From Blepharisma japonicum (Eukaryota; Ciliophora; Heterotrichea; Heterotrichida; Blepharismidae): 64,000 nucleotides of DNA. The translations under genes were made by a program, and so were the position numbers. Shown here in pieces: positions 1 through 64,000 of this stretch. Location of the stretch: NCBI GenBank assembly GCA_949751835.1, contig CATKHK010000011.1, forward strand, positions 62,327 to 126,326. Direction: 5' to 3'. Under the pieces are notes generated by a model. It was not told where the DNA came from and searched no databases. It was given only the letters and a program-made list of their open reading frames with translations. Each line of letters starts with the position of its first letter. Positions within the stretch are counted from its first letter, which is position 1.

Positions 1-3000
1 CTCAGCTCAATTTTAAGTGCCTGCGGGAACAATTGTCCTGGGGCTACATTTATGATAGTTCCTACTATTGGAATTCCATCTACATATTTATCTGCAAGAT
101 ATCTTCCTGAAAAAGGAGTTGCCATCTGCATAGTGACTGGGTAGCTTGCAATATCATTTCCATATTCTGCAGAATTATTATATCAAACATTGTTCGGATC
201 TATTATAGGCCTTGTCCCATCCCATTTTATAGCTCCACCCTCAACTCCAGCTGCATTTGAATAAAATCAATTTCCTTCTTGAATCTCATACGTCCCACCT
301 AATGTGCTTCTTAAATATGCTACCCCTCCACTTGAATTTGCATAATTCCATTCAAAATTATTTTTGAGAAAATTAATTGAAACACTTTCTGAATATATTG
401 CTCCACCATAATAAGCTGAATTATTCAAAAAATAAACGTTGGAAAGATTATAAGGGACAAATCCTTCAATTCCATCTTGCCTTTCGAAATAAATAGCTCC
501 TCCAGCAACTCATGCTGTATTGTTTTCAAATACAACTGTATTCATATTGCAAGACAAGGTGCTAGTTGAAAATAATGCTCCTCCATAATAGCCATAGCCA
601 GACTTAAATCAAGTATTGTTTATATTAATGCTTGACAGGCCAAGAGCATAAATTCCAGTAGCATTATAAGTATCAAATAAACTATTAGAAATATCTAAGG
701 ACCCAGAATTGGAATAAATTATGCCACCTGATGATAAAGCATAGGAGTTTTTAAATTCTGAGCCATTTATAACTATAGTGGCTCCAGTTATTCCATTGAT
801 TACTCCTCCTTGTGGAGATCAGTTATCCGAAAATAATGAAGTAGTAATATTTAAAGAACTCAGTAAGATTAAAATAGCTCCTCCTTGGTTAGAAGTTCCA
901 TTTCGCATCACAGAATTTTCAATTGTAGCTTCACTGACGGTGCTTAAATATAGAAAAGAGCCCATAGCTCCATATTGGTTTTCGAATAAGGTTGCATTTA
1001 TATATATTTTAGCTGCATTTGCATTAATTCCAGGAGTCACAGAACCGCTTAAATTTTCTGAAAAATAACAATAAATTATATTCAAAATTGCATTAATTAC
1101 TTCAATATTTGCTCCTAACTGTGAATAATTATTCACAATTGTAGTATTATAAATCGTGCTCACCTGCTGTGAACCTTGAATATTTGCAACAGAGCCTGGG
1201 GAGCTTGCATTATTTCCTATAATTAAAGAATTTTCGATAGTTATTGATGACTGCTGATCAACGATAATTGTAGAATCAATAGAATTTGATAGAAATTGAC
1301 AGTTTACACAATCAAGGGTGCTTGCAAGTGTAATATATGCAGAGGCTCCTTCATTGCTTAGAAATGTTGTGTTAGTTATTGCTGCTTGGCCATAATCAGT
1401 TACTTTCAGTGAGTTATAATTTTTATAAAAATATAAATTATTTCCAATTACAGTTGATTTTGATACATAAAGGCTTATAGGAGAAGTAAAAGTAAAATTA
1501 GTGTTTTCTATTCAAATCATGGTGCCTCATGCTGGAGAACTTATATACACCGTCATCCCATCACAAGTGCAATTATCAAAAGTTGTATTAAAAATTCCTA
1601 ATATATATCCATCTGATGAATAAAGACCTTGAAACCCGCAGTAAAGCCCTTCATTTTGTTTTGCTTGATAGTTATCAATTAATAAAAATCCGTTATAATG
1701 CCCATCAAACAGTACAGCTCCATTTTCTGACCATGAGCTGGTGATATTGAAATTTCTTATAGTTGCATTATAAAAAGAAATTCTATTTGATATATAAATT
1801 CCTGCTCCATTGCTACTTCGGCATGAATCTATTGATATATCAGAAATAAAAACATCAATAGCTACATTTCAGCTGACACTTTCTATATAAATCGCTCCAC
1901 CTACACCACTCAAAGCAGTGCAATTGCTAAAAGAAGAACTGGTCAATTGCAATACAGGATAAGCTGTATTAGAGAATTTAGGGGAATATCCTAAAGCACC
2001 ACCATTTCCACAGAATGACTGACAGTTTTCACATGTAAAATCTGTGATATTTAAATATATGATTCTATCGAAATTTAAAGTACCTTCAAATCCAGTAAGA
2101 ACATTCAGGGCATAAATATTATTTATTGTAAAATTGTTAGAATCAGAAACTCTCAGTCCACCTCCACCTGGAAATGCAATTTCTGAAAAATAAAGTGAGT
2201 AAATTTCCATATTTCCAGCCATATTGCTCATTTCTATAGCAGCTCCAGAAGAAATATTATTATTCATATCATAAACTGTTGTGCGGTTCAAATAAGAATC
2301 CCCATCTCCATCAGATATATAAATTCCTCCGGATTTAGCTTTGCAGGAACTGTTACGTATATAAGTCTCAGTTATTGCAATCCTATACGGTTGCGTAATA
2401 TGGATCCCATAGGTGCAGTTTGAGTCTGCAATTTCATAGTCAAAAAATGGGTATATTATATATGAATAAGGATCATGAAGTATCGGCACAATCACTTGAT
2501 CATTTGGTGCTTGCTTATACCCATCTCCTGAGTTCTCCACATTTAAATTTGATATTTTTACATTCGGCATCTGTCCTATATGTATCAAATAATACCCACT
2601 ATACACATAATTGATATTTACATTAGTCACATTTATTGATCTTTTGTTTATTATAACTGAAACTCTTATCCCTCCACTTGTGACATAACTAATATCTCCA
2701 TCATATTCAGATTTTGTCAGCTTATTTTGACTGTCAATATACAAAAGGCCGTTTCCTCCTGCTGTGATATTGGAAAAATTGACCGTATTTATATTAATAT
2801 TTTGAGTAACATATCCCATTAGATGGGTAATAAGAGTCAAATAGCTATAAATAGAAAGAATTTGGGTATTTGTAAGTGAAAAAGCGATTTGGTCATATAC
2901 ATGGGCTGTGTAGGTTTTATCAAGATCATAGTCTGTGTATGCTAATGATTGCGAATCTATATAAATTAAATAATTCACTAGATTTATGCCAAATCAGCAG

Positions 3001-5279
3001 TTATCAATGGTAAGAACTCCTATAGAGTTGGTAATTTCTATAAATTTATTGAAATTATTAGCAGAAACCCCACTAATTGCCATGTTGTATTCAAAAGTGA
3101 CATTATATATGATAACGCTATCTATGCCATTTGAATAGAAAAATCCGCTTTGCTCTAAATCATCTCGATACTCATAGCCTCAGTTTATATAGTAAACGCC
3201 TCCAGTATTAAAATTAAAAGACACTCCTTTACAATTTGTAAGGCAACTCATCACAACAATTGCTGATTGAGGTAAAGGACTAGCCTGCATTCTATAAAAA
3301 GTAACATTGGTAAGGTTAACAGCCCCCATTGACATAATAAAAGCATTATACTGCTCTTGAAAATACATAATAAATGTATTGGAAATTTCTAATGATGAGT
3401 CGCTATCAACTTGAATGATAATTAAATCATAATTATTTGTGCAATTTTGAGGCAAATCTGTAGTGTTTTTAACGATGTAATATTGGTCGTCTCTATATCA
3501 TTTTCCATCAGGTGTAAAAAGATAGGGACAATAGGTGCAGTTGCTGAAGGTACAGTTTGGCTTTAATGATTCTATGCCTGATAAATAAATGTCGCTGATG
3601 ACTAATTTTTTGGCGTTGGAGTGAATCATCATGCGGGGGTCTTCAAAAGAAATGGTTGCTGGGTCACTGGAGTTGACGCTTTGAATGATGATTTGTTGCC
3701 AGTCTAGGTTGATAGTTCTCATTAAAGGGTCAAAAGGACTTTTTGCAAGGGGATTTTGGTAGCTGGATCTTAAATAAGGATGGCTACCATTGAAAAGATT
3801 TATTTTTGTATATTTTTGAGAAACATGCATAAATGCATATGAAAGAGAGTTATATGGATCTTTTTCAGTCCCATTTCCTATCCTATCAGTTTCATTTTTA
3901 TTTGGAGCCCTCACTCAAATATTTTCAAAAAATCTTTGACTATTATTTTTAGGAACTGGCAAGCACAAATTCCAAGCAGTGAAATTCTCATATTTCATAA
4001 ACCCAGGAGGACACGATATATTAGCTATACAATTCCCAAAAATCTGTAGCCCATTACACTGAATGCATTGATTTATATTGTCTCCACACCTCAAGCATCC
4101 ATTAGAGCATGTATCTTTATCAGTCAAATACCCCATACAAAACCCACACTCTTCGCTTTCACACTCATGATTTTCTCCACAATTTTTTTCTTTATTTTCC
4201 TTTCTCATTATATCTTCAGTACATTTATTATTTTTTTCTAAACAGGTGGAATTCTGAAAATAAGCAGACTGGTTATTTTTTATAACCTGATAAATAATTG
4301 ATCTTTGGATATAAAAATCGTCATTGCAAATTTCATAATTATATAAGCAGCTTGGAACTAGGCAGTTTTCTTTACATGGCTCAGATTTGTCTCATTCTCA
4401 AGCCTGCTTTGTAAAATTATAATAAGAGCTACACCCTGGAGCACACCCACAGTCTCCATAATCATAGCCACAGTCAAAATTATTGCATTTTTCATCACAA
4501 GCCCCATCTCCAAGCATGCTATTAAAACACCCACTTGCGCATTCCCCGCATTTTTTATTTTTAAAATCACAGTTTTTATTATCACAAGGGTCGTTTTCTC
4601 TACAATTGGTCTCATTTAATACAGTTTCAGTGCAGTTGGGAGCACATAAACAATCACCATTATCTCAATTGCATTCTTTATTATTGCAGGCTCCATCACA
4701 AACAGTATCATTTAAATAGTCAGGTGGGCATCCTGGTACACAAAAAGAATCTGTACATTTATAGTTCCCATACAAGCATTCTTTATTATCACATTCCTTT
4801 TTACAGTCTGTTGTATTTCCATATAAATCTTCTTTAAAGCAGCTTTCAGCGCATCATCCACAGTCATTATTATCATACATACAAGTACTAGTATTGCATT
4901 CTTCATTACAAACTCCATTGCCTAACATATTTTCATAACAATTTTGATTACAAAAACCACAATCGCCTAATTCTCAGCCACATTCAGCAGTGTTACAGTG
5001 GTTATTTTCACAGATTCCATTGGAAAGTTCAGTGATATTGCAGCCATTTTGGACACAGAAGCCAAAGCAGTCTGATTTGGAAAATCTTTCTTTGTAGGTT
5101 AAAGTGGACATATCATAAGAATCGTAGTTGCAAGGAGCTGACATGCAGAGAGGGTCACAGATACCGTCACCTAGCCAATAATAAGAACAAAATGAGCCAT
5201 CTCCAAAGCAACTGTAAGGGAAAGTGTCGTTTATGTTTGAGGATTGGGAAAAAAGAAGCTGCAGCAGAAAGATAAGCAT
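1..5279 (-). CDS. Giant LNR-repeat / right-handed beta-helix secreted protein (3' end outside window)
   Basis: One uninterrupted frame runs from the ATG at 5279 to the left edge (about 1,760 codons, incomplete) when TGA is read as Trp; the TGAs at 4974, 3915, 3498, 1869 and 819 all continue good protein sequence. The start has a short hydrophobic leader (MLIFLLQLLF), so secretion or surface location is likely. Residues about 20-350 are cysteine-rich with Lin-12/Notch-type units of the form LG(D/N)GxC(D/N)xxC followed by YDxGDC. A second Cys-rich stretch (about 358-450) leads into GNGTEKDPYNSL near residue 470, a typical opening of a right-handed parallel beta-helix. The rest is many short units with NxT/S glycosylation sites and recurring GGAI/GGxxY and FxxN motifs, like pectin-lyase-fold or polymorphic-membrane-protein repeats. 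The biological role is unknown; adhesion or recognition at the surface is an inference. Confidence 0.85.
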
Positions 5280-5551
5280 TAATAAAGGCTAATTAATAAA
5301 TCTGATCAGAAAGTTTAGCATTAAGAAATAATATGTTTGTGAATTATTTTAATAAATATTTATAATAAATATAGAATAACGCAAAAAGAAAGGTTAGAAC
5401 TGTAATTAGAGGACTGCTTTATTTATTTTAATAAAAAATAAATGATCGTAAAGCTGAATTTGGTAATTACTGTGGTATCTTGGCTCATAAGCTAAATATC
5501 CCATCAAATAAAATTATAATAACTTTTCTCATTTATATTTAAGCAACCATA

Positions 5552-5896
5552 TTAATTACACTCATTTCTTAACTGTCTCAAGTGAAAATTTTGTGGAACA
5601 AGCCCTGTTTGTGGATCCGTTCCTATTGGTCTTCGGAACAGCATGATATGAGGCTCTGGCCTATGAATTTCATAGTGAACTCACCCTCTACTTTGTGAGA
5701 CTCCGAGTTCTCTTCACTCAGCTTCAGTTAAAAGTCTATTTCTGGGCATCTTTTTGTAGACTGATTTGGGCAGATGGACATGTCTGTATTCATAGATGTC
5801 ATCATTGTACTTATCAGAGTATTCGATCTGGTTAGGATAATGCGGCATTTTCTTTTTATATTGTACCGCCCATTTTGGGGTTTCTTTAATATTCAT
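5552..5896 (-). CDS. CKS1: Cyclin-dependent kinase regulatory subunit (CKS/Suc1)
   Basis: This 114-aa protein is a clear CKS family member: YSDKYNDDIYEYRHVHLPK near residue 26, RLLTEAEW at about 54-61, then LGVSQSRGWVHYEIHRPE and PHIMLFRRP. Both family-invariant tryptophans (in EAEW and SRGW) are encoded by TGA, so under the standard code the gene would be cut at residue 60, before the phosphate- and CDK-binding core. CKS proteins dock on CDKs and recruit phosphorylated substrates during the cell cycle. The stop is TAA at 5552-5554. The gene is divergent from the next gene with 92 bp between starts. Confidence 0.97.
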
Positions 5897-5988
5897 GACT
5901 AATTAGAGCTTTTAAGCAGGGTTTAAGTCTGTTACTAAAGGGCTCATTACAATTTCATATAAAATTTGAAAGAATTTTAGTTTTAAAT

Positions 5989-7188
5989 ATGAGAAGGCGG
6001 CCACAATGGGATGATTCACTAAGTGACAGAGCACAGCATCGTTTAACCTATGCTGAACAATTACAGAGAAAGGCTTCACTAGTATCTAAAAACAAAGAAA
6101 GTGCTCGCCAAGAATGGCAAGCACAACAAGAAATGCTCAAAAATGGCAAAATTCCAGAAAAGCTTAAAGAAATTGTTGCTCCTCCTCCTAAAAAGTATAC
6201 ATCAAATGCATCAAGAATTGCAGTTGACCCTAAAAACTCAAATAATCGGCCATCTTCAGCTAAGCCACGCCCATCTACGCAAGAAGCAAAAGTATCTTTA
6301 ACACCTTCAAATCGCTGTGCAGTCATTCGAATGACAAAGCCAATCGAAGAGCAATTTAAAAGCCTAAGCAACTTAGAAAAAGCAATGAATGACTTAGAAT
6401 CTGCAATGACACAAGAAGAAGGCCCTGCATATAATAAATACAATACTTATCATGAAAAACAATTATCTGAAGCTTCAATCATTAGTAGTACCCCTACGCA
6501 TAATAAATACAATACTTATCACGAAGAAGAATTATCAGAAGCTTCAATATTTTGCTACACCCCAGACGATTCTCAAAGCTGTGTAAGTATTTTAGAAGAT
6601 AATCCAGTCAATAACTACCATTATGTAGAGCAGCCTATGTCTTTTAACCATCAGAATTTTGATTATCAGACTATAGGCAATTATCAGCCAAGAGGCAATT
6701 ATCAGACTATTGGTAACTATCAGCCTATGTGCAATCAACAGTCTATTAGCAATTATCAGCCTATTAGCGATTATAAGCCTATAAGTAATTATCAAATTGA
6801 CAACAAATATCAGCCTTCTTATCCACAAAATGAAGATAAAATCCTATATGAGCCTGACGCATTATTTTATGACCCAACGGAACTTCAAAAGCCTTTACAA
6901 GAAATCGAAGAAAACACCCTAGACTCTGCTGAAAACTTAGCGAAGCTACTAGAGCAGACTAGAAAAGACTTAGAAGACATGAATATTCCTCAAGAAAAAG
7001 AGCCTGAATACTATACTGAGCCAGTCGTAGAAGTCCCTAAAATTTTCTTTGAAGAAGAACTGATCCCAAGGCAATTCAACTTAAAGCCAATTACCAGGCC
7101 ACAAATTCCTCGAGTTGGGACGAATTCTTTAGCAATAGGAGATAATGTAAGAAATGTACGAATAGATTGCAGAAAGTTTATAATTTAA
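5989..7188 (+). CDS. Hypothetical protein with internal duplications
   Basis: A 399-aa protein with no recognised domain. The N-terminus is basic (MRRRPQWDDSLSDRAQHR) and followed by a charged helical stretch. Two internal duplications are visible: a unit NKYNTYHE...LSEASI occurs twice (about residues 147-190), and a Tyr/Gln-rich run of NYQ(T/P)I(G/S/C) pentads occupies about residues 225-275. The C-terminal third is acidic and ends in a basic tail. The frame ends with TAA and contains no TGA. It lies between CKS1 (divergent) and another plus-strand gene 53 bp downstream. Confidence 0.8.
   Translation: MRRRPQWDDSLSDRAQHRLTYAEQLQRKASLVSKNKESARQEWQAQQEMLKNGKIPEKLKEIVAPPPKKYTSNASRIAVDPKNSNNRPSSAKPRPSTQEAKVSLTPSNRCAVIRMTKPIEEQFKSLSNLEKAMNDLESAMTQEEGPAYNKYNTYHEKQLSEASIISSTPTHNKYNTYHEEELSEASIFCYTPDDSQSCVSILEDNPVNNYHYVEQPMSFNHQNFDYQTIGNYQPRGNYQTIGNYQPMCNQQSISNYQPISDYKPISNYQIDNKYQPSYPQNEDKILYEPDALFYDPTELQKPLQEIEENTLDSAENLAKLLEQTRKDLEDMNIPQEKEPEYYTEPVVEVPKIFFEEELIPRQFNLKPITRPQIPRVGTNSLAIGDNVRNVRIDCRKFII
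6661..6810 (+). repeat. Degenerate 15-nt coding repeat (NYQ-I pentads)
   Basis: About nine tandem 15-nt units coding variants of N-Y-Q-T/P-I-G/S within the unknown protein at 5989-7188. Units differ from one another by several bases, so the array is not freshly expanded. Confidence 0.75.
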
Positions 7189-7241
7189 ACAAAATATTTT
7201 AACTTGTGCTATTTTATGCTATTAGCTAATTTTATTAATAA

Positions 7242-8543
7242 ATGTTTTTGGTTAAAAATGTTTTCTGAAGGCCTATAGCTAACACACGATTTTTCAATCA
7301 AAATTCAAACACTACAATCCAAATTGAAAAAATAAAGCAAAAAATCGCTACAAATTCTCCAGATTTAAGGCTAAATGAACTACAATTTTTACTTGTCAAT
7401 TCTCAAGAGCCAGAAAAAGTTAAAATCTTCAAGAGCCATAAACATTTTATATTAAAAAACTTGCATAATGCTAGCATGCTATCTTTAAGCGGTTTTATAA
7501 TACATTTTGGGAAATCAAAAATTATTGACGATACTTTTTTCAGCAGTCTTCGGCATCAATTTGTGGTACTTTCTGAAAAAGGATTATACTGCAAATATTC
7601 TTTATCAGCAGCAGTTAATTTTCTCATAAGGAATCCTAACGATACTTTTATATACGCTTATGTCGCAAAAATAATTAAAGATCAGACATATGACAAAATG
7701 GATCTAATACAAGCAACTGTTCATATGTCAAGAATTAAAGAGCATTCTTCAGCGGAAATGTTTGTAAATGAAATACCTAAATGCCATGAAGTCCTGGCTA
7801 CAACCTCATTCGTTCCTGAAGTTTTACGATTTCTGGCAAAAGAAAAATACCAGAATAATGAATTTTATATAAAAGTCGCAGAAAATATTGAAAAATGTTG
7901 ATTAAAAAATCCATCGATTGGCGTTACAAAGATATTTACTGCATATGCTTTAATTTATTTTGAGAATAATGCTATTACAAAAGCGCTTGATTTTTTGATG
8001 GAAAAGTATCATAGTATCTTAAGCACTCGATCTTTGAGCAATATATTTCATGAAATAATCTCATGTCCTCCTAGTATTCTTTCTCCAAAATCCTGGGATA
8101 TATTAAAAGCTGAAATAGAAGGCAGAGATAATTTAGCTGACAGCCTTTGAGACTTATCATCTATTTTTCATTGTTACAAAAAGCTAAGTTTTGATATGAA
8201 GCCACTATTTAAGCACATAACTGAAGAAAACCTAGAAAGAGCTAATGGACAGCAGCTTGCGGTAATTATTTTTAGCATTAGGAGGGACTGCAATCGAGAT
8301 TATTTGCCATGGCTTAAAAAATTAACTCTTAAGAAAATAGATGATATGCATGGGAAATCTGCAATGATGACAGGACTGTTTTGGTCAGAAGATTTTAACT
8401 GGGACAAAGAATTTTGGGATGAATTTGAGCCAATTTTAAATAGAAAATTAGAATCTCTGGATGTAAATGAAAGAGAAACACAATCTCTAGGCATGTTTAG
8501 AAGCATTGGAGCCAGGCTGGTTAGACTTAGATCAGTAGCTTAG
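7242..8543 (+). CDS. Hypothetical helical-repeat protein, possibly mitochondrial
   Basis: Reading TGA as Trp gives one 433-aa frame from the ATG at 7242 to TAG at 8543; TGAs at 7266, 7899 and 8148 are internal Trp. The N-terminus (MFLVKNVFWRPIANTRFF) is hydrophobic and basic with no acidic residue, compatible with a mitochondrial presequence. The body is made of regularly spaced helical segments reminiscent of RNA-binding helical-repeat proteins of organelles (FASTK/RAP or PPR-like), but no diagnostic motif is visible, so that family link is only a guess. Its stop lies 15 bp from the convergent UFC1 stop. Confidence 0.8.
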
Positions 8544-8558
8544 TTAAACGTCAATTTA

Positions 8559-9032
8559 TTAAGAATTAGCAGTAATAACTCCTTGATCGATTAACACTGG
8601 GATTTCAGCAGCAAGCCAAGGGCCTAATGCTAAGCATAAAGCATGGGCAATTCCATAACTAGGCTGCTTTCTTGACCATAAAGGTGCAAAATGTATATCT
8701 AGGCAAATTTTTCCACCTCTATACATTTTGTGTGTTTTCCCGTCAAGTTCAGGCAAAACAAGCTCAATTGGAGTAGCAGGATAGGTTGCAGGGATTTCAA
8801 ATTCTAAGTTAAATTCATATTTAACCAGTTCATGAATATACCAGCATTTTCCTTTTCAGTGGATTCCAGAATCATCTGGCTCTATAAGAAACCAATCATT
8901 ATCTTCTGCTTGGCTCATTTCTATATACCTAATTAAAGCTGCATATTCCTCTCTAAGTCGGTCTGCCCAATTCGGATCTCTAGGCCCTGCATTTACTGTA
9001 AGTAAAGGGATTCGATCACCAGCAGATTCCAT
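8559..9032 (-). CDS. UFC1: Ufm1-conjugating enzyme (E2) UFC1
   Basis: The 157-aa protein matches UFC1 along its length: [20 protein letters not shown] near the N-terminus, DNDWF, then [33 protein letters not shown], and [10 protein letters not shown] with the active-site Cys, followed by [15 protein letters not shown] C-terminal sequence ([18 protein letters not shown]). Human UFC1 is 167 aa. One Trp (GIHW, codon at 8856-8858) is TGA. The ATG at 9032 is chosen because upstream in-frame sequence has no ATG. UFC1 accepts Ufm1 from UBA5 and works with the ER-associated UFL1 ligase, so the ufmylation pathway is likely present. Its start is only 30 bp from a divergent gene. Confidence 0.96.
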
Positions 9033-9062
9033 TTTAAAATAACACTCCAAAATAATTGTGAA

Positions 9063-9404
9063 ATGAAAAGAAATTCCAATTGGGCTGAAAATTTTTTTGC
9101 AGGGAAAGAAATTACAGCTGATTTAAGGTTGAGCTATTATCATTTTGAAGAGCCATTGAGAAAAAATAAAAAATTTAAAAGATCGGCAGCTTTGACGTTT
9201 GGATATGTAAAAAAAGAAGAAAGTAAAGAAAATTTAAAGAGAAAACACAGTAATTTTGATATAAAAAACAAAAGATTTAAATCAACAGAGCTAAATCAGC
9301 TTAAAATTCGTTTTAAGCTACCAAAGACATCACTAGCTTTATTGACAAGGCCTGGGGAAGAGATCATTACTATAAAAGAAGCTATAAGGCTAATGCAAAA
9401 TTAA
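9063..9404 (+). CDS. Small basic hypothetical protein
   Basis: A 113-aa, strongly basic protein (many Lys/Arg, e.g. RKNKKFKR and KRKHSNFDIKNKRFK), possibly nuclear from its composition. No known domain is recognised. It has an ATG start, a TAA stop and no TGA. It is head-to-head with UFC1 (30 bp between the ATGs) and ends 8 bp from the convergent coiled-coil gene. Confidence 0.7.
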   Translation: MKRNSNWAENFFAGKEITADLRLSYYHFEEPLRKNKKFKRSAALTFGYVKKEESKENLKRKHSNFDIKNKRFKSTELNQLKIRFKLPKTSLALLTRPGEEIITIKEAIRLMQN

Positions 9405-9412
9405 TTAGTTAA

Positions 9413-10507
9413 TTACCTCTTGCTGAAATTCACATAAAAACTGTTAGAAAGTCCTAAATTTCCAATTTTGATAGAACTTTCAAGATTATTTGTCCCGCTA
9501 AATTTCTTAGTCCTCAAAAAGCTGGGACAATAATCCACATTGCGGCTTTGTTTTACTGTTAAAGCTTCATTTAAAAATTTAAGCCTAAGCTTCTTACAAG
9601 GCTCTTCACTTAATCTCGCTATTTTTTGCTTATTTTTATCATTTTTCGCGCTATAAGATCTGCCTCTTAGTGACTCGCTACTAATTGAAGCATTTCCTAA
9701 TGGTGTTATAGATTTCACAGGCGTTTGTGTGCAGTCTGTGTTAAATTCTGTGCTAACCAATGAAGAATTGTCTAAATACCCGAATTTCGTATTATTTGAG
9801 GGGGAAAAAGTTTGGATTTTGGCTTCTTCTCGAGGGGTGGAAAGCATTGAAGACAGATGAGAATTTGATATTTTGGATTTTTCTTTTAAAGTTTTAAGCT
9901 CTTTGTGAAGCTGGGTTATTGATTTTTCGTATTGGTCATTTATGTGAGAAATAAATTCATTTTTTTCAAGGATGGTATCTTCGAGTTCTTTACGCATTAG
10001 CTCACTGTTCTGAGTTTTTAGCTTTTCAGTTTCCAGCTCAAGTTTGAGTTTTTCATTAGATTTCATTAGTTTAAGATTTTCTTCAATTAAGTTATAAAGC
10101 TCTTCTTCCAGCTCTTTAGGGTTTTTATTAGCAAATCTTGAGCTCAAAGCTTTCCTGTACTTTTCTTCATATTCTTTTTTTATACTTATAGCATGATCTA
10201 ACTGTAGCTTCATACTAGTAATATCTTCATTAGCATTTCTTACACAGCCTAATGATACAATAATTTTTGGCTCAACTTCACTTAACTCTGTCGATTTTTC
10301 CAAAATTTCACTGCGGTTTCCTAAGCTTTCGTTATTTTCAATCAGAGAAATCCTATCGTTGAGGTAGCTTATTTCTGAATCTTTCGCATTTAAATGGGCT
10401 TTTAATTCGCTGATTTTAATTTCCATTTGGTTGATTTGGGATAAATAATACTGGTTTGCCTTGGTGAACGAGTCTTTATTTTTATCTTCAGAGCTTAATT
10501 CAGACAT
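9413..10507 (-). CDS. Coiled-coil protein
   Basis: A 364-aa protein, mostly coiled coil from about residue 15 to 215 (heptads rich in Leu, Glu, Lys), followed by a Ser/Thr-rich, phosphorylation-prone C-terminal region containing SLRGRSYSAK. No catalytic domain is visible. Its start codon lies only 11 bp after the TAA of the ABHD17-like gene on the same strand, which leaves almost no room for a separate promoter and 5' UTR. A later Met at codon 28 is an alternative start. Confidence 0.78.
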   Translation of the reverse strand: MSELSSEDKNKDSFTKANQYYLSQINQMEIKISELKAHLNAKDSEISYLNDRISLIENNESLGNRSEILEKSTELSEVEPKIIVSLGCVRNANEDITSMKLQLDHAISIKKEYEEKYRKALSSRFANKNPKELEEELYNLIEENLKLMKSNEKLKLELETEKLKTQNSELMRKELEDTILEKNEFISHINDQYEKSITQLHKELKTLKEKSKISNSHLSSMLSTPREEAKIQTFSPSNNTKFGYLDNSSLVSTEFNTDCTQTPVKSITPLGNASISSESLRGRSYSAKNDKNKQKIARLSEEPCKKLRLKFLNEALTVKQSRNVDYCPSFLRTKKFSGTNNLESSIKIGNLGLSNSFYVNFSKR

Positions 10508-10518
10508 TTAAATTATAA

Positions 10519-11250
10519 TTAGCAATCTAAACTATCAATAAAACTTTGCATTGTATCAAACAAAGGCTGCCCTGCAACAGATTCTATGTTGTTGTGCCCA
10601 GCTCCTTCTATATAATAAGTTTGCTTTTTTTGGCTTTTGGCGATTTTGTAGAGCTCCTTGGCATGCTGCATCGGAACAATTTCGTCCCGAGTTCCATGTA
10701 TGATAAGTAAAGGAATAGTAATATTTTTCATTCTATCAATATTGGCAAACATATCTCCAGGCAGTGTAAATCGAAATTCTAAAATTACTCTATAAATTGA
10801 GCTGAGAGGAGTCTGAAGTATTAAACCTCCTAGCTCTGGGTATTTTTCAGCTAAATAGCAGCTTGGTCCTGACCCTAGCGACCTTCCGTATAAAACAATT
10901 CTGTTTATTGGGATTTTTAGGATTTCAGTAAGAAATCATAAGGCAGCTTCGCAGTCTGAATAAACGTATTTTTCACTAGGCTCTATAGAGGTATCAGAGT
11001 AGCCTGTATACTCATAAAGCATCACATTTGCTTTTATTTTATGCACAAACACTCGTTGAACCCAGCTTTCAACCCTGGTGATATCTTCTGCATTGCCATG
11101 GGACATGAGAATAGTGTATTTGCGATTGAAATTAAAAAATTTTGCTGGAATCATATTGCCGTCTGCGGTTTTGAGGCAAAGACTAGAACAAAGCTGGCGG
11201 ATTTTTGGAGGGGGAGGCTGGAATACAATACTAGACATCGAGCATCCCAT
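10519..11250 (-). CDS. ABHD17-like alpha/beta hydrolase (candidate protein depalmitoylase)
   Basis: A 243-aa alpha/beta-hydrolase. It has the MSHGNAEDI oxyanion-region motif (about 49-57), the nucleophile elbow GRSLGSG (Ser about 124), the acid in HGTRDEIVP, and the catalytic His in GAGHNN. The HGNA-plus-GRSLGSG pattern is that of ABHD17/FAM108 enzymes, which remove palmitate from membrane-bound proteins. The N-terminus MGCS is suited to myristoylation and/or palmitoylation, which would tether the enzyme to membranes. A TGA at 10936-10938 is read as Trp (EAALWFLTEI) and joins the two halves. Substrate is not determinable from sequence. Confidence 0.9.
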
Positions 11251-11695
11251 CTTGAAATTAGTTATGAAGGTGTAAAAGCATTACAGTGAAGCTTATATAA
11301 TAACGATATTAAAATATTTTATTATAAGAGAAATTTTTATTATTTTATTTTATTTACTGAACGCTTTTTTGAATCAGTTTCAATTGCAGTAGTCAGCTGA
11401 ATTATATAATTTCTAACCAAAAAATTCAAAAAAATTGAAAAATACAATAAAAAACATTTAAAACTGATTTATAAATTTTTTATTTTTTGAAATAGTTGAA
11501 TAATAATCTTTCCTCCAAAAAGGCATTTAAATGGATATGAAAATATCCCAAATATTCTTTGTCGAATTCTTCTCTATAAACTTTGCAAATAAAAAGGACG
11601 CTTTCTATTATAAGTGGTTAATTGTCCATTTTAAATTCTACTGGAGCTTGAACTTCCACATTTAGCGTGACGAAATAAATAGTGATATTGATAAT
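11251..11695. other. Divergent intergenic region
   Basis: About 445 bp of AT-rich DNA between the starts of the ABHD17-like and CK1-like genes. No ORF or RNA gene is recognised. It presumably holds both promoters. Confidence 0.5.
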
Positions 11696-12784
11696 ATGAA
11701 TAACCTTTTTTGTGTAAACGATACCTACAACATGATAAGACACCTCGGGAGTGGCTCATTTGGGCTTGTTTATTTAGGGGTCTCCAAAGATACCCAAGAA
11801 GAAGTTGCAATCAAGCTTGAGCCCTTGTTCTGTGAGCATGCTCAGCTTGAAAATGAAATTGAAGCCTTGCGTGATTGCGCAGGTAAAGGAATCCCATCAG
11901 TGATTTGGAATGGGTTTCAAAATACGTATAAAATTCTCGTTATGGAAAACTTAGGTAGTAATTTAGAAAATATAGTCCAAAACAGTAGAAAATTTCCCTT
12001 AGAAACAGCTGTGGAAATAAGTTCTCAAATTTTGCATAGGGTGGAGCATGTACATAAATGTGGCTATATTCATAGGGATATTAAGCCTGAGAACTTTATG
12101 ATGGGCGCTAAGGAAAATACGTCACGAGTCTATATGATAGACTTTGGTCTAGCAAAAAAGTACATTAATAGTTACCAGAAGCATATAGCTTACAAGGACG
12201 GGTTGAATGTGATGGGAACTCTTAGATTTTTATCTATAAACACACATCACGGAATAGAGCAGTCCAGAAGGGACGATTTGGAATCTTTCGTATATCTTAT
12301 GATATACCTAATAAAAGGCAAGCTTCCTTGGCAAAAATTGAAATGCAAAACCAAGGTAGAAATGTTTCAAAAGGTATGCCAGATGAAAGAAAATATGCCT
12401 ACAAGCGATATTTGTAAGGATTGCCCGGGAGAAGTCAAAGATATGCTTGATTATGTAAGGGCGCTTAAATTTGATGAAAATCCTGACTATTCGTTTTTGA
12501 AAAATTTACTGAGAAATATAAAAGGAAACATTAAACAAAAATTATCCACAGATAGGAACATGGGATTAAGGACAAAAAGCTTGCGGACAATAAATAGGAG
12601 GCATTCAAAGAAATCTACCAAAAAAGTGACAGCGATAATTTCAATGACTTCAGAAGACAAAAAATCACCATTAGCCTTCGATGATGAATCTACATGCATA
12701 TTAAGCCAAAAATGGCCAGCTATCACGGACAGAAAAAAATTAAAAGCGCTCTTAGGACTCGCTAAAGAAGAAATCAAAAGATAA
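11696..12784 (+). CDS. Casein kinase 1 family Ser/Thr protein kinase
   Basis: A 362-aa protein kinase with all core motifs: glycine loop LGSGSFGLVYLG (17-28), ATP-binding Lys40 in VAIK, catalytic loop HRDIKPEN (Asp128), DFG at 149-151. The activation-segment sequence LRFLSINTHHGIEQSRRDDL is the CK1 signature (CK1 uses SIN in place of the usual APE). The kinase domain ends near residue 290 and is followed by a basic, Lys/Arg-rich tail (RRHSKKSTKK). CK1 members act in vesicle traffic, DNA repair and cell-cycle signalling; ciliates have many, so the exact role is not predictable. Confidence 0.95.
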   Translation: MNNLFCVNDTYNMIRHLGSGSFGLVYLGVSKDTQEEVAIKLEPLFCEHAQLENEIEALRDCAGKGIPSVIWNGFQNTYKILVMENLGSNLENIVQNSRKFPLETAVEISSQILHRVEHVHKCGYIHRDIKPENFMMGAKENTSRVYMIDFGLAKKYINSYQKHIAYKDGLNVMGTLRFLSINTHHGIEQSRRDDLESFVYLMIYLIKGKLPWQKLKCKTKVEMFQKVCQMKENMPTSDICKDCPGEVKDMLDYVRALKFDENPDYSFLKNLLRNIKGNIKQKLSTDRNMGLRTKSLRTINRRHSKKSTKKVTAIISMTSEDKKSPLAFDDESTCILSQKWPAITDRKKLKALLGLAKEEIKR

Positions 12785-12805
12785 TTTTTAACAAAATGCT
12801 GTTAA

Positions 12806-13408
12806 TTATTTGTAAAAACTTACAATATAATCATATAAATTCTTTGATAGATTTTCATCCTCAGGAGGTGTCACATCTACTGTATTCCAATTTTCTTCAC
12901 TTTTTTCATACACCCATTCTATTACTTCATGAAAACCTTTGGTGCAATTTTCTAAATCTGAGTCATTAGGAATGTACAAGTATTCAACCCTAGGATTTTT
13001 ATCATAATTTAAGGCTTTTATCACATTTTCTTCTCCGATTTCGATTTTAAAGCCGCTAGACACTAACTCGACAATCATGGTCAAGTCACTTCTCTGCTCG
13101 TAAAAATCATAAAATCCCATTATTTCTACAAAGGAAGCAGTGTCTGTGCTTTTTTTTCCTTTTTTGGGAACTTGTGAGATGTCTCGGCAACATCTCACAT
13201 CGTTAATTTTATAATTTTCAATTTTTTTCCTTAGATCTTCAATTGATCCCATCCCGAATGTTTTTTTGGTATAATCAATTAAAATAAAACCAACGGTATC
13301 AAAGATAACCGGTTGAGAAATGTTATGTTTTTTAGCTTTATTGCGGATATTGTCTTCAAAATTCTGTAAGCCTCTTCTTTGTCGGCTGGAGCATTCACAA
13401 TTTCCCAT
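12806..13408 (-). CDS. Hypothetical protein with MGNC acylation-type N-terminus
   Basis: A 200-aa protein beginning MGNCECSS, a classical N-myristoylation plus palmitoylation context (Gly2 with neighbouring Cys), so peripheral membrane attachment is likely. The body is mixed alpha/beta in composition with no family I recognise. It has a TAA stop and no TGA. It converges with the CK1 gene, 21 bp between stops. Confidence 0.75.
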   Translation of the reverse strand: MGNCECSSRQRRGLQNFEDNIRNKAKKHNISQPVIFDTVGFILIDYTKKTFGMGSIEDLRKKIENYKINDVRCCRDISQVPKKGKKSTDTASFVEIMGFYDFYEQRSDLTMIVELVSSGFKIEIGEENVIKALNYDKNPRVEYLYIPNDSDLENCTKGFHEVIEWVYEKSEENWNTVDVTPPEDENLSKNLYDYIVSFYK

Positions 13409-13989
13409 TTTAGCTTGGATAATTTGTAAATATTATGAGCCAAAGGAGTTTCGATTTCATATTAACAAATAATTTTATCTAAAACTGATGTTTTTGTAAT
13501 TTTTAAGTATTAAAAATTAAAAGAATAATAGAAATTTAAAATATTGTATTAACAGCATGTTTTATATTATTGCCATTACATCTCAAAATTTATAAAAGAG
13601 CAAAATAAGTAATACTAGAAAGCTGATTTTATACTGATCTCAACAATTTAAATAAATTTTACTTGGGAAAGTTTTGGCGATTTTATTAATTTACAATATT
13701 ATTATGATATTACAGAAATAAAAAACGTTAAAAAAATCTATTAAACTAAGCGTAAGAGCAAACTTAAAAGGTAGAAGACAACAAAAAAGAGATCAAATAA
13801 TTCTACTCTAATTTTATTCTTTTCTTGAAGATAAAAAGGAGCAGAAGCTTCCCTATAAATGATCTATATAATTATTAATTCCCATGTTTAATGAAGTGCA
13901 ACTTAGATATCTTTTAAAAAACTATCAGGTGTTTTTTAATTTATCTAACCTAAAGGTGCATGAAGAATTCTTTTTTTTATAAATAATCT

Positions 13990-14244
13990 ATGCAATTTAC
14001 TAATTGAATTATTTGGACTTTCACAGCTCTATCAATCAGAAACTTAGATGAAAAAACATGAAATTATATAGGCAATGTATCGGGCTTTAATACTAATGCT
14101 AACTATCCTGCCGTCCAATATGGTAAGATATATTTTATTAGTGGAAAGTTTAGAAATGAAGAAGTTTGCAGATTTGATTTGAATTGGGGAAATTTGAAGT
14201 TATTGGAAAAATTAACTTTAATAGAAAAAGCAAATAATTCATAG
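13990..14244 (+). pseudogene. Kelch-like ORF fragment
   Basis: With TGA as Trp an ATG-to-TAG frame codes 84 aa containing PAVQYGKIYFISGKF followed by EEVCRFDLNWGNL, which resembles a single kelch blade (hydrophobic strand, G-K/G turn, then a W strand). Intact kelch genes in this window have several blades and are over 350 aa, so this is probably a leftover of a larger gene rather than a complete one. It could also be a real short gene. Confidence 0.35.
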
Positions 14245-14541
14245 TTTTTAAATTAAATATCCTAACAAATTGTATCTTTCACAATTAATAAAAACTTATT
14301 ATATTAGCTAGTTTTTTTTTTAATTTATCTAGTTAATAGAAGGCAAATTGATAGTTAAACCATTATCATGGGTGCTAGCATTTAAGCAATGAAATAAAAA
14401 CTGTTAAGTAGTGAATAGGAAAAGGCGAATAAGCACTTTTACGTCTAACTTAATTACAGAAAAACCCATTTGAAATTCAGAAGGACTACCTCTAGGAAAA
14501 TTTCTAAAATTTTAATCATTTCTATTTATTTAGATTGCTAG

Positions 14542-14727
14542 TTAAGCACTAAATCTTTTGGGTCCCTTATTCAATAGATGGTGTTCTGCGCGTCTTTGGA
14601 GAAGCAGCCTTATGGCGCAAGCGATATGGATGGTTCCAACTTCTGGCAATTCTGGGCCTTGGATAAGACCCTCTGATTCTTAATAGCGAGCGATATTTTC
14701 TTCTTGGATTTCTGGTAATCCCCATTT
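14542..14727 (-). pseudogene. Possible decayed coding segment
   Basis: A GC-richer patch in an AT-rich region. On the minus strand one frame reads LPEIQEENIARY, then a TAA at 14680-14682, then SEGLIQGPELPEVGTIHI and more until TAA at 14542. A second overlapping frame gives an ATG ORF (14567-14725, 52 aa, Arg-rich). The first looks more protein-like but carries the stop. No family is recognised; relic status is a guess. Confidence 0.25.
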
Positions 14728-14840
14728 CTAAAATAGCTAATAAAAGTCATAATCAGCATTTCTACTAAAATAAATCCTATAAGCTTTCTATCATTTTGTA
14801 TTATTCCGCTGAGTATTATTTAGTTATAATTACTATCATC

Positions 14841-16523
14841 ATGTCCGAAGAAACTAAAAACTTTAAAGACTCAATCAAAGCAAGCAAAGAAGAGCGCGAG
14901 CGAAAGTTAAAAGAGCTCAGAGAAAGAAAAGCAAAGCGTGACAGCTTGGATGCCGCTAACAAAAACCCCTTCCCTTCTCCTGTTGTGGATAATAGAAATA
15001 CTACACCAATCGTTATTGACTCATCTGGTTCTAAAGAAAAACCTTCAATAGACCCTCCTCCAAATCCCTTTGAGCCTCACAAGCCATTATTAGCTATAAA
15101 ATCCAGTGTTTCTTCTATAAGTGTTCCTCCAAAAACCAAAGTAATTTCATACGAGCGCGAAATTCAAGCAGAAATTGCCTCAGAAAGCGACGAAGAAGAA
15201 GAGGCAAGAATCACTGAAGATTTTGACCCCAGGGTCCGCAAAATGTCAACCCATATAGAAAAAAATGAGCCTGTTGAAGAAGCCCCTAAAAATGTAGAGC
15301 CAGAAATCCAAGAAATTGAGCCTGAAGAGCTAGAAAAAATAATTTCCTCAACTGATTTTTCTGATTTTTTATCAAGATCTACAAAACTTATGATCGAGTC
15401 TTTAGAAGAGGAATTTGACATAATGCAAAATTTTATTTTAAGCAGTAAATCAGATGACACCAATGACCAAAAAGGGAAAATTAAAATTATTGGTAGCTTA
15501 ACATTCACTGATGAAGAAAGGTGCATTTCAGCACTAGAATGGTCTCCACAATATGAAGATTTAATATTAGCAGCTTACACAAAAACTGAGCAAACAAGCC
15601 TGAATCTTCCATATGGGCTTGTGCAGCTATGGTCTATAGAAAACGAAAAATTACCTAAGCATGTTTTGACGTGCCAAGGATCGGTAACACAGTCACAGTT
15701 TTACCCAAATGACCCCAATACTATACTAGCAGGTACATATAGCGGACAAGTGCTATTATGGGACTTACGTGTAAAAGGAGTCCCAGTACAACGCAGCCCT
15801 TCTCTATCTAAAGGCCACAACTTCCCTATCATAGGCTTAAAGATTTCAGAAGGAGAGCACAGTAATAACATAATCTCAATGTCAAGCGATGGCAGAATTT
15901 GTGTATGGACTATGAATATGCTGCATAGTCCTGCAGAAACCTTTGAAACCAAAGGAAAAGTCGATTTCAGTGCAAATTGTGTAGATTTTTCTAAAGAAGA
16001 GCCATATAATTATTTAATTGGGACAGAAGATGGGAATATTATCCAAGGGCCATTACAAGGCCAAATGTTATCAGAAAGACAAGACTTGATCCAAGCCCAT
16101 TGTGCGCCAGTGACCAGAGTCCAATATCACCCTGACTATGATAGTGGCCTAATTCTATCCAGCTCTGTTGATTGGACTGTAAAACTCTTTAAAGAAGCCA
16201 GATCAGAGCCTATTCTTACTATTGAGCCTTATGATGACTATGTATATGACACCAAATGAAGCCCAGTCCACCCCTGTATGTTTGCAAGCGCTGATGGAGA
16301 TGGGAATTTAGACGTCTGGGATTTAAGCAGAAATACAGAAACTCCTTTTGTCAGACAAAAGACTGGAGAAAGAGCACTTAACAAGCTGAATTTTGATAAG
16401 TCAGGGAATAAGATTGCAGCTGGGAGCTCGAATTCTGTGATACATATAATGCAGCTGGATAAGGACTATGTGCATCCAAGGATTGATGACTGGAATAAGC
16501 TAATTAAAACATTAGGAATATAA
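14841..16523 (+). CDS. DYNC1I: Cytoplasmic dynein intermediate chain (WD40)
   Basis: A 560-aa protein. The N-terminal helix ASKEERERKLKELRERKAKR matches the dynactin-binding coiled coil of cytoplasmic dynein intermediate chains. An acidic Ser-rich linker follows, then a WD40 domain from about residue 225 with TYSGQVLLWDLR, SSDGRICVWTM, SSVDWTVKLF, DDYVYDTKWSPVHP and SADGDGNLDVWDL, which align with DYNC1I. The Trp of TKWSPVHP is TGA (16257-16259). The ATG at 14841 is chosen because MSEETKNF is followed directly by the family helix. The protein links dynein heavy chain to dynactin and cargo. Axonemal intermediate chains are less likely given the N-terminus. Confidence 0.94.
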
Positions 16524-16608
16524 ATAAATATTTTCCAAAATAGTAATTTCATTTAAAATTTTTAGGAAAAGTTACAGTTGCAAGGCTTCAATTGGTAGAT
16601 TATTTAAA

Positions 16609-17616
16609 TTATGAATTAATTGTGGTATACTGGGGAAGAGGAGTTTTAATAACCCTTGAGGCTGATCTAACAGTAATTCCTAAAGGGCCGTATATTGGAA
16701 ATAGCTGTGGATGCCCCATAATTGCAATACTACAAAGCCCAAGGTAACTGTGGACAAGGTCTGGCTCTATGAAAGGGTATTTAGAAAATCCGCCTTGGAA
16801 AAATTGAGTTTCTTGATAAAACTGTATATTATCATTTATATCAATAAAAGAGATTCCACCTAAAATCTGTAAAGAAAGACCAATTCAATATCCATAGCAG
16901 CTGTCTGGTGCTTTGCCAATTCTTCCCTGAAATCCAATCCCTTGTCTCATTAATAGTCATTCTATTAAAAATTCTTTTTCTGGTAAAACATCAATTTTAT
17001 TTAGTAAAAATAAAGAACTTAAAGCACAGTAAGTCAGCCCTCCATGACCTTCTATTCCTGGGTATAAGCCAATACTTTTGTCGTAGGTTTGAGATTTTAA
17101 GATAAAATCAGCAATTTTCTCTGTGTTTATGTCACCCCAATAGTCTAAGATATAGCAAATTGCACAGACACAAAAAATAAATCTCATGTCTGCTTCTAAG
17201 CCGTCTTTATGTGATGTGAAATTTCCTGCTTCTTGCTGCAACAATTTTATTCCAGCTATTAAACTTGCTTTATCAATTCTTGAAAAATCATCTCCAAGGA
17301 TTAACAGCATTCCTAAAGCGCTATAAGTGCTGGCTAAATTCCCATAATCCCAATAGCTTCCTTCTATAGAAGAAGTTGCTGGATTTGCTCTGAACCCAGC
17401 TGATGCATAATTTGACTCTATTTTTGGAATAATTTGCTGCTTATAAATCCAATCAATAATATCTTGTTTATTTAAACAATCAAGCTCATTGAGGACATCT
17501 AATCCTGACACAATAAAAAATAAAGAAGTCATATATGATGAATGAGCTACTTCTGGAAGTCTCCGGAGCATTGCTTTAAAAAAATTGACATGGGAGGGTA
17601 TATTGATTTCTTCCAT
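16609..17616 (-). CDS. PGGT1B: Geranylgeranyltransferase type I beta subunit
   Basis: A 335-aa prenyltransferase beta subunit: HVNFFKAMLRRLPE at the start, LFFIVSGLDVLNELDCLNK, WIYKQQIIP, LASTYSALGMLLILGDDFSR, DMRFIFCVCAICYILDYW, GHGGLTYCALSSLFLL. The zinc ligands are visible as D and C in APDSCYGYWIG and H in EPDLVHSYLG. The order and wording match GGTase-I beta (PGGT1B) better than farnesyl or Rab GGTase beta. One TGA (16957-16959) is Trp. With the shared alpha subunit it attaches geranylgeranyl to CaaX proteins, mostly Rho/Rac-type GTPases. Confidence 0.92.
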
Positions 17617-17736
17617 AGATAATATTGCAAAAAATATTTAATCAAAAGATAATTAAGTCTATAAATATCATAATATTTATTCTTAATTTGATCTTATTAA
17701 AAAATCTTAAGAATTTAAATAATTCAAAATATAGGT

Positions 17737-19215
17737 ATGGATAGTGAAATTTCAGCTTTTGATAAGCTTGAATATCTTCGGTTTTCAAGCTATGAAATTA
17801 ATCAACTGTTTTCAAGTCTTAGAGGCACACTTCCTGTTGCAATGGGATCTAAACTTCAAGATCTGTCACAAAAATTCCTCCATCTTTCAGATCAATGGAC
17901 TCAATTATGTGAAGAACTAGTTGAGAAGTCTGAAGAAGAAAAAGCTAAAGCAAATGAAGCAACTAAACAAGAAAAAATCATGAAAAATGAAGAAAAACAA
18001 AAAATATATAAAAGACAAAAATACTTAGAAAATAGGGAAATTGAAATTGATAAAAAAACCAGGGAACTTGAACAATCAGTCAACAATGTAAAAGAAATAA
18101 TCAAAGACAACGTAAATCAGCTTGAAAAATCATTAATCGACAAAGACAATAAAAAGAAAAACAGAGAAAAAGAGCAGATTTCTGAGCTAAACCAATTTGA
18201 AGACGAAATGAGCACTGTTTTAGAAAAGCCAATTATAGTAGAAAAAAGCTTGGATTTACCAAAACTTCATGCCCAAGATGAGAGTATAAGCATTAATTTG
18301 TCAGCAATAGAGCCAGAAGGCCCGTCAATAGATGTAAATATTTCTTTATCAACAGTAATGAATGCGTCTGAGGAATTTGATAAATATTATGACGAAATTG
18401 CAAAAAATAACCAAGAAATTATCCACGACTCAAAATTTTCGATCGATAAAACAATTGGAGGCTGAAATTCTGAATTAGAAAGTGACACAAGCAATGTTTC
18501 TATTGATATAAAGCCAAGAGATATAGAGCAGGCATTAAATGAATTTGAAAGATTAAATGGGTCACTATATGAAGAAACTGTAATTAGGATTCGCTCACTT
18601 TTATCTCAAGGCCCTGAAAGCTTTGAATTAGGTATACAGTTAGCACAAGTGCTGCTTAAGAAGAATGGAATTGACATAAAATCAGCCATTCCTGCATCAA
18701 GAATATTAACTCCAATGGACTCAAGAAATTATAATGCTCCATTTGCGTCCCCAGACCATTTTAAGAGTAAACAAAAGCAAATTTTTAAAGAGAAAATTCA
18801 AGAAAGCCAACAAGATTTAGATATGACCAGCCCAAGAGAATTGATGTATAATGGAGGCTGCATACACCCTATGCTAGAGGAGACAGATAGCATAGAAGAT
18901 AGCAGAATTTTATCAAATAACAATATAGAAGCTTTTCTGAATTCTCCTAGTATCGGAGATTCTAATTTCCAGGACCAAAATATTGATATCAGCTCAATGC
19001 ATCCTACTGATTTGGAGACTGAAAATTCGAGGTTTGATGAAAGAATTTTAAATTCAAAAGATAGTGGGATTATTTTTAGAGGAACCAACTCGGTAAATGA
19101 ACCTCCAAGCACTAAGAAAAAAGAAATTAAAGGCTTTTCGAATTCTCATAGCCAAAGTATCATGAAAACAGAAAGTTGCACAAAATTCCAGCTGGATAAC
19201 TCTAAAGGTTTTTAA
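17737..19215 (+). CDS. Coiled-coil hypothetical protein
   Basis: A 492-aa protein read through one TGA (18463-18465, Trp). Residues about 40-155 form a strongly charged coiled coil (EKSEEEKAKANEATKQ, KKTRELEQSVNNVKE). The C-terminal half is polar, acidic and Ser-rich and looks disordered. No enzyme or known binding domain is seen. A cytoskeletal or basal-body role would fit but is only inference. Confidence 0.78.
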
Positions 19216-19359
19216 ATTGGCATTATAAGCTAATTTGATTTAATATATAAGCTTAATCAAAAAATAAAAAATAATTCAATATCCTTCATATTTAAATCAG
19301 AAAATTCACCTTATTTACTGATGAATTAAATATTTATAATAATTATTTTCTTTTTTTAA

Positions 19360-20205
19360 ATGGAGAGCCTATTTTCATTACAAATTTCAGCTCAAGACTT
19401 GCACGCTCCAAAATTGCGAAAAAAATCACTGGGAGAAATAAAAGCTGAAGACATTGTCAATGCATTAGAACGATGCATAGGAGTAAATACTTTAGACCTT
19501 TCACAGTACCAGTTCGGGTTAGAAGGGATAAAAATTGTCGCCAAAGCATTATTTAAATATCAAGATATATTAGCTCTTGATTTATCGTCAAATAATATCC
19601 GCTCTGATGGATTAGCTCATTTAATTGAAGCACTTTTTAGAATGAGATTATTAAGCGAGCTGAATTTATCAAATAATTTTTTAGGGATGAAGGGGATCGC
19701 ATATATGGAAAAGTTACTCCCAAAGCTGCATAATTTACAATTCCTGGATTTATCGTCGAATTATATTGGCTTTGAAGGAGCAATGGTATTGGGAAAATGC
19801 ATAGGGAGTTTATTTTCACTGAAAATTTTAAATATTTCGGATAATTATTTATATGATGCCGGACTTGTATTTATAGCTTTAGGATTCAAAAACTATCAAG
19901 GACTTAATATCATTTCAATCAAAAATAACCAAATAACGCCTATGTCATTAAGGTTCTTGCTTGAAAAATTAAGAAGCCAAAAATCATTGAAAATGATTGA
20001 ATTTTATGATGATAAAAATTGGGAAGCTCTTACTCGAGCGTTTTGGCTGGAGAGTGTAGGAATGGTAGGAATTCAAGCAGATGGGCCAAAATTGGAATTT
20101 TGTCATGAATGCAAGAGATATTGTGACAAAAAGTTGTGCGAGTGGAGTAGAAGGAGGTCTATATGCACTTTCCGAAGCTTGAGTAAAAACTATAAACTAA
20201 TATAA
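19360..20205 (+). CDS. Leucine-rich-repeat protein (ribonuclease-inhibitor type)
   Basis: A 281-aa protein with at least five LRRs of about 28 residues: NTLDLSQYQF, LALDLSSNNIRSDG, SELNLSNNFLGMKG, QFLDLSSNYIGFEG and KILNISDNYLYDAG, each followed by an amphipathic helix. The LxLSxNxIxxxG pattern is the RI-like subtype. The C-terminus has a cysteine cluster (FCHECKRYCDKKLCEW) that might bind metal. Likely a protein-interaction scaffold; the partner is unknown. Confidence 0.85.
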   Translation: MESLFSLQISAQDLHAPKLRKKSLGEIKAEDIVNALERCIGVNTLDLSQYQFGLEGIKIVAKALFKYQDILALDLSSNNIRSDGLAHLIEALFRMRLLSELNLSNNFLGMKGIAYMEKLLPKLHNLQFLDLSSNYIGFEGAMVLGKCIGSLFSLKILNISDNYLYDAGLVFIALGFKNYQGLNIISIKNNQITPMSLRFLLEKLRSQKSLKMIEFYDDKNWEALTRAFWLESVGMVGIQADGPKLEFCHECKRYCDKKLCEWSRRRSICTFRSLSKNYKLI

Positions 20206-20263
20206 TACCATAATCTCTAAATATTTTATTATATCCATAAATCTCAACAAAATCCTTGCAAAT

Positions 20264-23200
20264 ATGGAAACTAAAAAGCAACAAGAAAATTCGGTCCTCT
20301 TCCCTACAGTTGTTTCTAAAACCAACTTAAGCACTGAAACCCTGACAGTCAATGAATCTCATGACGAGGAAAAACAAGTCCTTCTTGAACTGCTTGACAA
20401 AAACCAAAAACTTTTACAAAATGCTCAATCTGGATATTTAAAAGAAAAAGAAGAAATTGAGCAAAGTTTCCAAAAATCCCAAAGTACTTTTAAAAGGCAA
20501 ATTGAAATTTATGAACAAGAAATTGAGATTTTGAAAACAGAAATCGACCGTTTGAAAAACGCAAAATCCAAACAGTCAGAAGAAAGCTTGAGAAATCAAC
20601 TGTTAAAAGAAATCGAAAATATTCGACTTGTCGAAAATGAAAGAAAATCAGCTCAGCAGACAAAAATCACTGAATTAAATCAAAAAATTGAAATTTTAGG
20701 TAGACAAATAGAAGAGAAAAACAAGCGACACATTGAAGAAAAAGAGCATCTTCTTCGTCAAGTGGATAATACAAGAAAAGATGCAAGAAGGGTAGAAAAT
20801 GAATTCCAAGTTCAGCTGGAATTACTTATATCAAGATTTGAAAAAACAAATCTTCAATTAAACAAAAAATCACAAAAAATCGAAAAAATTCAAAAAGAGT
20901 ATGAAGAAAGATTCCGGGAGCTTCTAAAACAGAAAAATGAAGAAGAGGAGCTTTGGATAAGAGAAAAAAATAGTTTGCAGAATGAAGTCTCTGTAAAATC
21001 AACTGAAGAAAACCATGATGAGCTGATGTGGAAACAGCTAAAAGAATTTCAAGTGGAGAGAGAAAATGTCGAAGAAGCTCACAATGAGAGAATAAATGCA
21101 TTAGAAATTAAAAAAGAACAGTTAGAAGCGCAAATTGAGCAGCTGATAAAAATTTCTGGAGATAGAGAGCTGTCTTTAGAAGAAGAAGTTGAAAGATTAA
21201 GAAATGCTAATCAAACACTGATGGATATTAATTATGAAAGAGAGCAAATATTTGAAAATGAGCTTGAAAATATGAGAAAAGAACTTGTCTATATAAGAGA
21301 ATCTTCTGAATCTCAAGTAACACAATATTTAAAAGACCATAATGAGCAGAGTAAAGAGTATGAAATGTATGAAAAAATTTTAGAGGAGGCCAAAAATTTT
21401 CATGCAATAAATTTAGAAAAAGAATTTAAAATTATTAGTACTCAATTAAGGCAAAAAGAAGCAGAAATAAAAATTCTGAAGGAAGCTAATAGAGGTAAAC
21501 CAAAAGTAAGAAAAAATAGTTCAACTGTGTCTATTATGAATGAGCTATTAAATCAGCAAAATTTAATAAATACTGAACTTGAAAATTTTAAAACTCTCTT
21601 TAAAGCCATTGAAGAGCAATCAGAAAAAAAAGAAAAAGAAAATTTTGAGTTAATAGAATTACTGACATCTCAGCTTTATTCTACAGAACAAAAACTAGTA
21701 GAGTCTATATCACAAGATAACGAAAAAGATAACCAAAAGCTTTCAGATCGCTTAATAGTTGCTGAGCAGGAGCTTGATTACGCTAAAAAGCATTTAGAAC
21801 AGTATATATCTTCAGTAAAATCATTAGAGGAAATAATTGAAAATAAAAGCGGAAATGACTCTTCTGATATGTACAAAAAAGCACAAATTGAAATTTCGAG
21901 ATTAAATAAAGAAAATCAAACCTTACTTGAAGTAAAAGAAGCCACTGATGAGAGACATTTACAAGAAAAAAATCAGCTGCTAGAGTTAATATCAGCAAAA
22001 GATAACGAAATTGAAAAATTAAAATCAATAATAAAAAAGAGAAAATCATCAAAAAATATGATGATTGATGAAAAAAATAGACACACAACTTTTCAAAATT
22101 TATTTAAAAGTTTAGAAACTTTATCAAAAAATTACACACAGCAATTAAGTTCTATAAAAAAAGTTAGATTTCAAGATAGCTCAGAAGAAAATAAATCAGG
22201 TAAAATTGAAAATAAAGAGATAAAAGATGAATTTATTAAAGAAAATGAAGAATTATACCAGGAAATCCAGAGATTAAAATTAATTATTGATTCAGTGCTT
22301 GATGAATGCTGTAAAAAGTCAAGCATATTAGATGAGGAGAGAGAGCTTTTAAAGCTCGAGCGGGAAAAAATGCAAACACTTATATCACATTCTGGATATA
22401 AAGATTTTTTAAGCCCAGCAAAAGAAAAAGACGAAAAAAACCAGTCTCAATTGCTAAAATTAGCAAAAGATGATATTGTTGCCTTACAAAAACAGCTAGA
22501 ACAAGAAAGAAAAATGCATCAAATTGAATTGGAAACTTTCCATAAAAATAACGAAGACGAGCTACTTGTGCTTAGAAGTGAACAGGAAGCATTTATTAAG
22601 CATATAAAAATTTTAAGAGAACAGCTGAAAAATATAAATTTCACTTCAGCAATACAAAGAGATGCTCAAGAAAAACTAATAAAACAGCTAAAATGTGATC
22701 TGTCGTCTGTAAAAGAATTAACAAATGAAAAAATTCAACTTTTAATGAAAGAGCAAAAAAAGTTACGAACTGAGCTATCTCAAATTATAGAAAAAAATTC
22801 ATTAAAAGAAAAAAAAAGAAAAAAAGTTTATCAAGAAAAAATCAAGCAGCTTGAGTCGACAATTGACGAAAAAAATAAAATAATCCAAGAAAAAACTACA
22901 CATTTAATACAAGAACAAGCAAGAGCAAGCAAAATTGAAGAAGAAATCCAAAACCAATTCAAAGATGAAATAAAGAAATTGAAGGATGAAATAAAAAAAA
23001 TAAAAATTTCTGAAGAAAATAAAGAATGGACTCTTGCTAGGGAGAGAGAAATTTATAATGGAGCGCTAAAGAAATTGCAAGTAGGCGTTGAAGCTATTCA
23101 GCAGTCAGCCATTTCTGAAGCCCATGAAATTAATTGTGATTTGGAGATGGCAAATAAAAAAATCGAAATTTATGAAAAAGAAAAAGAAATTTTAAAAGAA

Positions 23201-23329
23201 CAACGAAATGAAGCTTTGGAATATTTAACGAGAGCGAAAATTATGGGTGAAGCAGAAAAACAAGAAATATTAATGCTGGTGGAACATTTGAGATCTCAAG
23301 AAATAAAGAGAAATAAATTGAATATGTAA
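20264..23329 (+). CDS. Long coiled-coil protein (1021 aa)
   Basis: Almost the whole 1021 residues are Lys/Glu/Gln/Leu-rich heptads with only short breaks, so this is an elongated coiled coil. There is no TGA in the frame and the stop is TAA. It is compatible with a centrosomal, basal-body or Golgi tether protein, but no family-specific head or tail domain is recognised. It sits 58 bp after the LRR gene on the same strand. Confidence 0.85.
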   Translation: METKKQQENSVLFPTVVSKTNLSTETLTVNESHDEEKQVLLELLDKNQKLLQNAQSGYLKEKEEIEQSFQKSQSTFKRQIEIYEQEIEILKTEIDRLKNAKSKQSEESLRNQLLKEIENIRLVENERKSAQQTKITELNQKIEILGRQIEEKNKRHIEEKEHLLRQVDNTRKDARRVENEFQVQLELLISRFEKTNLQLNKKSQKIEKIQKEYEERFRELLKQKNEEEELWIREKNSLQNEVSVKSTEENHDELMWKQLKEFQVERENVEEAHNERINALEIKKEQLEAQIEQLIKISGDRELSLEEEVERLRNANQTLMDINYEREQIFENELENMRKELVYIRESSESQVTQYLKDHNEQSKEYEMYEKILEEAKNFHAINLEKEFKIISTQLRQKEAEIKILKEANRGKPKVRKNSSTVSIMNELLNQQNLINTELENFKTLFKAIEEQSEKKEKENFELIELLTSQLYSTEQKLVESISQDNEKDNQKLSDRLIVAEQELDYAKKHLEQYISSVKSLEEIIENKSGNDSSDMYKKAQIEISRLNKENQTLLEVKEATDERHLQEKNQLLELISAKDNEIEKLKSIIKKRKSSKNMMIDEKNRHTTFQNLFKSLETLSKNYTQQLSSIKKVRFQDSSEENKSGKIENKEIKDEFIKENEELYQEIQRLKLIIDSVLDECCKKSSILDEERELLKLEREKMQTLISHSGYKDFLSPAKEKDEKNQSQLLKLAKDDIVALQKQLEQERKMHQIELETFHKNNEDELLVLRSEQEAFIKHIKILREQLKNINFTSAIQRDAQEKLIKQLKCDLSSVKELTNEKIQLLMKEQKKLRTELSQIIEKNSLKEKKRKKVYQEKIKQLESTIDEKNKIIQEKTTHLIQEQARASKIEEEIQNQFKDEIKKLKDEIKKIKISEENKEWTLAREREIYNGALKKLQVGVEAIQQSAISEAHEINCDLEMANKKIEIYEKEKEILKEQRNEALEYLTRAKIMGEAEKQEILMLVEHLRSQEIKRNKLNM

Positions 23330-23582
23330 ATCTTTTTTAAAATTATAAAACAAATAAAGACCAATTATAAAATTAATTAGGCTCGAGATCAAATCATAAC
23401 GTCGCTTGATTTGCTATTGTAATAAATTTAAATTAGCTCTCTCAAATGGATGAAAAATATAAGAGTAGTCAAATAAGATTATAAATTACATATTTTCATG
23501 AATCCTCCTATGTAATTTTAAAATATCTCAACTTAAAATTCAGCAAAATATTTTTATGTAATTTCTCCATAATTTAAAAATC

Positions 23583-25367
23583 ATGACTACAAATCTTATC
23601 AACTCAAAGCATCTAAGCACTCGTGGCCGATTAAGCATGCCTACGCATCTTTCTGAATGAGATGATAGATTTTGGTTAGGAAAAATAAGTAATGCTCTTC
23701 CTGAAATTCCTTGTAATTCATATGCAGTAAAAAGGGCTTTTTCAGGCTCCGCATCAACTCGGGCAAGTTTCAAATCTGTTGGGTCGTTTTCAACAAATAA
23801 TTTGCTAAAATTGCGTCCAAATACAAGTACTATGAAAAATGCAATAAGCTTGGAAAGGGAAATATTTATTTTAAAAAATCAACTTGATGAGATCTGAAAT
23901 GCAAAAAACGTCCCAGAATTCCATAGAAATTTATTTCTCACTTCTTTATCTTTTCTTAAAACTTCAACTCTTCAGCTGGAAGCTTTAAAAAAAGAATCAT
24001 CACATATTAAAAAAAATTCAGCACCTGTTTTATGTGTAATCGCAGCTATTAATGAGCGAGAAGATTTATTAAAAAAATTAGAAGAAAAGTCATTCGAAGA
24101 TACAAATAAACCAATTTTTATTTTAGAAATTGGAGAAATAATAAAAAATATCAGACAAATTAGTCTTGAAGTTATTGATTTTATCAAAATCTGGAGAAGT
24201 TATTTGCAAATGCCAGCTGCAAAATTTATATGAAATAGCGAAGATTATTTCGAAAAAATGAAAACAGATTATAAATTTGTATTAGAAAGTCCAATAGCCA
24301 AAATAATTAAATTTCCCCCCAATTGCACAACATTTTTTATTCAGCTTAAAACACAAAGGTAGAGAGTAATCAGAAATAAAAATAATAGTCAAGAGCCCCA
24401 GAATTTATTCAAGGTAAATCCTCATCTTCAAGCAAGAGTTTTAAATGCGCATCGTACTTTAGGAATTGAAATCACAAAATTATCGATTAAGAAAAAAAGA
24501 TTAATTCGGCAGCCTAAAAACCAAGCAATTCAGCTAAATTTTAATTTCCAAATTTCTCCAGCTGAGGAGGAAGAAAGGCCAAGTCAGTGGGAAAGCTCTG
24601 AAAGTGAAGACGAAGCACAGCATAATGCTATTCTTTCTAATGATTTTCAAGAAGAATATTTAATTGAAATTTCTGAAAGAATGACAAAAGATATAGTCAG
24701 AGAAAGCTGCAGAGAAATGATTTCAGCAAGCTTAGTTTTATTTTCCAGCTCTATTTTGGATAAACTTATAACTGAAGTTTTGTCCCAACAAATTTATCAA
24801 ATAGCTTCAGTTGCATATCAAGAAACGAAAGATGGAGAATATATTGATTTTCAGGTGCAGATACTTCAAATGGCAATGGAAGAAATTTTATTGGACAGTT
24901 TTAATTCAGCAAGCTCCCATTATTTAGCTGAAATGATTTCTGATTTATATAGTAATGATTTAAACTTCGCTGAAATTGCTCAAGAAGCAATAAACGAAGA
25001 ACACAATTGAAATGTGAAAATAATTATTTTACTATTTGAAGAACTTATGACTGATTTACTATCAGAAGAATGGTTTGAAATTTTAATTGAAGACACATTA
25101 AGCTATACCAGGCTAGATGATATGTGGAAAATTCTCCCATTGACTGCCCAAAAGCAGCTATATAAAACTGACAGAGAAAAAATCCACAATAAAATAGCTG
25201 AAGATTTTTATTTTGATATTTTAAATAGTGTGGTTGGCGATATATGGACATTTAGAATTGTGCACACAGTAGTCAATGAAGAAGATGATGACGATATTGA
25301 TAAAATTTTACCAATAAAAGAAGAGAGAACTTCTAAAAAGCGAAACACCAAAATTAATTATTCTTAA
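23583..25367 (+). CDS. Unnamed paralogous-family protein, member A (one 15-nt intron)
   Basis: Joining 23583-24358 and 24374-25367 gives a 589-aa protein; several TGAs are Trp (e.g. SEWDDRFWL, EEHNWNVK). Without removing the intron a TAG stops translation at 24360. The N-terminus has EWDDRFWLGKI and the C-terminal half has SSSILDKLITEVL, YIDFQVQIL, LDDMWKILPL and NKIAEDFYFDILN. The same motifs in the same order occur in the gene at 42087-43862. The middle is Ser/acidic-rich and divergent. I do not recognise the family; the C-terminal half looks like a conserved helical domain. Confidence 0.82.
24359..24373 (+). other. 15-nt intron
   Basis: The intron is GTAGAGAGTAATCAG. It removes an in-frame TAG, keeps frame, and has an A at position 10 as the other provable introns in the window do. 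Confidence 0.85.
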
Positions 25368-25418
25368 TAAAATTTGGCTTCAGAATTTAATCCTTTTAAT
25401 AGGCTAATAATTTTTTCT

Positions 25419-26276
25419 ATGAGCGCTACAGCAGTCCCATACATTGGAAGCCAAATCAGCTTAATCTCTAAGTCTGATATTCGATATGAAGGCACACTTC
25501 ACTCAATTGACCCTAATGAGCACACAGTTTCCTTATCAAACGTAAGATCTTTTGGAACAGAAAATAGGAGAATCGATGGTAAACAGATCCCTGCTTCAAA
25601 TGATTTATATGAATTTATCATCTTCAGAGGTTCTGATATCAAAGATCTTTCAGTAATCCAAGCAACCCCAATTCTGAATGATTCGGCAATAATAAAAGCG
25701 AATATCAAAGAAAATCAGCCGAATTTGAAAAACCCGCAGCCAGAAAAAGAGTTCGAGCCACAGCAGAGATATGAAAACAGGCACAATCAGAGGCAATATC
25801 AAAGTCAAATAGCTCGAGGTGAACTTCACGAAAACATAAATGAAGATCTAAAAGAAGAGCTAAAAGAAGACTTCGATTTTCAAGAAGTAACCCCACTTGA
25901 AAAACCTCAAAAAAATGAATCAGAAAAAGGATACGACAAGAAATCAAGCTTTTTTGATAATATTTCATGCAAAAGTTCAGAAAGTGAAGTACCTTTTGAT
26001 AGGAGAAAACAAAAAGAAATGGACAATGAAACCTTTGGGGAGGAATATGTAGCTGATGGTGAAAGAGAACTGAGAAGAGCTTTGCAGAGAGGAAGAAGAA
26101 GAGGCAACCGAGGCCAATATAGAGCTGGAAGAGGAGAATTTAGAGGGAATAGAGAAGGAGGGTATAGAGAAGGAGGGTATAGAGAAGGAGGGTATAGAGA
26201 AGGAGGATATAGAGAAGGAGGATATAGAGAGGGAGGATATAGAGAAGGAGGATATAACAGAAATTTTGGGCAGTAA
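25419..26276 (+). CDS. LSM14: LSM14/Scd6-family mRNP protein
   Basis: A 285-aa protein. The N-terminal Lsm domain (residues 3-80) is clear: PYIGSQISLISKSDIRYEG, then LSNVRSFGTENR and the signature EFIIFRGSDIKDLSV. Then come DFDFQEV (FDF-like), SSFFDNIS (FFD box) and NETFGEEYV (TFG box), and a C-terminal RGG/GGYRE tail. The ATG at 25419 is chosen over upstream sequence because MSATAVPYIG starts the Lsm fold. LSM14/Scd6 proteins bind DDX6 and eIF4E-binding factors in P-bodies and repress translation. The gene begins 51 bp after the previous same-strand stop. Confidence 0.95.
   Translation: MSATAVPYIGSQISLISKSDIRYEGTLHSIDPNEHTVSLSNVRSFGTENRRIDGKQIPASNDLYEFIIFRGSDIKDLSVIQATPILNDSAIIKANIKENQPNLKNPQPEKEFEPQQRYENRHNQRQYQSQIARGELHENINEDLKEELKEDFDFQEVTPLEKPQKNESEKGYDKKSSFFDNISCKSSESEVPFDRRKQKEMDNETFGEEYVADGERELRRALQRGRRRGNRGQYRAGRGEFRGNREGGYREGGYREGGYREGGYREGGYREGGYREGGYNRNFGQ
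26154..26260 (+). repeat. 15-nt tandem repeat coding GGYRE
   Basis: Seven nearly identical 15-nt units (consensus ggagg(g/a)tatagagaa) code GGYRE pentads at the LSM14 C-terminus. The near identity suggests recent slippage. Confidence 0.9.
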
Positions 26277-26416
26277 ATTCTAAATTCTTGCATTATCGTT
26301 GAGAGAAGCATTTTTTGGCTGGCTAAATATACTAATTCGACGATAAAAATATTTTTTGCAATATTTATCATTTTTGCCAGAATAGTCTATTAATATTTCC
26401 AAAATGATATAAAAAT

Positions 26417-26800
26417 ATGAAAACTTTGTTTTTTGGGATTTTTATCCTGCTTTTCTTAGAATCCTATGGAAACGGGCTCAAAATGACCAAGGAGCAGCTT
26501 CTAGAATACAATGGAAAAAACGGGAAAATTTATTTCGCCTGTGGAGGAATTATTTTTGATGTATCAAATGATAAAAGCTTTAAAGAAGGAGGCAAAGATC
26601 ATGTATTTGCAGGAAGAGATGCTACAGTATCCTTAGCTCGTATGGATTATGATAAAAAGTGGATAGGGTTAGATCCTGAAGAAGCAGAGCTTTCACCATA
26701 TATGAAGAATGCAGTTGAGAAATGGATTGATGTTTTAAAGGAAAAATTCCCAATTGTTGGGGAATTAGTGAAAAATTCGCATGAGAGAGTTGATATGTAG
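26417..26800 (+). CDS. Neudesin-like secreted MAPR (cytochrome b5-fold) protein
   Basis: A 127-aa protein with an N-terminal signal peptide (MKTLFFGIFILLFLESYG). The cytochrome-b5-like MAPR domain follows: MTKEQLLEYNGKNGKIYFAC, GGIIFDVSNDKSF, HVFAGRDATVSLARM. It ends with an EKWIDVLKEKFPIVGELV helix, as in neudesin/PGRMC proteins. These bind haem through Tyr rather than His; a Tyr is present in KIYFA. Secretion to the lumen or outside is inferred from the leader and lack of another membrane segment. Confidence 0.88.
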   Translation: MKTLFFGIFILLFLESYGNGLKMTKEQLLEYNGKNGKIYFACGGIIFDVSNDKSFKEGGKDHVFAGRDATVSLARMDYDKKWIGLDPEEAELSPYMKNAVEKWIDVLKEKFPIVGELVKNSHERVDM

Positions 26801-27123
26801 AAACACAAATAATTCCTCATAATACAAAATAGGATTCGATAAATAAAGAATTAAATCAATAGCCCTAACAATATAAAGATTATTAATTGGATAAGAGGTT
26901 CAATAAATGGCTTTTCTATTATGAGCATAGAAATAATCCAATACATATAAAACATTATTTATAAGTTTAAATAGCCTGTGGAGCATTTATTTTTATCATT
27001 CACTAAGCCAATAAATATACAAATTCTTGAAATTCTGTTATTTTGATTCTTAAAATATTTAGTTATTAGATAATTTTTGAATAACTATTAAAATCTATAT
27101 TGAAAATCTATATATCTATAAAT
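26801..27123. other. Intergenic region
   Basis: About 320 bp of AT-rich sequence with no ORF or RNA gene recognised. Confidence 0.5.
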
Positions 27124-28422
27124 ATGAATTGAACGTTTCTATTTTTACCATTAGCATTCGCGACTATATCAATAGATATCCATCCAAAGGCTCAAAATAA
27201 ACTACAATATCTTTCAAGTATCAAGAATTTTTCATTAAAAAGACTCTCCCTAATCTCTTCAAACTCTTCCATATCATCAAGCATCACCAATTTCTTCAAT
27301 GCTCAATACTTTGGAACTATAAAAGTAGGCAATCCTCCCCAAAATTTTAGCGTTGTATTTGATACTGGAAGTTCTTGGATTTGGGTCACAGAAAAAAACT
27401 GCACAGCTTGCCATCCAGCTAAAAACCAATTTGACAATTCATTATCGTCAACTTATAAAACTAATAATATCACACATAGTCTTTATTACATGCAAGGCTA
27501 TGCAAGAGGAAAAGTTAGTTTCGATACTATTGGCATTGGTGATAAAACTCTTGCACCTGCTAAAAATCAAAGCTTTCTTTTGGTTAGTGCTGAAAAAGAC
27601 ATGGACGGTTTTGAAGCTGATGGAATTTTAGGGTTAGGATTTGATAGGCGAGAAGACGGCGCAAAAACCCTTATGAGCACTCTAAAGGAACAAGGAAAAA
27701 TAAAAAATGCAACCTTTGCTATTTTTCTTAATGATAATAATTACAAGGATATTGAAGCCAAGCCTTTGTCAAATATGATAATTGATGGGTACGATTTAGC
27801 GAAATATTCAACAGAAAAACAGTTCACTTATATAAATTTAATTCAGGATAGAGGACACTGGGAAGTTCCTTGTGAGTCTGTAACTATCGGAAAATATAAG
27901 CTAACTAAAAAAGCATCTTCAGCAATTGTTGATACAGGAACGTCTTTAATTTATGGCCCAGCTTCAGATATAACCAAGCTTGAATTTTATTTTTCACTTT
28001 ATTATGACTGCTTTGCAACACTTAGTTGGTTTATATGTAAATGCAAGTCTACCTCACCTTACCCAGACTTGAATTTTAGCTTGAATGGAAAGAAATATAA
28101 AGTTTCGCCAAATGAATATTTACTTGATGTGGAATACGAAGGATATTGCGCTTTGCTAGTTATGGGTGCTTATATAGACTTTTGGCTGCTTGGAGATGTA
28201 TTTATAAGAAATTATTATGTGAATTTTGATATGGACCAAAAAAGAATTGGGTTTGCTAAAGCTGTTAAATCAGTTGTCGAGACTCAAACACCTTTGCAGT
28301 CAAATTTCTGGGTTATATGAATTTTTATTGTTGCTGGAATTGGTTTACTAATTCAGAAGGCTTATATGAGTTATCAGAAAAAAATCGAAAATTTAGAACT
28401 GAGAGATAAGATTTTAGCTTAG
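27124..28422 (+). CDS. Pepsin-like (A1) aspartyl protease, membrane-anchored, copy 1
   Basis: A 432-aa protein with TGA as Trp at codon 3 (27130) and at 28318. The leader is MNWTFLFLPLAFATISI; a short propeptide follows. The two catalytic motifs are [11 protein letters not shown] and AIVDTGTSLIYGP, and the flap-like GYARGKVSFDTIGIG and DGILGLGF are typical of A1 proteases. A C-terminal hydrophobic segment (FWVIWIFIVAGIGLLI) predicts a membrane anchor with a short cytoplasmic tail. Under the standard code the start Met would be followed by a stop two codons later. First of three tandem copies. Confidence 0.92.
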
Positions 28423-28679
28423 ACCTTAAACCTAAAATATAGATTTTAAATTTTGCAGATTTATGGTTTAGATTTTTTGTTATATGATTTCGAGTGCTTA
28501 AAATTCTATTCTTTTGTATAAGATATATTACTTTTTAATATTAAATAAAATTTTATATAAAATCTCTGGCATGAGCTTAAGATCTATCAAATAATGTCTA
28601 TTGAAAAGCACATGAAATCAAATATGAGAATCATATTATTAAATCTATAGAAAAATAATTATCTATATAATTATAAAAT

Positions 28680-29986
<1,307 letters not shown>

Positions 29987-30087
29987 GATTTTATGATATA
30001 AAATAATTTAAATATATAGATTTTTAATTTTATATAGATTCTATAAAGATATTGATATTGCTGATAAAGTATAAAATGCTATTATAA

Positions 30088-31734
30088 ATGTATTGGACAT
30101 TTTTACTCCTATCTCTCGCATTTGCATCAATTTCCATAAATATCCAAAAGCGGCCCCAATCCAAGCTTGAGTTTAAAGAATCCATGAAAAAATTTCTTCT
30201 TAATAGGTCAAGCTTTACTGAAACTTCTTCAGTTTCCTCTATAATAACAAACTATCTCAATTCCCAGTACTATGGCGTTGTCTTTATAGGGACTCCACCT
30301 CAAATGTTTGCACTTATGTTTGATACAGGTAGTCCTTGGATTTATATAGTTGAAAGAGGCTGCTATGAATGTCACTATGCCTTATGGTATTTTGACAAGT
30401 CTGCGTCTACTACTTATGAAACTAACAATGCCCCATATGAACTTATATATGGAATGGGCTATGCAAGTGGAATTATCAGTTATGATTCTGTCTCTATAGG
30501 AGATACTGATACAATTGAAGCTAAAAATCAGACATTTTTACTAGTTAACTATGAAAGAGATTTTGGAGGCCTTGTAGCTGACGGAATATTAGGCCTAAGT
30601 TTAGGAGATGATAGCTATGACACTTTTATAACAACTTTAAAAAAGCAAGGAAAAATTCAAAATGCTTCGTTTTCTATATACCTTAATGACAATCAGTTTA
30701 GATTTGAAGAAGCTGCACCTTCATCAAGCCTAATAATTGATGGATATGACCTCAAGAAATACTCAACTGAAGAACAGTTTACTTATATCAAATTAATAGG
30801 GGATAGAGGCCACTGGGAAATCTCTTGCGACTCTATTTGGCTTGATAAGTACCAAATCATGACGAAAAGCAGATCAGCCATTGTAGACACTGGAACGACG
30901 CTAGTTATTGGCCCATATGTAGAGGTCAGTAAAATAGAAAATTATTTATCAAGATTTTACAACTGCTTTGCAGATTATGATGGATTTTTCTGGTGTGATT
31001 GTGAATCTGTCAGAGGATTTCCTGAGATTAGGCTTGTTTTGGATGGAAAAAATTTAACACTTAGTAAAGATCAATATTTGGCAGATTTAGATGGATCTGG
31101 GTACTGCAATTTGCTTGTGGTAGGGATGCCTATAGATTTATGGATACTTGGAGATGTGCTTATTAGGAAATATTATGTGAATTTTGATATGGACAATAAA
31201 CAAATCGGCTTTGCTAAAGCAGTAAAATCTGTGATTCAAGGCGAAGAACCTGAGCCAATTGAAGAGCCAGTTGAAGAACCAATTGAAGAGCCAGTTGAAG
31301 AGCCAGTTGAAGAGCCAGTTGAAGAGCCAGTTGAAGAGCCAGTTGAAGAGCCAATTGTAGAGCCAGTTGAAGAGCCAGCTAAAGAGCAAGTTGAAGAGCC
31401 AGTTGAAGAGCCAGTTGAAGAGTCAGTTGAAGAGCCAGTTGAAGAGCCAGTTGAAGTGCCAACTGAAGAACCAGTTGAAGAGCCAGTTGAAGAGCCAGTA
31501 GAAGAGTTAGTTGAAGTGCCAACTGAAGAGTCAGTTGAAGAGCCAGTTGAAGAGTCAGTTGAGATGCCAGCTGAAGAATCAGTTGAAGAGCCAGCTGAAG
31601 AATCAAACTTTTTAGCGATAGAAATGATAATTATCGGAATTATCGCACTAATTTGCTGGAAAATCTATACAAGATATAGCAAGAAAACTATTATCCATAA
31701 CAGCCAAGAGCTGAATACTAGCCTTTTAGCATAA
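30088..31734 (+). CDS. Pepsin-like aspartyl protease, copy 3, with EPVE-repeat stalk
   Basis: A 548-aa protein related to copies 1 and 2 up to about residue 385: leader MYWTFLLLSLAFASISI, catalytic MFDTGSPWIYI and AIVDTGTTLVIGP, DGILGLSLG, and LGDVLIRKYYVNFDM near the C-terminal lobe. It then has a long Glu/Pro/Val stalk of about 120 residues in four-residue units (EEPV), a transmembrane segment (AIEMIIIGIIALICWKIY) and a short cytoplasmic tail. The stalk would hold the protease away from the membrane; copies 1 and 2 lack it. No TGA occurs in this copy. Confidence 0.92.
   Translation: MYWTFLLLSLAFASISINIQKRPQSKLEFKESMKKFLLNRSSFTETSSVSSIITNYLNSQYYGVVFIGTPPQMFALMFDTGSPWIYIVERGCYECHYALWYFDKSASTTYETNNAPYELIYGMGYASGIISYDSVSIGDTDTIEAKNQTFLLVNYERDFGGLVADGILGLSLGDDSYDTFITTLKKQGKIQNASFSIYLNDNQFRFEEAAPSSSLIIDGYDLKKYSTEEQFTYIKLIGDRGHWEISCDSIWLDKYQIMTKSRSAIVDTGTTLVIGPYVEVSKIENYLSRFYNCFADYDGFFWCDCESVRGFPEIRLVLDGKNLTLSKDQYLADLDGSGYCNLLVVGMPIDLWILGDVLIRKYYVNFDMDNKQIGFAKAVKSVIQGEEPEPIEEPVEEPIEEPVEEPVEEPVEEPVEEPVEEPIVEPVEEPAKEQVEEPVEEPVEESVEEPVEEPVEVPTEEPVEEPVEEPVEELVEVPTEESVEEPVEESVEMPAEESVEEPAEESNFLAIEMIIIGIIALICWKIYTRYSKKTIIHNSQELNTSLLA
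31246..31606 (+). repeat. 12-nt tandem repeat coding EEPV stalk
   Basis: About 30 units of a 12-nt repeat (consensus gttgaagagcca) within pepsin copy 3. Several units carry substitutions (ESV, EVPT, KEQV), so it is a mix of recent and older duplications. Confidence 0.9.
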
Positions 31735-31777
31735 TAAGTTTAACTCTAACTCAATATATTTTATATTAAAATTCCTA

Positions 31778-32830
31778 TTAAGAATTTAAGTCATAATCTT
31801 CAGGACTATAATATTCTGACAGTAACCTATAAAGATAGCTTGGGTTATGCCCGCCTACATCAGTTATGTATAGCGAAATTAAATCAGGCGGAATATAATC
31901 AAATGCAGGCACACTAATTGTCAAATATTTCGATTCTTCAGCCCCAGGCAAACAGCTAACTAATGCAGGCGACAAACTGTCATTAAAAGTGTCCTGGTCA
32001 AATGGATAAAGCGGTGACAGCTTATAAAGCCCACAAGTTACCAAAATTGGCACGGAGTGGGCTTGGGCTGCTAGACAGACTCCATAACACCCTGATTTTG
32101 TAATTAGTCCGCCATTTGCCATAAGTGCATCAGTCCCTATGATTACTTTATTGACTCTGCTCATTAAGGCAAATACTGAATTATCAGCGATAAGTGTTGT
32201 GTCTATACCATGCTCAGCCAATGTTTTACACATAAGCTGGCCTTGTAGTCCAGGGGCGGCTTCAGCTACTAGAACTTCAAATTTTCTGTTTCCTCTGACA
32301 TGTGATAAAAAGTTTTCAACAGTTTTTGATTTCCCAAAGGTCAAAATAACTTCATTAGAATGTATATGCTGAGTTGCCTGCTCAGCGATTCTTTCCATAT
32401 GTGCTTCAAGCTCATCTAGCAATTCTTGCACATCCTGAAGGATCCTTTTTTTCATTTCTTTGAGCCCAGCTGACTCTTGGGTGTTATCAGTGCCTTTTAT
32501 TAAGGTTTTTAAAGTACTTCGGCGCTGCTTCATTTGCAGAGGGGAAGTATCGAGCTTGATATGACTGCACTCTTCACGAATTATGTGTAAGGCACGGCGG
32601 ACTATGTTAACCAATGCGATTTCAAGCGGCTTAAATTGGACTAGTTTACGGCCAAATCGCGTTAAAAGGCGAATTAGGGACCGAACGTCTTCTTCTTTGC
32701 TGAACTTATGCTCCTTGATTAGGGACAGAACGAATTTTGCAGTTTTTTCTGAAATTTCTGAGGTACCGCCTGCTTCATCACGCTTGAGAAAGCGAATAAA
32801 GTTGTCAAACCGAATAGGAAGTCCGTCCAT
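31778..32830 (-). CDS. EIF2B2: Translation initiation factor eIF2B subunit beta
   Basis: A 350-aa protein, close to the human length of 351. The C-terminal Rossmann-like domain is diagnostic: VILTFGKSKTVENFL, EVLVAEAAPGLQGQ, MSRVNKVIIGTDALMANGG, LYKLSPLYPFDQDTF, PAFDYIPPDLISLYITDVGG and a SYLYRLLSEYY end. The match is best to the beta subunit rather than alpha or delta. eIF2B is the guanine-exchange factor for eIF2; the beta subunit is part of the regulatory core that senses eIF2 phosphorylation. Confidence 0.95.
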   Translation of the reverse strand: MDGLPIRFDNFIRFLKRDEAGGTSEISEKTAKFVLSLIKEHKFSKEEDVRSLIRLLTRFGRKLVQFKPLEIALVNIVRRALHIIREECSHIKLDTSPLQMKQRRSTLKTLIKGTDNTQESAGLKEMKKRILQDVQELLDELEAHMERIAEQATQHIHSNEVILTFGKSKTVENFLSHVRGNRKFEVLVAEAAPGLQGQLMCKTLAEHGIDTTLIADNSVFALMSRVNKVIIGTDALMANGGLITKSGCYGVCLAAQAHSVPILVTCGLYKLSPLYPFDQDTFNDSLSPALVSCLPGAEESKYLTISVPAFDYIPPDLISLYITDVGGHNPSYLYRLLSEYYSPEDYDLNS

Positions 32831-33388
32831 TTATAAAGAATTTAGATTTAGATGCAATATATAGGAGATTATTAGCATAATGGAAATAGTTTTAAAATTT
32901 TAAGCAGGTTTTTGAATGATGAGTGCAGGGAGATTTTATATATATTTTTAGGTTTTGATAAAATATTATGTACTAAAGATTTGATCAATAATTTGCATAA
33001 AATTGTTTATAAGAATAAATATGATCTATTAAAGTCCGGTAAGACTACATCATCCTAAGCGATTAGGTTTGGATTATTGCTGCTAAATAAAGGAATCATA
33101 TATATATATTTTATTTTGTAAATTGGCTTAAATATCATTTATATGTATTTAATTTAATATTTCAAGAAATATATATCTAATTAATGCATTTACAATAAAT
33201 TTCAAGCAAAAAAGTAACTTAAAAAAAATCCTTTAAATTCACATAAATTTGTTTCATATTTATTTCTTCTAAAAATTATTAAAATTTTAAGCTTCTTTAT
33301 CTTCAAAATACTTCAATAATAGTCATAATAATAAACTTACCAGAAAAAAATCGGACATAATGAACATTTGGCTGCTATATATTCAAAA
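32831..33388. other. Divergent intergenic region
   Basis: About 560 bp between eIF2B-beta and 5'-nucleotidase starts. AT-rich with a slightly GC-richer patch around 33030-33100; no RNA gene or ORF could be assigned. Confidence 0.5.
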
Positions 33389-34339
33389 ATGTCAGCATCT
33401 GAGACTCCAACTACCAAAGTCCACAGACGTCCAATTATTGCTCCGTATAATGACCAAGAAGCTATATTAATCCCTGACCCAGAGGTTTTTCGCAGAAAGC
33501 TACAAGATCTCATCAATGGTGGCAGTCATAACGTCGAAATAATTTCTGATTATGATTTTACTCTAAGTCGATTTCGTGTAAACAATGAGAAAGGAAAATC
33601 TACTTATCAAGTTGTAGAAGCAGGAGCACTTTCAGGAGACAAACTTCAAGAAACCCACGATTTATACAGCTATTACCATCCTATTGAGGTAGATCCTCAT
33701 ATTCCGCATGATGAAAAAGAAAGACTTATGCATGAGTGATGGGACAAAAGCAATGAAATCATTTTGTCTGTTGAAGTCCGCAGAAATATGCTCTATGATT
33801 TTATTATGGACTCAAATTTGCATTTGAGGCATGGAACAGATCGTGTTTTGCATCATTGTGATAGAAATCTTATTCCTTTTACCATTATTTCTGCAGGATG
33901 TGGAAACATCATTGAAGTCTCCTTAGAAGAATACTTAGAACATGAAAAGCTTGAAATTCATTCAAATTTCATGATTGGTGAATGTGATGGAAGATACACA
34001 CACTGGTCTGAGCCTGCTTTAAGAACGCTCAACAAGAATTTAGTCTTGCGAGATCGTCCTGTGAAGCCAAACATTATTTTGTTAGGAGATATGATTTCTG
34101 ATGTAAAAATGATAGAGCATGCTACCTACAATGACGCCTTAAAGATAGGATTTTTAAATGAGCCAAGCAATTATGTTCTTGACGCTTATAAAGAAGCTTA
34201 TGATGTCCTTATCTTAAATGATGGCAATATGAGCTTAGTTGAGCTAATTCTATCATTAGTAACTGGTGAGGCTTTTAATATTGACGATTATCCTTCTTTG
34301 CAAGCCCTTAAAGATTACTTGCCTTTAGTTAGAAATTAG
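33389..34339 (+). CDS. NT5C3: Cytosolic 5'-nucleotidase III (pyrimidine 5'-nucleotidase, HAD superfamily)
   Basis: A 316-aa protein of the UMPH-1/NT5C3 family. HAD motif I is ISDYDFTLSRF (Asp54 and Asp56), the family core continues with YYHPIEVDPHIPHDEK and W after a TGA codon at 33737, motif II lies in FTIISAGCGNIIE, and motif III/IV in IILLGDMISDVKM. It ends near AYDVLILNDGNMSLVELILSL as in NT5C3. The enzyme dephosphorylates pyrimidine nucleoside monophosphates. The ATG at 33389 is the first in frame. Confidence 0.93.
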
Positions 34340-34361
34340 TTAATTCTCATTTTATTAAATA

Positions 34362-34865
34362 ATGGATTATGAAGGAAAGAGATTTTCAATGTCATCCTAT
34401 GGATATAGAAGGAGAGGTAATCATAGACAAATTAAATTAAGCGAAATTCTTGATACAAATTCAAATGTGGCCAAAGAATGTGATATAATTAAATGTTATA
34501 GTCCAACTTCTCCTTATAGGGCTGCAGATAATGCAAAAATATTTCAACCTTCTTTTAGTAGAAGTTATAATTATTATTCTCAATTGCCTAGTGCTACCAT
34601 TTCTATGAAAATCAAACCAGTTACACACAGAAGACATAAAAGTGATATAGGGTCTATTGAGAAAAAAGAAGAAGATATAAGGCCGAAATCAAGCTTAAAG
34701 TTAGATGATATAATTAAAGCGGAAAAATATGGGACAAAAATTACTGGAAAATTCGTGAGAATACAGCTAGGAAAATCAACCCCAACCCCTGTGTCCAGTA
34801 AAAAAGACAATCGGCCTAAAACTTCTTATATAGCTAGAATCCCTATTGTACACTATGAAAAATAA
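34362..34865 (+). CDS. Hypothetical basic protein
   Basis: A 167-aa basic, Ser/Tyr-rich protein without a recognised domain (YGYRRRGNHRQIKLSEIL at the start). Its ATG lies 22 bp after the TAG of the nucleotidase gene on the same strand. It has a TAA stop and no TGA. Confidence 0.72.
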   Translation: MDYEGKRFSMSSYGYRRRGNHRQIKLSEILDTNSNVAKECDIIKCYSPTSPYRAADNAKIFQPSFSRSYNYYSQLPSATISMKIKPVTHRRHKSDIGSIEKKEEDIRPKSSLKLDDIIKAEKYGTKITGKFVRIQLGKSTPTPVSSKKDNRPKTSYIARIPIVHYEK

Positions 34866-35079
34866 CTAAACTTGGCTTTTTTTACATATAAAAACTCCAT
34901 TTCTCTAGCAATCTCAAATTTTCACCCAATATTTTAATAAATTTTTTATTAGAATTTGCATTTAAAAATTTAATTAATAATTAATTGCCACAAAATCATT
35001 CTTATTATTAATATCTTACTTTGCAAAGTTAAATTTTAATTCATGTTTATTTTCAGTAAACTTTGGTTGACGATATAAT

Positions 35080-36132
35080 ATGGGGTCATGCATAACTAAA
35101 AATTCAAGTGTTGAAGACGGTCTCCCTCCTATTCCATTCCCTGACTTTTCTTACCTTAGGAGAGCCAAAAAGAGCGTCCTTACAATCAAAAATAAGTCTG
35201 TCCAGAAAGAACATGTAAGAGGTTTGGTAGAAATAAGAAATGATGCTGGAATAGGGCTAACGTCATTGCAAAAAATAATTCTTGTAGGTGGAACTGATGA
35301 ATCAGCTTCTATAACAGCCAGGGTTGTACAGCTTGATCCAGTAAACTCGATATATCACTATATTCAAGATTTGCCAGTTCCGGCGAAAAAAGGGTTTATA
35401 CAGGAATTTGAAGGTTGACTTTATTATGTGGGTGGATTGGTAAAAAATCCAGATGTAGAATCACCTCATAGTTTTATTCCAAGCCCACTGATGAGACTCA
35501 ACTTAGCCTCATCACATTGAGAAGTTTTAGAAACAACCCAAGAAACAAGGGAAGATGGAGAAAAAACAATTAATTACAGAAATTTGTATCAGCCAGGAAC
35601 TTTTATCCACGGAAGCAAAATTTATTTGGTAGGAGGACAGGTTATTAACGCCGACACAAATGAAGCTGCACCAAATAAAAAAATTTATTCAATAGACTTA
35701 CTTTCCCCTGATTTAATGCTATTAGATGAAGATGTAAAGCTGAAAATGCACGCAAATCACCCTATTTGTGTCCTTAATAAAAATGATAGCGTCGTCCAAA
35801 TTTTTGGTGGCAAAACTTCTGATATGAGACTATTTCGCAACAATTTTGAAGTAAATTTAGAAACCAAAGAAATCAGAGAAACCCAGCCATTTCCATTCTT
35901 TGTAAAGGAGCATTACCCACCAATATACCAAAAAGAATATACAATAATAATATCTTTCCCTAAAATCGCTGTCCAGAGGGTAGGATACCATGATTGGAAA
36001 GTGTTTGACTTTAAAAGAGAAGACGAGGTTGAAAGAAACCAAGAAAATCTCAAAGCTATAGGAAAAGGCGCGCTAGAAGAAGAAAGAAAAGACCCAGAGC
36101 AAAGGCGTGATATCAACACAAAAAGTCCTTAA
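35080..36132 (+). CDS. Kelch-type beta-propeller protein with MGSC N-terminus
   Basis: A 350-aa protein. It starts MGSCITKN, a myristoylation/palmitoylation context. Kelch-like strands follow: KIILVGGTDESASITARVVQLD, GWLYYVGGLVKNPD, GSKIYLVGGQVINADTN and VVQIFGGKTSDMRLFRNNFEVNL. TGAs at 35416 and 35518 are Trp, as expected for kelch blades. A charged C-terminal tail (EVERNQENLKAIGKGALEEER) ends the protein. Likely a membrane-tethered interaction module; partner unknown. Confidence 0.85.
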
Positions 36133-36335
36133 CAAAAAAGTAAGTAGATTACAATTTGTTATTCTTGCATTAATATGCAACTGTTTGAAGGTTTTGCAAG
36201 AGTCGTTCTTGAATAAATGGTCTTTATATAGCGTATGTATGCAAGTGAAATTGTAATCTTAATGTCTTTATATAAATTTTATTTTTGAAGAAATTGTTCA
36301 TACTATTTTTATCAAAAATAAATAGTTAAGACCTA

Positions 36336-36956
36336 TTATTGTTTATAGTGAACAAGATCTGCTTGTTTATTTCCATCTCGCTTTGGCAGAACGTATTTTG
36401 GGATATTTTTATTTGTGTAGAGTCCTAATGGTGCAATCCTCTCTGAATTCAAAGGAATAAGCTCATCAAAGCAACTATCCCACCCTTCAAAATGCACATA
36501 AATAGCTGGGCATTCCTTTCCATTAATTACGCATTTAATTATCCCTACACACCAAATTCCTTCCAAATCCCTCACATCAATTTTCATCCCAATTTCAGCC
36601 CTTCTGAGTCTTTTAGATTTTTTATTAATTTCTGCCTCATTTCTCCTATTTTTTCATTTTTCCAGGCCGGTTTTTCCAATTTCTTCTTCTATTATTTGGT
36701 CAAAGGTAAAAGACTGATAAAGATTAGCATTCCTCACAAATCGATCACATTTAGGGCATTCTGCATTATATAATAAATATTGGGCTATACAAGGCTCACA
36801 AAAAGAATGGCCACATCTTAAGGTAGAACTTAGAGAAATCACGTCATTACAAATTGCACAAAAAATATAGGTTTTACGTTTCTTTATAGGAGCTTTGGCA
36901 GAGTCTTCAGATCTTGGCCTTTTACAAGAAATAAAATCAAAAAGCTTTTTGAGCAT
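36336..36956 (-). CDS. RING-finger protein with C-terminal Tudor-knot/chromo-barrel-like domain
   Basis: A 206-aa protein. Residues about 33-72 form a C3HC4 RING: CAIC, CGHSFCEPC, CPKC, so an E3 ubiquitin-ligase function is probable. A TGA at 36654 (Trp) links to the C-terminal half, where DVRDLEGIWCVGIIKCV, VHFEGWDSCFDELIPLNSERIAPLG is the pattern of Tudor-knot/MBT-like barrels that read histone tails (D...W...VHxxGW...DxxI...RIxP). A lysine/arginine-rich segment lies between. A chromatin-directed E3 is a reasonable inference, not proven. Confidence 0.86.
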
Positions 36957-36969
36957 TTTTTAATAATTA

Positions 36970-39393
36970 TTAATTTTCATCTATATCAGAATTAAAGGAC
37001 TCTTGGTATTCTTCTTTATGTTGGGGCTCTGGGTGATTTTCTATTTCTTCAACGGATTCTTCAAAAACGGCGCTGCCAGCTTCAATTTGACTGGCTTCTG
37101 GATTTTCGTAGATGTTTAGGTCTGTGAATGGGGTTCCTTCTTGCATGTCTTCTAGAGCTTGCTTGTAAGGTACTTTGTAGATAGACTGATTATAGCTGAA
37201 GAGCTGGGTCATCGCCCAGCTGAATTCTGATTTTTGGCTAATTATTCGGTGGATTCTGAGTTCTTCAATTATGACGTTCATAGGGACTAAATCATTTCCC
37301 TGGCTTTTCTCTTCAACTCTGGATCCAATAACATCAATTTCATCCATCAGCAGGCTTCTGAGCCTTCTAATAACTCCTTCTATATCAGATTTAGACAAAG
37401 GTTTCCAGTCTTTCAGCAAAAATCCAAGTTTTTCTTGTAATTCTTGTTTTGTCACAGTATCTTTTTCGTCAAGAATTGACAATATTAAAGCTTCTCTTAT
37501 TGAATCTTTTTCTATCAAAATATTTTCTGATGAAAATAATTTTTCTAATGAATCCTTATCATAATCTTCTAATTCTAAAAGAAGTTCAATATATTTTTTT
37601 TTATCCTTCACCACATTGTAATTAAATCGTGTCCCAATCTCACATGCGACTATTTCTGCCAAGCTTTTATCAATCTTCAAAATTCAGCTGTTATCTTTAT
37701 TATTGCTATCATATGAGGTATCAGAAATATCGTCCATTTCCATATTCGTCAACTCCTCTATGAGAACTGATACCAAAACCTGGTGATCGTTTTCTCCAAA
37801 TCTTTTCATAAAGCAGTCATACTCATTTTGGGATAAATTTATGGCTTCTTGTGATAAAACTGTCTGTAAATCGTCTAAATTGATGATCCCGATTTTATTT
37901 ATGTCAATGTCGCTTACCCATTCTTGGATGTCGAATTTGTTTTGCATCAAAAAATATTTTATTTTCATCAAAAATGAGATGATAAGGCCTTCTTCTTCTT
38001 TGGGGTTAAGTTTGGCGCTTTCCAGCTCAATTTTGTCGTCTGGGATGTAGACCTCTTCATTAGGATTTTCATATTCTCCGGGCTCTTTGTAGGATTCTTC
38101 TTCGTTATAGTCTTTTTCTATTGAGATTTCTTGAACTGGGTCATTTTTTTCTAGAAATTCTTCATGGTTTTCGTAGATTTCGCTGTCTTTTGATTTAATT
38201 TCGCTGTCTTTTGATTTAATTTCGCTTGATTCAGATTTTTTGTCACTTTTTATAGACAGGTCAAGCTTCTTATAGGAGTCTTCAAGCTTTATACCAGCTT
38301 TGGTAGAAGAGACTTCAAAATCTTTTTTGCCATTTATAAGCTCTTTTTGGACATTAACGAGCTCTTTTTTCTTTGTCTCTTCTAAAGCTCTGCTATTTAG
38401 GTCCTTTATTTCTTTTTGAAGCTCAGAGATTATTTTTTCTTGTCTTGTAGCTTTTTTTTCCATTGCACTCATTTCTAAATACAAGTTTCTGATTTCTTCG
38501 TCTTTACTTTTTACGGCTTCGTTTATCTTTTCTTCCTCTTCCCTTACCAAGCTGCTTTGCATCGCGACATCATTTTTTTCTGGTTTTAGCTCGTTTATCT
38601 TTCTTTCATCATTTAGCTGGTTTTTTAATTTTTCAAGCTCGTCTTTCATCATTTTTTTGCTCGCATCCTTCTCTGGGTCATTTTTCTTCAATTGCTTTTT
38701 CAAGGTTAAAATCTCTTCGCTTTTCAATGCATCAGAATCTTGGTAAAATCTTAAAGCTTGCTGTAACTGTTCCCTTTCATTTTGTAATTGTTCTAAAAAT
38801 CCTGAATTATCAGGCCAGGGCTTCTTATCATTGACAACTTCCATAAGCATTCTTTTCAGCCTCATGCATTCATTGGCATATTGCTGCAATTCTTCACCCA
38901 TTTCTTGCATTTTGGTAAGTCGTGTTGATCTTTTTAATAAATCAAGCTCTTTGTCTTTGGCTTGTAGCTCAGCTTTTACATCACGAATAACAGTTTTTAG
39001 GTTTTCTACCAGATGTGAGTTAGATTTTATATCTGGAGAAGTGCTTTGCTGGGTTTTTTCAAGCTCTTTTTCTAGCTGAGATAGTTTTGTCTTCATTTGA
39101 GTATTTTCTTCAGTAATAGAGTTGCAGAGCTGTTTTAAGATGAGGTTTTCTTCATATAAGCGTTCTTTGTCTATATTGATCTGCCTTGGCCTAATCCTGG
39201 AAACATATGTTGGATCTGAAAATGCCATTGAAGTCTTAGGAAGATAATTTGGTTTTGCAATTGGACGCATATCAGTCGATCCACGAATTTTAGGAGTACT
39301 TTGAGATTTAGAGATGGAAAATGGCCTTTGACTTAAAGGTTTGAGATTTATGTGATTGATCTGGTTTAAAGGCTGCCTGTATAAGTGTTACAT
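36970..39393 (-). CDS. Large coiled-coil protein with EF-hand-like region; start codon split by a 15-nt intron
   Basis: A TGA at 37684-37686 read as Trp joins two long open frames into one. The ATG at 39270 is in frame, but coding-like sequence (PLNQINHINLKPLSQRPF) continues upstream without an ATG until a candidate 15-nt intron (39377-39391). Splicing joins AT (39393-39392) to G (39376) and creates an ATG in frame, giving 802 aa. Residues about 75-360 are coiled coil; near 640 a stretch DIDINKIGIINLDDLQTVL is EF-hand-like. The C-terminus is acidic. The family is not recognised; a centriolar/ciliary role would fit. If the intron is not real the protein starts at 39270 (766 aa). Confidence 0.8.
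39377..39391 (-). other. Candidate 15-nt intron inside the start codon
   Basis: On the minus strand the sequence is GTAACACTTATACAG, with A at position 10. Before splicing the 5' side reads ATG-TAA (start then immediate stop); after splicing it reads ATG-CAG-CCT in frame with the long ORF. Confidence 0.65.
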
Positions 39394-39676
39394 TTATGGA
39401 CGTTTTAGCTGATATTTTTTAAATATTAATATCATAAAAAAATAAGATAGGAGCATCATGAAAATAGTTAGATAATTATGCTCTTTGTGATTTTAATTTG
39501 ATATACATATTATTTTCCAAAATTTTCAATCAGAATTTTGATTTATGGGATAGTTTTTTATCATTTTTTTATTTTCCAATAATAAAATATATCTTTTGAA
39601 GTGATTAGAATACGTCTTTGAGATTCTCTTAGGAGTTATAAGATAATAATTCTCAATAATAAAATTATTTTAAATA

Positions 39677-41221
39677 ATGTATGAAACAGAATCTACTTGC
39701 CAAACCCCAACTCTCCCTAAAATTAAAAACACTCGAAGGCTCCAAATAGGCCCAGATACCGTGATAGGAATTCCTAGAAGTCTACTAAATTCACATTTAT
39801 CAATTCCTACAATTCCACTTACTAAAAGTGTACCATCATTAAGGATTTTCCATAATAACGCAGAGAACCTCATTGAGACAAAAAAGAACTTTATTGATGA
39901 ACTTATTCAAAGGTTTTCTACTGGGGAAAACACAGAGTTCATCGACATAGTCAACAAAGTCCAAAGGATAAAGCCTTTAGTCCTATTTTGGGAAATTAAA
40001 AGAACGGAAGGCTACATTCCTGAGGCACGAGTAGGCGCCACTATGTCAGTTGTAAATGGGAACATTTATCTATTTGGCGGATTATCCGGAGACAGAATAA
40101 ACGACATTAAAATGCTTGACTATAAAAATTATTATTGAGAAGGTGTAAACCCTTCTTCAAATTCAAATAAAATGCAAGAATACCCTGAGCCAAGGGTAGG
40201 GCACACTACAATTTCTTATAAAAATTCAATCGTGGTATATGGAGGAGGCGCAGCTTTTAATCAGACGTTACACATAAGGGCTTGTTTTCCGCTTATCCAT
40301 GTATTTGACACAGTGAATTTGCAGTGGCAAGCTCACAAACCACTTGGAAGACTTCCAGATGCAAGGAGAAATCATGGGGCAGTTTTAATTGGTAACACAA
40401 TGATTGTGTATGGTGGGATTGATAGTAACAGTAAGACCTTGAACGATTTGTGCGGTCTAAATTTGGAGTCTATGCAATGATTTTTAACAAAAGTAGAGAA
40501 AGGGTCCGCGAAGCCAGGTCCCAGACATTCATTTTCACTTACTTCAGTTTACCATAGCGGAATGCTGAGGCAGTTTACAAATGACATTTTTTCGTTGCCA
40601 AATGTATATGATGACGTTTTTACTCGAAAAACTTCAGGGATTTACTTATTCGGAGGAATGAATCATCATGGAGTAATTTTTAATGATTTATATATGCTGC
40701 AGCCTAAGCGAAAAAGTATAAGAGATGATGAAAGTATACTAAGATGAATTAAACTAGAACCCTCTGGAAATATTCCATTGCCTAGATATAACCACTCAGC
40801 AGTCCTCTGTGGAGGGCATTTATATATAATTGGTGGAAGAAATGACTCAACTTCATTTGAAACGACAGGCAATGAGGTCAGTGACATTTCTGCCTACAAT
40901 ATAGCCAGCTGTCGATGGGAAACTTTATTATTAAAAGGGCAAAAGCCTGGGCCAAGACATGGTGCTGCAGCTGTTTCAATTGGTAGTAAAATTCTTTATT
41001 TTGGAGGGATGGGTAAAGACCGTTTTTGCCAAACTTCATTATTTTCGTTAGAAACAGACCAAAATAATTCTCAAGAACTTATCAAGCTATGGGATGAAGA
41101 AGAAAACCATAAGAAAGCTAAAGAAGAAATCACTATGAAATTATTACAAAAAGGAAAATTACAGTCTGCAGCTAAGGTAGTTTTAACAAAAATTGGGATG
41201 AAAGCTTTAAGTGAAATATAG
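39677..41221 (+). CDS. Kelch-repeat protein
   Basis: A 514-aa protein; TGAs at 40136, 40478 and 40745 are Trp, two of them at the kelch-strand Trp position. From about residue 105 there are five or six kelch blades: GNIYLFGGLSGDRINDI, SIVVYGGGAAFNQTL, TMIVYGGIDSNSKTLNDL, GIYLFGGMNHHGVIFNDL, HLYIIGGRNDSTS and KILYFGGMGKDRF, preceded by PxPRxGHT/A-type strands. A short helical tail follows. Kelch propellers are interaction modules. The N-terminal 100 residues show no domain. Confidence 0.92.
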
Positions 41222-41311
41222 CAATCATAATTGAGGCAATTTAAATTTATTTTTGTATAAATTTTCCAAAATAAATCCTTAATTTACAATAATAAAATTT
41301 CTTCAATAAGA

Positions 41312-41845
41312 ATGTATGCTCCTAACTCAATTCATGGAAAACTCGGTAGAAGAAATGAAGAAGGCAGCATAGGAGCTCTTTTAAGCGAAGTTAATGATAC
41401 AATTGAAAAGCTAAATAGCTGAAAAGAAGAAGAAAAAAGATTAGATGAAGAATTCAATAAAAAATTGCAAATTCATAACCAACCAAGCCAGGAAATTGTA
41501 GATGAAGAAGAAAAAGAAGAACATGTAGATTTAAAAGAAGTAAATATTGATAATATTAGGCACAGACAAATTGAAATGGTTAAAGTAAAAGATCTTAGTG
41601 TTCCAGAAAGAAGCAGCAATAATTTTTCTTATAATATCGATGGTTCAAGCCTTTATGAGGTTGGGACAAAACTAAATGAAATGCTATCAGAATGAAAAGA
41701 TAGCGTGGATATTATTGATAATAAAAAGAATGAAGGAGAGAAAGGAGAAGAATGAGAAAAAATTGAGGATATTGAGAAAGAGCTAGCTGAGCTAGAAAAT
41801 ATGCTGGATTCAGTAGGTTCTGGAGATAATATAGAAGAGTCTTAA
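41312..41845 (+). CDS. Acidic hypothetical protein
   Basis: A 177-aa, Glu/Asp/Lys-rich protein with three TGA-encoded Trp (e.g. LNSWKEEEK, MLSEWKDS, EEWEKIED). It is predicted helical with an acidic C-terminus (ELAELENMLDSVGSG). ATG at 41312, TAA stop. No family is recognised. Confidence 0.7.
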
Positions 41846-42086
41846 AATAGCTTGTCTTGATATTTTATCATATTTTACTAAATTTAATTTTCACCAATTA
41901 TTTGCAACATAATACTTTACATAGTAGAAATACATATTTATAAGCTAAAATAGTTATTAATAAACAATATTTTTAAATTTAAATTCATTCAATGAGTCAA
42001 AACAAGCTAGTAATTATCATCTGAAACCTAAACAAAATTTATCAATAGATGTTGCATTACTTAGCTTATAAAAAATAATCCATAAG

Positions 42087-43862
42087 ATGAATAATATGGC
42101 AACAGACAAATTGAGAATTTCAGGTGCCAGACCAATCAACAGACCTATAAATAACAAAATTAGCGAAGAATGGAATGACAGATTCTGGCTAGACAAAATT
42201 CCTAATTACGAAGGAACTGCATTTTTCAGTAAAACTCAAGGAGCTAAGCGTAAAATCATCAGAAGCACGAAAACTAGTACTCATCAACTCCCAAAAATAG
42301 CCAGCTCTAACTCGTCACATGTAGTTTCGAAATTTAAATTAGATATAACCGAAGACCAAATATTAAACTTAAAAGAAGAGCTAGATTTTCTATGAAATTC
42401 TTACGAAATTCCATATTTTCACAGAAACCGCTTTCAAGCTCGATATATTTCGATCCCTTCTGCTACTTTATCTGCAAATCAAATAGCAAAAGAAATTTAT
42501 GAATTAAATAAAGGAATTGCCCCAATTTTACGTGCAATTAATTCCACAAATGCTAGAGAAGAGATTTTATCTACGCTGAAAAAAGAAATAGAAGAAATTG
42601 AAGAAAAAAATGATGAGATGTTTTTGCAAGAAATCAGTGAAAATATAAGAAATTTAAGATTAAGGAGCTTAGAAATCATTGATGCTGTAAAAAAGTGACG
42701 AGAACAAATTGGAGACCGATCAGCTGAATTTTTGTGGGAAAATGAAGATTATTTAGAAAAAATGAAAAATGATATAGAATTTTTATTAGAAGGCCGTATA
42801 TTAGAGTATTTTAGCATTCCTCATCATTCCAATACATTTACAATAACAGCTCATAGAACAGGTTTAAAAGAATTAAACCTCCATCGTAGCATTGATAAAT
42901 TTCCTTCAAAATTACTATTAAGTAAATCTCCAAGAACAATTACAAAATCAGCTGAAAAATATTTAGGTCTAAATCCGAAAAAAGTGACTCCTTTTCAAAA
43001 AAAGTTGCCTCCTTCAGAGTCTCCACCCTTAATCCAAGAACCTAATGAATCCCCGAAATCTGAACGCCCTAGCCAATATGAGTCTTCAGATGAAGATGAA
43101 AATGAGCAAAAAGTTAAAGAGACCACAAAACTTTCTAATGAGATTACAATGAATTTGATCTCAAAATTAATTGATATTCAATGTACACAAATAACTATTG
43201 ATGGCATCAAAGAAATGATAGCGGCCGCACTTGTGCTTTTTACATCGTCAATTTTAGATAAATTTTTAACCGAAGTTCTATCAGAAATGATCCCACAAGT
43301 TGCTTGGGAGGCGAAACAAGAAATTACAGACACAGAATATATAGATTTTCAGGTGCAAATATTAAGAGCTGTGCTAGAAGAAGAGCTATTAGAAGCTGCA
43401 AATGAAACGGCGAAATATCAAATAGCTGATTTACTTTCGAGTGAATATTCTCTCTGCATTCCAATAGGAGAAATAGTTGAGGAGTCAATTGCAGAAGAAA
43501 AAGAATGAAATGAGAGAATAGTCCATGAGGTATTTATAGACATTATGTCCATATTAGTAGAAGAAGATTGACTTGAAATTTTATGTGAGGATCAATTGAG
43601 CTATGCAAGATTAGATGATATGTGAAAAATTTTGCCTTTAAATGTGCAAGCAACTATATATAAAACTGAGAGACCAAAAGTAATCGGAAAAATAGCTGAG
43701 GACATTTATTTTCAGTTTTTGAACGATTATGTTGGAAAGGTTTGGGTCGAAAGCATATTAAATTATGTTGTAAACGATCCAGGAGGTGATGAAAGTTTAG
43801 AAGTTATCATGCCATTGACTGAGAATAAAAGAAAAGAAGGAAGGCGAGGTACAAAAATTTAA
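42087..43862 (+). CDS. Unnamed paralogous-family protein, member B
   Basis: A 591-aa protein read as one exon with several TGA Trp codons (e.g. LDFLWNSYE, KEWNERIV, EEDWLEIL, DDMWKILPL). It shares the order of motifs with the gene at 23583-25367: EEWNDRFWLDKI near residue 27, then FHRN, then TSSILDKFLTEVLSE, EYIDFQVQIL, LSYARLDDMWKILPL and GKIAEDIYFQFLNDYVG. The linker carries SSDEDENEQ and Pro/Ser-rich sequence. It lacks the intron found in member A. Function unknown. Confidence 0.84.
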
Positions 43863-43984
43863 TAAAATAAATGTTTATAATAAATTAGAAAAATTATTTA
43901 ATTGTATCTTTTGATGAAAAAAAAAATTTAACCCTTTTATTAAAATAATCATAATTAAACAGCTTCTATCAAAACCAGCTATAA

Positions 43985-45022
43985 ATGGATAATACAGAAG
44001 AATCCTCTCATTCTATTGAAGATTTTAATACCTCTTCATCAGCAACAAACCACCCTGATGGTATCGATCAACAAGCATACTTAAAAGACCAAAATTGTGT
44101 CATTTGCCACATTAAATTTGGAAAAACTTCTCTATCTCACACAAGAAAATATTTTTGTAAATTTTGTTTTCGGGGTGTTTGTGGAAATTGTTCTTCTCAC
44201 AGAATTCATGGAAATAGATGCTGCACTTCCTGCTATGAAGCTGAATTGCTCAATACAGATAAAGCGAAATCAATAGAGGAGAATTTAATAATTCGGTTAA
44301 AGCAATTAGAAGTGTCATTACAAAAATTGTCAGAAAACCAAATAGAAAGCGAAAAAACGCTTAAAAATCTAGAATTTATAAGTAAACAAAAAGAATCTGA
44401 GATCATTGAACTAAAATTCTTATTAGAGAATAACAAAGGACATAGAAGCAGCAGAGAAGAAGATAAAATAAATAAATCAAAATATTATGATACTTTAAAG
44501 CATTTTGAAGAGTCTCAGTCTCAGCTTGTGATACTAGCAAATGAAAAAGAAAAGCTGAGAAACAAAATTCATGACGCAGAAAATGAAATTATTTTACAGA
44601 ATAAAAAAACCTTTGAAATTGTCAAAGAAATTAGAGAACTAAAAGAAGAAATCACAATTTCTTCTAAAAACACGCAGACTGTAAGAGAAAATATTGATTT
44701 AAATGAAAAACTCAAAGACATGGAATTTCAAAAAGAGCAAGACAAAGTATCAATTGCTGAGTCCTTAGAACTGCTAAGAGACCAAATAATTACTGAGCAG
44801 CAAGAAAATGACAGTCTTAGAAATAGCATAGCAGGGACAACATCTGAAGCGGAATTAAAAAAATTGATAAAAAAAGAACAGAGCAAAATTTTTGAGCTGA
44901 AGGAAGAAATAAAATCCTTAAAAAATCAAATAGAAAGCCAAGAAATAAAAAGAGACCAGAAATTTGAAGAATTATCAGTAGTAGAGCGTAATACTCAGCC
45001 TTGCAAGTGCGAGATTTTTTAA
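43985..45022 (+). CDS. FYVE-like zinc-finger protein with coiled coil
   Basis: A 345-aa protein. Residues 35-86 hold a FYVE-type zinc finger: CVICHIKFG, then HTRKYFCKFCFRGVCGNCSSH and RCCTSCYEAE, giving four CxxC pairs, although the usual WxxD and RRHHCR are degenerate (TRKYFCKFC). PI3P binding is therefore uncertain. The rest is coiled coil to the C-terminus. Its stop is only 5 bp from the convergent TM9SF-like gene stop. Confidence 0.85.
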   Translation: MDNTEESSHSIEDFNTSSSATNHPDGIDQQAYLKDQNCVICHIKFGKTSLSHTRKYFCKFCFRGVCGNCSSHRIHGNRCCTSCYEAELLNTDKAKSIEENLIIRLKQLEVSLQKLSENQIESEKTLKNLEFISKQKESEIIELKFLLENNKGHRSSREEDKINKSKYYDTLKHFEESQSQLVILANEKEKLRNKIHDAENEIILQNKKTFEIVKEIRELKEEITISSKNTQTVRENIDLNEKLKDMEFQKEQDKVSIAESLELLRDQIITEQQENDSLRNSIAGTTSEAELKKLIKKEQSKIFELKEEIKSLKNQIESQEIKRDQKFEELSVVERNTQPCKCEIF

Positions 45023-45027
45023 TTATA

Positions 45028-46062
45028 TTAAACTGTAAGTTTGGTGTTTGATGTTAAATGCTGATATATTAGAAATGAACTTAAAACGCCTAAGCTTCCT
45101 AATGTTAAAAACACTCCCCAGCATACTATAAGCAAATAAGCTAAATTCAGAATAATTTCATCAAAACTTAAGGTGCTGTTTATAGTATGGATAGCTAAAA
45201 ATAAAAATAAAAATATCCCTTTGGTGGCTCCTTGTAGAAAGCTTGTCCACATTGAATATGGATTTTTGCTGGCTATTAAATAATAAGTTACAATAAATTG
45301 TGATAATATTTCAAAAAGTAGTGTTAAAGTGAAGCTAATAAAGCAAATTGAATGATAAACGCCAATATAATACGTTCAGGTTGAGTTACTGATAATATAC
45401 ACCTGCATATAAATAGCCAAAAACGTGCTTATAATCGCATAGCAATTAATTGATTTGGGCAGCTCAATTTTGGCATATGTGTTATTAGCCAGATGAGGGC
45501 AGCAATTTGTATAATTTTTCCCATAAATTTGTCCATAAAACGTTACAGGCATAGAAATAATCATTAAAAGGATTAATAAAAGGATCATTCTTGATATAGA
45601 AGGTAAACTTGGCGAAATTAAGCTTAGTAAGCTGACAAGTAAAATAGAAGTCCCATAAAAATTAGCTGATGAAAATATAATGTTTTGTAGCCAGTTTTTT
45701 TGGTTTAAATACTGTTGAAAAGCACCTGAAATGTAGCCTGATATAAAGCAAGAAATCATAAAAAATAATAGTCCTGCTACGATCAAGAATTTAGATGAAA
45801 CTGAGATAGTTGCAAGGAGAATTGATAAAAAATAAGTTAAGAGTAAAAATTGAAAGCCTGATCCTATAAGGGAGATAAAATAGTTAGGAAATTTAGGAAG
45901 TGGCAAGGATGGAGAGATTTCTTTTGGCGATTCGTCTTGGGGAATAATGTTTGCGTTGAAAGATTTTAATTTGAGGTAAAGATAAATAAAACCAATACAG
46001 CTGAGGGCAGAAAGCAAAGAAAATAAAGTTAAAATGCTGGTTCAGTTGATGGGTTCTACCAT
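45028..46062 (-). CDS. TM9SF/nonaspanin-like membrane protein lacking the luminal domain
   Basis: A 344-aa polytopic protein with about nine hydrophobic segments. It matches the membrane half of TM9SF/EMP70 proteins: INWTSILTLF (first helix), GSGFQFLLLTYFLSILLA, FFMISCFISGYISGAFQQYL, MPVTFYGQIYG and the C-terminal pair of helices including LSFDEIILNLAYLLIVCW. Two TGAs (46042 and the one joining 45376 to the 45252 segment) are Trp. The family normally has about 250 more residues of luminal N-terminus, absent here. Start ATG at 46062 is preceded in frame by TAA at 46072. TM9SF proteins sort membrane proteins in the Golgi and endosomes. Confidence 0.8.
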
Positions 46063-46071
46063 TATGCTTAT

Positions 46072-46203
46072 TTATTTTTCTTGATAAATCATTCTTTCAG
46101 TAGGCAAAAATTCGATATTTTTTTGTGAAGGAATTTTAAAAAATCAATAATATAATTTAGCTAAAGCCTTCTTAAAATATTTAAAAGCGCGCTTATTTTT
46201 CAT
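46072..46203 (-). CDS. Small ORF directly upstream and in frame with the TM9SF-like gene
   Basis: An ATG-to-TAA frame of 43 codons (MKNKRAFKYFKKALAKLYYW..., one TGA Trp). It ends 9 nt before the ATG of the TM9SF-like gene and is in the same frame. It may be an upstream ORF in that mRNA, a lost N-terminal piece, or chance; the sequence is basic and amphipathic. No family. Confidence 0.35.
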
Positions 46204-46270
46204 AACTTATTTAAATATATTTAATTTTCATACTTTATCTTTTCTTATTCATTTTTAAAAGAAATTTTAA

Positions 46271-46609
46271 ATGGAGCTGAAAAAGGATATAAACTCAGCT
46301 ATAAAGCCATGAATTCCTCTACAATATCAAACTCCTTCTCCTTCAAGGTGCCGCTCACCATTTATCTCAAGCAGGCAATCTCTTCAAGACAGAACTCCGC
46401 CAACTCGGTCAAGTACTCCGGACGTTTTTGCTCATAGGCAGTTTATTTCTCCTAAAATCATTAAAGCATCTCACGAAATCAAGCCTGAAAGCCCTCGTAA
46501 AAGCTCAAGGGGAAAAAGAAGAACTAATTCAGGAAATATCTTTCTAAACAAGAGACTAATTTCTTATAATTTACTGCTTGACTCACCAATTTTGGGAAAA
46601 AGTGTATAA
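46271..46609 (+). CDS. Small Ser/Pro-rich basic protein
   Basis: An ATG-to-TAA frame of 112 aa that contains one TGA Trp (AIKPWIPL) and so is broken under the standard code. Composition is Ser/Pro/Arg-rich with short SP/TP sites (TPSPSRCRSP, TPPTRSSTPD, SPRKSSRGKR), typical of disordered phospho-regulated proteins. Local codon quality is coding-like and distinctly less AT-rich than the flanks. No family is recognised. Confidence 0.65.
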
Positions 46610-47370
46610 GCAATTTTTCGGATTTAACTAATTTAATTTGAATTTTTAAATTAGAAAATAATATGAAATATGAGAAATAAATAATTAAGGTAGGTCTTAA
46701 TTGATTTATGAGGATTGTTTTATAAAAAATCAAATTCTGCATTGCTTTTAAGCTAATAGAAAAAAATTTAGTTTAACTTGTATTTACGAATGACTTAAAA
46801 ATATAGCTTAGAAGCTGAATGATAAATTCTAGGAAACCATTTTGGATTATTTCCCATTAAATTAATAGATATAAATTTAAATATTAAAATTGAATAATAA
46901 ATTATTTAATTTCTCAGAAATTTTCTTCAATTTTATCATACCAAAACTATTTCTATAATATTAAGCCTGCATAAGAAAACAATAAATGTTAATAAATTCA
47001 TTAAATATAGTTCATCTTAGTCTTATTCTGAATAAATTAATTGGCATTCGGAAAATATTAATCCCATAAAATTCTGCTGAAGCAAAAATATGGGAAGCAG
47101 AAATTTGTTTAGTATTAAATTATCGTAATATATTTCTACTTCAGTCTAAACATTCCTTTTAGTCTTAGCAAGAACCATTCACTCAATTTTCTTTATAGAA
47201 TATATATTTTATTTAAAATTCCCAATTTATTGAAAATATTTATTATCTATCTTCCACAAAAATTCTTTCATTTATTTCAAATCCCGATTCCATCAAATCT
47301 AAATCCGTTATTTGAAAAAATATGAGACAACTTTATCATTTTACCAGGATTAAATGGTTTAATAAATAAA
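46610..47370. other. Intergenic region
   Basis: About 760 bp of AT-rich sequence with no convincing ORF or RNA gene. It presumably contains the promoter of the MATE gene. Confidence 0.5.
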
Positions 47371-48747
47371 ATGGGAGATTTGTCCATTCCACTTATCCCA
47401 ACTCAAAAAGAAACTCTTTGGCAAGCCGAAATGGCCATTGTGAAGCTAGCTGGACCATCAATTCTTTCATTTATCCTCCAGTTTCTGGTTGAAATTATCA
47501 ACATGTTTTTTATTGGTAATATTGACATTGAACGCCTTGATGGAATCGGCCTTGGCAACATGTGGGGAAACTTTATCGGAGTCGCTGTAGGTTGGGGCCT
47601 GGCTGGAGGTCTTGATACTTTATGCTCCCAAGCGAACGGCAACAAGCAATATGAAATGGTCGGTGTCTGGCTGCAAAGAGGAGTAGTTGTGCTGACAGTT
47701 GCTTTTATCCCAATTACAGTTGCAATCCTCTACACAGCTGAAGTTCTTATGCTGATGGGAGTTGAAGAAAAAATTGCTGAATACAGCTATAATTATTTGT
47801 CCTGCGTTTTACCAGGGCTTTGGTTCTTCTTATGCTTTGATTTCTTCCGAAGATATTTGCAAGCTCAAGAGTACTTTTGGCCTGGCCTGGTTGTAAATGG
47901 CATAACCACCAGCTTACACATATTTTGGTGCTGGCTGTTTATTATAGAATTCGACTGGCTAGAAAAAGGTGCAGGAATTGCAACGTCGGTGACTTATTTT
48001 TTAAACTTTGTTGTTATGGTTTCATTGATTAAATATTGTAAACTTGACCAAAAAACATGCAAATCATGCAACTTCCAAAACTTCTTTCACGATATCAAAA
48101 AGTTCTTAAGATATGCATTACCTTCAGCAGGAATGCTGCTCCTTGATCAGCTTAACTTTGAAATTACACAAGTTGAAGCAAGCCATTTAGGAGTTAAAAC
48201 CCAAGCTGCACATGTTGCAGTTGCTAACACAGTTACTACTTTATACATGATTCCACTAGGGCTTGGTATTTCAATCACTTCTATTGTAGGGAACTTTGTA
48301 GGTGAAGGAAACTCAGCGAAGGCAAAATTGTACTCATGGGCAGCCTTAATGCTCTTTTTCCTTACAAACTTCCCATTAGAAATCTTAGTTCTTACCTTTA
48401 GGGAGCCTTTAAGCCAGCTTTATACTTATGACACCGAAGTCTCAGAAATCATTGCAAAGCTCTTTATCCCAGTGATGCTTTTTAATGCTATTGACTTTTT
48501 CCAAGTCGTCCTCTGTGGTGTTCTTAAAGGAATTGCTCGACAAAGTATTGCATTTATTATGATTTTAATATCATATTATGTTTTTGCCATTCCTGGAGGG
48601 TATCTGATGGCTTTCCACCTTGACTTCGATATCTACGGGATTTGGTATGGATTAGTAATTGGGGCCACAATGGCTACAGCTACTTTAAGCTATCTGGCGT
48701 GGAAGTCAAGATGGGCAGCAGTAACCTTAGAAAAGAGCATGGATTAA
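47371..48747 (+). CDS. MATE family multidrug/organic-cation transporter
   Basis: A 458-aa, 12-helix membrane protein. Family features include LAGPSILSFILQFLVEIINMFFIG in the first helix, GLAGGLDTLCSQANG (the conserved CSQAxG motif), PGLWFFLCFDFFRRYLQAQ and a repeated half with GLGISITSIVGNFVGEGNS. Eukaryotic MATE proteins exchange organic cations or drugs for H+ or Na+. No TGA in the frame. It converges with COQ2, 10 bp between stops. Confidence 0.94.
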   Translation: MGDLSIPLIPTQKETLWQAEMAIVKLAGPSILSFILQFLVEIINMFFIGNIDIERLDGIGLGNMWGNFIGVAVGWGLAGGLDTLCSQANGNKQYEMVGVWLQRGVVVLTVAFIPITVAILYTAEVLMLMGVEEKIAEYSYNYLSCVLPGLWFFLCFDFFRRYLQAQEYFWPGLVVNGITTSLHIFWCWLFIIEFDWLEKGAGIATSVTYFLNFVVMVSLIKYCKLDQKTCKSCNFQNFFHDIKKFLRYALPSAGMLLLDQLNFEITQVEASHLGVKTQAAHVAVANTVTTLYMIPLGLGISITSIVGNFVGEGNSAKAKLYSWAALMLFFLTNFPLEILVLTFREPLSQLYTYDTEVSEIIAKLFIPVMLFNAIDFFQVVLCGVLKGIARQSIAFIMILISYYVFAIPGGYLMAFHLDFDIYGIWYGLVIGATMATATLSYLAWKSRWAAVTLEKSMD

Positions 48748-48757
48748 GTTAGTTAAA

Positions 48758-49678
48758 CTATTTTTGATTATCATCTATCTTATTATTTTCATTTTTTGAT
48801 GTTAATTTTCCGAAAATAATTCCTAGTAAAATCAAAAAGCCAGTATATTGATTGCTAGCAAACTTATTCCAGCAATCTCTTTCATTATTTATATCTACAG
48901 ATGTCCATTGATACGTTAAATGTCCTAACGCTCCTGATATACATATATAATAAGGAAGCCCTAAATTCGCCATATAGCCTGCAGCAAACCAACAAATCCC
49001 AGCAGCTCCTGTAAAAAAAGCAAAATACGGCTTATTTGAATTTCCCCATAATAATGCAGTTGATTTTACCCCAATTTTATTATCATCAACTCTATCTTGA
49101 TACGCATAAATTGTGTCATAAATCATAGTCCAGCACCAGCTTCCCAAATACAGTGGGAGAACAATAGCCAAATCCAATCTTTCAGTCAAAAATACATAAT
49201 TTACTACACATCCATAATTCATAGCAAACCCAAGCACAGCTTGTGGCCACATTGTAAAGCGTTTTGCTAATGGGTATAAGCTCATCAGTGGGATTGAGAA
49301 AAGGATTAAACTTTGGCATACTGGGCCAGTCAAGCTTAAAACTACAGGGACTGGAGCAAGATTAAATAGGAAAAATGATATGACTCCAAGATTAGAAATT
49401 TCTCCATTGGCAAGTGGCCGCTCTTTGGTTCTGCTTACATGTTTGTCGAATTTTGTGTCCCAATAGTCGTTTATTGTACAGCCTGCTGCTCGCAGCATAA
49501 AAGATGCCCCGACTGCACATCCCAGCCAGCCTATGTGAGGAATCCCTGAGGCTGATGCAAGGGCAGCTGACCAAGTTGTAGGCCATAATACAAGATATGC
49601 ACCGATTGGCTTGTGGAAGCGGCCAAGTTTGAAATAAGGTACAGCTTTAGGTGGGAGTAGGTTGAGGATTCTTTGCAT
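48758..49678 (-). CDS. COQ2: 4-hydroxybenzoate polyprenyltransferase (ubiquinone biosynthesis)
   Basis: A 306-aa UbiA-family membrane enzyme. The first Mg-diphosphate motif is GCTINDYWDTKFDKHVSRT with KERPLANG; the second is YAYQDRVDDNKIGVKST. Helices and the LGRFHKPIGAYLVLWPTTW start fit COQ2/UbiA closely. It prenylates 4-hydroxybenzoate in the mitochondrial inner membrane; a long presequence is not apparent. It is head-to-head with the CDH1 gene with about 50 bp between the COQ2 ATG and the CDH1 open frame. Confidence 0.95.
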   Translation of the reverse strand: MQRILNLLPPKAVPYFKLGRFHKPIGAYLVLWPTTWSAALASASGIPHIGWLGCAVGASFMLRAAGCTINDYWDTKFDKHVSRTKERPLANGEISNLGVISFFLFNLAPVPVVLSLTGPVCQSLILFSIPLMSLYPLAKRFTMWPQAVLGFAMNYGCVVNYVFLTERLDLAIVLPLYLGSWCWTMIYDTIYAYQDRVDDNKIGVKSTALLWGNSNKPYFAFFTGAAGICWFAAGYMANLGLPYYICISGALGHLTYQWTSVDINNERDCWNKFASNQYTGFLILLGIIFGKLTSKNENNKIDDNQK

Positions 49679-49728
49679 ATTTAGGAGAAATTGTTATGAG
49701 ATATAAAATGCGAAAAAATTATGAATAA

Positions 49729-51015
49729 TTGAAGTGCTTTTGCCATAAGAGATCTTTCAGCCCACCTCTCAAGCATTCTATTTCTGCAGCTGCCTTTGAA
49801 GAAAACTCAAATGGTCGCTTTATCCATGGCCGATCTTCTCTCCTCTCAAAACCTGATGGAATTGTGCTATCTAATAATGAAGAAACACAAGGGTCATTTC
49901 AATCCTTATTAAAATCAAGTATTCTCAGGACAGATACGCTTTTTACTTTTCCCCAGCCTTTTGCATGTCCATCCCAAGTTTCTCCTACAGGCAGCTTTTC
50001 TGATATATTTTGTCCTGAAGAGCCATCCTTCACAAATTCTCGAAAAATCCCAAGATTCCCTTACAAAGCTTTAGATGCCCCAAATTTACTAGACGATTTT
50101 TATATGAACGTTTTAGACTGGTCCTGCAATAATCTTCTCGCAGTAGCTCTTAATAAAGCAGTTTATTTATGGTCAGACACCATAAAACCTGCCAGATTTT
50201 TAAATGAGTTATGCGAAGAGCCTGTATCTTCTTTATCATGAAGCCCACAAGGTACTCATCTGGCAATAGGAACTGTTCAAGGCAAGCTTTTCTTATATGA
50301 CGTAGAAAAAGAATGCTTACTCCGCTGCTTTAAAGGCCACAATTCTCGTATTGGCACTTTATCTTGAAACAGCGTCGTTTTGTCATCAGGCTCCCGTGAC
50401 CAAATAATCCTCCAGCACGATTTTCGATCACATTCAAACTATTTTTCTAAGCTTTCAGGACACAAACAAGAAATCTGCGGCCTTAAATGGAGTTTTGACG
50501 GAGAACAGTTGGCATCTGGCGGCAACGACAATAAAATTTTTATATGAAGTTCCCGAAGTTCCAGTCCTGTCGAAAAATTTTCAAGCCACACAGCAGCAGT
50601 CAAAGCAATCGCTTGGTCCCCACATCAGCGAGGCCTTTTAGCTTCAGGTGGTGGAACTGCTGACAAGACCATCAAATTTTGGGATACTTTTACCTTAAAA
50701 GAATTAGCCTCTTACAACACAAATTCCCAAGTCTGCAACATAATGTTTTCTAAGACTACAAATGAGCTGGTATCAACACATGGGTTTTCTCAGCATCAAA
50801 TTACTATATGAAGCTACCCAAATATGCAGAAAATAGGCACCATGCTGGGACATACTAAAAGAGTTCTATATTTAGCTATGTCAGCTGATGGACAAAATAT
50901 CGTGACAGGGGCTGGAGAAGGCGACGAAACTTTAAGGTTTTGGAACGTTTTTCCAGGAAATCCCGAAATTTTCGGAGATTGTCATTTTTTGATGGAAAAT
51001 GAAGAATTCAGATAA
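49729..51015 (+). CDS. FZR1: CDH1/FZR1-type APC/C activator (start unresolved)
   Basis: WD40 activator of the anaphase-promoting complex. Visible signatures: [89 protein letters not shown] and [14 protein letters not shown]. Four TGA codons are Trp at the WD positions. The C-box is [11 protein letters not shown], a divergent form of DRF/YIPxR. The open frame begins at 49729 with no ATG before residue about 125; upstream in-frame ATGs (49696, 49708) are separated by a TAA at 49726. The true start is unknown. It ends in FR rather than the usual IR. Confidence 0.88.
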
Positions 51016-51046
51016 TTTAATGTAAATTTATTGAGAATAAGATTAG

Positions 51047-51568
51047 CTACATAATTGTGCATTCTTCTGGCATAGGTGGCATTAATTCGCTGGGAAGTTC
51101 TCCATGTTCAGATAATTTTGCTACAAGCTCCATAGCTTCGTCTTGCCGATTATTAGTAAGGTTGTCACATATTTGGGTATAGAGATCGAGCTGAGCTGAA
51201 TAGCGGGATAAATCTTCTGCTGAAAGTTCATTCCTTTTTCTGTCGATATATTCTCGTAATTTATCCCTGAGCTCTGCCATGGATTCATTTAGAACGCCTT
51301 CAGTCCCATTGATTCCTCCAAATAAATCATCGCTTAATTTTTCAAATTCTTCTTTCAGCTCTGGATTTGCGTCAAGTTCTTGGGAAAGGGAGTTAAAAAT
51401 GTTCTCTATTTCAGGCATCTCTGGGTTTTCAGCACCTCCAAGGTCTCCTAGACCTTCAATTGCTTCTTTTATGGTCTTTTCGGAGATTTCTTCTTTTTTC
51501 TCTTCTTCTTTGTGTTCTTCAAACTCGTCTAAGGCGGAATCTAGGAGCTTGTCTGGGTTATCTGCCAT
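51047..51568 (-). CDS. PEX19: Peroxin 19 (PEX19), CaaX-terminated
   Basis: A 173-aa acidic protein. The N-terminus DKLLDSALDEFEEHK matches the PEX3-binding helix of PEX19. The C-terminal helical domain includes LNESMAELRDKLREYIDRKRNEL and RYSAQLDLYTQICDNL, then GELPSELMPPMPEECTIM, which ends in the CaaX box CTIM (human CLIM), the farnesylation signal. It is much shorter than animal PEX19 (about 300 aa), with a reduced linker. PEX19 is the receptor and chaperone for peroxisomal membrane proteins. Stop TAG; convergent with the CDH1 gene. Confidence 0.9.
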   Translation of the reverse strand: MADNPDKLLDSALDEFEEHKEEEKKEEISEKTIKEAIEGLGDLGGAENPEMPEIENIFNSLSQELDANPELKEEFEKLSDDLFGGINGTEGVLNESMAELRDKLREYIDRKRNELSAEDLSRYSAQLDLYTQICDNLTNNRQDEAMELVAKLSEHGELPSELMPPMPEECTIM

Positions 51569-52963
51569 TTATAAGGAGATGCATAGAAATTATATTATCT
51601 AATGGAGGAGAAAACTTTGAAATTGAGGATTTATAATGTGGCTTGGTGACAAAAATAAAATAATTCAGGGAAATAGAAATCATTTATATGTTGGGGAAGT
51701 CTGGTGCATATTAAAATGATGAAAAGATTGATAATTTTAAAAATCTTGTAAATATTTAATACTGTAATATTAAATGCAAAAAAATTCTTTATTTTGGTCT
51801 AAATTTTTATATAATAGTATCAAAATCTGGCTAGCAGTGCTGATAAACCATATATAATTATTACTGTAAATAGTTAACTTAGCAATTTGTTTATCAAGGA
51901 TTAAGCATTATCCTATCTATATTGGTCAGCCTACCAGAAATCGATGCCGCCCACCAGAAATAGACACAGCCAGTATTATTCTGTATGAATCATCAGCCCA
52001 GGTATCGAATTTAGGAAGATGAATTTCTAGCTCTTGAGCTTTATAGACTTCCACTCTCTGTTTCTGACAGAAGCTTCAAGAAAATTTCATTTCCCTAAAG
52101 GACGCTTATTGCACATTGCTGCATACTTGCACATAGGGATAAAATCTTCATCAATATTTCTAAAGGGGTTTTGTTAGGAGAAAAATGCCTATTTTGGATT
52201 AAGCACTGTCAATTACAGGCATATTAGGAACTATTATTGCACATTGAATTTGAGAGCATTTTATGCCATTTGACCTATCCAAATGTTCTGAATTAATTTT
52301 CTTACAAGACAATAATATTTTATTTAGCCTGATTTTAGATTCATTGGCTTTTATATAAAAATTATCTTAAAAGATAAAGAAAAATATATAATTATCAGTT
52401 ATGCATAAAAGGGCTTAATAATGATTACGCTGGCTTTTACCGAGTTAGAAATAGTAGGTGAAATCTAATATTTTGGCCTCTTCTTTTTATTATTACAGCA
52501 ATTAGATTGTTTTACTTTATTTGAATTAATATTCAGAATTACTCCAACTATAAAATTTATTGATAGTTAAAATCTAAATTAGCACTAACTTAAAGCTTGC
52601 TTCTTTTCTAACTTTGTGCTGGCTCATTTGACAAAATGAAATCTGGCAGATAAATGGAAAAATAATAGCAAATTAAATCTTTCCAGCAGAATTTCAAATC
52701 TTATCAAATAAGCATGCACAATTTTTTACAAAAACTCTCCAAAATTTAAATTTCTTTACTATCAATTTACATCTAGTGCCAAACCTGACTTTTCCTATAA
52801 ATTAATAATAATCCAAAACATATCTTGAAATTGAAAAAAAAATCGAAAATTCTGTTCTCAAACAAAAAATCAATCAAAAACCTTCTGTTTCCATTATTTT
52901 TTAATTTAAGATTTTTTATTTAAACTCTTTTTTTTGTAAGCCATTTATGTTCTAATATATATT
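51569..52963. other. Long intergenic region with a decayed coding segment
   Basis: About 1.4 kb before the ABCG array. A relic-like segment is at 51917-52173 (listed separately). Otherwise AT-rich and without a recognisable gene; it should hold the first ABCG promoter. Confidence 0.5.
51917..52173 (-). pseudogene. Probable frameshifted gene relic
   Basis: Two minus-strand frames both look coding and overlap. Frame X (52027-52173) reads NIDEDFIPMCKYAAMCNK... with a TGA Trp and ends at TAG. Frame Y (51917-52090) reads ...ELEIHLPKFDTWADDSYRI... with a TGA Trp and ends at TAG. X continuing into Y with one frameshift gives smoother protein sequence, so a decayed gene is likely. Family not identified. 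Confidence 0.4.
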
Positions 52964-54865
52964 ATGGTAACACCAAAAGCTTTCTCCAAACACAATAACA
53001 AAGAAGAAATAGAAATAGTTGATCTAAAAGAGCAAGAAGACTCCAGCTTAGTAATAGAATATCAAGGAAATGATTTTGCAACAACAGATAAAGGTCAAGA
53101 CGACCGCACAAAAGTTCAATTATGCTGGGATGCGATAAGTTTCGTTATTGATAATAAAGGTGAAGAAACCCAAATATTGAAAGGAGTTTCAGGAAAAGCC
53201 AATCCTGGGGAGCTTTTAGTTTTGATGGGTTCTTCAGGGGCAGGCAAAACTACACTTTTAAATATTTTAGCTGGTAGGGTTAAAAGTACTGGTAATGCTA
53301 AAATTGTTGGAAAGATTACTGCAAATGGAACAAGTATAAAGGACATTGATTTTGGGTATTATTCGGCTTATGTGACACAAGAAGATATTTTGCTTCCTAA
53401 CTTAACTCCTAGAGAGTCTTTAATGTTCTCTTCAAGACTTAGAATGCCAGGCCATTACAGTGAACATGTAAAAAGGGTAAATGAAATTATTCAAGAGCTC
53501 AGATTGGTAAAATGTGCAGATAATGTCATTGGAAGTGTCACTAAAAAAGGACTTTCTGGAGGTGAAAGGAAAAGAGTTTGTATTGGGATGGAACTTATCA
53601 CTGATCCTATTGTTCTTTTGCTTGATGAGCCTACTTCTGGTCTTGATAGTTTTACGGCAGAAGTCGTTATTGACTTATTGCTTGAGCAAGCCAGAAAAGG
53701 CAGAACCGTTATGTCAACTATCCATCAGCCAAGCTCCAGCATTTTCGACAAATTCGACAGGTTGATTTTACTAGCAGAAGGTCATCTCGTATACCAAGGA
53801 ACGGCAAAAGACTCCCCCCAATACTTTGCAAAGTTCGGCTTCAAATGTCCAAGACTGATGAATCCAGCTGACTATTATATGAGACTCCTCCACGTTGTAG
53901 ATAGAAAACACCCAACCGAAGAAGAGCACGACAAAATAGAAATTCTGGTTTCCGCTTATAATCAGGTTGAGCCTGAAGACAATTTTGATACCTCAAATCT
54001 TGAGCCTTTAAAGCATAAAAACTTAGTAGTCTCAACCAACGTTTTTGAACAATTTTTATTGCTGTTTAGAAGAGCTTGGATAAACGCAAGAAGAGACCCT
54101 CTTGCTGGACGGCTTTTGTTTACTGAATACATTATGGTTGCCGTTTTGGTTGACTTGATTTGTAATAATTTAGCAAAAAATTATGACTCTTCATCCACTA
54201 GGACTCAACTTTTGTTCTTATCAATGGCAACTGTAGCTTTCTTTTCATGCCAAAATGCAGCTATGCAATTTCCAAGCGAGACTCCTTTATTCTTAAAAGA
54301 AAGTAAACAAAGGATTTATTCCACAATTTCTTATTATTTATCAAAATCACTTGCAGATCTCCCCATGCAATTTTTGCCACTTTTGGTGTATTGCCTGATG
54401 ATTTATTGGGTGATTCCTTTTAATGATTATGATGCGAGTAAGTTTTTTATTTTTTATTTTGTTCTTGTATTACTGCAAGTATCGGCTATTGGTTTAGGCT
54501 ATATTTTAGGCTGTATGGTGAAAACAGAAACTGTTGCTTTAGCAATTGTGCCGATATTTATGCAGCCGATGATGCTTTACTCAGGATTATTCCCTAGTGT
54601 AAATCATTATCCTGAAGGCTTTTTTTGGATACAATACATATCATGTATGAGATGGGCTGTTGAAGCCCTTTGTGCTAATGAATATAATGATCTAGGGATG
54701 GACTGTCAGCATTGTACAGATTGCTATAAGTGCGATCCTTTAAGAGATCTGGACTTTACAAACAGTATTGGAGAATGCGTTTTATATCTCTGCATTCTAT
54801 TAGTTGGCTATAGAGTTATAGCATATTTGCTGCTTTGGAGAAGAGCTGTAAATGCACGCAGATAA
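52964..54865 (+). CDS. ABCG-type half transporter, copy 1 (intronless)
   Basis: A 633-aa half transporter with the G-family order: nucleotide-binding domain first, then six helices. Walker A is GSSGAGKTT (about 89-97), the signature is LSGGERKR, Walker B is LLLDEP, the H-loop is TIHQP. Membrane half includes ETPLFLKESKQRIYSTISYYLSKSLAD and a Cys-rich loop CQHCTDCYKCDP. No TGA in this copy. At the place where copies 2 and 3 carry an intron (ISC-MRW), this copy has continuous coding sequence. Such transporters dimerise to export lipids or xenobiotics. First of four tandem copies. Confidence 0.95.
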   Translation: MVTPKAFSKHNNKEEIEIVDLKEQEDSSLVIEYQGNDFATTDKGQDDRTKVQLCWDAISFVIDNKGEETQILKGVSGKANPGELLVLMGSSGAGKTTLLNILAGRVKSTGNAKIVGKITANGTSIKDIDFGYYSAYVTQEDILLPNLTPRESLMFSSRLRMPGHYSEHVKRVNEIIQELRLVKCADNVIGSVTKKGLSGGERKRVCIGMELITDPIVLLLDEPTSGLDSFTAEVVIDLLLEQARKGRTVMSTIHQPSSSIFDKFDRLILLAEGHLVYQGTAKDSPQYFAKFGFKCPRLMNPADYYMRLLHVVDRKHPTEEEHDKIEILVSAYNQVEPEDNFDTSNLEPLKHKNLVVSTNVFEQFLLLFRRAWINARRDPLAGRLLFTEYIMVAVLVDLICNNLAKNYDSSSTRTQLLFLSMATVAFFSCQNAAMQFPSETPLFLKESKQRIYSTISYYLSKSLADLPMQFLPLLVYCLMIYWVIPFNDYDASKFFIFYFVLVLLQVSAIGLGYILGCMVKTETVALAIVPIFMQPMMLYSGLFPSVNHYPEGFFWIQYISCMRWAVEALCANEYNDLGMDCQHCTDCYKCDPLRDLDFTNSIGECVLYLCILLVGYRVIAYLLLWRRAVNARR

Positions 54866-55558
54866 TTTTAAATTATTTTATATATTTGTATGAACAAAAT
54901 TTTATGTCTCAGTTATTAAGTCTATAAGCTAAAAATTTCTTAAGAAAAATTTATTTATAAAAGATAGCAAAAAAATTCTAAAACCAAATCAAACAAATCT
55001 TTATTTATAATATATCAGTCTACAAGCAAAAAATATTCTTGAAGTTTAATTTGTAATTTGCTCTAAGCCAAAAATTTTGTTAATTTTTTATTTTTGGAAT
55101 TTTTTGAATTATAAATTCTTTTGAATAAAACCCAAAATTTTACCTTATGAATTATAAAATATTTAAATATATTGGATTCAAAGTTTGCGATTTTAAGACA
55201 TCACAATAGTTCTAAAATTTTCACCATTTTCATTTGTTCTGTTAATAATAGGAATTACTGAAGATGGAAAATTATAATTTAAGGTGCATCAGAGAAATTT
55301 CTTGTATTTATGAAGAAATTTGAAGGTTTATAAATTACAGCACTTTGGTTATTGAAATTTTAAGCTCAAATAAAAATTTTGCAATAGATATTATTTTTCA
55401 AATTTTATAATAAAAAAGTTTTATTGAGGTTTAAAGTCAGAATCTCAAAAAATTACATTTTATATTGTGATAAGCATTTCTCCTCTAATTTGTATAATTT
55501 CTAAATGATAAATCATTCGTTAGGAATTATTTTTGGTCCATTTTTGTCTAGATAATAT
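54866..55558. other. Spacer between ABCG copies 1 and 2
   Basis: About 690 bp of very AT-rich DNA with nothing recognisable; promoter of copy 2 expected at its 3' end. Confidence 0.5.
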
Positions 55559-57472
55559 ATGGTGACTCCAAAAGTATTCTCCAAAAAAGAAAGCAGTGGT
55601 GAGGTTGAAGTTATAACCATGAAAGAGCAGGATGAATCGAGCTTAATCGCAGAATATGAAGATAAAGGCCCTAGCCAGGAAAACAATCATGATGATCGTA
55701 TTAAAATCCAGCTGTGCTGGGATAATGTCAGCTATGTCATAGAAAACAAAGGCGAAGAAACCCAAATTTTAAAAGCAGTTTCAGGTCGAGCCAACCCAGG
55801 AGAGCTTTTAGTTTTGATGGGGTCTTCAGGAGCAGGCAAAACAACTCTTTTAAATATTTTGGCTGGAAGGCTCAAAAGCAATAACAATGCCAAAATTATT
55901 GGTCAGATAACTGCAAACGGAACAAGTATAAAGGACATTGACTTTGGGTATTATTCGGCTTATGTGACACAAGAGGACATTCTTCTTCCTAATCTAACAC
56001 CTAGAGAGTCTTTAATGTTCTCATCAAGACTTAGGATGCCAGGTCATTATTATAGCCATGTAGACAGAGTAAATACAATTATTCAAGATCTAAGATTGGT
56101 AAAATGTGCAGATAACGTCATTGGAAGTGTCACTAAAAAAGGACTTTCTGGAGGTGAAAGGAAAAGAGTTTGCATTGGAATGGAACTTATCACTGATCCT
56201 ATTGTCCTTTTATTAGATGAACCTACTTCGGGTCTTGATAGTTTTACAGCAGAAGTCGTTATTGATTTGTTAATAGAGCAAGCTAGAAAGGGTAGAACTG
56301 TAATGTCAACTATCCATCAGCCGAGTACCAGCATTTTCGATAAATTCGACAGATTAATTTTACTAGCAGAAGGCCATCTTGTTTATCAAGGTCGCGCTAG
56401 TGAGTCAACAAAATATTTTGCAAAAGTTGGATATGCAGTTCCAAGGCTTATGAATCCAGCTGACTATTATATGAGGCTTCTTCACGTCGTAGACAGAAGA
56501 CACCCAACTGAAGAAGAACACGATAAAATTGAAAACTTGGTTTCTGCTTACAATTCCATAGAGCCTGAGGGCGATTTTGATACCTCAAAACTCGAGCCTT
56601 TAAAAAATAAGCACCTAGTCGCATCTACGAATTTCGCTGAACAATTTGTGTTACTGTTTAGAAGAGCTTGAATAAATGCAAGAAGAGATCCACTTGCTGG
56701 GCAGCTTTTGTTTACTGAATACATTATGGTTGCTGTTTTGGTTGACTTGATTTGTAATAATTTAGCCAAAAATTATGACTCCTCAACCACTAGAACTCAA
56801 TTGTTATTCCTTTCAATGTCAACCGTTTCTTTCTTTTCATGCCAAAATGCAGCGATGCAATTTCCAAGCGAAACGCCTCTATTTCTTAAAGAAAGCAAGC
56901 AAAGAATTTATTCCACGATTTCTTATTACCTTTCAAAGTCCATCGCTGATCTTCCAATGCAATTTTTACCGCTTTTAGTCTATTGTTTAATGATTTATTG
57001 GACAATTCCTTTCAATGATTATGACGCAAGCAAGTTTTTCATATTTTATTTTGTTCTAGTTTTATTGCAAATATCAGCAATCGGCATAGGTTATATTTTA
57101 GGTTGTATGGTCAAAACAGAAACTGTGGCTTTAGCAATTGTTCCAGTCTTTTTACAACCAATGATGCTTTATTCAGGATTATTCCCTAGTGTAAATCATT
57201 ATCCTGAAGGCTTCTTTTGGGTGCAATATATATCTGTAAGATTTATTTAGTGTATGAGATGGGCTGTTGAAGCTCTTTGTGCCAATGAATATAATGATTT
57301 GGGTATGCATTGTCAGCATTGTACTGATTGCAAGAAATGTGATCCATTAAGAGATCTTGACTTTACTAACCCCATTGGAAAGTGTGTCTTATATTTGTGC
57401 ATTTTATTGGTGGGTTATAGAGTTATAGCATATTTATTGCTTTGGAAAAGAGCTGTTGATTCTCGCAGGTAA
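55559..57472 (+). CDS. ABCG-type half transporter, copy 2 (one 15-nt intron)
   Basis: Joining 55559-57235 and 57251-57472 gives a 632-aa protein with the same domain order and motifs as copy 1 (GSSGAGKTT, LSGGERKR, LLLDEP, TIHQP; Cys-rich CQHCTDCKKCDP). The Trp of RRAWINARRDP is TGA at 56669-56671; the other copies have TGG there. Without splicing the frame meets TAG at the end of the intron, before the last 74 codons. Confidence 0.95.
57236..57250 (+). other. 15-nt intron (ABCG copy 2)
   Basis: The sequence is GTAAGATTTATTTAG. Removal gives ISC-MRW in frame, identical to the uninterrupted copy 1. Confidence 0.95.
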
Positions 57473-58908
57473 ATAAAAATTCTTAAGTTTTAAGTTTACT
57501 TATTATATAAAGCGCTGAATTTAATAAATATTTGTAATATTATATTAAATTGAGAGAGATTATAGGCATATAGATTTTGAATGCACTAATGCTTATGAAA
57601 GGATAGTAAATATTCTATAGAACCTGAGGGCGATTTTGATACAAAAAAGTCAGAGTCTTTAAAAAATAAGCATCTAGTTGCATCTACGAATTTCGCTGAA
57701 CAATTTGTGTTACTGTTTAGAAGAGCTTGAATAAATAACAAATGAGATCCGCTTGCTGGGCAGCTTTTGTTTACTGAATACATTATAGTTGCTGTTTTTT
57801 TGATATGATTTGTAATAATTTAGCCAAAAATTATGACTCTTCAACCACTAGATCAAACTTTTGTTTCTTTCGATGGCAAAGGTTACTTTCTTTTCATGCC
57901 AAAATGCAGTGATGCAATTTCAAAGCGAAACGCCTCTATTTCTTGAAGAAAGCAAACAAAGGATTTATTCCACGATTTCTTATTACCTTTCAAAGTCCAT
58001 CGCTGATCTTCCAATGCAATTTTTAATTCCTTTAAATGATTATGATGCGAGCAAGATTTTCATATTTTATTTTCTTCTGAAAAATTATTTGGAAATTTTG
58101 CTTTCTGTACCTCATATATTCAATCTTTTTATTTCTTTAAAAAAATCCGGTAAATGCATTTAAGCAATCTACGAATTGCATGCAGGAAGTAAGAATAATA
58201 TGAGTTTCATTGAAATAAAAGTATTATAACATTTACCTTTTCATAATAATATTTCTTTTAAGTAGATCAATATCTTTAAAGGCTCTCAAAATTTTTAAAT
58301 TATAAGTTTTGACAATTTATAAAAAGTGTATAAAACCTATAAAATGACTTATTATTTATACCAGCTTTTAATTTAAATCAATAATGCCTTATATTTAGCT
58401 AATGTTATAAATTTTTTAAATCAATTTTTATAATATTTTGAGCAGTCAATTTATCAAAATTTTATATATATAAGGCTAACTGGAGAGGGAAAATTAAAAA
58501 TTTTAGCTGAATTTAAAGATTATCCAAACTATCTATCAAAAGTTTGGATTGTTTTAAAATCCGAACTTGAATTATTAGATTCTTATGGTTAAAATAAATT
58601 AATCGAATTTTTCTTTATAGAAAGTTTTCATGCAAATTTTCTTTGTTGTTTAAGTAACAAGTCAGGACTTTAATAAAAATATATTTTATAGCACCACAGT
58701 AATTTTCTTATTTTTAAAAGGAACTAGAATTGATGTATTTTAAAATAGCTATTTCATGTCAAGAACTAAATATATTTGCCAAATGCTTTTATTATAAAAA
58801 GCATAAATAGTTATTATACCAAAGACTTGATGATTTGGCATTTGCTAGGATTTTGAACAAAATACCTCAACAACATTTATTTTTGATCCCTTTTTGATTT
58901 AATAAAAA
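57473..58908. other. Spacer between ABCG copies 2 and 3
   Basis: About 1.4 kb; contains the truncated ABCG pseudogene at 57600-58080. The remainder is AT-rich with no gene recognised. Confidence 0.5.
57600..58080 (+). pseudogene. Truncated ABCG transporter pseudogene
   Basis: This segment is homologous only to the middle of the ABCG genes, from the linker (EPEGDFDT) to the fourth-fifth helix region (NDYDASKIFIFYF). It has indels (frame change around 57795-57870) and lacks the segment LPLLVYCLMIYW. It carries the TGA at the AWIN position and matches copy 2 best, including LKNKHLVASTNFAEQFVLLFR. No nucleotide-binding domain is present. It is a partial duplication of copy 2 that has decayed. 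Confidence 0.9.
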
Positions 58909-60822
58909 ATGATAACTCCTGAAATATTCTCCAAAAAAGGGATCAGCGGCGAAATTGAGGTTATAACCATGAAAGAGCAGGATGAATCGAGCTTAATCGA
59001 AGCCTATGATGATAAAGCCTCCAATCTGCCAAGAAAACAAGATGAGCGTATAAAAATCCAGTTGTGTTGGGATAATGTCAGCTATGTTATAGAAAGCAAA
59101 GGTGAAGAAACCCAAATATTAAAAGCTGTCTCTGGCAAAGCCAATCCAGGGGAGCTCTTAGTTTTGATGGGGTCTTCGGGGGCAGGCAAAACAACGCTTC
59201 TAAATATTTTAGCAGGGAGACTTAAAAGCAACAATAATGCCAAAATTATTGGTCAGATAACTGCAAACGGAACAAGTATAAAGGACATTGACTTTGGGTA
59301 CTACTCAGCTTATGTGACTCAAGAGGACATTCTTCTTCCTAATCTAACACCTAGAGAGTCTTTAATGTTCTCATCAAGACTTAGGATGCCAGGTCATTAC
59401 CAAGAGCATGTTGATAGGGTAAATGGAATCATAAAAGATCTAAGATTGGTGAAATGTGCAGATAATGTCATTGGAAGTATCACTAAAAAAGGGCTTTCTG
59501 GAGGTGAAAGGAAAAGAGTTTGCATTGGGATGGAACTTATCACTGACCCTATTGTTCTTATACTTGATGAACCTACTTCAGGCCTTGATAGTTTTACAGC
59601 TGAAGTCGTTATTGACTTATTAATAGAGCAAGCAAGGAAAGGCAGAACAGTTATGTCAACTATTCATCAGCCAAGCACCAGCATTTTCGATAAATTTGAT
59701 AGACTGATTTTATTAGCAGAAGGCCATCTTGTATACCAAGGTAAGGCTAAAGACTCGCCTAAGTATTTTGCAAAAACTGGCTATAGTGTTCCAAGGCTTA
59801 TGAATCCAGCAGACTTTTATATGAGACTTCTGCATGTTGTAGACAGAAAGCATCCTACGCAAGAAGAGCATGATAAGATAGAAAACTTGGTCTCTGCTTA
59901 TAACTCAGTAGAACTTACAGATAATTACGATCAATCAGCTCTCGAGCCTTTAAAAAATAGGCATTTACAACCATCTACAAATTTTGCTGAGCAGTTTGGT
60001 TTACTATTTAGAAGAGCTTGGATAAATGCAAGAAGGGATCCACTAGCTGGCCAGCTTTTATTTGTAGAATATATTATGGTTGCCGTTTTGGTTGATTTGA
60101 TTTGCAACAATTTAGCTAAAAATTATGATTCTTCGAGGACAAGGACCCAACTTTTGTTTCTCTCTATGGCAACTGTGGCCTTTTTTTCATGCCAGAACGC
60201 AGCAATGCAGTTTCCAAGTGAGACTCCTTTGTTCCTAAAAGAAAGCAAACAGAGAATTTATTCCACAATTTCTTATTACATTGCAAAATCAATTGCTGAT
60301 CTTCCAATGCAATTTTTACCACTCTTAGTATATTGTCTAATGGTCTATTGGGCAATTCCTTTCAATGATTATGATGCAAGCAAATTTTTTATATTTTACT
60401 TCGTTCTAGTTTTGCTGCAAATAGCTGCTATTGGCATGGGCTATATTTTAGGCTGCATGGTAAAAACAGAAACTGTTGCTTTAGCAGTTTGTCCGATTTT
60501 TTTGCAACCTATGATGCTATACTCAGGATTATTCCCTAGTGTAAATCATTATCCTGAAGGCTTTTCATGGATTCAGTATTTGTCTGTAAGATATATTTAG
60601 TGTATGAGATGGTCCGTTGAAGCTCTTTGTGCGAATGAATATAATGATTTGGGAATGCATTGTCAGCATTGTACAGATTGCCAAAAATGTGATCCATTAA
60701 GAGAACTTGACTTTACTAAGCCAATTGGAGAATGTGTATTTTATCTATGTATTCTCTTGGTGGGTTATAGGCTTATAGCATACTTCCTGCTTTTGAAGAG
60801 AGCAATTGATTCTCGCAGATAG
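58909..60822 (+). CDS. ABCG-type half transporter, copy 3 (one 15-nt intron)
   Basis: Joining 58909-60585 and 60601-60822 gives a 632-aa protein with GSSGAGKTT, LSGGERKR, LILDEP, TIHQP and CQHCTDCQKCDP. The intron is at exactly the same codon position as in copy 2. The Trp of RRAWINARRDP is TGG here. N-terminal 50 residues and the tail differ from the neighbours, while the Walker A to GHYQEH region is nearly identical at DNA level to copy 4. Confidence 0.95.
60586..60600 (+). other. 15-nt intron (ABCG copy 3)
   Basis: The sequence is GTAAGATATATTTAG, two bases or fewer different from the copy 2 intron and at the same site. Confidence 0.95.
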
Positions 60823-62343
60823 ATAAAACTTATTAATTATTTATTTCATAAATCTCATATAGCACACATTAATATACTGATAGAATATGAATTTTCTCTA
60901 CGATTAAAGGTTTATTCCATGTTAAAATTAAAATCTTGTCAGCATAGAAGTTTATATTTATGATATAAAATTTCTTTAATTTATAGCATTTCATTAAGTT
61001 GGAAGTGTTCTTCAAAAACATATTTTATAAAAATCTTATAAATTTAGCAGCTTCGAATATTGATTGAAAGATAAAAACAAATTATCTATAACAAGTTCTA
61101 AGAAATTCTTAGATTTTATAAAGTTAGCTTTAAAAGAATAATTTAGCGATTTATTCAATTTTTTTGCTCAAAAAGACAAAATAACCTTATAACTTGCAGT
61201 GAATTGCAATTTTAAATTGATGAGAATGAATTTTATAAAATTCATTTTTCTTTCTGTCTGCATATTTTATGCCATATTCTTCTTTTAAGGCATATTTATA
61301 AGCTGTAGCCATTTTAGCCAAACTTAAGTCCAAAATCCATAAATCCAGCAGATTTTTTAAGATTTCTTTAACTATAAATATAAAAACACAAATTATACAA
61401 TTTTAAAACAATGCTCTACTTTCCCAGAGGCCTTGATAAAAATAAAGATAAATCAAATATTGAATGCTAAATCTTAAATTGCACATAATTCATACTAAAT
61501 TTCAGGTTTCCACTTTTAAAAGTGCATAAATTTATATATAAAGGCAGCAGCATAAAGTAAAGTAATAAAAATTAGCTTATATAATTAAAATATTATCCCC
61601 TCATGTTAAGTAAGGCTTTTTTATAAAGTTATTTTAAAAATTATTTAGAGATAATTATCCTTATCATTACAAAAATTCCAATAAAATTAAACCCTAAAGA
61701 GCTTAATTGTTTTTTGAGTTGTTATATAATCCATATTGCTTCAGCAGGACTGTTACATTACTCCGCCTTTTTATTATAACCCTTTACCAAATAAGTATCT
61801 CGGGATCATAAATTACTGCAAACGCTTTCTAATAAATTCTCACATTCATCTTAGAATTTTATTTAGTTTAAAAAGCGATCTTTTAAAACTCTTTGCTTTT
61901 TATTTTAATTTTATTCAGAATGTAAAATATTATAATTTCATTAGACAATAATATGCAAGCTGCATTAGATCACTTTCTTTTGTGCTCTTTGGCAATTAAA
62001 GTTAATTTTGTAATTTAACTTAACTTTCATGTAAACTTAAATTTAAATTTAGCTAAAATTAATTCCCTAACTATTAATCTAAAATATATTATGTTCATTA
62101 TTTGCATTATAAAAAGTAGCTTGGCTTTGGAATGCATCTATTTCAGATTTTTCGTTCAATTATTCAATTTTTTAATAAAAAGGGTCTTCATTAGTATCAA
62201 TTCTAATAATAATTTTCGTTCATTTTTATCAAATGATGAATAAAAGCTCACAAATGCACTATAGTTATAATTAAAATTAATTTTAAATTCATACTCATTT
62301 ATCAAACATTTGTTTTCAATAACATTTTAGTGTTTATAATTAT
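60823..62343. other. Spacer between ABCG copies 3 and 4
   Basis: About 1.5 kb of AT-rich DNA. No coding sequence is convincing; a 71-codon open frame around 61736-61951 starts without an ATG and has a Phe/Tyr/Asn-rich composition that simple AT-rich sequence also yields. Confidence 0.5.
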
Positions 62344-64000
62344 TATGTCATCTGCCAAAATTTTCTCCAAAATGGAAAGCAATAACGAAATTGAGGTGAA
62401 TACGCTTAAAGAGCAAGATAACTCAAGCCTTATGGAAGCTTATCAAGAAAAGCCTCAAAGCAAAGACCATGGCCATGATATGAGAACAAAAATTCAATTG
62501 TGCTGGGATAATGTCAGCTATGTAATAGAAAAGAAAGGTGAAGAAACTCAGATTCTTAAAGGAGTCTCTGGAAAAGCTAACCCAGGGGAACTTTTAGTAT
62601 TGATGGGGTCTTCAGGAGCAGGCAAGACAACGCTTCTAAATATTTTAGCAGGGAGACTTAAAAGCAACAATAATGCCAAAATTATTGGTCAGATAACTGC
62701 AAATGGGACAAGTATAAAGGACATTGACTTTGGGTATTACTCAGCTTATGTGACTCAAGAGGACATTCTTCTTCCTAATCTAACGCCTAGAGAGTCTTTA
62801 ATGTTCTCATCAAGACTCAGAATGCCAGGTCATTACCAAGAGCATTTCGAGAGGGTGAATAATATCATTCAAGAATTAAGGTTGGTGAAGTGCGCAGATA
62901 ATATCGTTGGAAGTGTAACTAAAAAAGGTCTTTCTGGAGGCGAAAGGAAAAGAGTTTGCATTGGGATGGAACTAATCACTGATCCGATCGTCCTTTTGCT
63001 AGACGAGCCCACTTCAGGCCTTGATAGTTTTACAGCTGAAATCGTAGTTGACTTATTAATAGAACAAGCTAGAAAAGGTAGAACTGTCATGTCAACTATT
63101 CATCAGCCAAGCACAAGTATTTTTGACAAATTCGACAGGTTGCTTTTGCTTGCAGAAGGTCATCTTGTATATCAAGGCCGTTCTTGTGACTCTCCCAAGT
63201 ATTTTGAAAAAATTGGATATCCAGTTCCAAAGCTTATGAACCCAGCTGACTTTTACATGAGACTTCTCCACGTTGTAGATAGAAAACACCCAACAGAAGA
63301 AGAACATGAAAAAGTTGAAAATTTGGTTTCTTCATACACCACCATAGATCAAGAAGATAATGATTTTGATACCTCAAAGCTTGAAACCTTACAAGATAAG
63401 CATTTGACAGTGCCAACAAACTTTGCTGAGCAATTTATAATTCTTCTTAGGAGAGCATGGATAAATTCAAGAAGAGATCCACTTGCAAGCCAAATGCTAT
63501 TTATAGAATACATAATGACCGCATTTTTAGTCGATATTATTTGCAATAATTTAGCAAAAAATTATGATTCCTCAAGAACTAGAACCCAGATTTTGTTTTT
63601 ATCAATGTCTGCAGTAGCTTTTTTTGCAGCCCAGAATGCAGCAATGCAATTCCCAACTGAAACTCCTTTGTTTCTTAAAGAAAGCAAACAAAGAATATAT
63701 AGCACAATATCCTACTATATGGCAAAATCGATAGCAGATCTTCCAATGCAATTTTTGCCACTACTAGTCTACTGTGTTATGATATATTGGACGATTCCTT
63801 TAAATACCTACGATTCAAGTAAGTTTTTTATTTTCTATTTCCTTCTATTATTGCTGCAAATAAGCTGTCTTGGCATGGGCTATATTTTAGGTGCTATGGT
63901 GAAATCAGAGACCCTTGCAGTAGCAATTACTCCTGTGTTTGTACAACCTTTGATGATGTATTCTGGACTATTCCCTACTGTAAAAAATTTTCCTGAAGGA
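62344..64000 (+). CDS. ABCG-type half transporter, copy 4 (3' end outside window)
   Basis: An open frame of 552 codons from ATG (MSSAKIFSKMESNNEIEV) to the right edge, with GSSGAGKTT, LSGGERKR, LLLDEP and TIHQP. It stops at FPTVKNFPEG, just before the position at which copies 2 and 3 have their intron, so intron status is not visible. The membrane half is more divergent than between copies 1-3 (e.g. FFAAQNAAMQFPTETP instead of FFSCQNAAMQFPSETP). Confidence 0.93.

Follow-up and report, generated by a model that had tools for sequence, protein, structure and literature searches.

Split start codons as such are already known, and the GTF format allows for them, so annotators are familiar with the kind. 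One clear precedent is the microsporidian RPL19 gene, in which a predicted intron interrupts the initiation codon (Nosema ceranae; PMC2685015). In heterotrich ciliates, about 95% of the introns are 15 bp long and the remainder 16 bp (PMC11441545). In the ciliates studied, introns whose length is a multiple of three generally carry in-frame stops (PMC5014332); 80.1% of the Paramecium introns should, by prediction, be visible to decay if retained (PMC5663052), and Blepharisma stoltei reads TGA as Trp (PMC9942806). The term "start codon" does not occur in the main text of PMC9942806 and PMC9942856, and a literature search, which covered few of the subscription papers, brought up no work on ciliates with split start codons; a preprint on ribozyme design was listed for using the phrase "split start codon".

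The window analysed here is a 64,000-nt stretch of Blepharisma japonicum DNA (C11:62327-126326 of a 45.2-Mb assembly composed of 224 contigs; G+C content of about 0.33). Its minus strand carries a gene encoding a coiled-coil-like protein, whose start codon is, judging from the sequence, almost certainly split by a 15-nt intron. Both RPL19 and the window gene have a predicted intron inside the initiation codon and an ATG that arises only after splicing; they differ in that RPL19 encodes a ribosomal protein of a microsporidian, whereas the present case is a ciliate coiled-coil gene with a 15-nt intron and a parallel in a kinase family. The intron of the window gene (15 nt, GT-AG) has the length and borders described for the 15/16-bp introns of heterotrichs in PMC9942806 (B. 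stoltei) and PMC11441545; the consensus A at position 10, which it shares, comes from the present analysis. Like the ciliate intron stops linked to nonsense-mediated decay (PMC5014332 and PMC5663052), it brings in an in-frame stop on retention, but in the window gene this stop adjoins the start codon itself.

Organization of the window gene

At the split start the minus strand reads ...AAACGTCCATAAAT^GTAACACTTATACAG^GCAGCCTTTAAACCAG, in the wider context ...CGT CCA TAA AT^GTAACACTTATACAG^G CAG CCT TTA... (Table 1). Removal of the 15 nt joins AT to the G at 39376 and opens a frame of 802 codons, which contains one internal TGA read as Trp and ends with a stop at 36970. The predicted N-terminus, MQPLNQINHINL, was already given in the initial annotation and was reproduced by translation of the spliced sequence. 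Immediately before the split ATG the frame has TAA (39396-39394), which the initial annotation did not mention, and a transcript holding exon 1 therefore has no usable in-frame upstream start. The main-frame ATG arises by intron removal; retained RNA also reads ATG at this place, followed by TAA, just as the initial annotation had stated. Downstream, whichever frame is read, the next ATG is at 39270; it lies in the main frame. The 150 nt preceding the split codon contain four ATGs, which would be relevant if the leader is long, and inspection of the leader by eye revealed no clear remnant of an older upstream start. A divergent gene is located on the plus strand (39677-41221), with its first in-frame ATG 283 nt from the split start; by eye, its repeats are putatively Kelch-like.

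Table 1. Features of the split start region and their positions in the window.
Feature	Position	Strand	Basis
Bases 1-2 (AT) of the split start codon; exon 1 ends here	39392..39393	(-)	sequence
Phase-2 intron of 15 nt, GTAACACTTATACAG, with A at position 10	39377..39391	(-)	sequence; paralogs have it at this site with equal length and phase
Exon 2: G of the start codon, 801 codons, stop; coiled-coil-like protein	36970..39376	(-)	translation
Met37, in frame, next ATG after the start-stop on unspliced RNA; possible fallback start	39268..39270	(-)	
ATG TAA start-stop when the intron is retained	39388..39393	(-)	

The N-terminal half of the predicted protein has a coiled-coil appearance, and a motif near DKERLYEEN is common to much of the family. 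The 376 C-terminal residues (36970-38100, minus strand) weakly matched EF-hand CFAP115 chains; the E-value of 2.8e-6 refers to the entire sequence, and none of the individual stretches passed by itself. One paralog (L010) matched EF-hand_1 (1.9e-10). A Pfam search with the whole window protein (E up to 1) gave no match. A ciliary role of this protein would be a guess.

Statistics at the locus

Taken by themselves, the statistics of the locus leave chance open. Near the 5' edges of 147 selected ORFs (264 kb) 61 GTN11AG stretches were found, and the only one forming an ATG was that of the window gene (1/61), a rate which is about the chance expectation. None of the other 146 selected ORFs has a split start of 15 or 16 nt. 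With a matrix trained on just 12 introns, 2.9% of 1,143 GTN11AG stretches equal or exceed the score of the window intron, which ranks fifth from the bottom among the training introns; three conserved family introns (L008, L010 and L012) also score poorly, and the training sets (12, then 9 introns from 264 kb) are too small. The lengths of intron-like joins obtained under relaxed settings (15 nt: 10, 16 nt: 9, 20 nt: 8, 11 nt: 7) do not form a sharp peak at 15 nt.

The initial annotation described the frame upstream of Met37 as coding-like. This frame is indeed open up to AT^G, which is the sole AUG start that includes it; its coding signal is weak. The scores of the 35 codons upstream of Met37 are matched or undercut by 24% of 1,196 known coding windows, and of the other stop-free windows (n = 3,232, including truly coding ones) 20% score as high or higher. 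The similarity of residues 1-36 to their counterparts in paralogs L003 and L004 was not significant in a shuffle test (p 0.20 and 0.18), nor was that to L011 and L009; for L013 the p value was 0.014. What sets the split start above chance is its conservation in paralogs together with its recurrence in an unrelated kinase family.

The coiled-coil family

The genome contains at least 16 genes of this family, a number on which searches with the window protein and with its paralog L007 agree. Seven of them (L007, L008, L010, L012, L014, L037 and L038) carry a 15-nt GT-AG intron in phase 2 of codon 6, with an ATG exactly five codons upstream, as in the 5' end of L007 (ATG TCT TTT CCT CAA AT^G); L014 has a second ATG further up. 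The split sixth codon encodes Met in L007, L008, L010 and L012, Ile in L014, and Leu in L037 and L038. The window gene has the family intron at the same site, but with TAA directly before AT^G. The same intron is also present in L013 (position 1467), where an in-frame ATG lies 28 codons upstream within poorly scoring sequence (-3.1, G+C 0.25) and the start is ambiguous; on account of this ATG, L013 was dropped as a second split start.

The identical place, length and phase in nine of the 16 genes indicate that the 15 nt are an inherited intron. The canonical 15-nt intron proposed by the initial annotation is correct in sequence and has conserved counterparts in the paralogs. If retained, eight of these nine introns place a stop immediately after the split codon, and all nine bring in an in-frame stop. 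Though the intron itself is conserved, the relatives of the window gene start upstream of it or at an uninterrupted ATG.

No such intron was found at the family site of L003, L004, L011, L016 and L039. The nearest paralogs, L003 and L004, have an uninterrupted ATG followed by CAG or CAA, which matches the M^Q of the window gene. In a phylogenetic tree the window gene groups with L003, L004 and L013 with support of 84/95, which is below the bar of 95/80, in a topology limited by the long branch and unsure place of L013, two short rows and an arbitrary root. In L011, whose start (ATG TCA) is uninterrupted, the G of the ATG is also the first base of a 15-nt GT...AG stretch, probably by chance. 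In two further genes, L009 and L015, the family intron site, which lies within 40 nt of the ORF start, is occupied by a 15-nt GT...AG stretch that can be read through; it lacks A at positions 3 and 10 and an in-frame stop, and its removal aligns the N-termini without gaps (by eye). In both genes it looks as though a former intron were now part of the coding sequence.

Genome-wide searches and the AMPK/SNF1-like kinases

The pattern of a stop followed by AT^GTAANNNNTANNNAG^G has 12 matches in the genome: the window gene and 11 others, whose contexts were read. A spliced frame of at least 200 codons was found in three of the 12 (the window gene, L043 and L048) vs. none of ten AA^G decoys (longest frame, 49 codons). 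The raw counts were 12 for AT^G vs. one for its reversed control, and ten for the AA^G decoy vs. 20 for its reversed counterpart. Other arrangements gave no split start: none among eight cases with the stop one codon further upstream (L045 among them), none among four A^TG cases, and none among the nine cases read (67-69 codons each) from two looser patterns with 23 and 7 matches, 19 of them new. On the sequence evidence, the AT^G split start looks rare genome-wide and concentrated in families.

L048 (C54:123.7k) was demoted as a split start: its paralog L083 (C49:208k) has AC^G, and the two share an upstream ATG-GGN stretch off the main frame. In both genes ATG GGA [AG]GC AA[AG] AT[AT] precedes a GTAAT...AAG stretch; in neither gene is this shared part in register with the conserved main frame, which may reflect a frameshift or the placing of the intron borders.

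L043 is an AMPK/SNF1-like kinase gene (Pkinase, E 2.6e-67; AMPK alpha, E 7.4e-75 from query residue 12, the Met not counted). It has TAA directly before AT^G, its homology begins almost at the start, and the next in-frame Met, at position 98, lies inside the kinase domain. In 11 close paralogs (59-79% identity), which are the best matches covering the N-terminal half among the 150 of 1,124 candidates that were scored, AT^G is split by 15 or 16 nt in seven and the ATG is uninterrupted in four. Together with L043, the split form occurs in 8/12 and the uninterrupted form in 4/12 of this sample, which excludes a partial match (C68:11804; query 85-208, 77%) and is not a total of such kinases.

The eight split-start kinases (L043, L072, L075-L078, L080 and L081, on contigs C12, C68, C5, C119, C13, C74, C26 and C6) have two features in common: (i) the upstream frame reaches a stop 0-21 codons back without an ATG, and (ii) the unspliced RNA reads ATG TAA. 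Their glycine loop was located by a script that matched its motif. Seven of the eight have no in-frame Met before this loop, and L077 has one at position 24; in these seven, an intact N-lobe would need splicing of the start codon, if initiation is at AUG.

Intron signal

The 15-nt introns of both families (n = 14) have A at position 10 in all cases, including the window intron; L043 was selected by a pattern with TA at positions 9-10 and the window intron was given, and the other 12 were not chosen for this base. Position 4 is A and position 13 is C or T in 13 of the 14 each. Position 3 is A in all 14, but the listing of the kinase paralogs required GTA. The count leaves out three 16-nt kinase introns as well as the L009 and L015 stretches, which are without these signals.

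Origin of the split start and alternative readings

The best explanation of the window gene, and a highly probable one, would be that an inherited intron is spliced constitutively and that the Met codon it splits has taken over initiation. An inherited spliceosomal intron of the heterotrich 15-nt type would have been located in phase 2 of a Met codon; loss of the upstream ATG in the window gene would have turned this internal codon into the start, and L003 and L004 would later have lost the intron and kept the start. Constitutive splicing would join AT to G, with normal initiation there, and RNA retaining the intron would be wasted or, at best, yield a protein from Met37. The intron's conservation, the stop that blocks the upstream frame and the kinase parallel are seen in the sequence; splicing in vivo, its constitutive character and the loss of the upstream start are inferred. 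The relic origin, i.e., the loss of an older upstream start, appears rather probable; the reverse history, in which upstream ATGs were gained in other family members, is possible.

It is highly improbable that the 15-nt stretch is not an intron, with transcription starting downstream of it and translation beginning at Met37 (39270). In its favour, Met37 lies in the main frame as the next ATG after the start-stop on unspliced RNA, and residues 1-36 are poorly conserved and weakly coding-like; this reading conflicts with the conservation of intron place, length and phase in seven family members with an upstream MS start, and with L003 and L004, which have no Met at the Met37 column and in which the sole Met preceding the conserved domain comes from the ATG that matches the split codon. 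The missing Met in these two paralogs also speaks against a pair of isoforms, a full-length protein made from spliced RNA and one shortened by 36 residues made from unspliced RNA by reinitiation after the start-stop. Since unspliced RNA offers the in-frame Met37 as its next AUG, the shorter protein is possible via reinitiation or leaky scanning, and reinitiation after start-stop uORFs is the subject of published work; we regard the two-isoform reading as quite unlikely.

The initial annotation saw in the start-stop a built-in check that might also regulate expression. A selected switch, in which controlled splicing of the start-codon intron would turn the protein on and off, could draw on the ATG TAA of retained RNA and on the design common to 8/12 related kinases, but it is very unlikely. 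With a GTAA donor, a phase-2 intron automatically has TAA adjoining the split codon; no special selection is required for the start-stop, and stops on retention occur in every one of the nine family introns and are general in introns of a length divisible by three in the ciliates studied; the notion of a check is thus not borne out. The absence of the intron from L003 and L004 and the uninterrupted start of four of the 12 kinases argue against an indispensable switch and weaken the case for regulation, and Met37 offers a way round in the window gene. The strict dependence of translation on splicing that had also been proposed is not supported for the window gene, in which the in-frame Met37 remains on unspliced RNA, and fits seven of the eight split-start kinases.

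As about half of its relatives in the genome retain the intron and the kinases, a separate family, have a like arrangement, the split start looks like a real and recurring feature, not an isolated case. A stronger view, according to which start-codon introns of Blepharisma are a recurrent inherited design, kept by most of the members read of an expanded AMPK/SNF1-like kinase family and arrived at independently in a coiled-coil family, with translation obligately dependent on the removal of one 15-16-nt intron and possibly tuned by it, is unlikely.

Implications

Gene finders that call the first ATG of the genomic frame would probably truncate or miss genes of this kind, and seven of the eight split-start kinases would in this way lose the beginning of their kinase domain. 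Each full-length protein made from such a gene would correspond to one splicing event, so that the fidelity of tiny-intron splicing would be readable at the protein level. The series of paralogs suggests how the relation of the start codon to an intron may shift during the evolution of a gene family.
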